This document shows positions 1 to 64,000 of a DNA stretch of 64,000 nucleotides, piece after piece (the stretch's first letter is position 1; the number at the start of each line of letters is the position of its first letter). The DNA is taken from assembly GCA_018242485.1 (NCBI GenBank), contig JAFEBV010000006.1:62001-126000 (forward strand), given 5' to 3'. This DNA comes from Pseudomonadota bacterium (lineage in GTDB: Bacteria > Pseudomonadota > Gammaproteobacteria > Xanthomonadales > Xanthomonadaceae). The notes under the pieces are model-generated. The model did not search any database, had not been told where the DNA came from, and worked only from the letters and a program-made list of their open reading frames with translations. The position numbers were made by a program, and so were the translations under genes.

Positions 1-724
<724 letters not shown>

Positions 725-757
725 TCATGGCCTGCACGGGATGAGTTCATCCTGAAC

Positions 758-2319
<1,562 letters not shown>

Positions 2320-2325
2320 TGAAAA

Positions 2326-2427
2326 TCACAGCCCCAGCACAATCCGCTGCGGGTTCTCGAGCTGGTTCTTGATGTCCACGAGGAACAGCACCGCGTCCTT
2401 GCCGTCGATGACGTCGAAGTTTTCCAT
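2326..2427 (-). CDS. Chimeric mini-ORF: lpdA start fused in frame to sucB tail
   Basis: The duplication joins the ATG and first seven codons of an lpdA copy (MENFDVI) in frame to the last 26 codons of a sucB copy (from [15 protein letters not shown] to the final LGL and TGA), giving 33 residues. The duplicated AAGGAATC ribosome-binding sequence sits upstream, so it could be translated from the operon mRNA. The tail has diverged slightly from intact sucB (IVLGL instead of MLLGL at the end). No function is known and it may be a by-product of the rearrangement. The fused polypeptide carries only the C-terminal helix of the E2 catalytic domain, not its active site. Confidence 0.5.
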   Translation of the reverse strand: MENFDVIDGKDAVLFLVDIKNQLENPQRIVLGL

Positions 2428-2449
2428 GAAAGATTCCTTTGACCGATTT

Positions 2450-2568
2450 CCCTCCCCTTCAAGGGGAGGGTTAAGGTGGGGATGGTGTCAGCAGCGAATT
2501 TTGGCGGAATGGGGATCGACGCCGTGCAACACCATCCCCATCCCGGCCTTCCCCTTGAAGGGGGAAGG
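2450..2568. repeat. REPIN-like palindromic element, copy 2
   Basis: This is the duplicated partner of the element at 2202-2319, with hairpins at 2450-2470 and 2547-2568. The second hairpin has one extra G in its 3' arm. It lies immediately downstream of the true sucB stop codon, so it would form a strong structure in the sucA-sucB-lpdA transcript between sucB and lpdA. Confidence 0.8.
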
Positions 2569-2574
2569 TGAAAA

Positions 2575-3873
2575 TCACAGCCCCAGCAGCATCCGCTGCG
2601 GGTTCTCGAGTTGGTTCTTGATGTCCACGAGGAACAGCACCGCGTCCTTGCCGTCGATGATGCGGTGGTCGTAGCTGATCGCCACGTACATCATCGGCGC
2701 GGCCACGACTTGGCCGTTCTCGACGATCGCGCGCTCCTTGATCGTGTGCATGCCGAGGATGGCCGACTGCGGCGGGTTCACGATCGGGGTGGAGAACAGC
2801 GAGCCGAAGGTGCCGCCGTTGGTGATGGTGAAGGTGCCGCCCTGCAGATCCTCGAGTTTGAGTCCGCCTTCGCGCGCGGCCTTGGCGTAGGCGATGATCG
2901 CCTTCTCGATCTGCGCGAAACTCATCGACTCGGCATTGCGCAGCACCGGCGTGACCAGACCCTTGTCGGTGGACACGGCCACCGAGATGTCGGCATAGCC
3001 GTGGTAGATCACGTCGTTGCCATCGACCGAGGCATTCACGACCGAATGCCGTGCCAGCGCGTTCGCGGCAGCCTTGACGAAGAAGCTCATGAAGCCGAGC
3101 TTGACGCCGTTGGCCTTCTCGAAGGCCTCGCCTTCGCTCTTGCGCAGCTTCGCCACCGCCGCGAGGTTGATCTCGTTGAACGAGGTCAGCATGGCGATGG
3201 AGTTCTTCGACTGCATCAGGCGCTCGGCGATCTTGGCGCGCATGCGGGTCATGGGGACGCGTTCTTCGGGGCGTGCGCCTGCGAGACTCGGGACTCGGGA
3301 CTCGGGACTCGCAGAAGCAGGAGCCTTGGCCGCGGGTGCCGACGCAGCAGCAGGAGACGTCGCGCCGCCGGAACGCATGAAGTTGACGAGGTCTTCCTTC
3401 GTCACTTGCTGGCCGCGGCCGGTGCCGGCGACCTGCGCGGGGTCGATGTGGTTCGTTTCGGCGGTGAAACGCGCGCCGGGGGGCAGCGCGGAGGTGTCGG
3501 CCTTGGCGGCGGGTGCCGCAGCGGGCTTGGGTGCATCGGCCTTCGCAGTTTCCGTCTTCGGCACGGCAGGAGCAGACGCCGCCGCAGTCGCTCCTGCGCT
3601 TCCTGCGCCCGCGACATTCGCACTTCCATGTGCAGCACCTTCTTCGATGATCGCCAGCACCTGCGCGCTGGTCACCGTGGCGCCGGTGTCGAACTTGATT
3701 TCCTTGAGCACGCCATCGGTGGGCGCGGGCACTTCCAGCACCACCTTGTCGGTTTCCAGATCGAGCAGGTTCTCGTCGCGGCGAACCGCATCGCCGGGCT
3801 TTTTGTGCCAGGCGGCGATGGTGGCGTCGGAAACCGATTCCGGCAGAACCGGGACTTTGACTTCGATGCTCAT
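2575..3873 (-). CDS. sucB: Dihydrolipoyllysine succinyltransferase, E2 of 2-oxoglutarate dehydrogenase
   Basis: This 432-residue core subunit transfers succinyl groups to CoA. The order of domains is an N-terminal lipoyl domain with the lipoylated lysine K43 in [10 protein letters not shown], an Ala/Pro/Lys-rich linker, a peripheral subunit-binding domain (about residues 135-170, [20 protein letters not shown] then TKEDLVNFM), a second linker, and the catalytic domain ending in [11 protein letters not shown] with H403 and D407. The second linker includes a heptamer DNA repeat (3285-3311). The gene starts with ATG 68 bases after the sucA stop. A truncated copy of its last codons lies at 2326-2405. 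Confidence 0.97.
3285..3311. repeat. CGAGTCC heptamer repeat inside the sucB linker
   Basis: Four consecutive copies of a 7-bp unit (GACTCGG on the plus strand; the last ends in C) sit inside sucB. Because 7 is not a multiple of 3, the reading frame cycles through the repeat and yields a PESRVPSL segment in the flexible linker before the catalytic domain. A related CGAGTCC string occurs between genes at 50197-50219, so this appears to be an interspersed repeat tolerated here because it falls in disordered linker. Confidence 0.75.
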
Positions 3874-3941
3874 GGAGGATCCTTGAATGATGTCGTTTGC
3901 TTCGTGTCGTGAATGATTTTCGTGCGTGTCGGCGGATCGTC

Positions 3942-6821
3942 CTACGCGCCCGCCACCACGCCCTCGCCCAGTGTGCCGGCGAGCGCGTCGCCGACCAGTT
4001 TCGCCTGCTCGGCCTGATGTGTGGATAGATGCCCGCAGGCCGGTGCTGCCGAGCGCATGCGGCCGGCGTAGAACAGTCTTTGCCTAGGCTGCAGGCAACG
4101 CTCCAGATGGTGCTGGATCTGGTACCACGCGCCCTGGTTCATCGGTTCTTCCTGACACCAGACGAGCGCCTTCGCCTTCGCGAAACGTTGCAGCTCGGCG
4201 CTCAGTTCGGCGCGCGGGAACGGGAACAATTGCTCGGCGCGGGCGATGGCGACGTTGCCGAGCTTGCGCTTGGACACTTCTTCGATGAGGTCGTAATACA
4301 CCTTGCCGGCGCACACCACGAGGCGATCCACTTTCTTCGGTTCCGCCGAAGCATCGCCGATGAAATCGTGGAAGCGACCACTTGCGAGTTCGTCCAGAGT
4401 CGATACCGCCAGCTTGTGGCGCAGCAGCGACTTGGGCGTGAACGCCACCAACGGCTTGCGGGTGGCGCGCAGCATCTGTCGGCGCAACAGGTGGAAGATC
4501 TGCGCAGGCGTGGTCGGCACGCACACCTGCATGTTGTCGAGCGCGCACAGTTGCAGAAAGCGTTCGAGCCGCCCGGATGAATGCTCCGGGCCCTGGCCCT
4601 CGTAGCCGTGCGGCAGGAACAGTGCGAGGCCGCACAGGCGGTTCCACTTCGCCTCGCCGGAACTGATGAACTGGTCGATGACGACTTGTGCGCCGTTGGC
4701 GAAATCGCCGAATTGCGCTTCCCAGATCGCCAGCGTGCCGGGGTCGGCGGTGGCGTAGCCGTATTCGAAGGCCATCACCGCTTCCTCGCTGAGCAGCGAA
4801 TCGACGATGGTCACGTCCAGCGGATCGGCTTTTTCCGGCAACAGGGATCGCAGCGGCAGGTAGTCGGGCTTGCCGGACTGGTCGTGCAGCACGGCGTGAC
4901 GATGGAAGAAGGTGCCGCGGCCGGCGTCCTGACCGACCAGACGCAGACGGAAGCCGTCGCCGAGCAGACTTGCATAGGCGAGGTTCTCGGCGAAGCCCCA
5001 GTCGGCAGGCTGCGCGCCAGCGGCCATCTTGCGGCGGTCGTCGTAGATCTTCGCCACCCGTGGATGCAGTGCGACGTTCGTCGGAATGGTGTTGATGCGC
5101 GCGGCCAGTTCGTCGAGGCGTGCGCGTGGCAGGGTGGTGTCGGTCGCGTCCTTGAGCGCGCCGTGCAGATAGGGTTTCCAGTCCACGCCGAAGCTCTCGA
5201 CGGGCTTGTCGGCCAGTTCGGTGGTGACCGCGCCGGTCTCCAGCTTGCGGCGGTAATCCTCGACCAGCGCGCTCGCGGCCGCCGCGTCGATGGCGCCATC
5301 GGCGATCAGGCGCTGCGCGTAGATCTCGCGCGGGGTGGGGTGGGCCTTGATGAGTTGGTACATCACCGGCTGCGTCGCCGACGGCTCGTCGGCCTCGTTG
5401 TGGCCGTGGCGGCGGTAGCAGACCACGTCGATGACGATGTCCTTTTCGAACTGCTTGCGGAAATCGAAGGCCATGCGCGTGCAGAACACCACCGCTTCCG
5501 GATCGTCGCCGTTGACGTGCAGGATCGGCGCGCCGACCATCTTGGCGAGGTCGGTGCAATACAGCGTCGAGCGCGCATCGTCGGTGCGGCTGGTGGTGAA
5601 GCCGACCTGATTGTTGATGACGATGTGCACGCTGCCGCCGACCTTGAAATAGCGCGCCTGCGACATCTGCAGCAGTTCCATGCCCACGCCTTGCCCGGCG
5701 AAGGCGGCGTCGCCGTGGATCAGCACCGGCAGCACCGCATCGCCCGCATGGTCGCCGCGGCGCTGCTGGCGCGCGCGCACGCTGCCGGCGACCACCGGGT
5801 TGACGATTTCCAGATGCGAGGGATTGAACGCCAGCGCCAGATGCACCGGGCCGCCTGGCGTGGCGACATCGGCGGAGAAGCCCATGTGGTACTTCACGTC
5901 GCCCGAATGCGCCGGGTCGTCGTGGTGCTCGTAACGGCCCTCGAACTCGTCGAACAACTTGCCCGGCGGCTTGCCCAAGGTATTGACGAGCACATTCAAG
6001 CGTCCGCGATGGGCCATGCCGACCACCATCTCGCGCACGCCATCGGCGCCGGCGCGCCGGCACAGCTCGTCCATCAACGGGATCAGCGCATCGCCGCCTT
6101 CCAGCGAGAAGCGTTTCTGGCCGACGTATTTGGTGTGCAGGTAGCGCTCCAGCCCGTCGGCGGCGGTCAGCCGCTCGAGGATGCGGCGGCGCTCGCCCGT
6201 GTCGAAGCCATAGCGCCCGCCGGCCTGTTCCAGTCGCTCATACACCCACTTGCGCTGCGCACGGTCGGCGATGTGCATGAACTCCGCGCCGATGCTGCCG
6301 CTGTAGGTTGCCTGCAAGGTGGCGACCAGATCGCGCAGCGGCAGCGCTTCGGGCCCGCCAAGCAGGCCGGTGCGGAAGCGCGTGGAGAGGTCGGATTCGC
6401 CGAGCCCATGCACCGCTAGGTCGAGGTCGGAATCGTCGGGCTTGTGCGGCTGATCCTGCACGTCGCCGGCGGCCGCAAGGCCCAACGGATCGAGCTGGGC
6501 GCGCAGGTGCCCGCGCGAGCGGTAGGCGGTGACCAGCTTGAGCACGGCCGCCTGCTTGCGCGCCATCGCGTCGGATACCGCTGGCGCAGGCCCTGCCGCG
6601 CCATTGCCGCGCGCGGGGTGTTGGGCCGCATCCGCGATCCGCGCCAGCGCCGCCGAGCGCGGCGAATCGCCACGGTTGGCGAAGCCGCCGAAGTAGGCTT
6701 GCCAATCCGCGCCGACGCTGGCCGGATTGGCGAGATAACTCTCGTAGAGGTCTTCGATGTAGTCGGCGTTGCCGCCGGAGTTCTGCGAGGTCGAGGCAAA
6801 CTGCGCGATCAGGCTATCCAC
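3942..6821 (-). CDS. sucA: 2-oxoglutarate dehydrogenase E1 component
   Basis: This thiamine-diphosphate enzyme decarboxylates 2-oxoglutarate and reductively succinylates the E2 lipoyl arm. The proposed start is the GTG at 6821, giving 959 residues and the N-terminus (M)[20 protein letters not shown] then IEDLYESYL, which fits relatives. The open frame reaches back to 6989, but that extension (Arg-rich, no family similarity) looks non-coding. The ThDP/Mg region is visible as [10 protein letters not shown] and [16 protein letters not shown]. First gene of sucA-sucB-lpdA. The start choice is less certain than the identity: AAGG lies very close to the GTG and no better Shine-Dalgarno is seen. Confidence 0.95.
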
Positions 6822-7220
6822 TACCTTGGCCCGTTCTGGAAGGACTGCAAGTGATTGATTCGCTTCGTTGCGGCGTCGCGTTCGACGGCCGCCAAAGCGG
6901 CCCCGCAGTATAGCGCGAGGGGAATGGAGTTCGGAACCTGAGGGCGGGGTGAAAGGTTTGCGTGAATGCCCGCAGGAGTGTCGCATCATGGCGGATGAAC
7001 ACTGGTTGCGACCTTCTCCCTCCGGGATGAGATGTTGCGCTTGCGAACTACCGGTTCGCGCAACATCGAATGCCTCCGCGTCAACGCGGAGGCCGGGGCG
7101 CGGAGCGAGGTGCCCGAAGGGCGGATGAGGGGAAGGTCCATCGGTACCGAAAGATCGAACTTGTGCGCAAGGTCATTCCCTCACCCGGCCTGCGGCCACC
7201 CTCTCCCAGAGGGAGAGGGG
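6822..7220. other. Intergenic region upstream of sucA
   Basis: About 400 bases lie between the sucA start and the stop of the upstream minus-strand gene. No protein with family-like features is encoded. The half nearest sucA (6822-7010) must contain its promoter, but I cannot point to a convincing -35/-10 pair. The other half consists of REP-like palindromes (7012-7031 and 7110-7221), which probably separate transcription of the two minus-strand units. Confidence 0.6.
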
Positions 7221-7221
7221 T
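7110..7221. repeat. REP-like palindromes, pair in inverted orientation
   Basis: The left half (7110-7135, GTGCCCGAAGGGCGGATGAGG) and the right half (7178-7217, CCTCACCCGGCCTGCGGCC followed by CTCTCCCAGAGGGAGAG) are the two orientations of one repeat family. That family also occurs at 17143-17188 and 48629-48730. Each half has a GC-rich hairpin plus a CTCTCCC/GGGAGAG hairpin. It abuts the stop codon of the GNAT-family gene and may act as a transcript 3' end. Confidence 0.65.
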
Positions 7222-8174
7222 CAAATCCCCAATGCACGAAACTCCGTGCATGGTCGGCCGCGCTGCCACATGCGCTCGAAAGGTTCGGTCAGTTGCCGGG
7301 CGCGCGCAGGCGCCGAGTCGCTGCTTTCGCCATCCAGACGCACGGCGAGGGGACGGAAGTACAGCGCGCCGCGGTCGCCGACGAGAAAGGCCGACGGATA
7401 CTGGCGGTCGGGTTCCTCCTCGCAGGCGCGGAACTCGAACACGCTGGGCAATCGCTGCGCCAGATCTAGCCAGGGATGGCTGGTTTGCGCCAGCGACTGC
7501 GGATCGAGCAGCAGCACGCGTACGCGCGGATCGACGCCGGAGGTCGCGTAGCGGCGCAGTGCGTCGATCACCGCCGGCTGTCCGAGCAAGGCCGGATCGA
7601 GGTCGCGGCTGAACACGCACAGGTCGCGGCGCGAGAGCGAGATGGTGGCGACGGTGGCCGCCAGCGCCTGCTCGAAGGTGTCCACCGCAGCCAGCGGTGG
7701 GCGCGGCGGGGCGGGGCTGCGTTCCTCGAACGGTGTCAACGCCAGCCGCATCGACTGGTGACGGATGCCGGCCTCGTCGTATTGCTCGCCGAACGCCTCG
7801 AAACCGTATTTGCGATAGAACGCGATGGCATCGACCTGCGCGTGCAATTCGACCTCGTCCCAGTGCTGCATGCGCGCCGCGTCGATCAGCGCCGCGAGCA
7901 ATGCGGCGCCGACGCCGCGACCGCGCCACTCCGGCAGCACCGCGAGACGGCCGATGGCATGCTGCGGCGACAGTCGCCCGGTGCCGATGGCGCGGTTCTC
8001 GCCGTCGCGGGCGATGACGTGCTGGCAGAGCGGGTCGAGCGCATCCCATTCCAGTTCCAGCGGCACTTTCTGTTCGCCCACGAACACCGTCTCGCGGATG
8101 TGCCGCAGATCCTGGAAGTCGGTGCGGTAGTCGGCCGGCTCGATGCGAAAATCGGTCGTCAGCGGCGCGCTCAT
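7221..8174 (-). CDS. GNAT N-acetyltransferase fused to a C-terminal DUF7931-like domain
   Basis: This 317-residue protein starts at an ATG at 8174 that overlaps the roxA stop (ATGA), indicating translational coupling. Residues about 1-145 are a GNAT fold. The acetyl-CoA loop appears as VLPEWRGRGVGAALLAALI, followed by FYRKYGFEAFGEQYDEAGI. The remaining ~170 residues form a second domain (FSRDLDPALLGQPAVIDALR, RVRVLLLDPQSLAQ, AFLVGDRGALYFRP) resembling the PLD-like C-terminal domain found fused to GNAT enzymes in Lysobacterales, named DUF7931 as I recall it. The substrate is unknown. Co-occurrence with the ribosomal oxygenase RoxA hints at, but does not show, a role in protein modification. 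A longer open frame to 8513 is antisense-like Arg-rich noise. Confidence 0.8.
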   Translation of the reverse strand: MSAPLTTDFRIEPADYRTDFQDLRHIRETVFVGEQKVPLELEWDALDPLCQHVIARDGENRAIGTGRLSPQHAIGRLAVLPEWRGRGVGAALLAALIDAARMQHWDEVELHAQVDAIAFYRKYGFEAFGEQYDEAGIRHQSMRLALTPFEERSPAPPRPPLAAVDTFEQALAATVATISLSRRDLCVFSRDLDPALLGQPAVIDALRRYATSGVDPRVRVLLLDPQSLAQTSHPWLDLAQRLPSVFEFRACEEEPDRQYPSAFLVGDRGALYFRPLAVRLDGESSDSAPARARQLTEPFERMWQRGRPCTEFRALGI

Positions 8175-9364
8175 CGGCGGCTCCGGGGTGGTTTGCGCAG
8201 GGCGTATCCGCCGTCGCGGGCGAGGTCGATCACGGCGGCTTGCGCGTCGATATCCAGCGCGGCGAAGCCGGTGCCGTCGATATGTTCGACGGCAACGAGG
8301 GTGCGCGCGGCGGCGACGGTCAACGCAAAACGTCGGCCATCGGCGAACAGCAGCGCGCGATTGGCCTGCCGCGTCCACGCCGTGCGCAGGAAGGGATGCC
8401 GCGCCAGCGTACCGCCGGCGGCCAGCGCCTTGCGCAGCGCGGCTTCGGTCGGCGGCTTCGGCGGCGCGGCGACGCCGGCGCTGCGATAGCGGCTGATGAA
8501 GCCGCCGAACCACGCCGCCAGCGCATCATCATCCAGCGACAACGCAACCAGCGCGCGGCGCACACGCGCCAGCGCGGCGGCGTCGATCTCGCCCGGATCG
8601 TCAGGCAGCGCGAGATCGGGATCGACGTAACGCGCCGCCTCGCCGATGCTCTCGGCCAGATGTTCGGCCAGATCGACGATCAACTCGGACTGCGCCGGCG
8701 CGCGCATGCCGATCGAATAGGTCATGCAGGCGTCGGCGGCGACGCCGTGGTGCGGCACGCCCGGCGGCAGGTAGAGCATGTCGCCGGCTTCCAGCGTCCA
8801 TGTGTGGGTCGGGTGGAACTCGCGCAGCAGTTTCAGTTCGACATCCTCGCGGAATGCCGTCGGCGGATTCGGCCCCGCGTCGATCTGCCAGCGCCGCGCG
8901 CCCAGCCCTTGCAGCAGGAACACATCGTATTGATCGACGTGCGCACCGACCGATCCGCCCGGCGCGGCGTAGCTGATCATCACGTCGTCGATGCGCCAGC
9001 GCGGGATGAAATCGAAACGATCGAGGAGCGCGCGCACGTCGGCGTCCCACTTGTCCACGTCCTGCACCAGCAAGCTCCAGTCGCGCGCGCCCATCCGCGT
9101 GAAATCGGATTCGGCGAACGGGCCTTGGCGCAGTGTCCATCCATCGGTGCGGCGCTCGTGCTCGACAATGCGCGCCAGCGCGGCTTCCTCGCAGGCCAGC
9201 CCCGCGAGGTCTTCAGGCGTCAGCGGCGAGACGAAATCCTTGAACGCGCCGCGGATCAGCAGCGGGCGCTTCTGCCAATAGTCGCGTAGGAAGTCCTGCG
9301 GCGGCATGCCGAGAAAGTGCTTGGTGGTGGCCTGGACTTCGATTGGTGGTGTTTCAGTGCTCAT
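8171..9364 (-). CDS. roxA: Ribosomal protein uL16 arginine 3-hydroxylase (JmjC/cupin)
   Basis: This 397-residue Fe(II)/2-oxoglutarate oxygenase belongs to the YcfD/RoxA family that hydroxylates an arginine of ribosomal protein uL16. Seen are the N-terminal HFLGMPPQDFLRDYWQKRPL signature, the iron-binding GSVGAHVDQYDVFLLQ (HxD), LEAGDMLYLPPGVPHHG with the distal His, and a winged-helix-like C-terminal region ending in dimer/wH segments. The ATG at 9364 was chosen because it gives the family N-terminus. It overlaps the stop of a relic ORF upstream (9361-9363) by ATGA, while the downstream GNAT gene overlaps its own stop. Longer upstream frame is not family-like. Confidence 0.9.
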   Translation of the reverse strand: MSTETPPIEVQATTKHFLGMPPQDFLRDYWQKRPLLIRGAFKDFVSPLTPEDLAGLACEEAALARIVEHERRTDGWTLRQGPFAESDFTRMGARDWSLLVQDVDKWDADVRALLDRFDFIPRWRIDDVMISYAAPGGSVGAHVDQYDVFLLQGLGARRWQIDAGPNPPTAFREDVELKLLREFHPTHTWTLEAGDMLYLPPGVPHHGVAADACMTYSIGMRAPAQSELIVDLAEHLAESIGEAARYVDPDLALPDDPGEIDAAALARVRRALVALSLDDDALAAWFGGFISRYRSAGVAAPPKPPTEAALRKALAAGGTLARHPFLRTAWTRQANRALLFADGRRFALTVAAARTLVAVEHIDGTGFAALDIDAQAAVIDLARDGGYALRKPPRSRR

Positions 9365-9447
9365 GCCGCGATTGTGGCGCAGGCGCGGGGCGCGCGCATC
9401 ACGTTGCGGCGCTTGAGCTCGGCGAGGAACGAGCGACGCGGATTCAT
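9361..9447 (-). pseudogene. Relic N-terminus of a second TPR/FlgO-like protein
   Basis: The ATG at 9447 overlaps the stop of the intact TPR gene (ATGA) and opens a 28-codon frame. It starts with MNPRRSFLAELKRRNVMRA and is closed by a TGA that overlaps the roxA ATG. The SFLAELKRRNVxRA string matches residues 5-18 of the intact neighbour (PSFLAELKRRNVLRA). This is therefore the truncated 5' end of a third tandem family member that lost its body. It could still serve to pass ribosomes from the TPR gene to roxA. Confidence 0.7.
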
Positions 9448-11303
9448 GGCTCACTGCGGGATGCGTTCTGTGCATGCGCCGCGGAAGGCGCATCGGCCGG
9501 TGCGGCCACGGCATCGATCTGCTCCGGCGTCGGTACTCCGATCTTGGCGCAGAACGCCGCGAAGCGCGGATCGTTGCGGTACGGCGCGATGAATGGGTCA
9601 TACAGCAACCGGTGGACGCCGGTGTCGCGGTTTGCCCAGGATCGATCCAGCCACTTGAACATGCTGTCGGTATCACGGCGCAGCGCGTAGATCTCGGCGA
9701 TCTGGTAGGCGGCCGAGTCGGGGTGCTTTTCGACGAGGGACTTGATCGCCGCATCGGCCGATGCGCGATCCGGGCCGATCTGCCTTGCCATAGCCAGCGC
9801 GATGTCCTGCCACATGCCGGGCGGTTCCTGTTGCGCTGCCTGCAGAGCCTGCTCGAAACGGCCACGCTGGGTTTCGATGGCGGCCAGTTGCTGGTGTGTG
9901 GCGACCGCCTTCGGCTGCATCTGGATCAGGGCGAGGATGACTTGTTCGGCTTCGTCGAAGCGCCCGAGCGATGCCAGGTAGACCGATAGCCAGTAGCTCC
10001 AGCCGGTGTTGCGTGGATCACTCGCGAGCGCGCGGCGCGTGAGCTCGATCGCTTCCGCGGGATGTCCCAGCGTTGCCGTCATCGTGCCGAGGCTGAAGAC
10101 GGCCAGTCCATCCTTCGGCGCGAGCTGGATCGCAAGCCGGAATTCGGCTTCCGCGCCGACCCAGTTCAGGTCCGCGAGCGCCAGCACGATGCCGCGCGCA
10201 ACGTGCGCGGCGGCGAGCTTCGGATCCGTCGCCAGCGCCTTGTTCGCAGCCGTGCGCGCCTGCGCGAACGCCTGCTGCGCCTCGTCGCCGGTGAGGAATG
10301 CCGATCCCAGTTGGGCCGAATAGTTCGCGCTCTGCGCCTGCGCGTAGGCGTAGTGCGGATCGATGGCGACTGCGGCGCCGAACTGTTCGATCGCCTTGCG
10401 CCAGCTTTCCGGGGTGTTGACGCGCGTCAGGAATACGCCGCGCAGATAGGCGTTGTAGGCGTCGAGGTCGCCGCTCGGGGGGCGGTCGCTTTGCACGACA
10501 GCGCCGGGTGTCGGGAGCAATTGCGCCTTCAGTTCACCGGCAACCGCATGGGTGATGTCGTCCTGCAGCTTGAACAAGTCGCCGTACGGGCGATCGTAGT
10601 TCTGCGACCAGGCATTGCTGCCGTCGGCGGCCTTCACCAGCTCCGCGGTGATGCGCACGTTGCCGCCTTCACGCCGCACGCGGCCCTCGAGCAGGTAGGC
10701 GACGCCGAGTTTGCGGCCGATGGTCTGGCTATCGTCCTTGCTGTCGCGGAACTGGAAGGAGGAATTGCGGCTGATCACTTTCAGTCCGTTGAACTGCGAC
10801 AGTGCGGTGATCAGGTCTTCGGTCAGCCCATCCGAGAAATATTGCTGATCGTTGTCGCCGCTCTCGTTCGCAAGCGGCAGCACCGCGATCGACTTGTCGA
10901 TGATTGCCGCGACTGCCGGGCCGACTGCTCGCGTCGTCGCGTCCTTGCGAACCACGAACTGGTTGGTGAGCAGGAGGACGATCGCAAGCGCCATCACCAC
11001 GAAAATCCAGCGATCCATCCTGCGCCCGGTCTCGCGGGTGATCGATGCGTCGGTGGCGACCTCGCTCTCGCGCACAATGCCCTTCGACGTCCACTCGTAG
11101 AACCACGAGAAGGCCATCGCGAACGGGAACCCGATTGCCGCCGCGATCAGGAACCAGCGCGTCACCCAGTCCGGCAGGCCCAACGCCGGGCTCAGTTGCG
11201 AGACGCCCTGCGCCAGCGCCCATGCCGCGCCGATGTACAGCGCCGCCGCGCGCAGCACGTTGCGGCGTTTGAGCTCGGCGAGGAAGGAGGGCTTGTCGGT
11301 CAT
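9444..11303 (-). CDS. Membrane-anchored FlgO-like/TPR protein
   Basis: This 619-residue protein starts at the ATG at 11303. A cytoplasmic N-terminal box (PSFLAELKRRNVLRAAALYI) leads into two to three membrane segments, roughly residues 17-36, 44-64 and 100-120. After that comes a FlgO-type domain (SIAVLPLANESGDNDQQYFS, DGLTEDLITALSQF, LEGRVRREGGNVRITAELV) of the kind fused to adenylate/guanylate cyclases and winged-helix regulators, then TPR repeats to the C-terminus. No cyclase or kinase domain is present. Such proteins often occur as tandem arrays in Lysobacterales. Here truncated relatives flank it on both sides. Function unknown; a scaffold or regulator at the membrane is likely. Confidence 0.8.
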   Translation of the reverse strand: MTDKPSFLAELKRRNVLRAAALYIGAAWALAQGVSQLSPALGLPDWVTRWFLIAAAIGFPFAMAFSWFYEWTSKGIVRESEVATDASITRETGRRMDRWIFVVMALAIVLLLTNQFVVRKDATTRAVGPAVAAIIDKSIAVLPLANESGDNDQQYFSDGLTEDLITALSQFNGLKVISRNSSFQFRDSKDDSQTIGRKLGVAYLLEGRVRREGGNVRITAELVKAADGSNAWSQNYDRPYGDLFKLQDDITHAVAGELKAQLLPTPGAVVQSDRPPSGDLDAYNAYLRGVFLTRVNTPESWRKAIEQFGAAVAIDPHYAYAQAQSANYSAQLGSAFLTGDEAQQAFAQARTAANKALATDPKLAAAHVARGIVLALADLNWVGAEAEFRLAIQLAPKDGLAVFSLGTMTATLGHPAEAIELTRRALASDPRNTGWSYWLSVYLASLGRFDEAEQVILALIQMQPKAVATHQQLAAIETQRGRFEQALQAAQQEPPGMWQDIALAMARQIGPDRASADAAIKSLVEKHPDSAAYQIAEIYALRRDTDSMFKWLDRSWANRDTGVHRLLYDPFIAPYRNDPRFAAFCAKIGVPTPEQIDAVAAPADAPSAAHAQNASRSEP

Positions 11304-11440
11304 GGGTTGAGCTTCGGCTGCGCGGCCTCGCCATCGGGGATCAGCTTCTGGAACCGCGGATCCTTGCGCAACGGATCCCAGGCCGGGGCGTTGCGCAGCG
11401 ACGCGACTGAGACCTCGTAACCTGCCGGCGCGGCCAACAT
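11300..11440 (-). pseudogene. Relic C-terminus of an upstream TPR/FlgO-like paralogue
   Basis: A 46-codon frame ends with a TGA overlapping the ATG of the intact TPR gene. It contains LRNAPAWDPLRKDPRFQKL, the typical last motif of TPR/FlgO-like proteins (the intact neighbour ends its TPR region with the related PFIAPYRNDPRFAAF). Upstream of 11440 family similarity stops. A seven-A run (11434-11440 region) and an AAGGAGG lie just before it, so the stub may be translated. It marks where a tandem paralogue was deleted. The AT-richer DNA beyond it begins the Fic region. Confidence 0.7.
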
Positions 11441-11586
11441 TTTTTTGCCATCGCCTCCTTGAATCTCCTCGGGTCAGATTACGAGAAAATTCCACTTCTT
11501 GCGTCAGCTAAGGAAGGTCTCCACCAAATAACGTGAATTGAGGTAAATGGCAATGCGGCAGGTTGCTGCAGGCTTGCGGCTGTTTA

Positions 11587-12735
11587 TCACCGAGAAAGCA
11601 ATTCAACGTAGGCTTGGTAGCTGTAGCTGCGGTTCTTTTTCTGGCCGGTCATCTCGGTCACGATGCCTAGCTCTTCCAGCACCTTGACCGCCGCCGTTGC
11701 GGTGGGAAAACTGGTCTCCAGTTGCTGCCTCACACGCTCGATGGTGAAGCGCGGCATCATCGGCAGCATTTCGAACAGCCGGTAGCTGGCCGGGCCTGCC
11801 TTGGCAGATTGCAACAGGCGTCTGCGGTCAGTGGACACCAGACTGGCGACTTCGATGATGTTTTTTTCCGCATCGCCAGCAGCTATGGCAACACCTTCCA
11901 GAAAGAACGTCACCCAGGACTTCCAATCGCCATCTGTGCGGATGGTCGACAGGCGACGGTAGTATTCCGCCTGGTGTTGCTTCAGGTAGCCACTGAGATA
12001 CAGCAACGGTTCGGACAGCAATCCCCAATGCTCGAACAGAGCCGCGATCAGCAGGCGGCCAATGCGCCCGTTGCCATCGAGAAACGGGTGAATGGTTTCA
12101 AACTGCGCGTGGATGAGGGCCACCTTCACCATCGGCGGAAGATCCGTCGCCGTGGCGTGAATGAAGCGCTCCAGATCGACCAGCAGCGCGGACACGTGCT
12201 CCGGTGGCGGTGGCACGAAGGCCGCATTGCCGGGCCGTGTGCCGCCGATCCAGTTTTGTGAGCGGCGCAACTCGCCGGGTTGCTTTCCCGCACCGCGCAC
12301 CCCGTCCAGCAGGCGACGATGCGCCTCGCACAGCAGCCGCACGCTGATGGGCAGCCCATTGGGGTCACGCAGTTGCTCTTGCGTCCAGCGGAAGGCACGC
12401 AGGTAGCTGGCGACTTCCTCCACATCATCGGTGTTGTTGACTTTGAAGCCGGCTTCTTCGTCGAACAGGTCGGTCAGCGTGGCTTGCGTGCCTTCGATCT
12501 GCGAGGTGAGCAAGGCTTCCTTGCGGATGGCGCTGTACAAGAGCCAATCCACCGACGGCACCAAGCCAGACACGCCCGCCAAACGTGCAAGCGCCAGTTC
12601 TGCCTGCCGATTGAGCTCGGTGAACACCTCGGGTGACAGGGCCGGATCAGACGGCGGCAAGGCATGCGGCACGAATGCACGCACGGATTCGCCCAGCGTC
12701 GTGGAAACCGAATAGGTCCCGGTGGTACGTTTCAT
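11587..12735 (-). CDS. Fic family protein with N-terminal inhibitory motif
   Basis: This 382-residue protein has the complete Fic active-site motif HPFLDGNGRIGR at H216-R227, so AMPylation (or related nucleotidyl transfer) activity is plausible. T77-SQI-E81-G82 matches the (S/T)xxxE(G/N) inhibitory helix; here it precedes the core, which makes it class II by position. The C-terminal ~80 residues look like a winged helix (RFTIERVRQQLETSFPTA, VKVLEELGIVTEMTGQKKN), common in this Fic subgroup and suggesting autoregulation. Flanking DNA is AT-richer than the surroundings and neighbours are broken, consistent with an acquired gene. No partner antitoxin ORF is adjacent; inhibition is expected to be intramolecular. 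Confidence 0.92.
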   Translation of the reverse strand: MKRTTGTYSVSTTLGESVRAFVPHALPPSDPALSPEVFTELNRQAELALARLAGVSGLVPSVDWLLYSAIRKEALLTSQIEGTQATLTDLFDEEAGFKVNNTDDVEEVASYLRAFRWTQEQLRDPNGLPISVRLLCEAHRRLLDGVRGAGKQPGELRRSQNWIGGTRPGNAAFVPPPPEHVSALLVDLERFIHATATDLPPMVKVALIHAQFETIHPFLDGNGRIGRLLIAALFEHWGLLSEPLLYLSGYLKQHQAEYYRRLSTIRTDGDWKSWVTFFLEGVAIAAGDAEKNIIEVASLVSTDRRRLLQSAKAGPASYRLFEMLPMMPRFTIERVRQQLETSFPTATAAVKVLEELGIVTEMTGQKKNRSYSYQAYVELLSR

Positions 12736-12744
12736 TGAAAGTTG

Positions 12745-12783
12745 TCTTTAGTAGATCGCCTTCAAATTAAAACATTCTTTAGT
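12745..12783. promoter_or_regulatory. Candidate operator: two direct repeats upstream of fic
   Basis: The 8-mer TCTTTAGT (plus strand) occurs at 12745-12752 and 12776-12783, 31 bases apart, i.e. three helical turns on the same DNA face. It lies in an AT-rich stretch within 50 bases of the fic ATG. The Fic protein carries its own winged helix, so it could be the binding protein. This is inference from spacing and position only. Confidence 0.4.
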
Positions 12784-12850
12784 TAGATAGGCAACAATTA
12801 AAGCTGGCTTTCGCTCGATGCGGGGAGGGAGGCAACGGAGCCTGCTTGAC

Positions 12851-13209
12851 TCACGCATCCGGATGTGTCGCCAACCAGTGTTGCCCGCTGGCCGTCAGGC
12901 GGTAGCGCTGTTTGCTGCTTCGGGGCTTATCGGGCAGCGTCATTTCGATTAACGCTACGCCGAGCGCTGGCAGCAGGCAGGCTTTACGAAAATGCTCGTC
13001 ATTCTTGAGCGCCAGGCCTTCTTGTAGTTCTTGACGGGACATCTCCCCGATCAGCACCCGTAGCACGCGCTCAACTTCCGTGGTGACTTCCGTGATAGCT
13101 TGACTGAATCGCCCCGGGTTACGTCGCGCTTGAACTGGTGGCGGCTGTCTTCGCCGCGCGCGAGAATTTGCAGGAGTTCGGCTTCGGTCATGGGGCAATC
13201 AATCAACAT
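12851..13209 (-). pseudogene. Internally deleted AlbA_2/RecG-like ATP-binding regulator
   Basis: From the ATG at 13209 the frame reads MLIDCPMTEAELLQILARGE then DSRHQFKRDVT, the typical N-terminus of Schlafen-AlbA_2 'divergent AAA' proteins. In another frame the downstream end reads VTTEVERVLRVLIGEMSRQE and LALKNDEHFRKACLLPAL through to LTASGQHWL, the winged-helix C-terminus of the same family. The ~300 residues normally between them are missing and the two ends meet out of frame near 13110. The gene is therefore dead. The ATG overlaps the stop of the preceding broken gene, so the two once formed an operon. Confidence 0.7.
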
Positions 13210-13704
13210 GGTGTTGTCAACGCCGCGCCGAACTGCCTGAAACTCGGCACCTTGCCCAGCACGCCGAAGTTCGGCCGAAGCGAAGCGACGATCTGCGAAG
13301 CATGGGTTGCCGGCACATAGGGCTTCCCGTGTTGCTGGAAGAGGCTTTCCAGCCGCTTCTTCGGATTGGTTTGTGACTCGACGTTGGCCGTGTTGCTGAT
13401 TCGTACCGGATGCGCCGGACGCGAAAGCACCTGCGACAACGCAAGCCCGTCGGCCAGCAGCCAGGCTTCCAGTTCCGCCTTGATCGGCACCAGAAACACG
13501 CAGGGGTGAGTGGCAAACCCGTGCTGATCGAGTTACCTCGCCTGCGTGGCGTTTGTAGAGGTCAAACACGCGCTGGGCGGACTGCGCTGTACTTCCGTCG
13601 AGGAAGCGCAGCACCCGGCTCACCTCGGCGTACTTGGCAAGAAACTGCACGACGCCCTCCAGTTCCCCGACTTGGTTGACCCGCTCCAAGTAGGACGCGG
13701 ACAT
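13203..13704 (-). pseudogene. Frameshifted gene of unknown function
   Basis: Two frames form one coherent protein. From an ATG at 13704 comes MSASYLERVNQVGELEGVVQ, then FLAKYAEVSRVLRFLDGS and VFDLYKRHAGEV. After a +1 shift near 13530 it continues QHGFATHPCVFLVPIKAELE, AWLLADGLALSQVL, NPKKRLESLF, ending FGALGKVPSFRQF-like. The order 'ELEAWLLAD...NPKKRL...PSFRQF' resembles DUF4276-type proteins sometimes found in defence loci, but the N-terminal third is not recognisable and I would not assign it firmly. It ends inside the ATG of the AlbA_2 relic. Confidence 0.5.
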
Positions 13705-14407
13705 GATTTTGTCATCGCCCTTGTTCCGACTCTGGGAATCTCGGTTCAATCGCGGGAACACAATCAACATTGTCGGTGTGGACAAAGGCGCGGAGTACAT
13801 CAACCTGCTGCTCGCACATCCAGATCGGGAGGCATCCGTCTACGAGGTCGTTTGCGGCTATGCGCTGGGCGTCGCTGATGGGGCAAATTCCGTGCTGGGG
13901 CACGATGACATCGAAGATGGTTTTCAGGTGACAACCGGTGCGCCGCTGGGCGACGCAGGCGTTGTTATAGACAGGAAAGCCATCGAGCAGTACCGCGCCA
14001 AATATCAGTCGCTCGTCACAGAGAAGGCGGAAGCAGAGGAAGATGGCGATCACCAGCGTGTAGAAGATATTGAGGATGAGTTGGCCCAGATCGCCGATGA
14101 ACTCACAGCAGGTGTCGGCAAAGGCGGAAAGCTCCGCAAGGCAGGCGACAAGCGCAAAAACGTCCGTGACGCCTTCCGCAACGCCGTCAACCGGGCGATC
14201 AAGCAGATCGAGAAGTGGGACAAGCCGTTGGCCGAGCATCTGAAGGCCAGCATCAAGCACGGCAATGAGGTCGTCTATCGGCCCGGAATGCCTATCGCTT
14301 GGGATGTCCGCGCCATCGTCAACGAGCAGCCCCGTCCGAAGTCTGGTCGCCTGCGTGAAGGCGGTTTCCCTGACGAACAAGCCGCCGGAAACCCGCGCCA
14401 ATGCTAG
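13703..14407 (+). CDS. Protein of unknown function, probably 5'-truncated
   Basis: The frame is open from an ATG at 13703, which shares a CATG palindrome with the divergent minus-strand relic. The convincing part begins about residue 24: INIVGVDKGAEYINLLLAHP, then a charged helical pair (YRAKYQSLVTEKAEAEEDGD, RVEDIEDELAQIADEL), KNVRDAFRNAVNRAIKQIEK and LAEHLKASIKHGNEVVYRPG. This pattern resembles the helical C-terminal domain of some large bacterial winged-helix regulators. The missing upstream part and the broken neighbour suggest a deletion joined two gene fragments here. Function unknown. Confidence 0.5.
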   Translation: MILSSPLFRLWESRFNRGNTINIVGVDKGAEYINLLLAHPDREASVYEVVCGYALGVADGANSVLGHDDIEDGFQVTTGAPLGDAGVVIDRKAIEQYRAKYQSLVTEKAEAEEDGDHQRVEDIEDELAQIADELTAGVGKGGKLRKAGDKRKNVRDAFRNAVNRAIKQIEKWDKPLAEHLKASIKHGNEVVYRPGMPIAWDVRAIVNEQPRPKSGRLREGGFPDEQAAGNPRQC

Positions 14408-14530
14408 GGCGAGTGCGGCGGCGTCCGTCGCAGAAACAGAGAATGGGCGAGAACAGAGAACGCCAAACGGCCTGAAACGGGGGTGTCCGTGGTAGCTGCG
14501 TCCGTCGCAGCGTAGCCCGAACCCGCGCCA
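14390..14530. repeat. Short direct repeats between relic gene and tRNA-Ala
   Basis: Two pairs of direct repeats lie just downstream of the tRNA-Ala terminator: AACCCGCGCCA at 14390-14400 and 14520-14530, and GCGTCCGTCGCAG at 14421-14433 and 14498-14510. They could be remnants of repeated insertion or deletion next to the tRNA. The 14408-14548 stretch has no coding content. Confidence 0.45.
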
Positions 14531-14548
14531 GCACTGGGGAATCTGGGC

Positions 14549-14577
14549 GAAAAAAAACCAACCGAGAACGGTTGGTT
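14549..14577 (-). terminator. Rho-independent terminator of tRNA-Ala
   Basis: A 9-bp perfect stem (AACCAACCG / CGGTTGGTT, 14556-14564 with 14569-14577) and an AGAA loop are followed on the minus strand by a run of about eight T. It starts 10 bases after the tRNA 3' end. Confidence 0.9.
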
Positions 14578-14587
14578 TTTAAGTAAA

Positions 14588-14663
<76 letters not shown>

Positions 14664-14953
14664 ACATGTCCGGCGATGATCGCCCGGCAAGGGCGTGAAG
14701 GATAGCGGATCGTCGGTGCTCGGCGCTAGTACTGGCATCTCCCATGCTGGTTGATCGAACAAGCATGCGACATCGATGGGCCGCGCGAACTACAAGACCA
14801 GACTAGACGATGCGGTAGCCCCTGTACAACGATTGTTGCGCAACGCATCCGATTCGATGGTTGTCGATCGGCGCTGCACAATTGTCCGCTGCGCAGGGGC
14901 GCGGACGATCCGAGCGCACCACACGCTGTCGTGTTCGCGTTGAAACGGAGGGA

Positions 14954-15063
14954 GGCGACCCCGCCAGCGACACCCCGGCGCCCGAATCACTCGCTACCGT
15001 TGCTGCCTTCCGGCCCTGGCGGGGTTTGCGAGCTATCGTCGCGAGGGCGCCGGCGGGGCCACC
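14954..15063 (-). ncRNA. ffs: 4.5S signal recognition particle RNA
   Basis: On the minus strand the conserved Ffh-binding core GCCGGAAGGCAGCA lies in the apical hairpin. It is flanked by pairing arms (CTCGC...GCGAG, CCCGCC...GGCGGG) down to the terminal helix GGTGGCCCCGCC...GGCGGGGTCGCC. The ~110-nt length matches the bacterial small SRP RNA. It works with Ffh and FtsY in co-translational membrane targeting. Ends are approximate. It sits between tRNA-Ser and tRNA-Ala, all on the minus strand. The 290 bases on to tRNA-Ala (14664-14953) show no gene. Confidence 0.92.
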
Positions 15064-15109
15064 GTAGGGCGCATCTGCGAACTGTTGTAGCGACCGCGGT
15101 TCAGGCGGT

Positions 15110-15202
15110 TGGCGGAGAGAGCGGGATTCGAACCCGCGAAGCGGGTATAAGCCGCTTACACACTTTCCAGGCGTGCTCCTTCAACCACTCGGACATCTCT
15201 CC
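15110..15202 (-). tRNA. tRNA-Ser (anticodon GGA)
   Basis: A 93-nt class II tRNA with acceptor GGAGAGA/TCTCTCC, discriminator G, encoded CCA, anticodon loop CTGGAAA (GGA) and a long variable arm around ACCCGCTTCGCGGG. It is upstream of ffs in the same direction with only 46 bases between, so the two may be cotranscribed. A TAGAAT hexamer on the minus strand at 15243-15248 is a plausible -10. Confidence 0.97.
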
Positions 15203-15304
15203 GTTCGTTTCGGACACATCTCCGAAAGCGCCGCAGCCGCGTATTCTACCCGGCAACCTTGGCTTTCACCACTCCTGCGACGCTCACGTGTCACGGGATG
15301 GCGC

Positions 15305-15333
15305 TTGGCCGCCCGTTCGCGAGTTGGCACAAT
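15305..15333 (+). promoter_or_regulatory. Candidate sigma-70 promoter of dnaX
   Basis: TTGGCC (15305-15310) and CACAAT (15328-15333) are separated by 17 bases, and the CACAAT box ends 23 bases before the dnaX ATG. The -10 is a weak match but position and spacing are right. The implied 5' leader would be short, about 15-20 nt. Confidence 0.5.
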
Positions 15334-15356
15334 GACGACCCTGCACCGGATCGCGC

Positions 15357-17039
15357 ATGTCCTACCTCGTCCTCGCCCGCAAATGGCGCCCGCGGCGTTT
15401 CGCCGAACTCGTCGGGCAGGAACACGTCGTGCGCGCGCTGGTCAATGCGCTGGCCAGCGGGCGCGTGCACCACGCCTTCCTGTTCACCGGCACCCGCGGG
15501 GTGGGCAAGACCACCATCGCGCGGATCTTCGCCAAGAGCCTGAACTGCGAGCGCGGGCAGGGCGCCGAACCCTGCGGCGAATGCGCGACGTGCCTGGACA
15601 TCGACGCCGGGCGTTTCGTGGATCTGCTGGAGATCGACGCCGCGTCCAATACCGGCGTGGACGACGTGCGCGAGGTGATCGAGAACGCGCAGTACCTGCC
15701 GGCACGCGGGCGCGCCAAGGTGTACCTCATCGACGAGGTGCACATGCTGTCCAAGCCGGCGTTCAATGCGTTGCTCAAGACGCTGGAAGAGCCGCCGCCG
15801 CATGTGAAGTTCCTGCTCGCCACCACCGATCCGCAGAAGCTGCCGGTGACGGTGCTTTCGCGTTGCCTGCAATTCAATCTCAAGCGGCTGGACGAGGTGC
15901 AGATCCGCGGGCAGATGGAGAAGATCCTCGTCGCCGAAGGCTTGCCGAGCGAGGCGGGCGCGCTCGGCCTGCTCGCGCATGGCGCCGACGGCAGCCTGCG
16001 CGATGGACTGTCGCTGCTCGATCAAGCCATCGCCTATACCGCCGGCCAGCTCGACGAGGCCGGCGTGCGCACGATGCTCGGCACGGTCGATCGCGCGCGC
16101 GTGGGTGCGTTGTTGACCGCGCTGGTCGAAGCCGATGGGGCGGCATTGCTGGGCGAAGTGGACACGCTGGCCGGTTTTTCGCCGGATTACGGACAGGTGC
16201 TCGACGAGATCGCCGCCAGCCTGCACCGCATCCAGTTGCGCCAGCTCGTGCCGGGCGCGAGCGCGGACGACGGCGCCGATCGCGAAGTCGATGTGCCCGC
16301 GCTGGCCGCGCGGATCGCGCCGGAACTGGTGCAACTGTGGTACCAGATGGCGATATCCGGCCGTCGCGACTTGCCGCTGGCGCCCAATCCGCGCACCGGC
16401 TTCGAGATGAGCCTGCTGCGCATGCTCGCGTTCCGCCCAGCGGGTGCGCAGATCGCGGCGCAACCGGGTGGTGTCGGTGCACGCACGCCGGCCGCACCTG
16501 CGCAGGGCCGTGCGCCCAGCGCAGCAGCGACGCCGAAGGCCGATACCGTATCCGTGCCGCGCGTGGCCACGCCGGTGCGCGAGCCACCGCCGCCCGCACA
16601 AGCGGCCAGCGTGGAGATCGCCAGTGCGCCGGCGGTTCGCCTTGCGTTGCGCGATGCCGACGACTGGGTGGCGCTGGTCGCCGCATCCGGCGTGAAGGGC
16701 GTGGTGCGCGATCTGGCCGCGCATGCCAGTTTCGTTTCCTTCATCGGCGATGCGCTGACGCTGGCGCTGCCGGCGGGGATGGATCATCTGTGCGGCAAGG
16801 ACATGCTCGCCAAACTGGGTGCGGCGCTCGCCGGACCGCTGGGTGCGACGCCGCAGATCGTGATCGCAAGGGCCGATGCCGATGGCGACAATCTGCACGC
16901 ACGCAATGCGCGCGCGCGCGACGAGCGTCAGGCGCAGGCTGAGCGCGATTTCAAGGACAATCCGACGGTGCGGCGCTACATGCAGCAGTTCGGCGCCAAA
17001 CTGGTGCCCGATTCGATCCGCCCAGCCGATCCGGAGTGA
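15357..17039 (+). CDS. dnaX: DNA polymerase III subunit gamma/tau
   Basis: This clamp-loader ATPase is 560 residues long. It has Walker A GTRGVGKT (45-52), zinc cysteines C64, C73, C76 and C79, Walker B LIDEVHM (124-130), the SRC arginine finger (168-170), and a Pro/Ala-rich linker (about 375-425). A tau-like C-terminal domain follows ([20 protein letters not shown], ending with [14 protein letters not shown]). The C-terminal domain is shorter than in E. coli tau. I see no A-rich slippery heptamer with a downstream stem that would make a separate gamma by frameshifting. It heads dnaX-ybaB-recR, the usual order. Confidence 0.97.
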
Positions 17040-17142
17040 GCAAGCACAGCGTATCCAGAATGATTTTTCCAGTCAGGCGATACCCTCATGTGCGCAGAGG
17101 GTGCGGACCATCTCCGGTGCAATGATTGCGTTGCCGGATCGC

Positions 17143-17188
17143 CCCTCATCCGGCGCTTCGCGCCACCTTCTCCCGAAGGGAGAAGGGC
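17143..17188. repeat. REP-like palindrome
   Basis: Between dnaX and ybaB lies CCTCATCCGGCGCTTCGCGCC (hairpin GGCGCTTCGCGCC) followed by CCTTCTCCCGAAGGGAGAAGG, the same two-hairpin unit as at 7178-7217 and 48629-48730. It may attenuate or stabilise the dnaX-ybaB message. Confidence 0.65.
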
Positions 17189-17242
17189 AACCCAAATCGT
17201 TGCAAGACGAAACTCCACGAAACTTCAGAGGATTTCAGCACC

Positions 17243-17557
17243 ATGCGTGGAAACATCGCCCAGTTGATGCAGCAGGCGCAGCGCGTTCAAGACAATCTCA
17301 AGCGCGTGCAGGAGGAACTGGCCGCGCTCGAAGTCGCCGGCCAGTCTGGCGGCGGCAAGGTCGCGGTGACCCTCACCGGCAAGTTCGATTGCCGCCGCGT
17401 GCGCATCGATCCGTCGCTGCTGGACGATGCGGACATGCTCGAAGACCTGATCGCCGCCGCCATCAACGATGCGGTCGGCAAGGTCAATACCGAAACCGCG
17501 CGCCGCACTTCGGCGGCGACCGCCGGGCTGCCGTTGCCGCCGGGGCTGGGTTTCTGA
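17243..17557 (+). CDS. ybaB: YbaB/EbfC nucleoid-associated protein
   Basis: This 104-residue DNA-binding protein is the family's usual length. It opens [20 protein letters not shown] and [20 protein letters not shown], contains [20 protein letters not shown] and [17 protein letters not shown], and ends PLPPGLGF. It binds DNA as a dimer and is nearly always encoded between dnaX and recR, as here. AGAGGA lies upstream of the ATG. Its TGA stop overlaps the proposed CTG start of recR (CTGA). Confidence 0.95.
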
Positions 17558-18156
17558 GCGCCGCACCGCTGCTGGAACAGTTGATCGACGCCCTGCGCTG
17601 CCTGCCCGGGGTGGGTGCGAAGTCGGCGCAGCGCATGGCCTACCACTTGCTCGAACGCGACCGCGACGGCGGGCGCCGGCTCGCACGGCAACTGGGCGCG
17701 GCGATGGACGGCATCGTCCACTGCGCGCAATGCCGCGATTTCAGCGAGTCGGAACGGTGCCCGATCTGCGCCAGCGCCACCCGCGATGGCGCACTGCTGT
17801 GCGTGGTCGAATCGCCGGCCGACCGGCTGGCGATCGAGCAGGCGACCGGCTATCGCGGGTTGTACTTCGTCCTGCAGGGGCGGCTGTCGCCGTTGGATGG
17901 CATCGGCCCGCGCGAACTGGGGCTGGAGCAACTCGCAGCGCGGCTGGCCGATACCGGGGTGCAGGAGTTGATCATCGCCACCAATCCCACCGTGGAGGGC
18001 GAGGCGACCGCGCACTACCTCGCCCAACTCGCCCGCCAGCACAAGGTGCGCCCGAGCCGCATCGCCCACGGTGTTCCGCTGGGCGGCGAACTGGAATACA
18101 TTGACCGGGGAACCCTGTCCCACGCTTTCGGCAGCCGCAGCGAGGTCAACGACTGA
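17554..18156 (+). CDS. recR: Recombination mediator RecR, probable CTG start
   Basis: This 200-residue recombinational repair protein loads RecA with RecF and RecO. It shows the HhH segment [20 protein letters not shown], a zinc finger with C57, C60, C69 and C72, the Toprim-domain [20 protein letters not shown], and the conserved C-terminus [19 protein letters not shown]. Alignment to known RecR N-termini (MSS-LLEQLIEA) puts the start at CTG 17554. The frame has no ATG or GTG there; the first standard codon is TTG at 17581, which would delete nine residues of helix 1. CTG overlaps the ybaB stop, so coupling is likely. Confidence 0.93.
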
Positions 18157-18157
18157 C

Positions 18158-18388
18158 ATGACTGCACCTTCACCCGAAATCACCGCCGCATGGCGAGCCG
18201 GTCAGCCCGTCGCGGGCGTGACCTTCGCGCGCGAGGATCTGGTCACGATCCTGGCCGGCGAGCACACCGGCAATGTCGGCTCGCTGATCGCGCTGGCGCA
18301 AGTGGAACCGGAAGTGATTTACGAGGTGGAAATCGACACCAACTTCGTGGTGCCGGCCAAGCAATCCGAGATCGAGCGGGCGGACTGA
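18158..18388 (+). CDS. Small hypothetical protein (76 aa)
   Basis: The ATG begins one base after the recR stop and the gene ends five bases before the HIT gene, so it is part of the same operon. The product is acidic and compact, has no signal peptide or membrane segment, and contains GVTFAREDLVTILAGEHTGN, VGSLIALAQVEPEVIYEVEI and VPAKQSEIERAD. The EHTGNVGSLI and 'VYEVE.dtg.d..v..sdie' pattern resembles small proteins encoded near recR or maf in related genomes, sometimes with a KOW-like look. Function is unknown and I do not assign one. Confidence 0.75.
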   Translation: MTAPSPEITAAWRAGQPVAGVTFAREDLVTILAGEHTGNVGSLIALAQVEPEVIYEVEIDTNFVVPAKQSEIERAD

Positions 18389-18392
18389 GGCG

Positions 18393-18740
18393 ATGGCCGA
18401 CACGATCTTCGACAAGATCATCCGCCGCGAAATCCCCGCCGACTTCGTGTACGAGGATGCGGATCTGGTGGCCTTCCGCGACCTGCACCCGCAGGCGCCG
18501 GTGCATGTGTTGTTCGTGCCGCGCAAGCCCATCGCCACGCTCAACGATTTGACGCCGGAAGATGCCTTGCTTGTCGGCAAACTCGTGCTCGCCGCGACCG
18601 CGTATGCCAAACGCGAAGGCTTTGCCGAAGCCGGCTATCGCACCGTGTTCAACTGCAACCACGATGGCGGGCAGACGGTGTTCCACGTCCACCTGCACCT
18701 GCTCGGCGGCGGCCCGCTGCGCGGCGGTTTCGGTCAATGA
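18393..18740 (+). CDS. hinT: HIT family purine nucleoside phosphoramidase (HinT-like)
   Basis: This 115-residue protein has the histidine triad H98-V-H100-L-H102-L near the C-terminus and the conserved FDKIIRREIPADFVYEDAD and HVLFVPRKPIATLNDL segments. Members hydrolyse AMP-lysine and other nucleoside phosphoramidates as dimers. It is the last gene of the dnaX-ybaB-recR-ORF-hinT run; the next gene is convergent, 67 bases away. Confidence 0.93.
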   Translation: MADTIFDKIIRREIPADFVYEDADLVAFRDLHPQAPVHVLFVPRKPIATLNDLTPEDALLVGKLVLAATAYAKREGFAEAGYRTVFNCNHDGGQTVFHVHLHLLGGGPLRGGFGQ

Positions 18741-18807
18741 CCGCGCCGCTCCAACCGCGCCGTGCTGCAACGCCTGCACGGCGGCTGCGGTTCATGACCA
18801 CGCCGCA

Positions 18808-19335
18808 TTACCACCACCACGGGCCCCACGGATACGGCGCGTAGAACGGATCGTAGGCGTACATCACGCGCCGGCGCTCGGTCTTCGGCCACAGGTAGAT
18901 CACGTCGGCGGCGACCTTCGGCTGGCGATAATCGTATTCGCCCACGCGGCGGGTCTCGTAGCCGGCGACGTGGCCGGTCACGGTCACACTGCGACCGATC
19001 TTGAACACCTGCGGTTCGTAGAAGCCGGCGCGGCAGGCGAGGAAGCGGCCCTGGGTGCGATCGCGGCCGAGCATCGGCCGGGTTTCGTCGTTCAGCGGAC
19101 GGCCGACGAGCTGGAAGCAGGTTTCGGTTGCGCCGGATTCCACCGCGGCGATGGTGCCGCCCCAGCGCACGGCCTGCCCGGTGGCGTCCTGCGCGGCATT
19201 CGGCGCGATGCCGGCGAACTGTCCCTGCAAGGGCTTGGGAACGCTGGCGCAACCGACGACGGCCAGTGCCAGTGTGAGAGTGGCGCACTTTGCGAGGGCG
19301 GGATGACGGTGACGGAAGGATGGACTGTATGACAT
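18808..19335 (-). CDS. Slp-family outer-membrane lipoprotein
   Basis: This 175-residue precursor starts at ATG 19335, preceded by AGGGAG at good distance. A signal peptide leads to the lipobox VVGC (Cys29). The mature part has FAGIAPNAAQ, VRWGGTIAAVES, ETCFQLVGRPLND, RFLACRAGFYEPQVFKIGR, SVTVTGHVAGYETRRVG and YRQPKVAADVIYLWP, the pattern of Slp lipoproteins (stationary-phase-inducible in E. coli). The tail is unusually Tyr/Trp/Pro-rich (DPFYAPYPWGPWWW). It lies downstream of and in the same direction as the transglutaminase gene, 26 bases away, so it may be in that operon. Confidence 0.85.
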   Translation of the reverse strand: MSYSPSFRHRHPALAKCATLTLALAVVGCASVPKPLQGQFAGIAPNAAQDATGQAVRWGGTIAAVESGATETCFQLVGRPLNDETRPMLGRDRTQGRFLACRAGFYEPQVFKIGRSVTVTGHVAGYETRRVGEYDYRQPKVAADVIYLWPKTERRRVMYAYDPFYAPYPWGPWWW

Positions 19336-19361
19336 GACGCGCTCCCTCAGGCGTGGCGGGT

Positions 19362-21338
19362 TCATGGTCGATCCGATCGTTGCACGCGATACGCGAGCAG
19401 GTCGCGAATCAGGTTGCGCACCAGTTCGCGGCGCAGCGATGGTTCGCCGATGATCGGAGCGTAGCGCGCCGAAGCGAAACGCCCGCTGAGCGCAACGACG
19501 GCATCGAGCCGACCGGGCTGGATGCGGGCGATGCGATCGGCCCAGGCGATGGCCGGTTCGTGCGGACGCTTGCCCAGCCCGGCGCTTTGCAGCCGCCCGC
19601 TGAAACGCTCCCACGCGCGCAGCAAGGGATCGCGCGGCGCACGGCGCTCGCGCAGTTGCCACAAGCCGACGATCAGCAACAGCGCGGTGGCGAGGGTGCC
19701 GAAGAGGATCGCCAGCGTGCGGCTGTCGGCATCCTGCAATCCCAGCGCATGCGCGAGCGACAACTGCCGCGCCGCATCGAAGCCGAGGACGAACTGGTTC
19801 CAGCCGTAGCGCAACCAGTCGCCGACATCGAACAGGCGCCCGATCGCGGTGCCGGCTTCTCCACCGGCACTGGTGTCGCGCGCCACGTCGCGGCCGAACA
19901 CCCGATCGGGCGCGACCGCCGCGGTGGGATCCACGCGCACCCAGCCGCGCCCGGGCAACCAGACTTCCGACCACGCATGCGCATCGGCCTGACGCACCAG
20001 CAGGAAATTGCCGATCCGGTTGTGGTAGCCGCCGACGTAGCCGTTCACCACCCGAGCGGGGATACCCGCCGCGCGCATCAGGAAGGTGAACGAGGAACTG
20101 AAGTGCTCGCAGAAACCGATTTTCGTGTCGAACAGGAACTCGTCCACGCTGTCGCGTCCCAGCGGTGGCGCGGCCAGCGAATAACTGAAATCGCGATGGA
20201 ACATCGCCAGCGCTTTGTCCACGATCCGTGCGTCGTCGCTGGTCTGGCTGCGCCACTGTTGCGCCAGCGCGCGGGCGCGTGGGTCGTAGCCTGCGGGCAG
20301 TTGCAGAGCGGCGGCGCGAATGGCCGGATCCAGATCGGTTTCGAAAGCGCTCGGTTGCGCAGAGGTGAGATCGTAGGCACGCAGGCTGTCCACCGGCTGA
20401 TCGAAGCCGAGCGTGCGATCCTCGGCCATGCTCGCGCCGGCAGGCGTTGATCGAGGCAGATCGAGCGCGAACAGGTATCGCTTGCCGGTCGGTTCGAGGC
20501 TCACCCGATAGTGGATCGGCGCTCCCGTGGACTGCATCGGTGCCGGCGGCAAACCTTGCGGCCAGCGCGCCTGCCGCCAGGCGCGGCCATCGAAATCCCA
20601 CAATACAATCCCGCGCCAGTAGAGCGTGTTTTGTGCCGGCGTCGGCCCGTCGAAACGCACCCGGAACGCCGGCGTGTCGTCGGTGAGAACGTCCAGCCAG
20701 TCGCCCGGAGCCATCGCATCGGCGATGCCGGTTTTGGCCTTGGCGACATCGGGCAATCCCCACAGCGGGCTGCCCAGCCGCGGGAAGAACCAGAACCCGG
20801 TCAGCGCCAGCGGCACGGCAAGCACGAACAATCCGGCGATCGTGCGCAGGCGACGGCGATCCAGCGGCATGCGCACGTTGCCGATCTCGGCATCGGCCAT
20901 GCGCGCGCAGACGATGAACACCAGCGCCGTGCCGGCCATCGCCAGAGCCAGGCTCAGCAAGCCCTGATCGAGCAGCAGGGCGGCGAACGCGGCGAACAAC
21001 GCGAATCCCACCAGAGCGCGCGCATCGCGCAGGTTCGCCAGCTCCACTGGCTTGAGCAGGAGCATCGCCAGCATCAAGGCGCTGGCACTGTCGCGACCGA
21101 TGGCGAAGCCATAACCGGATAGCACCAGCAATCCGAATACACCGGTCAGCGGCAGACGTATCCAGATCGGCAGCGGGCGCTGCCAGCCGGCAGCAGTGCC
21201 GAGCACGCCGAGCGCCAACAGGCTCGCGGCCAGCCACGCGGGCAGCAGGCGCAGCAATGGCAGGGCGCAGGCCAGCGCCGCGGCGAGGCTCCATGCCTTG
21301 CTGCGGCCGTCGAGCGGCAGTGCGATGGGCTTAGCCAT
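19362..21338 (-). CDS. TgpA-like membrane transglutaminase
   Basis: This 658-residue protein has an N-terminal block of about six membrane helices (roughly residues 10-200, DUF3488 type), then a periplasmic transglutaminase core with the triad C410 (GFCEHFSSSF), H454 (DAHAWSEVW) and D470 (RVDPTA), a further membrane helix near 570, and a cytoplasmic DUF4129-like tail. The family includes Pseudomonas TgpA, an essential periplasmic transglutaminase. Its ATG at 21338 lies 8 bases inside the 3' end of the DUF58 gene, as in the conserved MoxR-DUF58-TgpA operon. Confidence 0.93.
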   Translation of the reverse strand: MAKPIALPLDGRSKAWSLAAALACALPLLRLLPAWLAASLLALGVLGTAAGWQRPLPIWIRLPLTGVFGLLVLSGYGFAIGRDSASALMLAMLLLKPVELANLRDARALVGFALFAAFAALLLDQGLLSLALAMAGTALVFIVCARMADAEIGNVRMPLDRRRLRTIAGLFVLAVPLALTGFWFFPRLGSPLWGLPDVAKAKTGIADAMAPGDWLDVLTDDTPAFRVRFDGPTPAQNTLYWRGIVLWDFDGRAWRQARWPQGLPPAPMQSTGAPIHYRVSLEPTGKRYLFALDLPRSTPAGASMAEDRTLGFDQPVDSLRAYDLTSAQPSAFETDLDPAIRAAALQLPAGYDPRARALAQQWRSQTSDDARIVDKALAMFHRDFSYSLAAPPLGRDSVDEFLFDTKIGFCEHFSSSFTFLMRAAGIPARVVNGYVGGYHNRIGNFLLVRQADAHAWSEVWLPGRGWVRVDPTAAVAPDRVFGRDVARDTSAGGEAGTAIGRLFDVGDWLRYGWNQFVLGFDAARQLSLAHALGLQDADSRTLAILFGTLATALLLIVGLWQLRERRAPRDPLLRAWERFSGRLQSAGLGKRPHEPAIAWADRIARIQPGRLDAVVALSGRFASARYAPIIGEPSLRRELVRNLIRDLLAYRVQRSDRP

Positions 21339-22275
21339 GCGGCAGCAGCGCCAGTGCACGCAGACAGGCATGACGGTGCGCGTGCCCCTGCGCGGGTCCC
21401 AGCGTCGCATTGGGCAGGATGAGCTGGTAGCGCGCACCGATGCGGTCGGCTTCCACCACCCAGCGCGCCAATCGACTGATGCGCGCCTCGTTCGCCATCC
21501 CCGTCAATGCATTCCAGTCCAGTCGCAGATCGCGGTCGCTGCGCGATTCGTATTCGCGCACCAGCAGGCGCTCGCTGCGCGCCGAGGCCTTCCACGCGAT
21601 CTGACGCGGCGGATCGCCGTGCCGGTAATCGCGCAGGTGGTGCAATTCATCGCCCTGCGAACGCACCCGGTTGCGAGCGCCCAAGCCGGCATGGGACGGC
21701 AGCGGCGGCGCCTGCGCTTCCAGCCGCGGGTACACCAGCAGGCGCGGTTGCGGCCAGAAGTAGGCCCATGCGCGCGCCAGCCCCAGCGGCTGGGTGGTGG
21801 AGACGGTGATCCGGCCGATGGCCATCCATCCGCGCGTGTGCGTGGGCACCCGCAGTTCCGCGTGGGCGAGCAGGGCATCGACCACACGCACCATCGCGCG
21901 GGAACCATCCAGTTCCAGCACCAGACCGTTGCGATCCCGCGCGCCGTCGGACTCCAGTTGCAATTTCAGCAACATCGGCTCGCCGGCATGCACCGCCAGT
22001 GCATGCGCGGTGCGCAAGCGCACGCCGCTGAGGGTGAGATGGGTCGCGTGCAGGCTCAGCACCGCGGTGGAGGCCAGCAGGAAACCCAGCAGCAGCGCCG
22101 GGTTGTTGTTGTAGTTGAGTGCGCCGAGCAGCATCGCGCCGAGGATCAGGGCGATGAACAAGCCGAAGCCGGTCGGCAGGATGTAGATGCGATGGCGGTC
22201 GAGCGTGACCGGCAGCGCCTCGCTTTGGCGCGGCCTGATCCACGCGGACACCCGCTGGCGCAGCGCGGCGAGCAT
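21331..22275 (-). CDS. DUF58 domain protein
   Basis: This 314-residue protein has two membrane helices (about 33-50 and 60-78) followed by a large domain with the DUF58 signature RSQGDELHHLRDYRHGDPPR and QIAWKASARSERLLVREYE, and a vWA-like end (DLRLDWNALTGM). It is thought to work with the MoxR AAA+ ATPase as a chaperone or maturation factor for membrane-associated targets. It sits 6 bases after the MoxR gene and overlaps tgpA. Confidence 0.92.
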   Translation of the reverse strand: MLAALRQRVSAWIRPRQSEALPVTLDRHRIYILPTGFGLFIALILGAMLLGALNYNNNPALLLGFLLASTAVLSLHATHLTLSGVRLRTAHALAVHAGEPMLLKLQLESDGARDRNGLVLELDGSRAMVRVVDALLAHAELRVPTHTRGWMAIGRITVSTTQPLGLARAWAYFWPQPRLLVYPRLEAQAPPLPSHAGLGARNRVRSQGDELHHLRDYRHGDPPRQIAWKASARSERLLVREYESRSDRDLRLDWNALTGMANEARISRLARWVVEADRIGARYQLILPNATLGPAQGHAHRHACLRALALLPHG

Positions 22276-22281
22276 CGCGCG

Positions 22282-23235
22282 TCAGTCCACGGCGATCACG
22301 CGCAGGATGTCCTTGGCCAGTCGTTCGCCGTGCCCGTCCTCGCCATCGGGCGCGAGCCGATGCGAGGCAATCTCGACGAACAGCGATTGCACGTCGTCGG
22401 GCAGCGCATGCCCGCGCCCGGCGATCAGCGCATGCGCGCGCGCCGCTTGCAGCAGGGCCAATCCCGCACGCGGCGACAGCCCGACCTTCACGCCGGCCTG
22501 CCGGCGGCTTTGTTCCAGCAGACGTTGCACGTAATCGAGCAGGGCGTCGCTGGCATGCACCGTGCGCACCGCCTTGCACAGCGCCAGCACGCCGGCGGCG
22601 TCGATGCGTGGCCGCACCTGCGAGATCATCTCGCGCCGATCCTCGCCGGCGAGCATCTCGCGCTCGGCGCGACTGTCCGGATAACCCAGCGTGAGCCGCA
22701 GCAGGAAGCGGTCGAGTTGCGAGTCGGGCAGGGGAAAGGTGCCGGCCAGATCGAGCGGATTCTGCGTGGCGATCACCATGAACGGTCGCGGCAGTTCGTG
22801 GGTGGTGCCATCCACGCTGACCGTGCGTTCGGCCATCGCCTCCAGCAAGGCGCTTTGGGTGCGCGGCGGCGCGCGGTTGATCTCGTCGGCCAGCAGCAGT
22901 TGCGTGAACACCGGCCCCGGATGGAAGCGGAATGCCTGCTGCGACTGGTCGTACACCGACACGCCGAGGATGTCGGAAGGCAACAGGTCGGAAGTGAATT
23001 GCGTGCGCTGGAATTCCAGCCCCACCGTGGCCGCCAGTGCATGCGCGAGCGTGGTCTTGCCCAGCCCGGGCAAGTCTTCGATCAGCAGATGCCCGCCGGC
23101 CAGCAGGCAGGCGAAGGCCAGCCGCACCTGCCGTGGTTTGCCGAGCACGAGTTGCTCGACTTGCGCGATCGCGGCAGCCAGTGCCGCCTGCACGGGCTCG
23201 GTTAGGATGGGCGGGTTTTTCGTCAGGGCGTGCAT
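22282..23235 (-). CDS. MoxR-family AAA+ ATPase
   Basis: This 317-residue AAA+ ATPase has Walker A DLPGLGKT (54-61), Walker B LLLADEINRAPP (113-124), sensor-1 FMVIATQNPLDLAGTFPLPD and the sensor-2 region SPRAGLALLQAARA. The ATG at 23235 gives the family N-terminus (MHALTKNPPILTEPVQAALA). First gene of the MoxR-DUF58-transglutaminase operon. The divergent glycosyltransferase gene begins only 84 bases away, so promoters share the 23236-23319 interval. Confidence 0.94.
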   Translation of the reverse strand: MHALTKNPPILTEPVQAALAAAIAQVEQLVLGKPRQVRLAFACLLAGGHLLIEDLPGLGKTTLAHALAATVGLEFQRTQFTSDLLPSDILGVSVYDQSQQAFRFHPGPVFTQLLLADEINRAPPRTQSALLEAMAERTVSVDGTTHELPRPFMVIATQNPLDLAGTFPLPDSQLDRFLLRLTLGYPDSRAEREMLAGEDRREMISQVRPRIDAAGVLALCKAVRTVHASDALLDYVQRLLEQSRRQAGVKVGLSPRAGLALLQAARAHALIAGRGHALPDDVQSLFVEIASHRLAPDGEDGHGERLAKDILRVIAVD

Positions 23236-23319
23236 GCATGTCGCCGAAAGTCGCTGTGGATCGAGTGTATAGCGCCGGACGCGCGGGCGCGTCGAATGCG
23301 GTTGTCTGAGGAAGATGCG

Positions 23320-25164
23320 ATGACCGCGATTTGGCGGCGGGGTTTTCTCGTCGTCTGGTCTGTGCTTCTGCTCGGCAAGCTGTGGCTGGCGACGACGCTG
23401 CCGTTGTTCAGCGACGAGGCGTGGTACTGGCTGGAAGGCCAGCATCCTGCGTGGGCGTATTCGGATCTGCCGGGCTTGACGGCGTGGCTGGCGCGGCTGG
23501 GTACGGCACTCGCCGGCGAGCATGCGCTGGGGCTGCGCTGGCCCTTCCTCATGCTGGGCGCGGCGACACCGTGGCTGTGCGTGCGCGCCGCGCGGCGCTG
23601 GTTCGATGCGACGACGGGCTGGCAGGCGGGGTTGCTGGCGTTGTTGATTCCGCTGGCATCGGTACTCGGCGCACTTGCATTGCCCGACGTGCCGTTGGTG
23701 TTCGCCACCGTGCTCGCCTTCGATGCGGCGCTCGCCTTGTTGGAACGGGTGACGTTGCGGGTGTGTGCGCAACTCGCCGCGGCCCTCGCGCTGGGCGCGC
23801 TGTGCCATTACCGCTTCGCGATCGCGTTGGCTGGAGGCGTCGTCGGCTTGCTGGCGTCGTCGCGTGGACGCGCGCTGCTGCGCGATGCGCGGGTAGGCTT
23901 CGCCCTTGCGGCCGGCGCGCTGGCATGGCTGCCGCTGGCGTGGTTCAACGCGCATGAACACGCGGCCGGATTGCGCTTCCAGTTCGTCGATCGCCAGCCG
24001 TGGCGCTTCCATGTTTATGGACTGAAGTTGCAGGCACTGCAACCGCTGCTCACCGGCCCGCTGCTGTACGTCGCCCTGCTGTGGGCGTTGTGGCAGGCAG
24101 GCAAGCGCCGCACCGATCCGCGTTGGATGTTGCTGCTGGGAGCAGCCGGATTACCGCTGGCGGTGTACGCGGGGCTGGGGCCATTCGCCGACATCCACCG
24201 GGTGTCGTTTCACTGGCCGTTGTCGGCCTACCTGCTGGTCTGCGTGCCGTTGCCATGGCTGCTGCGCGAGCAACGATGGTCGCGCTGGCGCGGCTGGATT
24301 TTCGCCAGCAACAGTCTGCTCTGCGCTGCTCTGTGGGTGGTCGCGCTGTGGGCGGCGTGGCCGGGCGGTGCGCCGCGCTTGCAGCCGCTGGGCGTGGATG
24401 CGGCCAGCTTCGTGCGCAGCGATGCCCTCGTCGCCGGCGTGCGTGAACGGCTGGCCGCGATGCCGGCGGACACGGCGGTGGTGGCGGATGATTTCGGGCT
24501 GGCGGCGAAACTGTCATTCGCCTTGTCCGATCCATCACGCGTGTACAGCCTCGACCATCGGCTCGACGCCAAGCACGGTCGTGCCCTGCAATTGTCGTTA
24601 TGGCATCGCGACGAGAGCACCTTGCCGACGCTGCGAACGCGCCCGCTGCTGCTGGTGGTCGATGAAGACGCCTTGCATTTGGAAGCGCGCGAGCCGTGGA
24701 ATCGCCACCTGTGCGACGTGTTGCCGGGATTGCGTGCGGGCGGCGAAATCGTCCCCGCCGGCACGCACCGTCACTTCCTCCTGTACCGGCGAGATGCGAA
24801 TGCGAGCGGCACCTGCGACTACCCGGCGCTGGCCTTCATGCGCGCACCGCTGCCCGATGCGACGGTGTCCGGGGCGGTCGAGGTTTCCGGCTGGGCGACG
24901 CGGGATGGCGTCGGAGTCGCGCGGGTGGACGTGCTGCTGGATGGCCGCATCGCAGCGCAGGCCCACTACGGCATCGAGGACGTGGAAGTGCGTTCGCTAT
25001 GGCCGCGCAGCGACGACCCGGCGCAGCCGAACGTGGGGTTCGCCGCCACGGTGGATCTGCGTGGCGTTGCAGTTGGCACGCACGAGCTGGCGTTGCGAAT
25101 CGCCGGGCGCGATGGGCGGACGCGGGAACTGGAACGTCGTACCATCTGCGTGGACTCGCCATGA
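23320..25164 (+). CDS. GT39-type membrane glycosyltransferase with C-terminal beta domain
   Basis: This 614-residue protein has about ten membrane helices and the luminal/periplasmic catalytic D32-E33 in FSDEAWYWLEG, as in ArnT/PMT-type enzymes that use polyprenyl-phosphate sugars. After the membrane region (ending about 365) a soluble part follows (SDALVAGVRERLAAMPADTA, VVADDFGLAAKLSFALSDPS), then an Ig-like beta domain (about 520-605, SGAVEVSGWATRDGVGVARV, DVLLDGRIAAQA). GAGGAAG precedes the chosen ATG; an earlier in-frame start at 23230 would overlap the moxR start. Acceptor unknown: glycan, lipid A or protein are all possible. Confidence 0.85.
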   Translation: MTAIWRRGFLVVWSVLLLGKLWLATTLPLFSDEAWYWLEGQHPAWAYSDLPGLTAWLARLGTALAGEHALGLRWPFLMLGAATPWLCVRAARRWFDATTGWQAGLLALLIPLASVLGALALPDVPLVFATVLAFDAALALLERVTLRVCAQLAAALALGALCHYRFAIALAGGVVGLLASSRGRALLRDARVGFALAAGALAWLPLAWFNAHEHAAGLRFQFVDRQPWRFHVYGLKLQALQPLLTGPLLYVALLWALWQAGKRRTDPRWMLLLGAAGLPLAVYAGLGPFADIHRVSFHWPLSAYLLVCVPLPWLLREQRWSRWRGWIFASNSLLCAALWVVALWAAWPGGAPRLQPLGVDAASFVRSDALVAGVRERLAAMPADTAVVADDFGLAAKLSFALSDPSRVYSLDHRLDAKHGRALQLSLWHRDESTLPTLRTRPLLLVVDEDALHLEAREPWNRHLCDVLPGLRAGGEIVPAGTHRHFLLYRRDANASGTCDYPALAFMRAPLPDATVSGAVEVSGWATRDGVGVARVDVLLDGRIAAQAHYGIEDVEVRSLWPRSDDPAQPNVGFAATVDLRGVAVGTHELALRIAGRDGRTRELERRTICVDSP

Positions 25165-25503
25165 CAATCAAACCGCGAGGCGCGATCCGGCATGAAGGCA
25201 TGGTTCCGGGTCGTTAAGGAAACGCTGTTTCATTCGGTGTTTCCTGTCGGCCAAGGGGGGGCGACCACGAATCGATCATGCAAGTGATAGATTCTTGCGA
25301 GTCGAGTCTGGGCGTGTACCGGACTCGACGTGCGCTGATAATTTCCGGAAGGAATTATTCGGCGCTTCCCTGATACGGGATTTGGATTCTCGTTGTCGAT
25401 TGCTCGCACAATGCCGGACATGAATTTGACTTTCCCTTGACGCAACCTGCTCAGGCAAGCCATGTCCTTCGCACGAGACCACCGCACGGCCAAGGGGGCG
25501 TAT
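25165..25503. other. Intergenic region before the secreted repeat-protein cluster
   Basis: About 340 bases contain no supported gene. Two short inverted repeats stand out: GGAAAC...GTTTCC (about 25218-25246), which could end the glycosyltransferase transcript, and ATAATTTCC GGA AGGAATTAT (about 25337-25357), an operator-like near-palindrome in an AT-richer patch that may control the cluster beginning at 25504. Confidence 0.5.
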
Positions 25504-26883
25504 ATGGTTTCCACACGGGGAAAGGCGCTTTTCCTTCGATCTCCACGAAGGGTCGGCGGCAGCCGCATGGCCTGCTTGTTGGCGGCATGCTTGTTGATGC
25601 CTGTGGCGGTGGCTTGCGCCCAGCCGGCAATTCCCGCCAACGGCCAGGACGCCACGACCAACGCGGCCATGCAATCTGGTCTCGACGCCGCGAAGAACCA
25701 GCAGTGGCGGGACGCTGCGAAGGCGTTCGAGCAGGCGCGCGAGAAGGATCCCTTCAATCCCGCCGTGCTGTTCAATGGCGGCCTCGCGGAATCGAAGATC
25801 CCCGGCCACGAGGTGCGCGCGATCGCGCGCCTGCAGTCCTACCTGATGGTTTCGCCGCAGGCGCCGAACGCGGCCGCGGTGAAGCAATCCATCGTCGCCA
25901 TCGACGCGCAGGCGCGCCATCAGGCCAAGGCCCTGCTGGCGTTCGAGGAACAACTGCTGCCCGACATGCCCAAGGGCAGCGACATGCGCCGGGAGGCGCT
26001 GGCGGACATCACCCAGGACTACGTCCTGATCGGCGATCTCGACAAGGCGCGCCAGTACATGGACGAGAACGCCGCGAACGAGTGCACATCCTCCACGTCA
26101 GCCGCCGAACGCACGATCCTGGACTACGACGACCCGTTGCCGACCGTCGCCCTGATGTACGGGAACCTCAGGAAAGACACCTTCCGCATCGTGCGCATCC
26201 TGTCTGATCGTCGCGACTACGACGCGGCCGGGCAATTCGTCGCAGCGCTCGAACGTGCCCGGTGTCCGGATGCGTTCCTGGTCTATCCCTACCTCTACCA
26301 AGCACGATCCGAACACGATGACGGCCTGGCGGACCAGGCCCGCCGCGACGCCGCCCAGGCCAGCCGCCACGCCCGTGCGACACAGATACCGGTCCACGAG
26401 CTGGCCGTGGGCGAGACCTGGCTGTATCTCGGCGACATCGATGCCGCGCAGGCCGGCCTCGAAGTCATCGCAACGGCGCCGACGTCGGGCCCGGATTGCC
26501 CTTGGCCTGCGGTGTGCAGCTCCACCGCCACGCAGGCGAAGGTTCGCGAGCGCGGCCATGCCATTCTCGAAGAGGCGATCGGCGAAGCCCGCAAAGCTCA
26601 GAGCGTCACGAACTACGCGCCGTACTACGACCTCGGCACACGAGGCCGCTACCGGCAGGCGAACGAAGCCGAAGCTCACGAGCTGTATTTCCGTATGCGG
26701 GACCTCGACGATGGAGGTCAGTATCCAGGGGTAGAGGTGGGTACACGCCGAAATCTCACCCAATTGCTCGCCGACCTGAAACCGGATTATCCGGACCTGC
26801 TTTTGGCCGTGCACAACTCGATCGACTACAAGCTCGAAGCGCTCGAAACGCTCGCCCTGATCCGCAAGGATCTGGATCTCTGA
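25504..26883 (+). CDS. Secreted repeat protein 1 of a paralogous cluster
   Basis: The 459-residue product starts at the ATG behind a strong AAGGGGGC; an earlier in-frame ATG at 25462 lacks a site. A signal peptide (MACLLAACLLMPVAVACAQP region, cleavage after about residue 38) precedes a TPR-like first repeat (AMQSGLDAAKNQQWRDAAKA, FEQAREKDPFNPAVLFNGGL) and a helical region. The first ~150 mature residues are nearly the same as in the next gene; the C-terminal two thirds diverge but both end LExLALIRK. Several cysteines in the C-terminal half suggest disulfides in the periplasm or outside. No family name is recognised. Confidence 0.85.
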   Translation: MVSTRGKALFLRSPRRVGGSRMACLLAACLLMPVAVACAQPAIPANGQDATTNAAMQSGLDAAKNQQWRDAAKAFEQAREKDPFNPAVLFNGGLAESKIPGHEVRAIARLQSYLMVSPQAPNAAAVKQSIVAIDAQARHQAKALLAFEEQLLPDMPKGSDMRREALADITQDYVLIGDLDKARQYMDENAANECTSSTSAAERTILDYDDPLPTVALMYGNLRKDTFRIVRILSDRRDYDAAGQFVAALERARCPDAFLVYPYLYQARSEHDDGLADQARRDAAQASRHARATQIPVHELAVGETWLYLGDIDAAQAGLEVIATAPTSGPDCPWPAVCSSTATQAKVRERGHAILEEAIGEARKAQSVTNYAPYYDLGTRGRYRQANEAEAHELYFRMRDLDDGGQYPGVEVGTRRNLTQLLADLKPDYPDLLLAVHNSIDYKLEALETLALIRKDLDL

Positions 26884-26957
26884 CGGGAATCGCCCGATAA
26901 CCTTTGTCCGTGCCATCTGCGAGGCTGAAGGCTGCACAATTCGAAGAAGGGGGGCGA

Positions 26958-28349
26958 ATGACCACGACAGCGGAAAGGTTCGTTTCACCACGGTTTGCAG
27001 GGTCGAGCACGGCCAAGGCATGGTCGAGGCTTCTCGCGACGTTGGTGGTTCTGGTCGTGATGACGACCGCATCCGCGCAACCGGTGGGCGCACAAGCCGC
27101 TGGCCAGAACCAGACCGCCCCGGCGACCCCCGCGATGCAGGCAGGTCTCGACGCAGCGAAGTCCCAGCACTGGGACGACGCCGCGAAAGCGTTCGAGCAG
27201 GCGCGCGAAAAGGAACCGTACGACCCCGCGGTACTGTTCAACGGCGGACTGGCGGAGTCGAAAATTCCCGGACACGAAGTGCGCGCCGCCGCACGGCTAC
27301 AGGCCTACCTGATCCTCTCGCCACAGGCACCGAATGCGGCCGCGGTGAAGCAATCCATCCTGGCGCTGGACGCGCAGGTGCGCGCTCAGGCAAGGACGCT
27401 GCTTGCATTCGAGGAGAAGCTGCTGCCCGACATGCCCAGGGACAGCTTGACCCGCGCGATCGCGTTGCCATACCTCGTCCAGGACTATGTTTATGTCGGC
27501 GATCTCGACAAGGCCCGTCCTTACATCGACGAGTCCGTCGGCTACCATTGCGGCCCGAATCCGAATAACCACCGTTACCCCGGTGACTATGACTGGGATT
27601 TCTTCCTGGACGACTACCTGGGACTCAATGGGTTCGATGGAGTCCTGACGCGCGGAACCTTCAAGACGGAAAGCATCCTGCTCAACCGGGGTGCGTTCGA
27701 CGATGCAGCGAGGATCTTCGCCTCCCAGGAACGCGTGCGCTGCCAGGACGATTTCCTGATCTACCCGTACCTCTATCGTTCCAGAGTCGAATACGGCAGG
27801 GGCGACCTCGTCGCTGCACGACGGGATATGGATGAAGCCGGCCGGCACGCGCGCAACGCAGGGGATCCGTTCCATCTCTTCATGGTCGGCATGAATCGCC
27901 TGCGCGATGGAAATATGGAGGGGGCACAAGGCGACCTCGATGTCATGGCCGATCTTCACGATCCTCAGAATGCCGACAGCCCCTGCCCCGCGTTACCGAA
28001 GCCGTGCGGCAGCATCGTCAGCCATGCCAAGGTGCGGGCAAGAGCGATCAAAATGCTGTCGGATGGCTTGGCGCATGCGCGCAAGGGCGATTTCGATTGT
28101 GGGTACTACGCCTATTATTGCTTATCGGTGGATGACGACATCAAGGCCTTGCAATGCCGCCCCCGGAAAGTAGTCGATTACCTGTATTTGAGCGTTGATC
28201 CCAAGAATATATCCGATGTACTTACGTCATTGCAGGCAGCAACTGGCTCTGGAATTGACAATGCCCTCGTTGAGGCACACGAAAATCTCGATGGCAACCT
28301 CGCGCCGCTCGAAAAACTCGCCCTCATCCGCAAGGCTTGTGGAATCTGA
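26958..28349 (+). CDS. Secreted repeat protein 2, paralogue of the preceding gene
   Basis: The 463-residue product starts at ATG 26958 after AAGGGGGGCGA. The signal peptide (LLATLVVLVVMTTASAQP) is followed by AMQAGLDAAKSQHWDDAAKA, FEQAREKEPYDPAVLFNGGL and AESKIPGHEVRAAARLQAYL, matching its neighbour closely. The middle holds DYDWDFFLDDYLGLNGFDGV and Cys-containing segments such as CGYYAYYC. The start lies 74 bases after the first paralogue's stop. The two arose by tandem duplication followed by fast divergence of the C-terminal region, which suggests that the conserved N-terminal module binds a common partner. Function unknown. Confidence 0.85.
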   Translation: MTTTAERFVSPRFAGSSTAKAWSRLLATLVVLVVMTTASAQPVGAQAAGQNQTAPATPAMQAGLDAAKSQHWDDAAKAFEQAREKEPYDPAVLFNGGLAESKIPGHEVRAAARLQAYLILSPQAPNAAAVKQSILALDAQVRAQARTLLAFEEKLLPDMPRDSLTRAIALPYLVQDYVYVGDLDKARPYIDESVGYHCGPNPNNHRYPGDYDWDFFLDDYLGLNGFDGVLTRGTFKTESILLNRGAFDDAARIFASQERVRCQDDFLIYPYLYRSRVEYGRGDLVAARRDMDEAGRHARNAGDPFHLFMVGMNRLRDGNMEGAQGDLDVMADLHDPQNADSPCPALPKPCGSIVSHAKVRARAIKMLSDGLAHARKGDFDCGYYAYYCLSVDDDIKALQCRPRKVVDYLYLSVDPKNISDVLTSLQAATGSGIDNALVEAHENLDGNLAPLEKLALIRKACGI

Positions 28350-28404
28350 AGGATTTCGCGCCGGCCTGTCCGCAAGAATCTGACGCTTTGAAGGGAGGTG
28401 TGCG

Positions 28405-29721
28405 ATGACATTTTCCCAACACCAATTCCGCGCTCGCAACGGCGTCGTCGCTGGCGCGCTGTTGATAGCGGTTTCTTTTCCGGCGCACGCGCAGGAGCCC
28501 GCCTCGAAGTCGATCTGCGAACTGCCCGAATACCGCGGCACGGCCGACTACGCACGGTATTGTTCGTCGTCGAACAATGGTTCGCAGGTCGACGCCGAAA
28601 CGCGCGCGGAATGGCGTCGCATGGCCCAGGAGCAACGGGAGCGCGAATACGACGACGAGACCTGGTCGATCAACAAGGAAGGCGTGGACTGTTACAACCG
28701 CAACGATTACACCTGCGCGGCGGATCGATTCCGGCGGGCCATGCATCGCCTGCCGAAAGGCACGCAAGGCTATGACCGGGTCGCAGGCCACTATGCCCTC
28801 GCGCTGTCGGCGGCGGACAACCAGGCGGGCGTGGACTGCTACAACCGTGGCGACTATCGCTGCGCGGTACCGAACTTCGAACGGGCATTGTCCCGGCTGA
28901 AGCCCGATGGCGACGATGCGGCCGATTACGCCATCGTCGCCGACAGCCTCGCGAAGGCGAGGGCGGCGCTCGCCGACCAGCCCCGGCGGGAAAAAGAACA
29001 GGAACAGGCCCGGCTCAATGTGGCAGCTGACCAGCGGGTCGCGCAACATCTCGCACAACTGGCGGCACAGGCGCAGTCCGGCGATTTCGACGGCCACCGC
29101 GCGGGCGCCGACGCGACGGCGGGGCTCGATTTCGTGGATCCATCACGACCACCGCCAGCGCCTGCGATCCCGCAGCCTTCAACTCCGTCGCCGGCAATGC
29201 CGGTTCAGGCCAAGGTCGACATGAACGCGCCCGCGTGGAGCGATTCGCTGTTGGCGCTCGCGCCGGAGATGCTGCATTCGCCGGGCCTGGATGCCTATCG
29301 CAAGGGCCTCGGGTTGCTGCAGAGCACCCACTATCCCCACGACTGGCCGGCAGTGCGCGCGTGGTGGCAGGTCGCCTTGCAGAAGGATCCGCAGAATCGG
29401 TTCCTGCAGCGCGGCGTGGAGTTCGCCCTGTACATGGAGGCGCGAGGCCGTGCGCCGGCGTCGTCGGGCACCCTCGTCCTGCCGGAACCGGGAGACATCG
29501 AATTGCTGGGCATCCTGGATCAGCGACCCGTCACGAGCTTTCGTTTCGACGAGATCACGCCCGAGGAGTGGGAACGGCTCGATCACGTCGCCGAGCAGGC
29601 GTTGTTCGATCGGGTCATGAAGGAGTTCGATGACGCGATGTCGCAGAAGCAACTTATCGAGGCGGCGAAGGAGCTGGCGTCGCCATCTGCGCATGCGGAT
29701 TCCGGAGTTCCCCACAATTGA
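28405..29721 (+). CDS. Secreted Cys-repeat protein, third gene of the cluster
   Basis: This 438-residue product has a signal peptide (VVAGALLIAVSFPAHAQ) and two tandem Cys motifs, GVDCYNRNDYTCAADRFRRA and GVDCYNRGDYRCAVPNFERA, about 50 residues apart. A charged helical stretch (EQEQARLNVAADQRVAQHLA), a Pro-rich linker ([20 protein letters not shown]) and a C-terminal domain with AWWQVALQKDPQNRFLQRGV follow. It is not homologous at sight to the two upstream genes but follows in the same direction with a 55-base gap and GGGAGG before the ATG. Function unknown. The two Cys units look like short TPR/Sel1-like hairpins locked by disulfides. Confidence 0.82.
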   Translation: MTFSQHQFRARNGVVAGALLIAVSFPAHAQEPASKSICELPEYRGTADYARYCSSSNNGSQVDAETRAEWRRMAQEQREREYDDETWSINKEGVDCYNRNDYTCAADRFRRAMHRLPKGTQGYDRVAGHYALALSAADNQAGVDCYNRGDYRCAVPNFERALSRLKPDGDDAADYAIVADSLAKARAALADQPRREKEQEQARLNVAADQRVAQHLAQLAAQAQSGDFDGHRAGADATAGLDFVDPSRPPPAPAIPQPSTPSPAMPVQAKVDMNAPAWSDSLLALAPEMLHSPGLDAYRKGLGLLQSTHYPHDWPAVRAWWQVALQKDPQNRFLQRGVEFALYMEARGRAPASSGTLVLPEPGDIELLGILDQRPVTSFRFDEITPEEWERLDHVAEQALFDRVMKEFDDAMSQKQLIEAAKELASPSAHADSGVPHN

Positions 29722-29745
29722 GCATGGAACGGCAGCACGGCGCTT

Positions 29746-29776
29746 CCCGGATGCATCGCGCGTCAACGCATCCGGG
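29746..29776. terminator. Hairpin after the secreted-protein cluster
   Basis: CCCGGATGC (29746-29754) pairs with GCATCCGGG (29768-29776) across a 13-base loop, 25 bases after the last stop codon and between convergent genes. There is no U-tract, so factor-independent termination is doubtful. Confidence 0.35.
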
Positions 29777-29839
29777 ATGCGTTCGGAGCGATGGGAAAGT
29801 GCCGAAGACCGATTCGGGAGCGTACCCCGCGGATTGCCT

Positions 29840-30994
29840 CTAGCAGACCTTCTCGAGCCTCGCGATCGCCGCCTCCAGCGTCGCCTCGTTCTTGGCGAAA
29901 CAGAAGCGGATCAGGCGTTGCCCGGCAGGCGGCGTCTCGTAAAACGGCGCCAGCGGGATGCCGGTGACACCGTGCTCGACGGTCAACCAGCGTGCGAATT
30001 CAACGTCTGGCAGATCGCTGACCGCCGAATAATCGACGAGCTGGAAATATCCGCCCGGTACCGGCAGCGGCTTGAGCTTCGTGCGTTCCAGCAACGCGCG
30101 GAAGTGGTCGCGTTTGGGCTGGTAGAACGCGCCCAGTTGCTCGTGGTGTTCGGGATGCTGCTCGAGCATTTCGGCGAGCGCGGCCTGCGCCGGGGTGAAC
30201 GTGCAGAAGGTGTTGTACTGGTGCACCTTGCGGAACTCGGCGCTGAGCGCGCGCGGCGCGATGGCGTAGCCGACCTTCCAGCCGGTGCAGTGATAGGTTT
30301 TGCCGAAGCTGGAAATGACGAACGCACGTTCGGCCAGTTCGGGATGGCGCAGCACCGATTCGTGGCGCGCGCCGTCGTAGACGATGTGCTCGTACACCTC
30401 GTCGGACAGCAGCACGATGTCGGTACGGCGCAGGATGTCCGCCAGTGTCGCCATGTCCTGCGCGGACAACATCGCCCCGGAGGGATTGTGCGGCGAGTTG
30501 ATCATCAGCATCCGCGTGCGCGGGGTGATGGTGTCGCGCACGCGCTGCCAGTCCACGTGGAAATCGTGCGCATCCAGCGGCACGTGCACCGCGCGCGCGC
30601 CGGCCAGCTCGATGGCCGGCTCGTAGGAGTCGTAGCACGGGTCGAGCACGATCACTTCCTCGCCCGGATGCACCACCGCGAGCACGGCGTCGAAGATCGC
30701 CTCGCTGCCGCCGCTGGTGACGGTAATCTCGGCATCGGCGTCCACGTCGCGGCCGTAGATCTTTTTCGTCTTCGCGGCGATGGCCTGGCGCAACGCCGGC
30801 AGCCCGCTCATCGGCGAATACTGGTTGCGTCCCTCGCGCGCCGCACGTGCCAGCGCATCGACCAGCGGCGCGGGCGTGTCGAAATCGGGGAAACCCTGAC
30901 CGAGATTGACGGCTTTGTGTTCGGTCGCGAGCTGCGACATCACCGTGAAGATGGTGGTGCCGACCTTCGGCAGCTTGGTCTGGATCGGATTCAA
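29840..30994 (-). CDS. PLP-dependent aminotransferase (class I/II, YbdL-like)
   Basis: The 384-residue enzyme begins at a TTG at 30994, supported by GGAG 7-8 bases upstream and the family N-terminus (M)NPIQTKLPKVGTTIFTVMSQ. PLP-binding residues are N170 (NSPHNPSG), D198 and Y201 (SDEVYEH) and the Schiff-base lysine K232 (SSFGKTYHCTGWKVGY). It is closest to YbdL/methionine aminotransferases, which transaminate methionine and aromatic amino acids, but substrate cannot be settled from the sequence. Between it and fabH are only 50 bases; both are on the minus strand. Confidence 0.9.
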   Translation of the reverse strand: MNPIQTKLPKVGTTIFTVMSQLATEHKAVNLGQGFPDFDTPAPLVDALARAAREGRNQYSPMSGLPALRQAIAAKTKKIYGRDVDADAEITVTSGGSEAIFDAVLAVVHPGEEVIVLDPCYDSYEPAIELAGARAVHVPLDAHDFHVDWQRVRDTITPRTRMLMINSPHNPSGAMLSAQDMATLADILRRTDIVLLSDEVYEHIVYDGARHESVLRHPELAERAFVISSFGKTYHCTGWKVGYAIAPRALSAEFRKVHQYNTFCTFTPAQAALAEMLEQHPEHHEQLGAFYQPKRDHFRALLERTKLKPLPVPGGYFQLVDYSAVSDLPDVEFARWLTVEHGVTGIPLAPFYETPPAGQRLIRFCFAKNEATLEAAIARLEKVC

Positions 30995-31044
30995 GATGGC
31001 GCTCCGTGCACGATTCGGAATCGCGCAGTGTACGCGAGCGCGTT

Positions 31045-32034
31045 TCAGTACCGTAGCAGCGCCGAACCCCAGGTGAAGCCGCCGCCGAACACTTCCAGCA
31101 ACAGCAGTTGCCCGCGCTGCACCTTGCCCGAGCGCACCGCTTCGTCCAGCGCCAGCGGCACCGAACCCGAGGACGTGTTGCCGTGCCGATCCACAGTGAC
31201 GACCACGCGATCCATCGGCATGTTCAGGCGTTTGGCGGTGGCCTGGATGATGCGCAGGTTGGCCTGATGCGGGATCAGCCAATCGATCGCCGAGCGATCC
31301 AGCTCATTGGCGGAAAGCGCCTCTTCGACGACGGCGTCGAGCGTTTTCACCGCGACCTTGAACACTTCGTTGCCGGTCATCAGCACGCGCACGCCGGCGT
31401 TTTCCTCGTCGAGCTTGAAGCCCGCCGACACGCCCACCGGATTCCACAGCAGCTTCTGGTAAGCGCCATCGGCGTGCATGTGGGTGGAGATGATGCCGGT
31501 TTCCTCGTCGGCCTTCAGCACCACCGCGCCGGCGCCATCGCCGAACAGCACGCAGGTGCCGCGGTCGGACCAGTCGAGCATGCGCGTGAGCGTTTCCGCG
31601 CCGATCACCAACGCGGTTTTCACCGTGCCTGCACGGATGAACTGGTCGGCGATCGACAGCGCGTACAGAAAGCCCGAACACGCCGCATTCACGTCGAACG
31701 CCATGCAGCCGTTGGCACCGAGCTTGTGCTGCACGATGCAGGCGGTGGAGGGAAAAATCAGATCGGGCGTGGTGGTGCCGACGATCAGCAACTGCACCTC
31801 GGAGGCCGCCACGCCGGCGGCTTCCAGTGCGCGACGACCGGCCTCGAAAGCAAGGTCGCTGGTGGTTTGCCCTGCGCTGGCAACATGCCGCTGGTGGATG
31901 CCGGTGCGTTCGCGGATCCACTCGTCGCTGGTATCGACGCGCTTGGCGAGATCGTCGTTGCTCAGCACGGTTTCCGGCAGAAAGCTGCCGGTACCTGCAA
32001 TGCGCGCAAACACGCGCGGCGCGGGCTGCGTCAC
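31045..32034 (-). CDS. fabH: 3-oxoacyl-ACP synthase III
   Basis: KAS III starts fatty acid synthesis by condensing acetyl-CoA with malonyl-ACP. The 329-residue product from GTG 32034 (AGGAG six bases upstream) opens [20 protein letters not shown]. The catalytic cysteine is C119 in [13 protein letters not shown], with the His in [12 protein letters not shown] and the Asn in [18 protein letters not shown]. An adjacent GTG and an upstream ATG (32070) are less likely. It follows rpmF, the classic yceD-rpmF-fabH arrangement. Confidence 0.95.
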
Positions 32035-32110
32035 CACGTTCTCCTGTCCATGCGCGGGGTGTAGGCGCACCTCAAGCGCGCCGCCGATCGCGGGGCTGTC
32101 CGCGAACGGA

Positions 32111-32305
32111 TCACTCGTCGACTTCGACGGCGTCCTTCGGTGCGATCACCTGCTTGCCGCGGTAATAGCCATCCTTGGTGATGTGGTGGCGGATGTGGGT
32201 TTCGCCGCTGGTCTTGTCGGTCGAAAGCTGCTTGCTGGTCAGCGCGTCGTGCGCTTGGCGCATGCCTTTGCGTGACGGGGAGACGCGGGATTTCTGGACG
32301 GCCAT
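32111..32305 (-). CDS. rpmF: 50S ribosomal protein bL32
   Basis: This 64-residue basic ribosomal protein has the diagnostic start [20 protein letters not shown] and [17 protein letters not shown]. It lacks the CxxC...C zinc-ribbon cysteines found in some L32 versions, so it is the zinc-free form. It lies between yceD and fabH in the usual order. Confidence 0.97.
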
Positions 32306-32337
32306 TGCTTGATTCTCCGGATGTTCCGAACAGCCGA

Positions 32338-32877
32338 TCAGGACTGCTCGCGTTGCTTGTTGCGATGAAAGTCCGCCAGCACGGCGAACGGGTTGTCTTG
32401 CTTCATTGTTGCCTGTTCGTTGCCGCGCCCGTCGTCGGTCGTGGCGCTCTGGATTGGCGCGCCGTCCGGGTCGATCGCCACCACCGGCAGGGCGAGGATC
32501 AATTCATCCTCGATCAGATCCAGCGGGCGAATCGCGCCCTCCGCATCGACGACGACAGCCTCGTAACCCTCCGGCAACGCGGCTTCCTGATGCTCGTCCG
32601 CCACCAGCGCCAGCGATTGATCCACCGTCACCGGCAACCAGAACCGCTGCAGGCTGCGCTGGCACAACAGGGGCAACCGCGTTTTCGCCTCGATCCGAAT
32701 CCGCGGCACATCCAGTGCGCCGCGATCGAACGACAGGACAAAACTGCAATCGCCCTCCGGCTGCTCCAGCGCCTCGCACAAGCGCGGCATGGAGGACAAC
32801 GGGATCACGCCTGCGAACGAACGCTGCGCCGCCAGCATGCGCCACGCATCCATGACATCGGGCAGGCTGGCAGACAT
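32338..32877 (-). CDS. yceD: YceD/DUF177 protein (23S rRNA accumulation)
   Basis: This 179-residue protein contains the DUF177 features [37 protein letters not shown] and the C-terminal [10 protein letters not shown]. YceD homologues are needed for 23S rRNA accumulation and are almost always immediately upstream of rpmF, as here (32 bases). The ATG at 32877 gives [20 protein letters not shown]; the longer frame upstream is not conserved-looking. Confidence 0.92.
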
Positions 32878-32990
32878 AAGCGCGAAATCATACGTGCTGG
32901 TTGCGTTGCGGTCAATGCGGATGCGGCTCTCCGTACTCCATCGGCCCTCGCGTTTGCAGCGCCGGTGCGTGCTGGTGCAGACTGCCGAAG

Positions 32991-33482
32991 ATGCCTTCGA
33001 CGTATGAGCTCGCCCTCCTGTTGGTCGCAGCCGTGATGATCCTCGGGATCGGCGTCTTGCTGTGGGTCGGCGCACGCAACCGCCGTCGCCAGCGCACCCT
33101 CACCCGCATCATGGATGATGCCGACGCGATGGAGCAGTTGCTGCACCGTACCCGCGACAAGATGGGGGCGATGGCGCACATGGTTGGGCGCGTGCCCTCT
33201 GACATCGCCGCCGATGCCCGCGCCTCGCTGGATACCGATGCGCGCGTGCAGGCCGGGCTACGCGACCTGCTTCAGCACCGCATGTGGTTGCAGCAACACG
33301 CCGACAGCGCCACGCAGGAATCGTTGGACGAAGCCGCCGCCGCACTGGCCAAGGCACGCGAGCGCATCGCCGCCGAACTGGCGAGGCTCGACGATGCCGG
33401 CGCGGAACTGGATTCGGCCACCGGCCCCGCGATCGCCGCCGCCGGGCGAGAACCTGCGAACCTGCGCCGTGGCGAGCAATGA
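32991..33482 (+). CDS. Single-pass membrane protein with coiled-coil tail
   Basis: This 163-residue protein has one N-terminal membrane helix (LALLLVAAVMILGIGVLLWV, about residues 7-26), a basic patch (GARNRRRQRTL), then an all-helical, Ala/Glu/Arg-rich cytoplasmic region (ALAKARERIAAELARLDDAG). No family is recognised. It lies divergent from yceD (113 bases between starts) and one base before the Maf gene, so it is probably cotranscribed with maf. Confidence 0.7.
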   Translation: MPSTYELALLLVAAVMILGIGVLLWVGARNRRRQRTLTRIMDDADAMEQLLHRTRDKMGAMAHMVGRVPSDIAADARASLDTDARVQAGLRDLLQHRMWLQQHADSATQESLDEAAAALAKARERIAAELARLDDAGAELDSATGPAIAAAGREPANLRRGEQ

Positions 33483-33483
33483 C

Positions 33484-34068
33484 GTGTCCTCGCCGCAGCT
33501 GATCCTCGCCTCCACTTCGAGCTACCGCCGGCAGTTGCTGGATCGACTCGGACTGCCCTACACGGTGGTCGCTCCGGGCGTGGATGAAGCACGCCGCCCC
33601 GATGAGAATCCAGCCGCGTTGAGCGAACGACTGGCCGACGCGAAAGCATGCGCCGTGGGGAGAGCGCATCCACAAGCGTGGGTGATCGGCTCGGATCAGG
33701 TCGCGGCCTGCGATGGCGCAATCTTCGGCAAGCCCGGTAACGTCGAGCGCGCCACAGACCAACTGCGCGCCGCATCCGCGCGCACTGTCGATTTTCATAC
33801 CTCGCTGTGCCTGCGCCACGCGGCGACGAATGCCACGCGGATCCATAGCGACCACACCCGCGTGCGTTTTCGCGCGCTCGACGAGGCCACCATCGAACGC
33901 TATTTGCTTGCCGAACAACCGTGGGACTGCGCCGGCAGTTTCAAGTCCGAGGGGCTGGGCATTGCCTTGTTCGAGTCGATTGCCAGCGAGGATCCCACCG
34001 CATTGATCGGCTTGCCGCTGATCGCGTTGGCGAGGATGCTGCGGCAGGTGGGGTTCGTGGTGCCGTGA
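33484..34068 (+). CDS. maf: Maf-family nucleotide pyrophosphatase (YceF type)
   Basis: Maf proteins hydrolyse non-canonical or modified NTPs; the YceF subgroup prefers m7GTP. The 194-residue product has PQLILASTSSYRRQLLDRLG, the catalytic Asp motif VIGSDQVAACDG and GSFKSEGLGIALFESI. I chose the GTG at 33484, one base after the previous stop with GGCGAG seven bases upstream. A GTG at 33469 would add five residues without a better site. YceF-type maf, fabH, rpmF and yceD are neighbours in many gammaproteobacteria, here with a new gene inserted and maf on the opposite strand. Confidence 0.9.
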   Translation: MSSPQLILASTSSYRRQLLDRLGLPYTVVAPGVDEARRPDENPAALSERLADAKACAVGRAHPQAWVIGSDQVAACDGAIFGKPGNVERATDQLRAASARTVDFHTSLCLRHAATNATRIHSDHTRVRFRALDEATIERYLLAEQPWDCAGSFKSEGLGIALFESIASEDPTALIGLPLIALARMLRQVGFVVP

Positions 34069-34200
34069 GATCACCGCAACACGCATGCAGACAGTCGAGC
34101 GCCTTCTGCTTGTCGCCCGGCCATCGATGATGCGCGCACCGATCGCGCATGGGCGGAGCGCCGCCGGCTCATGCTCCGGCGGGCTGGCACGCAACCGGAT

Positions 34201-35028
34201 TCACACCCGGCGCCCCGCCACCTGCACGATGCGCGGGACTTCGCCGGGCGGCACCAGCTCCAGCGCGGTCAGCGATCCGCCCCAGACGCAACCGGTGTCG
34301 ATGGCGTGGACGCCGCCGGCGAACATCAGGCCCAGCGTGGACCAATGGCCGCAGACGATGCGCAGCGTTCGCGGGGCCATGCCGGGCACGGCGAACCACG
34401 GGTACAGCCCCGGCGGTTGCGCACCCGGAGCGCCCTTGATGTCGAAGGCGATGCGCCCGTGCGGGGTGCAGTAACGCAGACGGGTGAACACGTTGATGAT
34501 CGCGCGGTCGCGCTCGATGCCCTTGAGCCTGGGCGACCACGCCGGCTTGTCGCCGTACATGTTGCGCAGCAGCTTGTCGCGCTCGGGGCCATGCAGGCGC
34601 GCTTCGACTTCGCGGGCGCGCCGTTCGGCAATCTCGATGGTCCACTTGGGCATCAGGCCGGCGTGGAGCATGCACCAGCCGGCCGTGCGATCCACGTACA
34701 CCAGGCCCAGCGATGCAAGCCAGCCCAGCAGCGCCTCGCGGTCGGGCGCGAACAGGATCGATTGCAGGTCGGGATTGACCTTGCGCTGGTCGGCCTCGCG
34801 GCGTTGCGCGATCGCCAGCAACGACAGGTCGTGATTGCCGAGCACCACCGTGCTGTGGATCGACAGCGAGTGGACGAGACGCAACGTTTCCAGCGATTGC
34901 CCGCCGCGGTTGACGAGGTCGCCGACGAACCACAGCCGGTCGCAGGCCGGGTCGAAGCGGATCTTGTCCAGCAGGCGCTGCGTGGCGTCGCAGCAGCCTT
35001 GCAGGTCGCCGATCGCCCAGGTGGTCAT
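34201..35028 (-). CDS. apaH: Symmetrical bis(5'-nucleosyl)-tetraphosphatase
   Basis: This 275-residue metallophosphatase cleaves Ap4A and can remove Np4 RNA caps. The motifs GDLQGC, FVGDLVNRG, LGNHD and MLHAGL are all present, together with the ApaH-specific C-terminus VCGHWSTLGLMFAGGVHAID. It lies 4 bases after apaG at the end of the lptD operon. A GC-rich hairpin about 34158-34182 (GCCGCCGG...CCGGCGGGC) beyond its stop may end the operon. Confidence 0.95.
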   Translation of the reverse strand: MTTWAIGDLQGCCDATQRLLDKIRFDPACDRLWFVGDLVNRGGQSLETLRLVHSLSIHSTVVLGNHDLSLLAIAQRREADQRKVNPDLQSILFAPDREALLGWLASLGLVYVDRTAGWCMLHAGLMPKWTIEIAERRAREVEARLHGPERDKLLRNMYGDKPAWSPRLKGIERDRAIINVFTRLRYCTPHGRIAFDIKGAPGAQPPGLYPWFAVPGMAPRTLRIVCGHWSTLGLMFAGGVHAIDTGCVWGGSLTALELVPPGEVPRIVQVAGRRV

Positions 35029-35032
35029 CGCA

Positions 35033-35413
35033 TCAGTGCAGCGTGCGCGGCACGGCGAGGGTAAAGGCCGGGATCGGCGCCTCGAAGCGGGTGCCGTCGT
35101 CGGCGAGCATGCCGTAGCTGCCCTGCATGGTGCCCACGCTGGTTTCCAGCACCGCGCCGGAGGTGTACTCGAAACGCTCGCCGGGGCGCAGCCAGGGCTG
35201 TTCGCCGACCACGCCGTCGCCGCGTACTTCCTCGGTACGGCCATTGGCGTCGGTGATGATCCAGTGGCGATCGAGCAGGCGCGCGGGCATGTTGCCGGTG
35301 TTGCGGATGCCGATGGTGTAGGCGAACACGTAACGATCCTCGCCCGGGCGCGATTGCTCGTCGAGGAAGCGCGTGGTGATTTCGATCTCGAAGGAATAGG
35401 TGGACTCGGTCAT
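35033..35413 (-). CDS. apaG: ApaG (Co2+/Mg2+ efflux-associated) protein
   Basis: This 126-residue single-domain beta-sandwich (DUF525) has [53 protein letters not shown] and [20 protein letters not shown]. Length and motifs are standard. Lies between rsmA and apaH with gaps of 9 and 4 bases, the conserved order. Confidence 0.95.
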
Positions 35414-35422
35414 GAGATCATT

Positions 35423-36250
35423 TTACGACATCGACGGCGACCGCTGGCGCGACAGGAAATTCGCCAGCGCGACGAAGCCGGCAACCTCGACCTGTTCTGC
35501 GCGCGCAGACGGCGACAAGCCGGCTGCAGCGATCGCTTCGGCGTCGCACACGTTGCCCAGTGCATTGCGCAGGGTTTTGCGGCGCTGGCCGAAGGCATCG
35601 CGCACGACGTTGGCAAACAGTCCGCGATCGTCGATGCCGATGGTTGCCGCTGGGCGTGGAATCAATCGCACGACCGCCGAGTCCACCTGCGGCGGCGGGC
35701 GGAACGCCGCCGGCGGCACGTCGAGCAGCGGCAGCACCTCGCAATACGCCTGCAGCATCACGCTCAGCCGCCCGTAGACCTTGCTGCCGGGTGTTGCGGC
35801 CATGCGATCCACCACTTCCTTCTGCAGCATGAAATGCATGTCGATGATGTGCGCGGCGTGGTCGAGTGCGTGGAACAGGATCGGCGAGGAGATGTTGTAA
35901 GGCAGGTTGCCGACCAGGCGCAGCCTGCCGTCACCGGCCAGTGCACTGAAATCCACGTTCAGTACGTCGGCCTGGATGATCGTGAGCGCGTGCTCGGGGC
36001 CGAGGGCGTGCAGCGGTGCGATCAGGTCGCGGTCGAGTTCGATCGCCGTCAACGCGCCGTGGCAGCGCAGCAGGGGCAGGGTCAGCGCGCCTTGACCGGG
36101 TCCGATCTCGACGAGGCGGTCGCCGGGGCGCGGATCGATCGCGCGCACGATGCGTTCGATGATCGCGTCATCGTGCAGGAAGTGCTGGCCGAAGTGCTTT
36201 TTGGGGTGCATTTTTCGCAACGCAGCCGGTCGTTTGGCGCTGGGGATCAT
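35423..36250 (-). CDS. rsmA: 16S rRNA dimethyladenosine transferase
   Basis: RsmA (KsgA) dimethylates A1518 and A1519 in 16S rRNA during 30S maturation. The 275-residue protein has KKHFGQHFLHDDAII, the SAM-binding LVEIGPGQGALTLPLL, IELDRDLI and the catalytic NLPYNISSPILFH. The start gives a slightly long N-terminus; an ATG at codon 14 (MHPKKHFGQHFL) is an equally good start. A membrane-protein gene separates it from pdxA, unlike E. coli. Confidence 0.95.
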   Translation of the reverse strand: MIPSAKRPAALRKMHPKKHFGQHFLHDDAIIERIVRAIDPRPGDRLVEIGPGQGALTLPLLRCHGALTAIELDRDLIAPLHALGPEHALTIIQADVLNVDFSALAGDGRLRLVGNLPYNISSPILFHALDHAAHIIDMHFMLQKEVVDRMAATPGSKVYGRLSVMLQAYCEVLPLLDVPPAAFRPPPQVDSAVVRLIPRPAATIGIDDRGLFANVVRDAFGQRRKTLRNALGNVCDAEAIAAAGLSPSARAEQVEVAGFVALANFLSRQRSPSMS

Positions 36251-36310
36251 GCCGAAGGGTTCATCGCGGCATGGCTGGTGCGCGTCGCGTGACCCGGTAC
36301 GTGGCGCGAG

Positions 36311-36859
36311 TCATCCATGCGGCCTGGAAGCCGGGAATGCGGCAGGCACGCGGGGAGGGTGCGCGATTGTTTTCGGCGAGGCCGGACTGGAGTTCGGATC
36401 GATCAGGATCGGCTGGGTGCCGGGCATGATCGTCGTGCGGATGCTGTACGGCAGATACAAGGAATACAAGCCCAACAGCGCGAGCAATGCCGCGCAAAAC
36501 ACCATCTGCAGGGCGCGCGCGCGCGCTGCATCGCCGCGCAGCACAAGGGTCGCTCCCCACACCCAGCCGCCCGGCGGCGGGTATTGCGCGGATCGTAAAA
36601 TGCGCTGCGCGTAGCGCCACGCGTACCACGCGACCGCGAGCAGGCCGATGCCGATCAGGTATGCCAGACCATACATGCGATGCAGCACGTCGTAAGCGTT
36701 GGCGTGCCGTTGCCAATAGCGGAACAACAGCCAGACCAGAAATGCGAAGGCCAGCGATGAGAATACCGCCAGTCTCAAGCGACGCGCTTGTTGCGGGTCG
36801 GCCCGCACGATCTCAGGTGGCTCGTCGGATCCTTGCGGTGGCGGGCGATCGTCGCTCAT
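36311..36859 (-). CDS. Three-helix membrane protein inserted in the lptD operon
   Basis: This 182-residue protein has a Pro-rich N-terminus (MSDDRPPPQGSDEPP), then three hydrophobic helices at about residues 30-47 (VFSSLAFAFLVWLLFRYW), 65-83 and 118-138, and a C-terminal Pro/Ser tail. No motif or family is recognised. It is in the same direction between pdxA and rsmA, 10 bases after pdxA (from the stop of pdxA's neighbour order) and 60 bases before rsmA. A role in the envelope is suggested only by the operon. Confidence 0.7.
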   Translation of the reverse strand: MSDDRPPPQGSDEPPEIVRADPQQARRLRLAVFSSLAFAFLVWLLFRYWQRHANAYDVLHRMYGLAYLIGIGLLAVAWYAWRYAQRILRSAQYPPPGGWVWGATLVLRGDAARARALQMVFCAALLALLGLYSLYLPYSIRTTIMPGTQPILIDPNSSPASPKTIAHPPRVPAAFPASRPHG

Positions 36860-36869
36860 CGCGGCAATC

Positions 36870-37856
36870 TCAGGCCTGCTGCTTCGAGGATGCCATGGCC
36901 GTCGCCACGGCGATGGCGTGGGCGAGGCTGGACGGATCGGCCAGCCCGCGACCGGCCAGATCCAGCGCGGTGCCGTGATCGACCGCCACGCGCGGGTAGG
37001 GCAGCCCCAGGGTGATGTTCACGGCGTCCTCGAATCCGGCGTGCTTGAGCACGGGCAGTCCTTGATCATGGTACATCGCCAGGACGGCGTCGTACTGATC
37101 GAGGATGCGCGGCAGAAAGGCGGTGTCGGCCGGGAGCGGGCCCAGCAGGCGCATGCCGCCGGCGCGCAGCGATTCGAGTACGGGGATGATGGTGTCGATT
37201 TCCTCGCGTCCCAGATAACCGCCTTCGCCGGCATGCGGATTCAGGCCCAGTACGGCGATGCGCGGTTGGCAGACATGGAAGCGTCGGCGCAGATCGGCGT
37301 CGAGGATGCGCAGGGTGCGCGCCAGACCGTCGCCGGTGATCGCATCGGCTACCGCGCGCAGCGGCAGGTGGGTCGTCGCCAGCGCCACCCGCAGCGGCCG
37401 CGCGCCGACGCTGGCGAGCATCATCACCACTTCGCAGCCGGCGTCGGCGGCGAGCAGTTCGGTGGTGCCGGTGTAGGCAATCCCGCCTGCGTTGATGCTG
37501 GCCTTGTGCACCGGGCCGGTAACCAGCGCGTCGGCAAGCTTGTCGCGGCAGCGCCGCGCGCCCAACTGCAGGGCGTCGATCACCGCGCGCGCATTGGCCG
37601 GGTCGGGTCGGCCGAAGGTCGTCGACGCCGCTTGCGGCACCGGCAGCACGGCCAATTCGCCGGGGCCTGCATCGGCATCGGCATCACGGATGCGCAACGG
37701 CAGAGCCAGCGCGTGCGCCGCGTGCAGCAGGGTGTCCGGGTCGGCCAGCACCAGCAGCCGCGCCGCGCATTCGCGCTGCGCGATGCGCACGCACAACTCC
37801 GGCCCCACGCCTGCCGGCTCACCCGGTACGAGGGCCAGCCGCGGGCGCATCGTCAC
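36870..37856 (-). CDS. pdxA: 4-hydroxythreonine-4-phosphate dehydrogenase
   Basis: PdxA oxidises 4-phosphohydroxy-L-threonine in pyridoxal 5'-phosphate biosynthesis. The 328-residue enzyme shows LALVPGEPAGVGPELCVRIA, VTGPVHKASINAGG, FTGTTELLA-like YTGTTELLAADAG, LGLNPHAGEGGYLGREEIDT and AMYHDQGLPVLKHAGFEDAV with metal-binding His residues. It starts one base after the surA stop, indicating coupled expression. Confidence 0.95.
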   Translation of the reverse strand: MTMRPRLALVPGEPAGVGPELCVRIAQRECAARLLVLADPDTLLHAAHALALPLRIRDADADAGPGELAVLPVPQAASTTFGRPDPANARAVIDALQLGARRCRDKLADALVTGPVHKASINAGGIAYTGTTELLAADAGCEVVMMLASVGARPLRVALATTHLPLRAVADAITGDGLARTLRILDADLRRRFHVCQPRIAVLGLNPHAGEGGYLGREEIDTIIPVLESLRAGGMRLLGPLPADTAFLPRILDQYDAVLAMYHDQGLPVLKHAGFEDAVNITLGLPYPRVAVDHGTALDLAGRGLADPSSLAHAIAVATAMASSKQQA

Positions 37857-37857
37857 A

Positions 37858-39201
37858 TCAGCCGGCGTCGTGCAGGCGGATGTCCACGTAAGCGTCGGAA
37901 CGGATCTGGCGCAGGAAGGTGTCGTACTGGTCGGACGCCTTGCGCCGCAGGATCGCCTGCTTCGCCTGTTCGCGCAGAGCCTGTTCGCCTACATCGGTGC
38001 TGCGGGTGCCGAGCAGCTTGAGCACATGCCAGCCAACATCGCTCTGGAACGGTTCGGAAACCTCGCCGTCCTTGAGCTTCTGGACTTGCAGCGAGACTGC
38101 GGTGCCCCAACCCTCGGCGGGGAACCAGCCCATGTCGCCTCCCTTGTCGCGGGTTTCGGTATCGTCCGAATCCTTTTTCGCGAGTGCGCCGAAATCGCCG
38201 CCGGCCAGCACCTGCGCGCGGAACGCATCGATCTTCGCCTTGGCCTGCTCGGCGGTCACGCCCGGGCCGACGCGCACCATCATGTCCAGCGCGTGGTACT
38301 CGGTGACCTGCTTGGGCGCGACGTGACCAGCTTGGCGCACTTCGACCAACTTGAGCAACTGGTAGCCGCTCGAGCCGCGGATTGGCGCGGTGACCTCGCC
38401 GGGCTTGAGGGTCTGGATGATGTTGGCGAATGCCGGCGGAACTTCGTCGGCGCTGCGCCAGCCCAGATCGCCGCCTTCCAGCGCGTTCTGGCTGTCGGAA
38501 TAGCGGATCGCGGCGGTGTTGAAGTCCATCTTGCCGTTGACCACCAGATCGCGGATGTCGCCGATCTTCTTCTGCGCCTTGGCCACCTGCTCGCTGGTGG
38601 CGTCGGGCGGCAAGCCGACGAGGATGTTGGCCAGATGCAATTGCGGGCCACCGGCACGCTGCGTGGCCAGCTCATTGTCGATCTCGGTATCGCTGACCGC
38701 GAGCTGGTTCTCCATCACCTTCTGCTGCAGTTTCTGGATGGTGATCTCGTCGCGGATCGACTTGCGGAACGCATCGTAGCTCATGCCCTCGGCGGCGAGC
38801 TTGGCCTGCAACTGCGCCATCGTCACGTGGTTCTGCTGGGCCAGCGCGGCGATGCCCTGATCCACTTCCGCATCGCTGGTTTTGATACCGTTGTCGGCGG
38901 CGCGGGAGAGCTGCAGGCGGGCGAGCACCAGCCGCTCCAGCACCTGCTTGCGCAACGCGTCTTCCGGCGGCAGCTGGCTTTCATGACCGGCATACTGCGC
39001 CTTCACGTTGCGCATCGCCTGGGCGAGTTCGCTGCGCAGGATGATGTCGTCATCCACCACCGCGACGATGCTGTCGATCGGTTGGGTGGCGGAGGTGCCT
39101 GTTGAAGCCTGCACGGCCGCCGGCGGCGTCTGCGCGGGCGCAACCGGGGCCAAGGCGATGGGAGCGATGAGGAACAGGAACGCGAGGATCGATTTCGTCA
39201 T
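37858..39201 (-). CDS. surA: Periplasmic chaperone/peptidyl-prolyl isomerase SurA
   Basis: SurA escorts outer-membrane proteins, including LptD, to the BAM complex. The 447-residue precursor has a signal peptide (residues 1-23), the SurA N-terminal chaperone domain (DSIVAVVDDDIILRSELAQA), and two parvulin domains (LHLANILVGLPPDATSEQVA with ALEGGDLGWRSADEVPPAFA; and VTEYHALDMMVRV with RDKGGDMGWFPAEGWGTAV). It lies 69 bases after lptD. Confidence 0.96.
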   Translation of the reverse strand: MTKSILAFLFLIAPIALAPVAPAQTPPAAVQASTGTSATQPIDSIVAVVDDDIILRSELAQAMRNVKAQYAGHESQLPPEDALRKQVLERLVLARLQLSRAADNGIKTSDAEVDQGIAALAQQNHVTMAQLQAKLAAEGMSYDAFRKSIRDEITIQKLQQKVMENQLAVSDTEIDNELATQRAGGPQLHLANILVGLPPDATSEQVAKAQKKIGDIRDLVVNGKMDFNTAAIRYSDSQNALEGGDLGWRSADEVPPAFANIIQTLKPGEVTAPIRGSSGYQLLKLVEVRQAGHVAPKQVTEYHALDMMVRVGPGVTAEQAKAKIDAFRAQVLAGGDFGALAKKDSDDTETRDKGGDMGWFPAEGWGTAVSLQVQKLKDGEVSEPFQSDVGWHVLKLLGTRSTDVGEQALREQAKQAILRRKASDQYDTFLRQIRSDAYVDIRLHDAG

Positions 39202-39270
39202 GGACGTGGGGATGGGCTCACGTGGGGATGGGGCGGAAACGGCGGATTTCGTGCGAAACAGGCGACCGGT

Positions 39271-41535
39271 TCAGCGCGAATAGCCAAGAATATCACGAGC
39301 CAGCACCCGATCCGGACTGCTGCCGACCGAGCCCATGCCCTTGAACTCGATTTCCAGGAATGCCGTCGTGTCCTTGTCGCCGTTGGTGTCGTGGATGAAG
39401 TGACGGACGAGGAAGCGCACCGCCATGCAGCAATCCTCCCATTCCACGCCGCCCATGCCTTCGAGCACCGTGCTGTCGCGCAGCGAATAGTCCCAGCGCC
39501 CGAGCAGGCGCCAGTTCTCGTTCAGCGGATACAGGAAAGACACGTCGGCCTGGCGGATTTGCCCGGGACGGTAGCGATAGGCCACGTTGACCACGCCGCC
39601 GTGGCCGAAATGGTATTGCGAGCGCACGCCGAACAGGTCGGTGCGGTGATCGTGCGGGTCGTACAGGTATTCGCTGCCCACCGTCCAGCGGTCGTCCAGC
39701 GCCAGATCGGTGTTGAACACGAAATCGCTGGCGGTGATGTTCGCGTACGGCTGCCCGGGCAGGGTCACCTGCGGCGGCGTGAAGTAATGGATCTGGCCGA
39801 TGCTCGCGGTCAGCCACTCGCGGCCATCGGCTGCATCCAGCAGGCGGGTGGTGACCGCCGCAGTGAGCTGGTTGGCGTCGGCCTGGCGATCGGCACCGGT
39901 GTAGGTATTGGTGCGGAACAGTTGTTGCCAGGCGAAGGAATAAGCCTGCGTGTCGAAGATCGGAATGTCGTCCTGATTGCGGTATGGCACATACAGGTAG
40001 AACAGGCGCGGTTCCAGGGTCTGCACGAATGCGTGCCCGAACAGGTTGGCGTCGCGTTCGAAATACGCGCCGGCATCCAGATCGACGATCGGCAGCCCGC
40101 GCGTGGGGTTGGTGGCGCCGCCCGCCACGACCGGTTGTTCGAGGCTGTAACTCGTATAGCGGTAGCCGAACTCCGGGCGCACGTACCACGCCGGCTGCAC
40201 GAAGGGCAGGGCGAGGTAGGGATACACATCCAGCCGCGTGCCATCGGGCAGCACGGACTGCTCGAAGCGTACCGCCTCGCCGCGGAATCCGACTTCGACG
40301 TGCTCGGCGAAGGGTTGCTGCCAGCGCAGCCACGCATCGGGCAGACGGCTGTAGGGTTGTTGCGACTTGATCAGGCTCGGGTCGGTGATCTGAAAGCCCT
40401 GCGCGTACAAGCCGGCACTCCAGTATTCGCCCCTGCCGTAGAAACCCAGCGTGCTGGGCAGGAATCCGATCGCGGCGGCGAAGGGTTCCTGGCGGAAATC
40501 CCGCAGGTAGGTTGCATCGCTGACACGGTGCAGGTCGATGCTGGCGTACCAGTTCGGGGTGAGGTTGGTGATCGAGCCGATCTGCAGCGAGCCGCGATCG
40601 CGGTGGAGTTCGCGATCGTCCGGAAGCCACGTGGCCTCGATGGTGCCAAGGCTGCGCGTGGTGAGATAACGGAACTGGCCGTCGAGCATCAGCCCGCGAT
40701 CGCCGTACACGATGCCGGTCAGAGTGGCGTCGTAATTGGGCGCGAGATTGAAGTAATACGGCAGGGTGAGGATGAAGCCGCTGTCGCTGGAGGCGCCGAG
40801 ACTGGGCGTGAGGAAGCCGCTCTTGCGCTGGTTGTCCAGCGAGAAGGTCATCCACGGCAGGTAGAACACCGGCACGTTGCCCACCTTCACCGTCGCGCCG
40901 TGCGCGGTGCCCACGTCGGTGGCGCGATCCATCTCGATGCGGTCGGCGTGGATTTCCCACTTGCGATCCTGCGGGTCGCAGGTGGACCACGTCGCATCCC
41001 AGAACGTCTCCTGATCGCTCTCGATCCGCCCGTGGTCGCCGACGCCGTTGCCGCGGGTGTTGCGCAACTGGTACTGGATCGGCTGCGCGACGCCGTTGAT
41101 CGTGGTGATGTCCTTGTCGCGGTCGCCGTCGGCGCGGTCGGCGGTCAGGCGCACCGTCGCGTCCTGATATTTGATCGAACCGGTGGCCTGCCAGATGTTG
41201 GTCTCGTGCTCCCACGTTACCTGATCGGCGAACAGCCACTGGTCGGCGTGGCGCATTTCGACATGCCCGTCGAACACGCTGATGCCCACCTTGCGCAGGT
41301 CGGTGCTGTCGGCCTGCACGTCGGCCGGCGCGGTGGGGCGATCGGCGGGCTTGCCGAGCGGGGCGATGCCGGGGAACTCCGGCACCGCATTGCCGCGGCA
41401 GAGGATGAACTCGTCGGCCGGATGCTTGAAGGCTGCGATCTTGTAGGGTGCCCCGCTCGATCCCGGACGGGCGTATGCGGTGCAGGCCAGGGCGAGAGCC
41501 AAGCTCAGGGGTAGCAGGCGAACGCTGGGACGCAA
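39271..41535 (-). CDS. lptD: LPS-assembly outer-membrane protein LptD
   Basis: LptD forms the beta-barrel through which LPS reaches the cell surface. About 754 residues from the TTG at 41535, seven bases after GGAG; a GTG at 41541 sits too close to that site. A signal peptide (SVRLLPLSLALALACTAYA) precedes the OstA/jellyroll domain (GHVEMRHADQWLFADQVTWE, TGSIKYQDATVRLTADRADG) and a 26-strand-type barrel (FYLPWMTFSLDNQRKSGFLT). Conserved cysteines near the N-terminus (ILCRGN), mid (STCDPQD) and at the C-terminus (WEDCCMAVRFLVRHF) fit the inter-domain disulfides. First gene of the lptD-surA-pdxA-X-rsmA-apaG-apaH operon. Confidence 0.95.
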   Translation of the reverse strand: MRPSVRLLPLSLALALACTAYARPGSSGAPYKIAAFKHPADEFILCRGNAVPEFPGIAPLGKPADRPTAPADVQADSTDLRKVGISVFDGHVEMRHADQWLFADQVTWEHETNIWQATGSIKYQDATVRLTADRADGDRDKDITTINGVAQPIQYQLRNTRGNGVGDHGRIESDQETFWDATWSTCDPQDRKWEIHADRIEMDRATDVGTAHGATVKVGNVPVFYLPWMTFSLDNQRKSGFLTPSLGASSDSGFILTLPYYFNLAPNYDATLTGIVYGDRGLMLDGQFRYLTTRSLGTIEATWLPDDRELHRDRGSLQIGSITNLTPNWYASIDLHRVSDATYLRDFRQEPFAAAIGFLPSTLGFYGRGEYWSAGLYAQGFQITDPSLIKSQQPYSRLPDAWLRWQQPFAEHVEVGFRGEAVRFEQSVLPDGTRLDVYPYLALPFVQPAWYVRPEFGYRYTSYSLEQPVVAGGATNPTRGLPIVDLDAGAYFERDANLFGHAFVQTLEPRLFYLYVPYRNQDDIPIFDTQAYSFAWQQLFRTNTYTGADRQADANQLTAAVTTRLLDAADGREWLTASIGQIHYFTPPQVTLPGQPYANITASDFVFNTDLALDDRWTVGSEYLYDPHDHRTDLFGVRSQYHFGHGGVVNVAYRYRPGQIRQADVSFLYPLNENWRLLGRWDYSLRDSTVLEGMGGVEWEDCCMAVRFLVRHFIHDTNGDKDTTAFLEIEFKGMGSVGSSPDRVLARDILGYSR

Positions 41536-41706
41536 GCACACTCTCCGCAGTGTCGGGGAAGGTCGATCACGCGATCAGTCATGACCAACGGCGCCATAGC
41601 TTGCCGGAATCGCAGCGCCGAGGCGAGAGGCGGTGCGTGGTGGTGATACTGCGAAGCGTGGTTTGCAACGATGAGTGTTCCGAACATCGCATTCAGGCCA
41701 GTGCGC

Positions 41707-42624
41707 TTAGCCGACCAGCGCCGCCACGTGCGCCACCGCGCATGCGCGCAGGGCGTGCAGGCTGTAGCCACCTTCGAGCATCGACAGCAGCCGCCCGCCG
41801 GCGTGGCGGTCGGCGAGGGCGCAAAGCTGCTTGGTGAGCCAGCCGAAATCCTCGGCTTCCACATCCAGTTGCGCCAGCGGATCCAGCCGGTGCGCGTCGA
41901 AACCGGCCGACACCAGCACCAGTTGCGGGGCGAAGGCGTCCAGCGCCGGCAGCAGGCGTTCGGCCCACACTGCGCGCAGGGCTGCGCCGTCCGCGCCCGG
42001 CCGCAGTACCGCGTTGTGGATGTTGCCCACGCCGTGCTCGCTCGCAGCGCCAGTGCCCGGGTACAGCGGCGACTGGTGCGAGGACAGGTACTGCACGCGC
42101 GCATCGCCGGCGAAGATGTCCTGTGTGCCGTTGCCGTGGTGCACGTCGAAATCGGCGATCGCCACGCGGGTGAGGCCGTGTGCGGCGAGCGCATGCGCGG
42201 CGGCCACCGCGATCGAGTTGAACAGGCAAAAGCCCATCGCGGTGTCGGCGGTGGCGTGGTGGCCGGGCGGACGCACTGCGCAGAACGCGCGCCGTGCTGA
42301 CCCGGTCAGCAGCGCATCCACCGCGGCGATGCCGGCACCGGCGGCGCGCAGGGCGGCTTCGGCGGAAGCCTCCGACATCAGCGTATCCGGATCGATCTGT
42401 CGATGGCCGTGCACCGGCGCATCGAGGATGTGTGCGATCAGCCGTGGATCGTGCACCCGCGCCAGTTGTTCGCGCGTGGCCAGCGGCGCCGACTGCCACG
42501 CCAGCGTCGGGAAGGCGTCGTTGAGCGCGTCGATCACATGCGCCAGTCGCGGCGGGCACTCCGGGTGACCCGGGCCGGGGTCGTGTCGCAGGCAGATCGG
42601 ATGGGTGTAGAGCAGCAGGCTCAC
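41707..42624 (-). CDS. Class II histone deacetylase-like amidohydrolase
   Basis: This 305-residue zinc deacetylase starts at a GTG overlapping the stop of the cobalamin adenosyltransferase gene (GTGA). It shows RHDPGPGHPECPPR, VRPPGHHATADTAMGFCLFN, ADFDVHHGNGTQDIF (zinc Asp/His), SSHQSPLYPGTG and LVSAGFDAHRLDPLAQ. Bacterial members act on acetylpolyamines, acetoin-related or unknown acetylated substrates. An Asp-His-Tyr zinc/catalytic set seems complete (EGGYSLHALRA near the end supplies the Tyr). Confidence 0.92.
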   Translation of the reverse strand: MSLLLYTHPICLRHDPGPGHPECPPRLAHVIDALNDAFPTLAWQSAPLATREQLARVHDPRLIAHILDAPVHGHRQIDPDTLMSEASAEAALRAAGAGIAAVDALLTGSARRAFCAVRPPGHHATADTAMGFCLFNSIAVAAAHALAAHGLTRVAIADFDVHHGNGTQDIFAGDARVQYLSSHQSPLYPGTGAASEHGVGNIHNAVLRPGADGAALRAVWAERLLPALDAFAPQLVLVSAGFDAHRLDPLAQLDVEAEDFGWLTKQLCALADRHAGGRLLSMLEGGYSLHALRACAVAHVAALVG

Positions 42625-43175
42625 GAATGGCGGCGCTGGTGGTTCCACAACACTTCGCCCTGACCGCTGGCGCGGGCCAATACGCGGGCGATCACGAACA
42701 GCAGGTCGGACAGGCGGTTGAGGTAATGCACGGCCTGCGCGCGCACGGATTCCTCGCGGGCCAGCGTCACCGTGGCGCGTTCGGCGCGACGGGCGATGGT
42801 GCGCGCAAGATGGCAGTGCGCGGCGGCGATGCCGCCGCCGGGGAGGATGAATTCCTTGAGCGGCGGCAGATCGGCGTTGAAAGCGTCGAGGCGTTGTTCC
42901 AACCGGGTGATGTCGGCATCGAAGATCGCCGCGTGGCCGGGGATGCACAGCTCGCCTCCCAGATCGAACAACTGATGCTGCACGGCGATCAGGCATTCGC
43001 GCACGGCCTCGGGCAGTTCGACCGCGAGCACCACGCCGATGGCGCAGTTCAACTCGTCGATGGTGCCGTAGGCGCTGACGCGCAATGAATCCTTGGGCGT
43101 GCGACTGCCATCGCCCAGACCCGTAGTGCCGTCGTCACCCGTGCGGGTGTAGATCTTCGATAGACGATTTCCCAC
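42621..43175 (-). CDS. Cob(I)alamin adenosyltransferase, PduO type
   Basis: The 184-residue enzyme transfers adenosyl from ATP to cob(I)alamin to give coenzyme B12. It has the N-terminal ATP site KIYTRTGDDGTTGLGDGSR, YGTIDELNCAIG and the C-terminal ARTIARRAERATVTLAREE and NRLSDLLFVIAR, typical of PduO/MMAB. It is 9 bases after the DUF6580 gene and overlaps the deacetylase gene, a three-gene operon. Confidence 0.94.
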   Translation of the reverse strand: MGNRLSKIYTRTGDDGTTGLGDGSRTPKDSLRVSAYGTIDELNCAIGVVLAVELPEAVRECLIAVQHQLFDLGGELCIPGHAAIFDADITRLEQRLDAFNADLPPLKEFILPGGGIAAAHCHLARTIARRAERATVTLAREESVRAQAVHYLNRLSDLLFVIARVLARASGQGEVLWNHQRRHS

Positions 43176-43184
43176 GACGGATCG

Positions 43185-43760
43185 TTACGCGGTTTGCGCG
43201 CGCAACTCCGGCAGGCGCGAGCGCAGCAGGGCGAAGCCGCCGAACAGGACGCCCGCGTAGAACAACGTGCCCAGCGCCGTCCACTGGAAGAACGGCAGGC
43301 CATCGACGTAGCAGGCGGCCAGCCCGCGCGAGCAGGCATCGCCCATGCGCGGATCGGCGGTCAGCCATGTCGCGAAGTTGGTCAATGCGAAAAACAGCAC
43401 CGAGCCGGCCAGCGAGGTGCCCAGCACGCGCGGCCCGTTGGCGCGCCCGCGCAGGGCGAAGCCGAGCAGGGTGCACAGCACGATGCTGGCGTAGATCGCG
43501 GCGAAGTGCGCGTCGAGGAAATAGCTCATGTAGATGCCGCCGTTGGCGAAGCCCAGCAGCACGTCGGAGAGCAGCATCGCCAGCAGCGGCACCACTACCG
43601 CCCATGCGCGATTGACGAAGTACGCGCCGCCGAACAGCGCCACCGCCTCGATCGGCGAGAAGTTCGGCGGATGCGGCAGCAGGCGCGACAGCGCGGCGAG
43701 CAGGATCATGCCGGCCAGCACCAGCGGGCCGGCGGCGAGGGAGCGGAGGGGCTGGGTCAT
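43185..43760 (-). CDS. DUF6580-like membrane protein
   Basis: This 191-residue integral membrane protein has about five helices: residues 8-27, 36-52, 53-72, 85-105, 115-135 and 155-178. Motifs include LPHPPNFSPIEAVALFGGAY, the helix break LLAMLLSDVLLGF and GLPFFQWTALGTLFYAGVLF. The same arrangement (PNFSPi.AlALfgGa.f.....a.l.P...m.lsD) occurs in DUF6580 proteins, thought to resemble ECF-transporter substrate-binding components. Placement directly before the PduO-type adenosyltransferase fits a cobalamin or cobinamide uptake role, but this is inference. No B12 riboswitch was found in 43761-43974. Confidence 0.75.
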   Translation of the reverse strand: MTQPLRSLAAGPLVLAGMILLAALSRLLPHPPNFSPIEAVALFGGAYFVNRAWAVVVPLLAMLLSDVLLGFANGGIYMSYFLDAHFAAIYASIVLCTLLGFALRGRANGPRVLGTSLAGSVLFFALTNFATWLTADPRMGDACSRGLAACYVDGLPFFQWTALGTLFYAGVLFGGFALLRSRLPELRAQTA

Positions 43761-43974
43761 GGCGGTGTCTCTCGATGACGATGCACAAGTTCATGATGAT
43801 AGCGCACGCCGCTGGTGAGGGGGCAGTGTCGTTGATGGTTGTCGTTGGTGGTTGCCGGATGAAGCGAAGCGGAATCCTTGTCCATGCATGCGTTGCATGC
43901 CGGGTCGAGAACCTGTGATGCATGGCCCTGTGGTGATCCGGCAAAATACCCGTGCGACGTTCGAAGATGCCGAT

Positions 43975-44355
43975 CTATGGTGCCGTCACCAATCGCAGCC
44001 CCTGCGCCACGAACGGCATGAAATCGGTGGCGTTCAAGGTGACGAATTCGGCGCCGGCACGCAACGCCACGGCGGCGATGAGCGCATCGGTTTTCAGTTT
44101 CCGCTTGCGGCCCGCGGCATTGAACAGGCGCGCAGCCACCTCTGCATCGTCCTCGGTGATGGGCAGGATGCGGCCTTGCAGGAATGCGCGTGCCAATCGC
44201 ACTTCTTCGGTGGCCAGCGGGCCGGAAAGAAACTCATACCAGACCACGGCACTGGCGGCGGCGGCCTCGCCGGCGAGCACGCGCGAGATGGCCGGATGCC
44301 CTTGCTGCGCCCACAGTGGCAGTGCGACCAGAGCATTGGTATCGAAATGGATCAT
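43975..44355 (-). CDS. vapC: VapC-type PIN-domain toxin
   Basis: This 126-residue PIN nuclease has the acidic residues D5 (MIHFDTNALVAL), E41 (VVWYEFLSG), D90 (LKTDALIAAVAL) and a final D (LNATDFMPF) forming the Mg-binding site. Such toxins cleave tRNA or rRNA. Its ATG overlaps the stop of the antitoxin gene by four bases, as expected for coupled toxin-antitoxin expression. Confidence 0.9.
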   Translation of the reverse strand: MIHFDTNALVALPLWAQQGHPAISRVLAGEAAAASAVVWYEFLSGPLATEEVRLARAFLQGRILPITEDDAEVAARLFNAAGRKRKLKTDALIAAVALRAGAEFVTLNATDFMPFVAQGLRLVTAP

Positions 44356-44642
44356 GCGCTGCGTGCTCGCGCGCGAGCGGCATCCGCGTCGTGGCGCAAC
44401 TTTCTCAGCGATTCGATCAAGGTGCGGGTCTCCTCCGCACTGCGTGGCAAAACGTTGTTGCGGTAATGCGCCACGACATCGGCCGGCGAATATGCGACCC
44501 CCTCGTTTGTCTCCGCAACGCGCTGCACGGAGCGGCGGATCACTTCGGCTTGCGAGACGCCCCAGACGGCCGCCAAGCGTTTGATGCGCTGGTCGGTGGC
44601 GGCGTCGATTGCATAGCTGGATCGAATCGTCATGCGGGACAT
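44352..44642 (-). CDS. vapB: Ribbon-helix-helix antitoxin
   Basis: The 96-residue antitoxin has an RHH DNA-binding N-terminus (TIRSSYAIDAATDQRIKRLA, AVWGVSQAEVIRRSVQRVAE) and a charged C-terminal helix (ETRTLIESLRKLRHDADAAR) that should bind and block the PIN toxin. It overlaps vapC. Two direct repeats 15-38 bases upstream of its ATG are likely its operator. Confidence 0.88.
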   Translation of the reverse strand: MSRMTIRSSYAIDAATDQRIKRLAAVWGVSQAEVIRRSVQRVAETNEGVAYSPADVVAHYRNNVLPRSAEETRTLIESLRKLRHDADAARARARSA

Positions 44643-44656
44643 GGTGTAATTCCGAA

Positions 44657-44680
44657 GTTATGGTACGTCGTTATGGTACG
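44657..44680. promoter_or_regulatory. Candidate antitoxin operator: two GTTATGGTACG repeats
   Basis: The 11-mer GTTATGGTACG occurs at 44657-44667 and again at 44670-44680, 13 bases apart. RHH repressors typically bind tandem short repeats with near-helical spacing, and this pair sits directly before the antitoxin ATG. Autoregulation is therefore likely. Confidence 0.65.
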
Positions 44681-44811
44681 CCTCTTGTCGGAGTATGCAC
44701 ATCCTCCATGGACATTCATCACGCGGTGCCATCCTCATATGAAAAGGCGAGGAACTGATTTGACCCATTCCGTCCCGATGCGCTTTGCCGCCACCATGTC
44801 ATCATGCTCGA

Positions 44812-46062
44812 ATGAATGATCGCATCCACGATGTATTGATCGTCGGCGGCGGCCTCGTCGGCGCCAGCCTTGCCTGCGCGCTCGACGGTAGCGGGCTGGA
44901 CGTGGCCCTAGTCGAATCCGAGTCGGCACGCATGCCGATGATCGCCGATGCCGATGCGCGCAGCCTCGCGCTGGCGGCCGCGAGCCTGAATGCTTTCGAA
45001 GCACTCGGCGTGCTGCGACACTTGCCCGCGCCGCCCGCACCGATCCGACGCATCCACGTCAGCCGGCGCGGCGATTTCGGCACGGTGCTGCTGCGCGCCG
45101 ATGAATACGGTCGTGATGCTTTTGGCGGCGTGGTGCCGGCACCGGCGCTGGGCGCGGCCTTGCAGGCGCGGTTGGTCGAGTTGAACGGACTGCATCACCT
45201 CGCCGGCGCGAAACTGGTGGCGCTGCGCGAATGCGATGGTGTGCGCGAAGCGGACATCCAGCGTGCCGATGCGTGCGTGACGATCAAGGCGCGGCTCGTC
45301 GTCGGTGCCGATGGCACTGGTTCGATGGTGCGCAAGGCGCTGGGCATTGATGCGACCACGCATGATTACGCCCAGCACTTGTTCGCCGGCAGCGTGCGCG
45401 CTTCGCGGCCATCCGACGGGCAGGCGTGGGAGCGTTTTACCGAACACGGCCCGGTTGCGTTGTTGCCGCGTTCGACGGGCCCGCTTCCTTCGAACACATA
45501 CGGTTGTATCTGCACGGTGCCGGCAGCCGCTGCGCCGCGCGTCGCCGCGCTCGACGATGCCGGTTTCATGGCGCTGCTGCAGGAACGCTTCGGCTGGCGC
45601 GCCGGGCGTTTCGTGGCGGTCGGTCGCCGTTCCGGCCATCCCTTGCGCCAACTCGTCGCCACGCGTCTGATCGCAACGCGGGCGGTGCTGATGGGCAACG
45701 CCGCGCAGACCCTGCATCCGATCGGTGCGCAGGGCTTCAACCTCGGCCTGCGCGATGCGTTGACGCTGGCCGAATTGCTGCGCGATGCGTGTGATGGCGA
45801 TACCGGAAGCGACGCGTTGCTGGCTGCCTACGCGCAGCGTCGCGCCGCCGATCGCGCGCAGACGATGGCCTTCTCCGATGGGCTTGCGCGCATGACCTCC
45901 AACCCGGCGCTGCCGCTGCGCGCACTGCGTTCAATGGCGCTGGGCGCGCTGGGCGCGATCCCGGAACTGCGCGCGCGTCTGGCCAGTGGGGCGATGGGGT
46001 TTCGCGGCGTGGTGCCGCAACTCGCGCGCGATCCCGCGCCGCAGGCGAGGGTGGCGTCATGA
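44812..46062 (+). CDS. ubiH: UbiH/COQ6-family FAD monooxygenase 1
   Basis: This 416-residue flavin hydroxylase of ubiquinone biosynthesis has N-terminal GGGLVGASLACALDGSGLDV, the NADPH/FAD-linked VGADGTGSMVRKALGI, and GNAAQTLHPIGAQGFNLGLR-DA. The HPIGAQGFNLGLRD form is typical of UbiH, which hydroxylates the ring at C6 (2-octaprenyl-6-methoxyphenol step). Start at ATG 44812, since the longer frame is short and unlikely. Its stop overlaps the next monooxygenase (ATGA), so both are made together. Confidence 0.9.
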   Translation: MNDRIHDVLIVGGGLVGASLACALDGSGLDVALVESESARMPMIADADARSLALAAASLNAFEALGVLRHLPAPPAPIRRIHVSRRGDFGTVLLRADEYGRDAFGGVVPAPALGAALQARLVELNGLHHLAGAKLVALRECDGVREADIQRADACVTIKARLVVGADGTGSMVRKALGIDATTHDYAQHLFAGSVRASRPSDGQAWERFTEHGPVALLPRSTGPLPSNTYGCICTVPAAAAPRVAALDDAGFMALLQERFGWRAGRFVAVGRRSGHPLRQLVATRLIATRAVLMGNAAQTLHPIGAQGFNLGLRDALTLAELLRDACDGDTGSDALLAAYAQRRAADRAQTMAFSDGLARMTSNPALPLRALRSMALGALGAIPELRARLASGAMGFRGVVPQLARDPAPQARVAS

Positions 46063-47249
46063 GCCGGCGCGAGGTGTTCGACGTGGCCGTGGTCGGCGCT
46101 GGCATCGTCGGCAGCGCCGCCGCATTGGCGTTCGCGCGCGACGGCCTGCGCGTGGCGCTGATCGAGCCGCGCGCGCCCGCGTCGTGGCGCGCCGATGCGC
46201 CCGACGTGCGCGTGTACGCACTGGCACAGGATGGCATCGACCTGTTCACCGATCTGGGCGTGTGGCCGGCCATCGCCGCGCAGGCGCAGCCATATCGGGC
46301 GATGCGCGTGTGGGATGCCGCCGGTGGCGGCGAACTGGCCTTCGATGCACAACGCTACGGCCGCGATGCGCTGGGCTGGATCGCCGAGCAGGGTTTGATC
46401 GCGGATCGGCTGTGGTCAGCCTTGCAGTCATCCGGCGTCAACCTGCGCTGCCCGCAGCGCGTGGTGGCCATCGAGGATGCGACGGAGGCCGTGCCCGATA
46501 CGTCCATCGCCCTGCGATTGGACGACGACAGTCGTCTGCGCGCGCGGCTGGTGGTCGCGGCCGACGGCGCCGAATCGAAACTGCGCGAGATGGCCGGCAT
46601 CGAAGTACACCGCCACGACTACCACCAGCGCGGCCTCGTCGCCTTCGTGCAGACCGATGCGCCGCACGCACAAACGGCGTGGCAGCGTTTCCTGCCGTGC
46701 GGCCCGATCGCATTCCTGCCGTTCCGCGATGGCCGCAGCTCGATCGTGTGGACGTTGCCGGAGGGCGCAGCCGCGCGCCTGCTCGCCGAGGACGAGGCCG
46801 CGTTCTGCGCCGAACTGACTCGCGCCTTCGACGCGCGACTGGGCGAGGTGCGCGCGGTCTCGCAACGTGCCGCCTTTCCGCTGCGCCGGCAACTCGCCGA
46901 GCGTTTTCGCACTAGGCGCATAGTGCTGTGCGGCGATGCCGCGCATGCCGTGCATCCGCTGGCAGGGCAGGGCCTGAATGTCGGCCTGCGCGACGTGATC
47001 GCGCTGCGCAAGGCCATCGCCGCCATCATCGCCCGCGGTGGCGACATCGGCGCTGCGCACCCGCTGGAACGCTGGGCGCGCGAACGCCGCAGCGAATCCG
47101 CGGTGGCCGCCTACACTTTCGACGGCATCAACCGCCTGTTCTCCAACGATGCCCCGCTGCCAACCCTTGCGCGCGGCCATCTGCTCGGCCTCGCCGGCCG
47201 CATCCCCGGCATCGACGCCATGCTGTGGAAGCGGGCGGCGGGGGTGTGA
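46059..47249 (+). CDS. ubiI: UbiH/COQ6-family FAD monooxygenase 2 (UbiI/VisC-like)
   Basis: This 396-residue relative has GAGIVGSAAALAFARDGLRV, DVRVYALAQDGIDLF, AADGAESKLREMAGI and GDAAHAVHPLAGQGLNVGLR-DV. The last motif is the VisC/UbiI-type variant, so it probably hydroxylates a different ring position (C5) from its partner. Exact UbiI, UbiF or UbiL identity cannot be fixed without alignment. It overlaps the preceding gene by four bases. Confidence 0.85.
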   Translation: MSRREVFDVAVVGAGIVGSAAALAFARDGLRVALIEPRAPASWRADAPDVRVYALAQDGIDLFTDLGVWPAIAAQAQPYRAMRVWDAAGGGELAFDAQRYGRDALGWIAEQGLIADRLWSALQSSGVNLRCPQRVVAIEDATEAVPDTSIALRLDDDSRLRARLVVAADGAESKLREMAGIEVHRHDYHQRGLVAFVQTDAPHAQTAWQRFLPCGPIAFLPFRDGRSSIVWTLPEGAAARLLAEDEAAFCAELTRAFDARLGEVRAVSQRAAFPLRRQLAERFRTRRIVLCGDAAHAVHPLAGQGLNVGLRDVIALRKAIAAIIARGGDIGAAHPLERWARERRSESAVAAYTFDGINRLFSNDAPLPTLARGHLLGLAGRIPGIDAMLWKRAAGV

Positions 47250-47315
47250 AGACTTCTCTGTCGTGTGTACAGCATTACCCAACGCACATGCGCCGGAGAG
47301 TGCCATCAGCGATTT

Positions 47316-47852
47316 TCAGCGCAGCACCCTTCGCGCGCCGAGGTAGTGCTCGCGGTAGTAGTAGCCGTTGAGATCGTCCAGCCGCACGGTGCCGCCGCTG
47401 TTGGGCGCGTGCACGAAGCGACCCTGGCCGACGTAGATGCCGACGTGGTTGACCTGCGCGCCGCCGAAGAACAACAGATCCCCCGGGGCGAGGTGGGCGT
47501 CGCGGATGCGTGGCACCGGCAGGGCGGCGATGTCGCGGGCGGTGCGGGGCAGGGCGAGGTGATCCATGTCGTGGAACACGAAGTTGACCAGCCCGCTGCA
47601 ATCGAATCCGGTTTCCGGGGTGTTGCCGCCGTAGCGGTAGGGCGTGCCGACCAGGCCGATCGCGCGGATCAGCACCGCATTGGCCATTGCGGGATCGCTG
47701 GCGGGCACATCGACGATGACGATGGGCGCGATGCGGTGTCCGGCTTCGCCGGTGTGGCCGGTGTGCGGATGCTGCGTGGCGCAGCCGGCGAGCAGCAGGA
47801 CGATCGTCAAGGCTGCGCAAAGCAGCGCGATGACCGCCATGCGTGCGGCCAT
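47316..47852 (-). CDS. NlpC/P60 family lipoprotein (peptidoglycan endopeptidase)
   Basis: From an ATG at 47852 the 178-residue precursor has a lipoprotein signal (LLCAALTIVLLLAGCATQ, lipobox LAGC). It continues into an NlpC/P60 domain with YRYGGNTPETGFDCSGLVNF (catalytic Cys), NHVGIYVGQGRFVHAPNSGG (catalytic His) and a C-terminal Tyr-rich end (LNGYYYREHYLGARRV). These enzymes cut D-Glu-mDAP or related crosslinks, like MepS. Longer starts at 47984 or 47948 would add a His/Ala-rich N-terminus; the start is unsure. Convergent with ubiI. Confidence 0.9.
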   Translation of the reverse strand: MAARMAVIALLCAALTIVLLLAGCATQHPHTGHTGEAGHRIAPIVIVDVPASDPAMANAVLIRAIGLVGTPYRYGGNTPETGFDCSGLVNFVFHDMDHLALPRTARDIAALPVPRIRDAHLAPGDLLFFGGAQVNHVGIYVGQGRFVHAPNSGGTVRLDDLNGYYYREHYLGARRVLR

Positions 47853-48007
47853 GTGCGCAGGCGTGTGCGTGGCGTGTTGCGCCGAGGCTGGCGTCGCCGC
47901 AGCCTGCCCGCGATAATGTCCCGCATCGCCCGCCGTGATCGGTTCCATGCGGCATAGCTTGCCGCGCCGGGGCGCGGGCGTCATCCCCCAACCAATTGCG
48001 AGTCCGC

Positions 48008-48490
48008 ATGAAGATCGAGAAAAACGCCGTCGTCCGCCTGCACTATTCCGTCGCCGAAGTCGGTGCCGGCCCGATCGAGGACTCGCGCGTGGGCGAGCCG
48101 CTGTCGATCCTCGTCGGCCACCGCAACGTCATCCCCGGTGTGGAGAACGCGCTGATCGGGCACGAGGTGGGCGAGCGTTTCGAGGTGACGGTGCCGCCGG
48201 AGGAAGGCTACGGCCCGCGCCATCCGAATGCGATCCAGCGCTTGCCGAAGAAAGTCTTCCAGAAGAACGCCGTGCTCAAACCCGGCGAGGTGGTGATGAT
48301 CCAGACCCGCGAGGGCCAGCGCCCGGTGGTGGTGCACAAAGTCGGCATGACCGTGGTGGACGTGGACATCAACCATCCGATGGCGGGCAAGACGCTCACC
48401 TTCGACATCGAGGTGATGGAAGTGCGCGCCGGCAGCGAGGAGGAGATCGCGCACGGGCATGCGCATGGCACGGGCGGGCATACGCATTGA
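48008..48490 (+). CDS. slyD: FKBP-type peptidyl-prolyl isomerase SlyD
   Basis: This 160-residue protein has the FKBP core split by the IF domain: VVRLHYSVAEVGAGPIEDSR, GEPLSILVGHRNVIPGVENA, PPEEGYGPRHPNAIQRLPK, NHPMAGKTLTFDIEVMEVR. The C-terminal tail is short and His-rich (HGHAHGTGGHTH), so nickel binding remains plausible, though it lacks the long Cys/His tail of E. coli SlyD. It diverges from the NlpC/P60 gene. Confidence 0.94.
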   Translation: MKIEKNAVVRLHYSVAEVGAGPIEDSRVGEPLSILVGHRNVIPGVENALIGHEVGERFEVTVPPEEGYGPRHPNAIQRLPKKVFQKNAVLKPGEVVMIQTREGQRPVVVHKVGMTVVDVDINHPMAGKTLTFDIEVMEVRAGSEEEIAHGHAHGTGGHTH

Positions 48491-48628
48491 GGGTTTGTGG
48501 TGATGCGGGGTTTGGGTTGAGCGGGAAATGCGCTGTTGTTGGTGCAGGTGAAGACATCATTCCCACTCAACCCATGCCACGAAGGATGATGTGTACTACC
48601 TTCAACGCTGTCGCGCTCGAAGTTAACG

Positions 48629-48730
48629 CCCTCATCCGCCCTTCGGGCACATTCCCCCAAAGGGGGAAGGGAGAATCCGCCTCTCCCTCCGGGAGAGGCC
48701 GACGCGCCGAAGGCGCGGCGGGTGAGGGAA
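48629..48730. repeat. REPIN-like palindromic element
   Basis: CCTCATCCGCCCTTCGGGCAC and the hairpin TTCCCCCAAAGGGGGAA on the left face the inverted unit CCTCTCCCTCCGGGAGAGG and CGCGCCGAAGGCGCG, ending GGTGAGGGAA, on the right. The two half-units are the same repeat family as at 7110-7221 and 17143-17188, here in head-to-head form. Confidence 0.7.
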
Positions 48731-48836
48731 TGCTGCGTCGGTCACTGCGAAGGTACGGTGCAAGCAATGCGAGAAGCGGCGGGTGAGGGAATGCTGCGTC
48801 GGTCACTGCGAAGGTACGGTGCAAGCAATGCGAGAA
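48715..48836. repeat. Perfect 61-bp tandem duplication
   Basis: The 61 bases 48715-48775 (starting GCGGCGGGTGAGGGAATGCT and ending GCAAGCAATGCGAGAA) are repeated exactly at 48776-48836. It overlaps the right end of the REPIN-like unit, which may have driven the slippage. It ends 50 bases before the next ATG, so it doubles sequence just upstream of the dehydrogenase promoter. Confidence 0.9.
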
Positions 48837-48886
48837 TATGTCGATTACACCGTGTCGCACTTGATCGATAGCCATCGCAGACCCGC

Positions 48887-50191
48887 ATGAACGCAACCGT
48901 CACATCCATGCCATCGCATTCAACATCACGCCGCGCGCCGGGGCCTTCGGCCGACGTGCTCGTGATCGGCGGCGGCGTGATCGGTCTGTGCTGCGCGCTG
49001 GAGCTGCAACGCGTCGGGCGGCAGGTGCGCATCCTCGAGAAGAACACCATCGGATCGGGCGCTTCGCACGGCAATTGCGGCACCATCACGCCCAGCCACG
49101 CCGAGCCGCTGGCGATGCCCGGCGTGATCGCCAAGGGCCTGCGCTGGACGTTCCAGCCCGACGCGCCGCTGTACATCGCGCCGCGTTTCGATCCGGCGCT
49201 GTGGAGATGGCTGTGGAACTTCGCGCGCCGTTGCAACGAGGCCGACTGCCGCAGCGCCACGCAGGCCAAGTCGGCGCTGTTGCAAGCCTCCAGGCTGCTG
49301 CTGGAAACCTGCGTGCGCGAGCAGGCGCTGGATTGCGAATTCGAGACCGGCGGGCTGCTGTATGCCTATCGCGACCCCCGTCAGCGCGATGCCGACCTGC
49401 ACGACCTGCACTACCTGCGCGAGGTCGGCATCGTCGCCGAACCGTTGGATGCCGCGCGCATGGCCGCCGAGGAGCCGTCGCTGCGCGAGGAGATCATCGG
49501 CGGTTTGCTGTTCCCCAACGATGCGAGCCTGCGCCCGGATCGCTACGTCGCCGGACTCGAGCGGCTGGCGCGTGCGGAGGGCGTGGAGATCATCGAGCAT
49601 TGCGAGGTCACCGGCTTCCGTCGCGAACGCGGACTCGTGGTCGGCGTGGACACGAATCGCGGCCCGCAGCGCGGGCGCGAGGTGCTGCTCGCCGGCGGTG
49701 CGTGGTCGCCGCTGCTGGCGCGGCAACTGGATCTGCGCCTGCCGATCCAGCCCGGCAAGGGTTACTCGATCACCTTCGATGCGCAGCGCCACCCGCCGCG
49801 GCATCAGCTCGTGCTGCGCGAACGCAGCGTGTGCGTGACCGCGTGGAGCAGCGGCTTTCGCCTCGGCAGCACGATGGAGTTTTCCGGTTACGACAGCACG
49901 CTCAACCGTACCCGGCTGGAAGCCCTCGTGCGCGGTGCCGGCGAATACCTGCGCGAGCCGCCGACCGGGCCGCGGGTGGAGGAATGGTACGGCTGGCGGC
50001 CGATGACCTACGACGACCTGCCCATCCTCGGCCGCGCACCCGGAAGCGACAACCTGTGGATCGCCAGTGGCCATGGCATGCTCGGCGTGAGCATGTCGCT
50101 GGCCACAGGAAGATTGCTGGCGGATTTGATCTGCGCACGCGAGCCGCTCATCGACCCGTCGCCGTATTCCGCACAGCGCTTCGTTTTCTGA
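48887..50191 (+). CDS. dadA: D-amino acid dehydrogenase-like FAD oxidoreductase
   Basis: This 434-residue DAO-fold flavoprotein has VLVIGGGVIGLCCALELQRV, GSGASHGNCGTITPSHAEPL (the GNxG-SP.A pattern of DadA), LLFPNDASLRPDRYVAGLER and the C-terminal YGWRPMTYDDLPILGRAPGS with SGHGMLGVSM. Members oxidise D-amino acids or D-hydroxyproline and pass electrons to the respiratory chain. Because no alr-type racemase is beside it, D-hydroxyproline dehydrogenase is an equally likely role. It precedes hutG by 31 bases. Confidence 0.85.
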   Translation: MNATVTSMPSHSTSRRAPGPSADVLVIGGGVIGLCCALELQRVGRQVRILEKNTIGSGASHGNCGTITPSHAEPLAMPGVIAKGLRWTFQPDAPLYIAPRFDPALWRWLWNFARRCNEADCRSATQAKSALLQASRLLLETCVREQALDCEFETGGLLYAYRDPRQRDADLHDLHYLREVGIVAEPLDAARMAAEEPSLREEIIGGLLFPNDASLRPDRYVAGLERLARAEGVEIIEHCEVTGFRRERGLVVGVDTNRGPQRGREVLLAGGAWSPLLARQLDLRLPIQPGKGYSITFDAQRHPPRHQLVLRERSVCVTAWSSGFRLGSTMEFSGYDSTLNRTRLEALVRGAGEYLREPPTGPRVEEWYGWRPMTYDDLPILGRAPGSDNLWIASGHGMLGVSMSLATGRLLADLICAREPLIDPSPYSAQRFVF

Positions 50192-50196
50192 GTTTC

Positions 50197-50219
50197 GAGT
50201 CCCGCATCCCGAGTCCCGT
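50197..50219. repeat. CGAGTCC heptamer string between dadA and hutG
   Basis: TTTCGAGTCCCGCATCCCGAGTCCCGTC contains two full CGAGTCC units and one degenerate one, 1-6 bases before the hutG ATG. It is the same repeat as found inside sucB at 3285-3311. Here it may displace a normal Shine-Dalgarno, since none is visible before hutG. Confidence 0.55.
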
Positions 50220-50222
50220 CCT

Positions 50223-50999
50223 ATGGACATTTTTCATCTCCAACAAGGCACCATTCCGCTGCTGGTCAGCCTGCCGCACGATGGCACGGCTGTTCCCGAC
50301 GCCATCGCCGCACGCATGACGGCTTCCGCGCGGCGCGTGCCGGATACCGATTGGCACGTCGCGCGGCTGTACGCGTTCGCCCGCGACTTGGGCGCCAGCG
50401 TGATCGTGCCGAAGTATTCGCGCTATGTGGTGGATCTGAACCGGCCGCCGGACGATGTCTCGCTGTATCCGGGCCAGAACACCACCGGGCTGTGTCCGAG
50501 CGTGCAGTTCAGTGGCGAACCGGTCTATCTCGATGGGCAGACGCCGACGCCCGACGAGATCGCCGCGCGCGTGGAATCTTACTGGCGTCCGTACCACGAT
50601 GCCTTGCGCGTCGAACTCGAACGCGTCCGTACACTGCATGGCCGCGTGTTGCTGTGGGAAGGCCATTCGATCCGCGGGCAGGTGCCTTTCCTGTTCGATG
50701 GTCGCCTGCCGGATTTCAACGTCGGCACCGCCAGCGGCGCGAGTTGTTCGGCGGGTGCGCAAGCACGCATTGCAGCCACGCTCGCCGCGCAATCGACCTA
50801 CGACTTCGTGTTCAACGGCCGCTTCAAGGGCGGCTACATCACCCGCCACTACGGCGACCCGGCGCATGGCATCGATGCGGTGCAACTGGAACTCAGCCAG
50901 CGCATCTACATGGATGAAGACTCGTTCGCATGGGACGACACGAAATCCGCTTCGACACAGGCGGTCGTCAAAAGCCTGATCGAAGCGGCGCTGGGGTAG
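50223..50999 (+). CDS. hutG: N-formylglutamate deformylase
   Basis: This 258-residue zinc hydrolase converts N-formylglutamate to formate and glutamate at the end of one histidine-degradation route. It has IPLLVSLPHDGTAVPDAIAA, ADTDWHV-like VPDTDWHVARLYAFA, YVVDLNRPPDDVSLYPGQNT, VLLWEGHSIRGQVPFLFDGR and NGRFKGGYITRHYGDPAHGI. No other hut genes are in the window; its partner here is the D-amino-acid dehydrogenase gene. Confidence 0.93.
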   Translation: MDIFHLQQGTIPLLVSLPHDGTAVPDAIAARMTASARRVPDTDWHVARLYAFARDLGASVIVPKYSRYVVDLNRPPDDVSLYPGQNTTGLCPSVQFSGEPVYLDGQTPTPDEIAARVESYWRPYHDALRVELERVRTLHGRVLLWEGHSIRGQVPFLFDGRLPDFNVGTASGASCSAGAQARIAATLAAQSTYDFVFNGRFKGGYITRHYGDPAHGIDAVQLELSQRIYMDEDSFAWDDTKSASTQAVVKSLIEAALG

Positions 51000-51020
51000 G
51001 GGCGTCTTCGCAGTCGAAGA

Positions 51021-52310
51021 TCAGGATGCGAGCCGAAGCTCCCTGAGCTTGGGCAAAAACCACGCGAGCAAACCGATCGCCGGCAACCAGGCGCAGATCG
51101 CATACACCTGTTCGATGCCGATGCGGTCGGCCACCACGCCCAGCACCGCCGCGCCAAGACCGCCGAGGCCGAAAGCCAGCCCGTAGAAGATCCCCGCGAC
51201 CATGCCGGTGCGGCCGGGGACGAGTTCCTGCGCATACACGATGATGGCGGGGAAGGCCGAAGCGATGATCAGGCCGATCACCGCGGTCAGTGCCGTCGTC
51301 CAGAACAGGTTGGCGTGCGGCAACATCGCGGTGAACGGCAGCACGCCGAGGATCGACCACCAGATCACGTAGCGCCGACCGATGCGGTCGCCGATCGGCC
51401 CGCCAGCCAGGGTTCCCACCGCCACCGTGCCGAGGAACACGAACAAGTGCAACTGCGCGCCGCGGGCGTCGAGGTGGAACTTCTCCATCAGGTAGAACGT
51501 GTAGTAGCTCGACAGGCTGGAGAGGTAGAAGTATTTCGAGAACAGCAGCACGACCAGCACCACCATCGCCCACACGACCTTCCGGCGCGGCAGCGGGGCC
51601 TGGTTGCGATGGGTCTTGGCGGCCTTGCGATGCGCCGACACATGCGCGCGATACCATCCGCCGACGCGGGTGAGCAGGACGATGGCGAGCAAGGCGGCGA
51701 TCGCGAACCACGCCACGCTGGCCTGCCCTCGCGGCATCACCACGAAGGCCGCCAGCAGCGGCCCGAACGAGGATCCGAGGTTGCCGCCGACCTGAAACAC
51801 CGACTGTGCCAGCCCGTGCTGGCCACCCGAGGCCATCTTCGCCACCCGTGAGGACTCGGGATGGAAGATCGACGAGCCGGTGCCGACCATCGCCGCAGCC
51901 AGCAGCAGCACCGGGAAGCTGGGCGCGTGCGCCAGCAACAGCAGCCCGGACAAGGTGCAGCCCATGCCCAGTGCCAGCGAGTACGGCATCGGCCGCTTGT
52001 CGGTGTACACGCCCACCACTGGTTGCAGCAGCGAGGCCGTGCACTGGAACACCAGCGTGATCAAGCCGACCTGCGCGAAGCTCAGGCTGAAATTGGCCTT
52101 GAGCAGCGGGTAGATCGCCGGCAACAACGACTGGATCATGTCGTTGAGCAGGTGGCAGAAGCTCAACATCAGCAGCACCGGCATGGCGGTACGGGCGACG
52201 GTTTCCATCGGCGCGGCGGCATCGCCGTTCAGAGGTGCTGGCGGCGCAACGGGCGAATCCTCGACCGGCGAAGCGTTGGTGCGCAGGTTCATTTGCGTAT
52301 TGAACCGCAT
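51021..52310 (-). CDS. fsr: MFS transporter, fosmidomycin-resistance (Fsr) type
   Basis: This 429-residue 12-helix transporter has the Fsr hallmarks LLMLSFCHLLNDMIQSLLPA, IYPLLKANFSLSFAQVGLIT, DKRPMPYSLALGMGCTLSGL and GTGSSIFHPESSRVAKMASG with AQSVFQVGGNLGSSFGPLLA. Fsr exports fosmidomycin, an inhibitor of Dxr in the MEP pathway. The natural role is unknown. The N-terminal ~35 residues are a Pro/Ala cytosolic extension; Met7 is an alternative start. Confidence 0.9.
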   Translation of the reverse strand: MRFNTQMNLRTNASPVEDSPVAPPAPLNGDAAAPMETVARTAMPVLLMLSFCHLLNDMIQSLLPAIYPLLKANFSLSFAQVGLITLVFQCTASLLQPVVGVYTDKRPMPYSLALGMGCTLSGLLLLAHAPSFPVLLLAAAMVGTGSSIFHPESSRVAKMASGGQHGLAQSVFQVGGNLGSSFGPLLAAFVVMPRGQASVAWFAIAALLAIVLLTRVGGWYRAHVSAHRKAAKTHRNQAPLPRRKVVWAMVVLVVLLFSKYFYLSSLSSYYTFYLMEKFHLDARGAQLHLFVFLGTVAVGTLAGGPIGDRIGRRYVIWWSILGVLPFTAMLPHANLFWTTALTAVIGLIIASAFPAIIVYAQELVPGRTGMVAGIFYGLAFGLGGLGAAVLGVVADRIGIEQVYAICAWLPAIGLLAWFLPKLRELRLAS

Positions 52311-52394
52311 TGGGAGCGCGGATGCAGCGTTTGTGCGATGGGCATGACACGCAACGCTGTGTTCCGCGCGTTCGGCGACATTGTCACTCGCGCC

Positions 52395-54724
<2,330 letters not shown>

Positions 54725-55009
54725 ATGCGCCGACTGATGCTTGCCTTGTCGATCGCCAGTTTCATCGTCACCCCCGTCGCCCTCGCCCAAGGCCGTCATG
54801 CGGCCGTAGCCAAGTCCACCGCCCACCATTCGCACACCCGTGCGGCGGGCCACGCCATTGCCAAGTCCCATCGCAACGCGCGCCACGAGCGACTGGACGA
54901 TGCCGATCGTTCGCACCGGCTGGCCTATGTGCCCAAGTCCCGGCACCATGCCAACAGCAACGCCCCGCGCGTGCCGGACGAGGAAGAGCAGGCCATCCCC
55001 GAGCAGTGA
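54725..55009 (+). CDS. Small secreted His/Arg-rich protein
   Basis: The 94-residue precursor has AGGAG before the ATG, a signal peptide (RRLMLALSIASFIVTPVALA, cleavage after ALA at ~21) and a strongly basic, His-rich mature part (HAAVAKSTAHHSHTRAAGHA, NARHERLDDADRSHRLAYVP) ending in an acidic tail (PDEEEQAIPEQ). About 14 histidines in 73 mature residues suggests metal or acid buffering or DNA/peptide binding. No family recognised. It is followed at once by a strong terminator, so it is monocistronic. Confidence 0.75.
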   Translation: MRRLMLALSIASFIVTPVALAQGRHAAVAKSTAHHSHTRAAGHAIAKSHRNARHERLDDADRSHRLAYVPKSRHHANSNAPRVPDEEEQAIPEQ

Positions 55010-55030
55010 TCGTCTGCTCGTGATAAATCC

Positions 55031-55065
55031 CCGAAGCCCCGCACTTGCGGGGCTTCGCATTTTTC
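55031..55065 (+). terminator. Rho-independent terminator
   Basis: A 10-bp perfect stem GAAGCCCCGC (55033-55042) with GCGGGGCTTC (55047-55056) and an ACTT loop is followed by GCATTTTT. It lies 22 bases after the stop codon of the small secreted protein and upstream of the pyrG promoter region. Confidence 0.92.
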
Positions 55066-55123
55066 GGGCACGACGAACCATTCGGGCACGACGAACCTCG
55101 CCCCGCTTCGACGCAGCCTGTAG

Positions 55124-56812
<1,689 letters not shown>

Positions 56813-56877
56813 GCGAGCAACCAGAACGCTGGCCTGTAGCCGATGGCGTGCGTCATGAAATCAGATGCCTTGAAACT

Positions 56878-56971
56878 CCCTCCCCCGCTCGCGGGGGAGG
56901 GTTGGGGTGGGGGCTGGTGTGCACTGAAAAGCATCCCCCCATCCCAACCTTCCCCCGCAAGCGGGGGAAGG
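56878..56971. repeat. REPIN-like palindromic element between pyrG and kdsA
   Basis: Hairpins CCCTCCCCCGCTCGCGGGGGAGGG (56878-56901, 24 bases) and CCTTCCCCCGCAAGCGGGGG-AAGG (56948-56971) face each other, with GTTGGGGTGGGGGCTGGTG inverted in CCCCCCATCCCAACC between them. It is the same architecture as at 2202-2319 with different hairpin tips, and lies 10 bases before the kdsA ATG, masking or replacing a usual ribosome-binding site (AAGGGG of the last hairpin arm may serve). Confidence 0.8.
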
Positions 56972-56981
56972 GGCTGATCCC

Positions 56982-57814
56982 ATGAACCTCTGCGGTTTCG
57001 AGGTCGGCCTCGAGCAACCTTTTTTCCTGATCGCCGGCCCCTGCGTGATCGAGTCGCTGCAACTGCAACTCGATACCGCCGGCCAGCTCAAGGAAATCAC
57101 CGCCGCGCTCGGCATTCCCTTCATCTTCAAGTCCAGCTTCGACAAGGCCAACCGCACCTCGGGCACGAGTTTTCGTGGCCCCGGTCTGGAAGAAGGCCTG
57201 AAGGTGCTGGCCGAAGTGAAGCGCCAGATCGGCGTGCCGGTGCTCACCGACGTGCACGAGTACACGCCGATGGACGAAGTCGCGAGCGTCGTGGACGTGC
57301 TGCAGACGCCGGCCTTCCTGTGCCGCCAAACCGACTTCATCCACAAGGTCGCCAGCGCCGGCAAGCCCGTCAACATCAAGAAGGGTCAGTTTCTCTCGCC
57401 GTGGGAGATGAAGCACGTCGCCGCGAAAGCCTTGGCAACCGGCAACACGCAGATCATGGTCTGCGAGCGCGGCGCGAGCTTCGGCTACAACAACCTCGTC
57501 TCCGACATGCGCAGCCTCGCCGTGATGCGCGACACCGGCTGCCCGGTGGTGTTCGACGCCACCCACTCGGTGCAACTGCCCGGCGGCGCGGACGGCAAAT
57601 CCGGCGGCCAGCGCGAGTTCGTGCCGGTGCTCGCGCGCGCGGCGGTCGCGGTGGGCGTGGCGGGCGTGTTCATGGAAACGCATCCCGATCCTGACAAGGC
57701 GCTGAGCGACGGGCCCAATGCGTGGCCGCTGGGGGAGATGGAATCGCTGCTCAAAAAGCTCGTCGAACTTGACGGTGTCGTCAAGGCTGGCGGCGCCATG
57801 AGTGAGAGGTTCTG

Positions 57815-57815
<1 letters not shown>
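56982..57815 (+). CDS. kdsA: 3-deoxy-8-phosphooctulonate (KDO-8-P) synthase
   Basis: The 277-residue aldolase condenses PEP and arabinose 5-phosphate to Kdo-8-P for lipopolysaccharide. Visible are [100 protein letters not shown] and [19 protein letters not shown]. The [10 protein letters not shown] and [13 protein letters not shown] motifs fit the KdsA family; the metal type is not settled by eye. Start ATG at 56982 right behind a REPIN-like element. Its stop overlaps the next ORF (TGATG). Confidence 0.96.
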
Positions 57816-59588
<1,773 letters not shown>

Positions 59589-59604
59589 AGGATCGCCGCG
59601 CACC

Positions 59605-60093
59605 ATGTACCGACTGCTTGCGCTCCTGTTGCTGGTGCTGATCGCCGCGCTGCAATACAAGCTGTGGCATGGCGAGGGCAGTTGGACGTCCGAGCAGGCG
59701 CTGATGCGCCAGGTGGACGACCAGAAGCTCGAGAACGCGCGCCTGAAGCAACGCAACGCCGCGCTGCTGGCCGAGGTCGAGGATCTGAAGAACGGCCAGA
59801 CCGCGGTCGAGGAGCGCGCGCGCTCGGAGATGGGCATGGTCAAGCCCGGCGAGACGTTTTATCGCGTGGTCGAACCGTCTGATCCCAACGCCAACCCCGC
59901 GCCCGAGGATGTGCCGGAAGATGCCGGTTCCTCGCCGGCATCGACGGCATCGGCAGCCTCGGCGGGTGCGTCGTTTGCGGGTGCGTCGCCTGCGAGCATG
60001 GCGTCGCCCGGCGCGAAACCCACGCGCAAACATCCCGTCGGCAAGTCGCCAGCACGCGCCGCCTCACCAGCGACGACGGCCTCGCCGCGATGA
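59605..60093 (+). CDS. ftsB: Cell-division protein FtsB with extended C-terminal tail
   Basis: FtsB links the FtsQ-FtsL divisome complex. The 162-residue protein has an N-terminal membrane helix (LLALLLLVLIAALQYKLW), a leucine-zipper-like coiled coil (DQKLENARLKQRNAALLAEV, EDLKNGQTAVEERARSEMGM) and VKPGETFYRVVEP. These first ~95 residues equal a whole typical FtsB. A further ~65 residues are low-complexity Ala/Ser/Pro (SSPASTASAASAGASFAGAS...RKHPVGKSPARAASP). Overlaps ispD by four bases. Confidence 0.92.
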   Translation: MYRLLALLLLVLIAALQYKLWHGEGSWTSEQALMRQVDDQKLENARLKQRNAALLAEVEDLKNGQTAVEERARSEMGMVKPGETFYRVVEPSDPNANPAPEDVPEDAGSSPASTASAASAGASFAGASPASMASPGAKPTRKHPVGKSPARAASPATTASPR

Positions 60094-60791
60094 TCTGGGC
60101 GCTGGTGCCGGCCGCAGGTTCCGGCACGCGCTGCGGCGACGGCTTGCCCAAGCAATACCGAACGCTCGCCGGCGCGCCGATGCTGCGGCAGACGCTGCTG
60201 CGGCTGTTCGCGCAAACTTCCATCGGCGGCGCGGTGGTCGCGCTAGCGGCCGACGATGCACACTGGTCACGCATGGCGGGCACGTTTCCCAAGCCGGTGC
60301 TGACTTGCATCGGCGGTGCAGCCCGTGCCGCTTCGGTACTGGCCGCGCTGCGCGCCTTGCCGACCGATGTGGCCGCAGACGATCTCGTACTGGTGCACGA
60401 CGCCGCGCGGCCTTGTGTGCAGGTGGATGACATCGCGCGTTTGCTCGTAGCCGCACAAGCCAATCGCGCCGGTGCGCTGCTGGCCGCGCCGCTGCGCGAT
60501 ACCCTCAAGCGCGCCGCTGCCGATGGCCGCGTCGCGGCGAGCGTGCCGCGCGAGCATCTATGGCGTGCGCTCACCCCGCAGGCATTCGCACGCGGCCTGT
60601 TGATCGATGCACTGGAACACGCGCGTCGTGATGGCGTGAGCGTCACCGACGAAGCCATGGCGATCGAACGCATCGGTCTGCATCCGACGCTGGTCGAAGG
60701 CCGCGAGGACAACATCAAGGTGACGGTGGCCGAGGATCTGGCCTTGGCCGAACACATCCTTGCCATCCAGCAAGCGGAGGCTGCGCCGTGA
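60090..60791 (+). CDS. ispD: 2-C-methyl-D-erythritol 4-phosphate cytidylyltransferase
   Basis: IspD makes CDP-methylerythritol, step three of the MEP isoprenoid pathway. The 233-residue enzyme has [20 protein letters not shown], the CTP-binding start, [20 protein letters not shown], and [25 protein letters not shown]. Overlaps both ftsB (ATGA) and ispF (GTGA). Confidence 0.96.
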
Positions 60792-61276
60792 AGCCTGCGA
60801 TTCGCATCGGCCAGGGCTTCGACGCCCATGCCTTCGCCGACGGCGATCATGTGATGCTCGGCGGCGTGCGCGTGCCGCACACGCGCGGCGTGGCGGCGCA
60901 TTCCGACGGCGACGTCGCCCTCCACGCCCTGTGCGATGCCATCCTCGGCGCGCTGGCGCTGGGCGACATCGGTCAGCACTTTCCGCCGTCCGATCCGCGT
61001 TGGCGCGGCGCCGACAGCCGGCAGTTCCTGCGCCATTGCGTGGAACTGGCGCATGCACGCGGCTGGATGGTCGGCAATGCCGATCTCACCCTCATCTGCG
61101 AGCGTCCAAAGATCGGCCCGCACGCGGCGGCGATGCGCGCGATCCTCGCCGAAGACATGGGTATCGCCATCGACGACGTTTCCGTAAAAGCCACCACCAC
61201 CGAGCGCATGGGTTACACCGGCCGCGAGGAAGGCATCGCCGCGATGGCGGTGGCGCTGCTGCACGCGGCCGCCTGA
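60788..61276 (+). CDS. ispF: 2-C-methyl-D-erythritol 2,4-cyclodiphosphate synthase
   Basis: The 162-residue trimeric zinc enzyme forms the cyclic diphosphate in the MEP pathway. Metal ligands D12 and H14 lie in [11 protein letters not shown], and H46-type in [40 protein letters not shown] and the C-terminal [20 protein letters not shown] are also present. It starts with GTG overlapping the ispD stop, followed by truD 19 bases on. Confidence 0.96.
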
Positions 61277-61295
61277 TCGACGGCACGCGAACGCC

Positions 61296-62351
61296 ATGTC
61301 CATCGAACCCTTCGGCCCACCGGCGTTGCACGCGCGCATGCGCGTCGTCGCGGAGGATTTCTTCGTCGAGGAACTGCCGGCCTTCGAGGCCAGCGGCGCA
61401 GGCGAACACCTGCTGCTGACGGTCGAAAAGCGCGGCATGAACACCGCTTTTGCTGCTGCGTGCATCGCGCGCTGGGCGGATGTGCCCGAATCGGCGGTCA
61501 GCTACGCCGGAATGAAGGATCGCCACGCGGTGACGCGGCAACGCTTCTCTGTGCATTTGCCCGGGCGCGACGCACCCGATGTCGCCAGCCTTGCGTCGGA
61601 CGAACTGCGCGTGCTCGACGCCACCCGCCATTCCCGCAAACTGCAACGCGGCGCGCTGCGCGGCAACCGCTTCGTGCTGGTGCTGCGCGATGTGGTCGGT
61701 GAACGCGACACCATCGAGACGCGCCTGCTGACGATCCGTGAACGCGGTTTTCCCAATGCCTTCGGCGAACAGCGTTTCGGTCGCGAGGGCGGCAACCTCG
61801 ACGCCGCGCGAGCGATGTTCGCCGGTCGCCGAATGCGCCGCGAGCAGCGCTCGATCCTGTTGTCCGCCGCACGCTCGGAGTTGTTCAATCGCGTCCTTGC
61901 CGCGCGGGTTGCCGATGGGAGCTGGGAAACCGGCCTGCCCGGCGAGGTGTGGATGCTCGACGGCAGCCACAGCGTGTTCGGCCCGGAATCCGATTCGGCC
62001 ACGCTGGACGCCCTGACCGAGCGCGCACAACGACTGGACATCCATCCCACCGGGCCGCTGTGGGGCAGGGGAGAGCTGCGCACGCAGGTTGCCTGCCGTG
62101 ATCTGGAGATCGCCACGCTCGCCGATGCTGCCGATCTGCGCGTCGGGCTGGAGCAGGCGGATTTGCGGCAAGAACGCCGCGCCCTGCGTGTTCCTGCGCG
62201 GGATCTGACGTGGGAATGGCTCGCTGCCGATGCACTGCGGCTGAGCTTCGAATTACCGCCAGGGAGTTATGCCACCAGCCTGCTGCAAGCGATGGGGACG
62301 GTCGTGGATGCTGCTTCGCCGACACGGGTCGATCATCCGACGGACGGCTAG
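61296..62351 (+). CDS. truD: tRNA pseudouridine(13) synthase
   Basis: TruD makes pseudouridine 13 in tRNA-Glu. The 351-residue enzyme has [20 protein letters not shown], the catalytic aspartate D75 in [51 protein letters not shown] and the C-terminal [17 protein letters not shown]. Last gene of the rightward run beginning at pyrG. Confidence 0.96.
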
Positions 62352-62360
62352 TTCCGGCAC

Positions 62361-62388
62361 TTGCGCCCTCCCGCGAGCGGCGTAGATT
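62361..62388 (+). promoter_or_regulatory. Candidate promoter of the first mini-lipoprotein gene
   Basis: TTGCGC (62361-62366), 16-base spacer and TAGATT (62383-62388), 55 bases before the ATG. The second mini-lipoprotein gene has the same arrangement (ATGCGC, 16 bases, TAGATT), which supports both. Confidence 0.5.
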
Positions 62389-62443
62389 GAATCCTGCGTC
62401 CATGCCGGGCGGCGTGGATCGTGTGGTTCCACGGGAGACGCTC

Positions 62444-62677
62444 ATGAACGTCAAGACGATCATGTTGACGGTACTCGCAGGCGGCGTGGCGAGCCTCACC
62501 GGTTGCGCTGGCATGCAACAGCAGAGCATCGCCAGCACGCAACCGCTCACGGTCACCGGCGACAATCTGGATGTGGCCTACATGAACCGTGTGAATGCCC
62601 AAGCGCGGGCTCGCGGCGACGTGGTGATCTGGATCAATCCGCCGCAAAAGCCCACGCAGGCTGCGCCACACGAGTAG
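62444..62677 (+). CDS. Mini-lipoprotein 1 of a paralogous pair
   Basis: The 77-residue product follows GGGAG at good spacing. A signal peptide ends in the lipobox SLTGC with lipidation Cys21, leaving a mature chain of about 57 residues. It contains GDNLDVAYMNRVNAQARARG then DVVIWINPPQKP. The second gene, 329 bases on, shares the 'D.AY..kVNAQA...g..V.W..PPQ' core. Surface or periplasmic lipoprotein of unknown function. The family is small, apparently restricted, and not one I recognise. Confidence 0.82.
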   Translation: MNVKTIMLTVLAGGVASLTGCAGMQQQSIASTQPLTVTGDNLDVAYMNRVNAQARARGDVVIWINPPQKPTQAAPHE

Positions 62678-62779
62678 TCGTTCGGTTCTTGCGTGCGCGC
62701 ACGGCTGCACACAAGTCCAAGGCGGTCTTTGTTGCGTGCCATGAAATGGCGCGCAGGGTTGCGTCTGCCCTATCAGAGT

Positions 62780-62926
62780 GTTGAGAAAGTGCTTTCCTGC
62801 ACTTTCTCAACTCGCCGAGTCCGGCACATGTCCGGACTCGGCTCCACAGATCAATCACTTGCGTGATAGATCTGTGAGCGATCCATCCTTGGATCGCACC
62901 AGCAGGCTGTTTCTCAACAGCCTGCT
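62780..62926. repeat. Array of five nearly contiguous perfect hairpins
   Basis: Five inverted repeats follow each other with 1-3 base gaps. H1 62780-62811: 13-bp stem GTTGAGAAAGTGC, 6-base loop. H2 62814-62842: 11-bp stem GCCGAGTCCGG. H3 62845-62876: CACAGATC stem with an inner ATCAC/GTGAT stem. H4 62878-62897: GCGATCCA stem. H5 62901-62926: 11-bp stem AGCAGGCTGTT. A sixth hairpin (TCGCCGCA, 62963-62981) follows the promoter of the next gene. The motif TTTCTCAAC occurs in both H1 and H5. Stems differ from one another, so this is neither a CRISPR nor a tandem repeat. No coding sense. It occupies most of the 328-base gap 62678-63005. Confidence 0.88.
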
Positions 62927-62954
62927 ATGCGCGACTGCGCCGTCGCGGTAGATT
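62927..62954 (+). promoter_or_regulatory. Candidate promoter of the second mini-lipoprotein gene
   Basis: ATGCGC (62927-62932), a 16-base spacer and TAGATT (62949-62954), 51 bases before the ATG. It starts at the very next base after the last hairpin of the array, so the array lies just upstream of the promoter rather than in the transcript. Confidence 0.5.
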
Positions 62955-63005
62955 GGTGCCCTTCGCCGCATGGTGCGGCGACGAATCACGAACGAGGGCG
63001 CAACG

Positions 63006-63230
63006 ATGAAATCAAGGATGGTGCTGCTGATGGTGCTGGCCATGGCGGCGATGACGATGACGGGTTGCTCGAGCCTGCACCGGAAAGGCGATCCCAGCGC
63101 ATGGCAGCCGACGGCGCGAAATGATGTGGATAAAGCCTACGTCGCCAAGGTGAATGCGCAGGCGGCGCAGAGCGGAACTCAAGTGCTCTGGAATCAGCCG
63201 CCGCAGGCATCGGCGTCGAACGGTCACTGA
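63006..63230 (+). CDS. Mini-lipoprotein 2 of a paralogous pair
   Basis: The 74-residue precursor has a signal peptide rich in Met (SRMVLLMVLAMAAMTMTGC), lipobox TMTGC with Cys21 at the same position as in its paralogue. The mature ~54 residues include NDVDKAYVAKVNAQAAQSGT then QVLWNQPPQA. GAGGG precedes the ATG. Conserved 'AY.xkVNAQA' and 'W..PPQ' sequences mark it as a paralogue of the gene at 62444. Function unknown. Confidence 0.82.
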   Translation: MKSRMVLLMVLAMAAMTMTGCSSLHRKGDPSAWQPTARNDVDKAYVAKVNAQAAQSGTQVLWNQPPQASASNGH

Positions 63231-63277
63231 GGGCTTGCCTGACCCGCGGAAACTGTCGCGCCGCCGGGTTCTACCGA

Positions 63278-63844
63278 TCACCTCGGTCGCTTCCTCGCCA
63301 GTAACGCCAGTACCGCGCCCGATCCGCCGCGCGCGGCGGGTGCCGATGCGAATGCCAGCACGTCGGCGCGCTGATGCAGCATGCGTTCGACCATGCCCTT
63401 GAGCACCGGCCCGCGCGGCGAGTGCCAGCCGCGCCCGTGCACGATGCACACGCAGCGGCGTCCTTCCGCAAGGGCGATGACGAGAAACTGTCGCAGCAAC
63501 GCTTCAGCCGTGCGTTCGTCCAGCCCGTGCAGGTCGATCTCGTCCTCGATCGCGAACTGGCCGCTTCGCAGCCGGCGCAGCACGTCGGGCGACACGTCGT
63601 CGCGACGCCAAGCCACGGACTCACCCAAGGCTTCCGCCAGTGCTGCCGGGTCGATCCGTCGCGATTGTTGCAGTGCCGCCTGTTCGTCCGCTGTGCGCTG
63701 CGCGACCCGAGGTTTGCTGCGTGGCGACTTGGGCGGCTCGGGTACATCGGTCAGACGGCGTACCGGGCCGATGGCGTCGCGGAACTCGGCGACCTCGGCA
63801 TCGGTCACGGCAACATGATCGCGGCGGTGGCTGGAATCGCCCAT
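63278..63844 (-). CDS. Smr-domain protein
   Basis: The 188-residue protein has a charged N-terminal half (RDAIGPVRRLTDVPEPPKSP) and a C-terminal Smr domain with DEIDLHGLDERTAEALLRQF, CVCIVHGRGWHSPRGPVLKG and MVERMLHQRADVLAFASAPA. The HGRG loop and DLHG motif fit the SmrA/YdaL group of stand-alone nicking nucleases related to MutS2 C-termini; SmrB, a ribosome-rescue endonuclease, has the same fold. Convergent with the lipoprotein gene; the last 156 bases of the window (63845-64000) show no complete gene. Confidence 0.9.
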   Translation of the reverse strand: MGDSSHRRDHVAVTDAEVAEFRDAIGPVRRLTDVPEPPKSPRSKPRVAQRTADEQAALQQSRRIDPAALAEALGESVAWRRDDVSPDVLRRLRSGQFAIEDEIDLHGLDERTAEALLRQFLVIALAEGRRCVCIVHGRGWHSPRGPVLKGMVERMLHQRADVLAFASAPAARGGSGAVLALLARKRPR

Positions 63845-64000
63845 GCAGCGAGGCTAGCGACCTTCGCGCCCGCGGTCGAGTGCCGTTGTGCGTTGCCATG
63901 GACGGCAGTCAATATCGCCAGGCAATGACACCGTCGACAGCCGGATCGCCGCAGCGGTCATGGCACAATAGCGCTTGCCGACGCACGGCGCGCCGGCATG

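Follow-up and report, generated by a model that had tools for sequence, protein, structure and literature searches.

The DNA analysed here, a window of 64,000 nucleotides, carries five hairpins between positions 62780 and 62926 (Table 1). They lie between two genes for short putative lipoproteins that are paralogues (37% identity, E 8e-14), as the initial annotation had held. Mapping of the arms found the hairpins where that annotation had put them, and the folding energy of the segment 62740-63000 (-144 kcal/mol) fell far below the values of 200 dinucleotide shuffles (-92.6 +/- 5.35; z -9.61), none of which was equally low. The outer hairpins have TTTCTCAAC in common, which had also been claimed, and this sequence forms the inner portion of a pair of terminal inverted repeats; hairpin 5 is built from the right end of the element and two flanking bases. 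The sixth hairpin that had been noted beyond the block is present (62963-62981), but it belongs to the leader of the downstream gene and not to the element. By direct reading of the sequence, the end of the element sits just upstream of the putative -35 region of that gene. A consensus scan, which covers consensus-type promoters, gave no promoter for that gene and no promoter or terminator at the element, and the hairpin block has no T tract.

Table 1. Coordinates of the element, its hairpins and a second family copy within the window
Feature	Position	Strand	Arms	Loop, evidence or remark
Degenerate second family copy with other type of ends	25219..25372	-		E 2.1e-6 with model R1; folded
Target duplication, left copy CTAT	62770..62773	.		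Identical to 62925-62928; CTAN pairs in relatives
Left terminal inverted repeat CAGAGTGTTGAGAAA	62774..62788	+		Same end on an IS5-superfamily IS
Hairpin 1	62780..62811	-	62780-62792/62799-62811, 13 bp	Reverse-strand loop AGGAAA, an A(N)GGA motif
Hairpin 2	62814..62842	-	62814-62824/62832-62842, 11 bp	Reverse-strand loop ACATGTG
Hairpin 3	62845..62876	-	62845-62858/62863-62876, 8+5 bp around one A.A mismatch	Reverse-strand loop GCAA (GNRA type)
Hairpin 4	62878..62897	-	62878-62885/62890-62897, 8 bp	Reverse-strand apex C-AAGGAU-G, matching the CsrA/RsmA hexaloop consensus ANGGAN
Hairpin 5	62901..62926	-	62901-62911/62916-62926, 11 bp	Reverse-strand loop GAGA
Right terminal inverted repeat, TTTCTCAACAGCCTG on + strand	62910..62924	-		End comparison
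Target duplication, right copy CTAT	62925..62928	.		Identical to 62770-62773

The element itself spans positions 62774-62924 and is bracketed by the two CTAT duplications. Type-A copies begin with CAGRNTGTTGARAAA and finish with its complement, their end-to-end distance has its mode at 151-152 bp, and CTAN stands on either side. The two flanks were identical in 37 of 66 type-A copies (15 after shuffling), and the last base of the CTAN duplication agreed in 61 of the 66, as compared to 33 in shuffled pairs. In the genome from which the window derives, the block occurs at many unrelated places, ranging from full copies of 97% identity down to fragments. A covariance-model search of the same genome gave 27 matches, and since three of these were the reverse reading of another, they correspond to about 24 loci (~152 bp). 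Sites that lack the element were recovered in relatives. A genome of the same genus (G001) has the same gene pair at the window locus with the element absent, while at a second locus (L009) genomes G004 and G002 show a single CTAG or ATAG at the place where the genome of the window has the element and its duplicate. Furthermore, identically scoring copies at different sites in genome G054 suggest that movement there may have been recent. Unrelated loci, terminal repeats, target duplications, empty sites in relatives and covarying stems together bear out the 'novel mobile repeat' that had been listed among the original options, and the block is almost certainly a mobile element. It recurs elsewhere with compensatory changes in its stems, and is not confined to the window locus. 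Plasmid and phage collections contained nothing matching it. With terminal inverted repeats, a 4-bp target duplication, dispersed multiple copies and a length too short for a transposase, the element qualifies as a MITE in almost all features tested, albeit as an unusual one.

The ends have a counterpart in an insertion sequence (IS) of the IS5 superfamily. A 1.5-kb IS on a Mesorhizobium plasmid, with a DUF772 and DDE_Tnp_1 transposase, has the same ends and CTAG on both sides. The element and this kind of IS are alike in the terminal repeat CAGGCTGTTGAAAAA and the CTAG target duplication; in contrast, the element has no transposase and the IS stretch that we inspected has no hairpin core. The initial annotation had considered that the block might be part of a known IS end, and here the ends do match a known kind of IS, although the element as such is no IS end. 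After the transposase, the Mesorhizobium IS encodes a further protein of 114 aa, a passenger that falls into no Pfam family (L253:3680-4024, + strand). A MITE with similar ends but without the hairpin core was encountered (L245/L255); at L255 it is a sequence of ~140 bp with similar CAGGCTGTTGAGAAA ends around positions 1635-1780 (genome G178). A partner transposon with the same ends was not found in the genome of the window, and a limited pattern search of the order for an autonomous partner yielded solitary or MITE-type ends only; mobilisation in trans is consequently something that we infer.

The family is widely distributed. With a covariance model trained on nine type-A copies, carriers were identified in at least 57 of 299 sampled genomes of the order (32 of 85 genera), at least 22 of 369 genomes in a sample of the class, and at least 26 of 398 in a sample of the phylum, some of them from other classes; all of these counts are lower bounds because few candidates were scored per genome. 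Carriers include Rhodanobacter, Dyella, Fulvimonas, Rehaibacterium, Arenimonas and Pseudomarimonas. Between groups, the length and the five-hairpin layout are retained and the ends vary, with CAGGCTGTTGA, AAGGAARCGCTGAAT, GGGAGNCTCTGAA with CTAG flanks (L175), and others surrounding the core. The core therefore travels with different transposon ends. Copies at six loci (L010, L011, L017, L022, L092 and L130) have extra complete hairpins nested within hairpins 1, 2 or 3, as if hairpins could insert into the loops of other hairpins.

Compensatory change provides the main evidence for the fold. In 62 distinct copies, 93.5% of cells were paired, compared to 30-42% when partners were slid, changes on both sides had occurred at 52 of 54 pairs, and the covariation score was 0.58 against 0.15 for shuffled data and at most 0.11 with slid partners. 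Because this alignment was made by fitting copies to the model, its pairing counts lean towards structure. However, two-sided changes were also seen at 15 of 30 predicted pairs when 28 type-A copies were aligned independently with MAFFT, and single copies folded alone give the same five hairpins. RNAalifold applied to the plain alignment missed hairpin 1 owing to a one-base register shift between subgroups, and the covariance model was used instead. The covariation indicates that the folded core is very probably under constraint, with selection being the cause that we infer. This constraint is likely to act on the core in a single-stranded, folded form whose loops are recognised, and the structured single-stranded element that had been proposed at the outset is compatible with the evidence. 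No family of Rfam 15 reached its gathering score in 12 loci with diverse copies, so the block does not fall into a known Rfam family, which the initial annotation had named as a refuting outcome. The best weak match on the window copy, gyrA RNA (26.9 bits against a cut-off of 45), looks like two chance hairpins.

While the stems diverge, two of the five loops hardly change. Loops were counted in copies whose fold has exactly five hairpins, a set weighted to the order. On the reverse strand, hairpin 4 reads C-A-N-G-G-A-U, with GGA in 120 of 125 copies and a free N position (T46, G34, A29, C11), and hairpin 1 is mostly CAGGA, with GGA in 116 of 125. The A(N)GGA motif occupies the loop of hairpin 4 in 119 copies and that of hairpin 1 in 103, whereas GGA appears in each of the other three loops in only 6-9 of the 125. 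The same pattern holds among 27 representatives below 75% identity, where GGA is present in 25 (hairpin 4), in 22 (hairpin 1) and in 1-2 (other loops). The distance between the GGAs of hairpins 1 and 4 is 92 +/- 2 nt in nearly all copies, and hairpin 3 is usually capped by GCAA or GTAA, both of the GNRA type.

CsrA/RsmA proteins bind A(N)GGA, preferably within an ANGGAN hexaloop, and the RsmZ-2 loop is AAGGAU (PMC3791407, PMC4066749); hairpin 4 of the window copy is exactly AAGGAU. Judged from the loop sequences, binding of CsrA/RsmA would be the best candidate explanation of the conserved loops. The csrA gene was present in all 40 carriers tested. In the phylum sample it occurred in 25 of 26 carriers and 195 of 372 non-carriers, an association confounded by phylogeny, and the sole csrA-negative carrier is a genome that is 74% complete. 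A point against binding of a hexaloop is that the outer A and U of hairpin 4 can pair and leave a four-base loop; in one study of the homologue RsmN, a five-base GGA loop was about twofold weaker and a four-base loop was weakly bound (PMC3791407, PMC4066749). That CsrA/RsmA is the ligand and acts on reverse-strand RNA is in our judgement close to an even question, with doubt slightly the heavier.

We propose that an IS5-superfamily-type transposase would move the element in trans and that intergenic copies in transcribed DNA would be co-transcribed with the host transcript and then fold. Hairpins 1 and 4 of the reverse strand, about 92 nt apart, could offer their A(N)GGA loops to a CsrA/RsmA dimer, so that a copy would function as a decoy or make part of the host transcript responsive to CsrA, and transposition would spread ready-made CsrA sites through the genome. 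Taken as a whole, a mobile five-hairpin element with a foldable core that acts as CsrA/RsmA-binding RNA is the best explanation, and we hold it in even balance between belief and doubt. A further step is more tentative: the element may be a transposable element with a protein-binding RNA as cargo, which disperses pairs of CsrA/RsmA hairpins, builds or rewires the Csr/Rsm regulon or titrates its regulator, and has been maintained over the phylum and several times given new transposon ends.

Several observations do not support a role as RNA. Orientation relative to neighbouring genes, used as a test of co-transcription, showed no bias with a home-made and approximate gene caller, the scan for promoters and terminators was empty, and wobble pairs are rare (1.6% on one strand and 2.8% on the other, without strand bias outside hairpin 3), unlike in typical structured RNA. 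An apparent excess of wobble pairs on the minus strand (85 versus 34) was discarded, as it stems mainly from conserved mismatches of hairpin 3 and is weak without them (45 versus 27); in the covariance alignment the bias was gone (53 versus 47). Random orientation and rare, unbiased wobble pairs make a DNA process that keeps palindromes a serious rival, albeit one we regard as rather unlikely. The structure would then act as DNA, in the form of single-stranded hairpins during replication or transposition or of cruciforms, template switching between arms would keep the palindromes perfect, and the loops would be met by a transposition or replication protein instead of CsrA. The arms are indeed nearly always perfect Watson-Crick helices with few wobble intermediates, and the terminal repeats themselves fold into hairpin 5 and contribute to hairpin 1. 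However, homogenisation of arms alone leaves two one-strand GGA loops unexplained while stems diverge, the MITE with similar ends does without the hairpin core, and double-stranded ends are all that DDE transposases require.

Host-serving intergenic roles have been proposed for REP and ERIC sequences, and the element could likewise be a generic structure that stabilises mRNA 3' ends, terminates transcription or insulates genes. Its fold is very stable, and 132 of 145 copies lie clear of predicted genes, at a median distance of about 60 bp. We nevertheless find this reading improbable, given that such structures have no need for invariant GGA loops, that the T tract is absent, and that copies in a given orientation are not found preferentially at convergent or downstream sites. 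The 'compound terminator/insulator' of the initial annotation is unsupported for two of the same reasons, the missing T tract and the lack of a preferred orientation to flanking genes. That the element is a REP/BIME repeat moved by a tyrosine (Y1) RAYT transposase is a reading already largely refuted and very hard to credit, since despite its palindromic, intergenic and multicopy nature, its ability to form larger folds as these repeats do, and a Y1_Tnp gene next to one type-A copy in the genome of the window (L012), the element has terminal inverted repeats and 4-bp CTAN target duplications (Y1 elements make no target duplication), has ends in common with a DDE insertion sequence, and displays no apparent GTAG or CGTC tag. 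The Y1_Tnp (RAYT-like) gene in question (L012:2129-3097, + strand) shows, as far as seen, no relation to the element's ends.

Bacterial MITEs are usually regarded as decaying IS remnants. The element resembles RUP, NEMIS/Correia, ERIC, Nezha and others in being short, non-coding, multicopy and intergenic, and shares with them the terminal inverted repeats, the target duplication and the ends held in common with an IS. In contrast to other bacterial MITEs, it has a five-hairpin core kept across the phylum by compensatory change, ends that differ between groups, and invariant A(N)GGA loops; the MITE reviews consulted make no mention of a core of this kind. QMITE2 of Coxiella burnetii is also a stably folding, intergenic MITE of similar size (150-190 bp), one copy of which is expressed as an sRNA, but its duplications are variable (7-11 nt), it contains a REP, and it is reported as one long palindromic stem (PMC5896051), differences that rule out identity with the element. 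Like RNAs of the CsrB/RsmZ type, the element strings together hairpins that include A(N)GGA loops, and the window copy shares the hexaloop of RsmZ-2; unlike them, it is dispersed and mobile, has two GGA loops per unit and no Rfam match, and the scan found no promoter or terminator of its own.

The element combines a folded core that is constrained throughout a phylum with two loops that match the binding site of a global regulator. Confirmation of CsrA/RsmA binding would mean that Csr/Rsm targets can arise through transposition and that the numerous copies could be used directly as natural test constructs. We found no description of the element in Rfam or in the open-access literature searched, which is no proof of absence; even without CsrA, a covarying family this broad and absent from Rfam would merit an entry.

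Two variants deserve mention. At L067/L044, a copy without hairpin 5 stands directly ahead of the start codon of a dxr-like gene and is possibly a domesticated leader. In genome G037 the core has been amplified, with up to five units apparently between one pair of ends. Its tandem arrays comprise five 130-bp units (L173:1129-1772) and about three 127-bp units (L174:1049-1421), the former apparently within a single pair of ends and with about ten GGA hairpins in a row.
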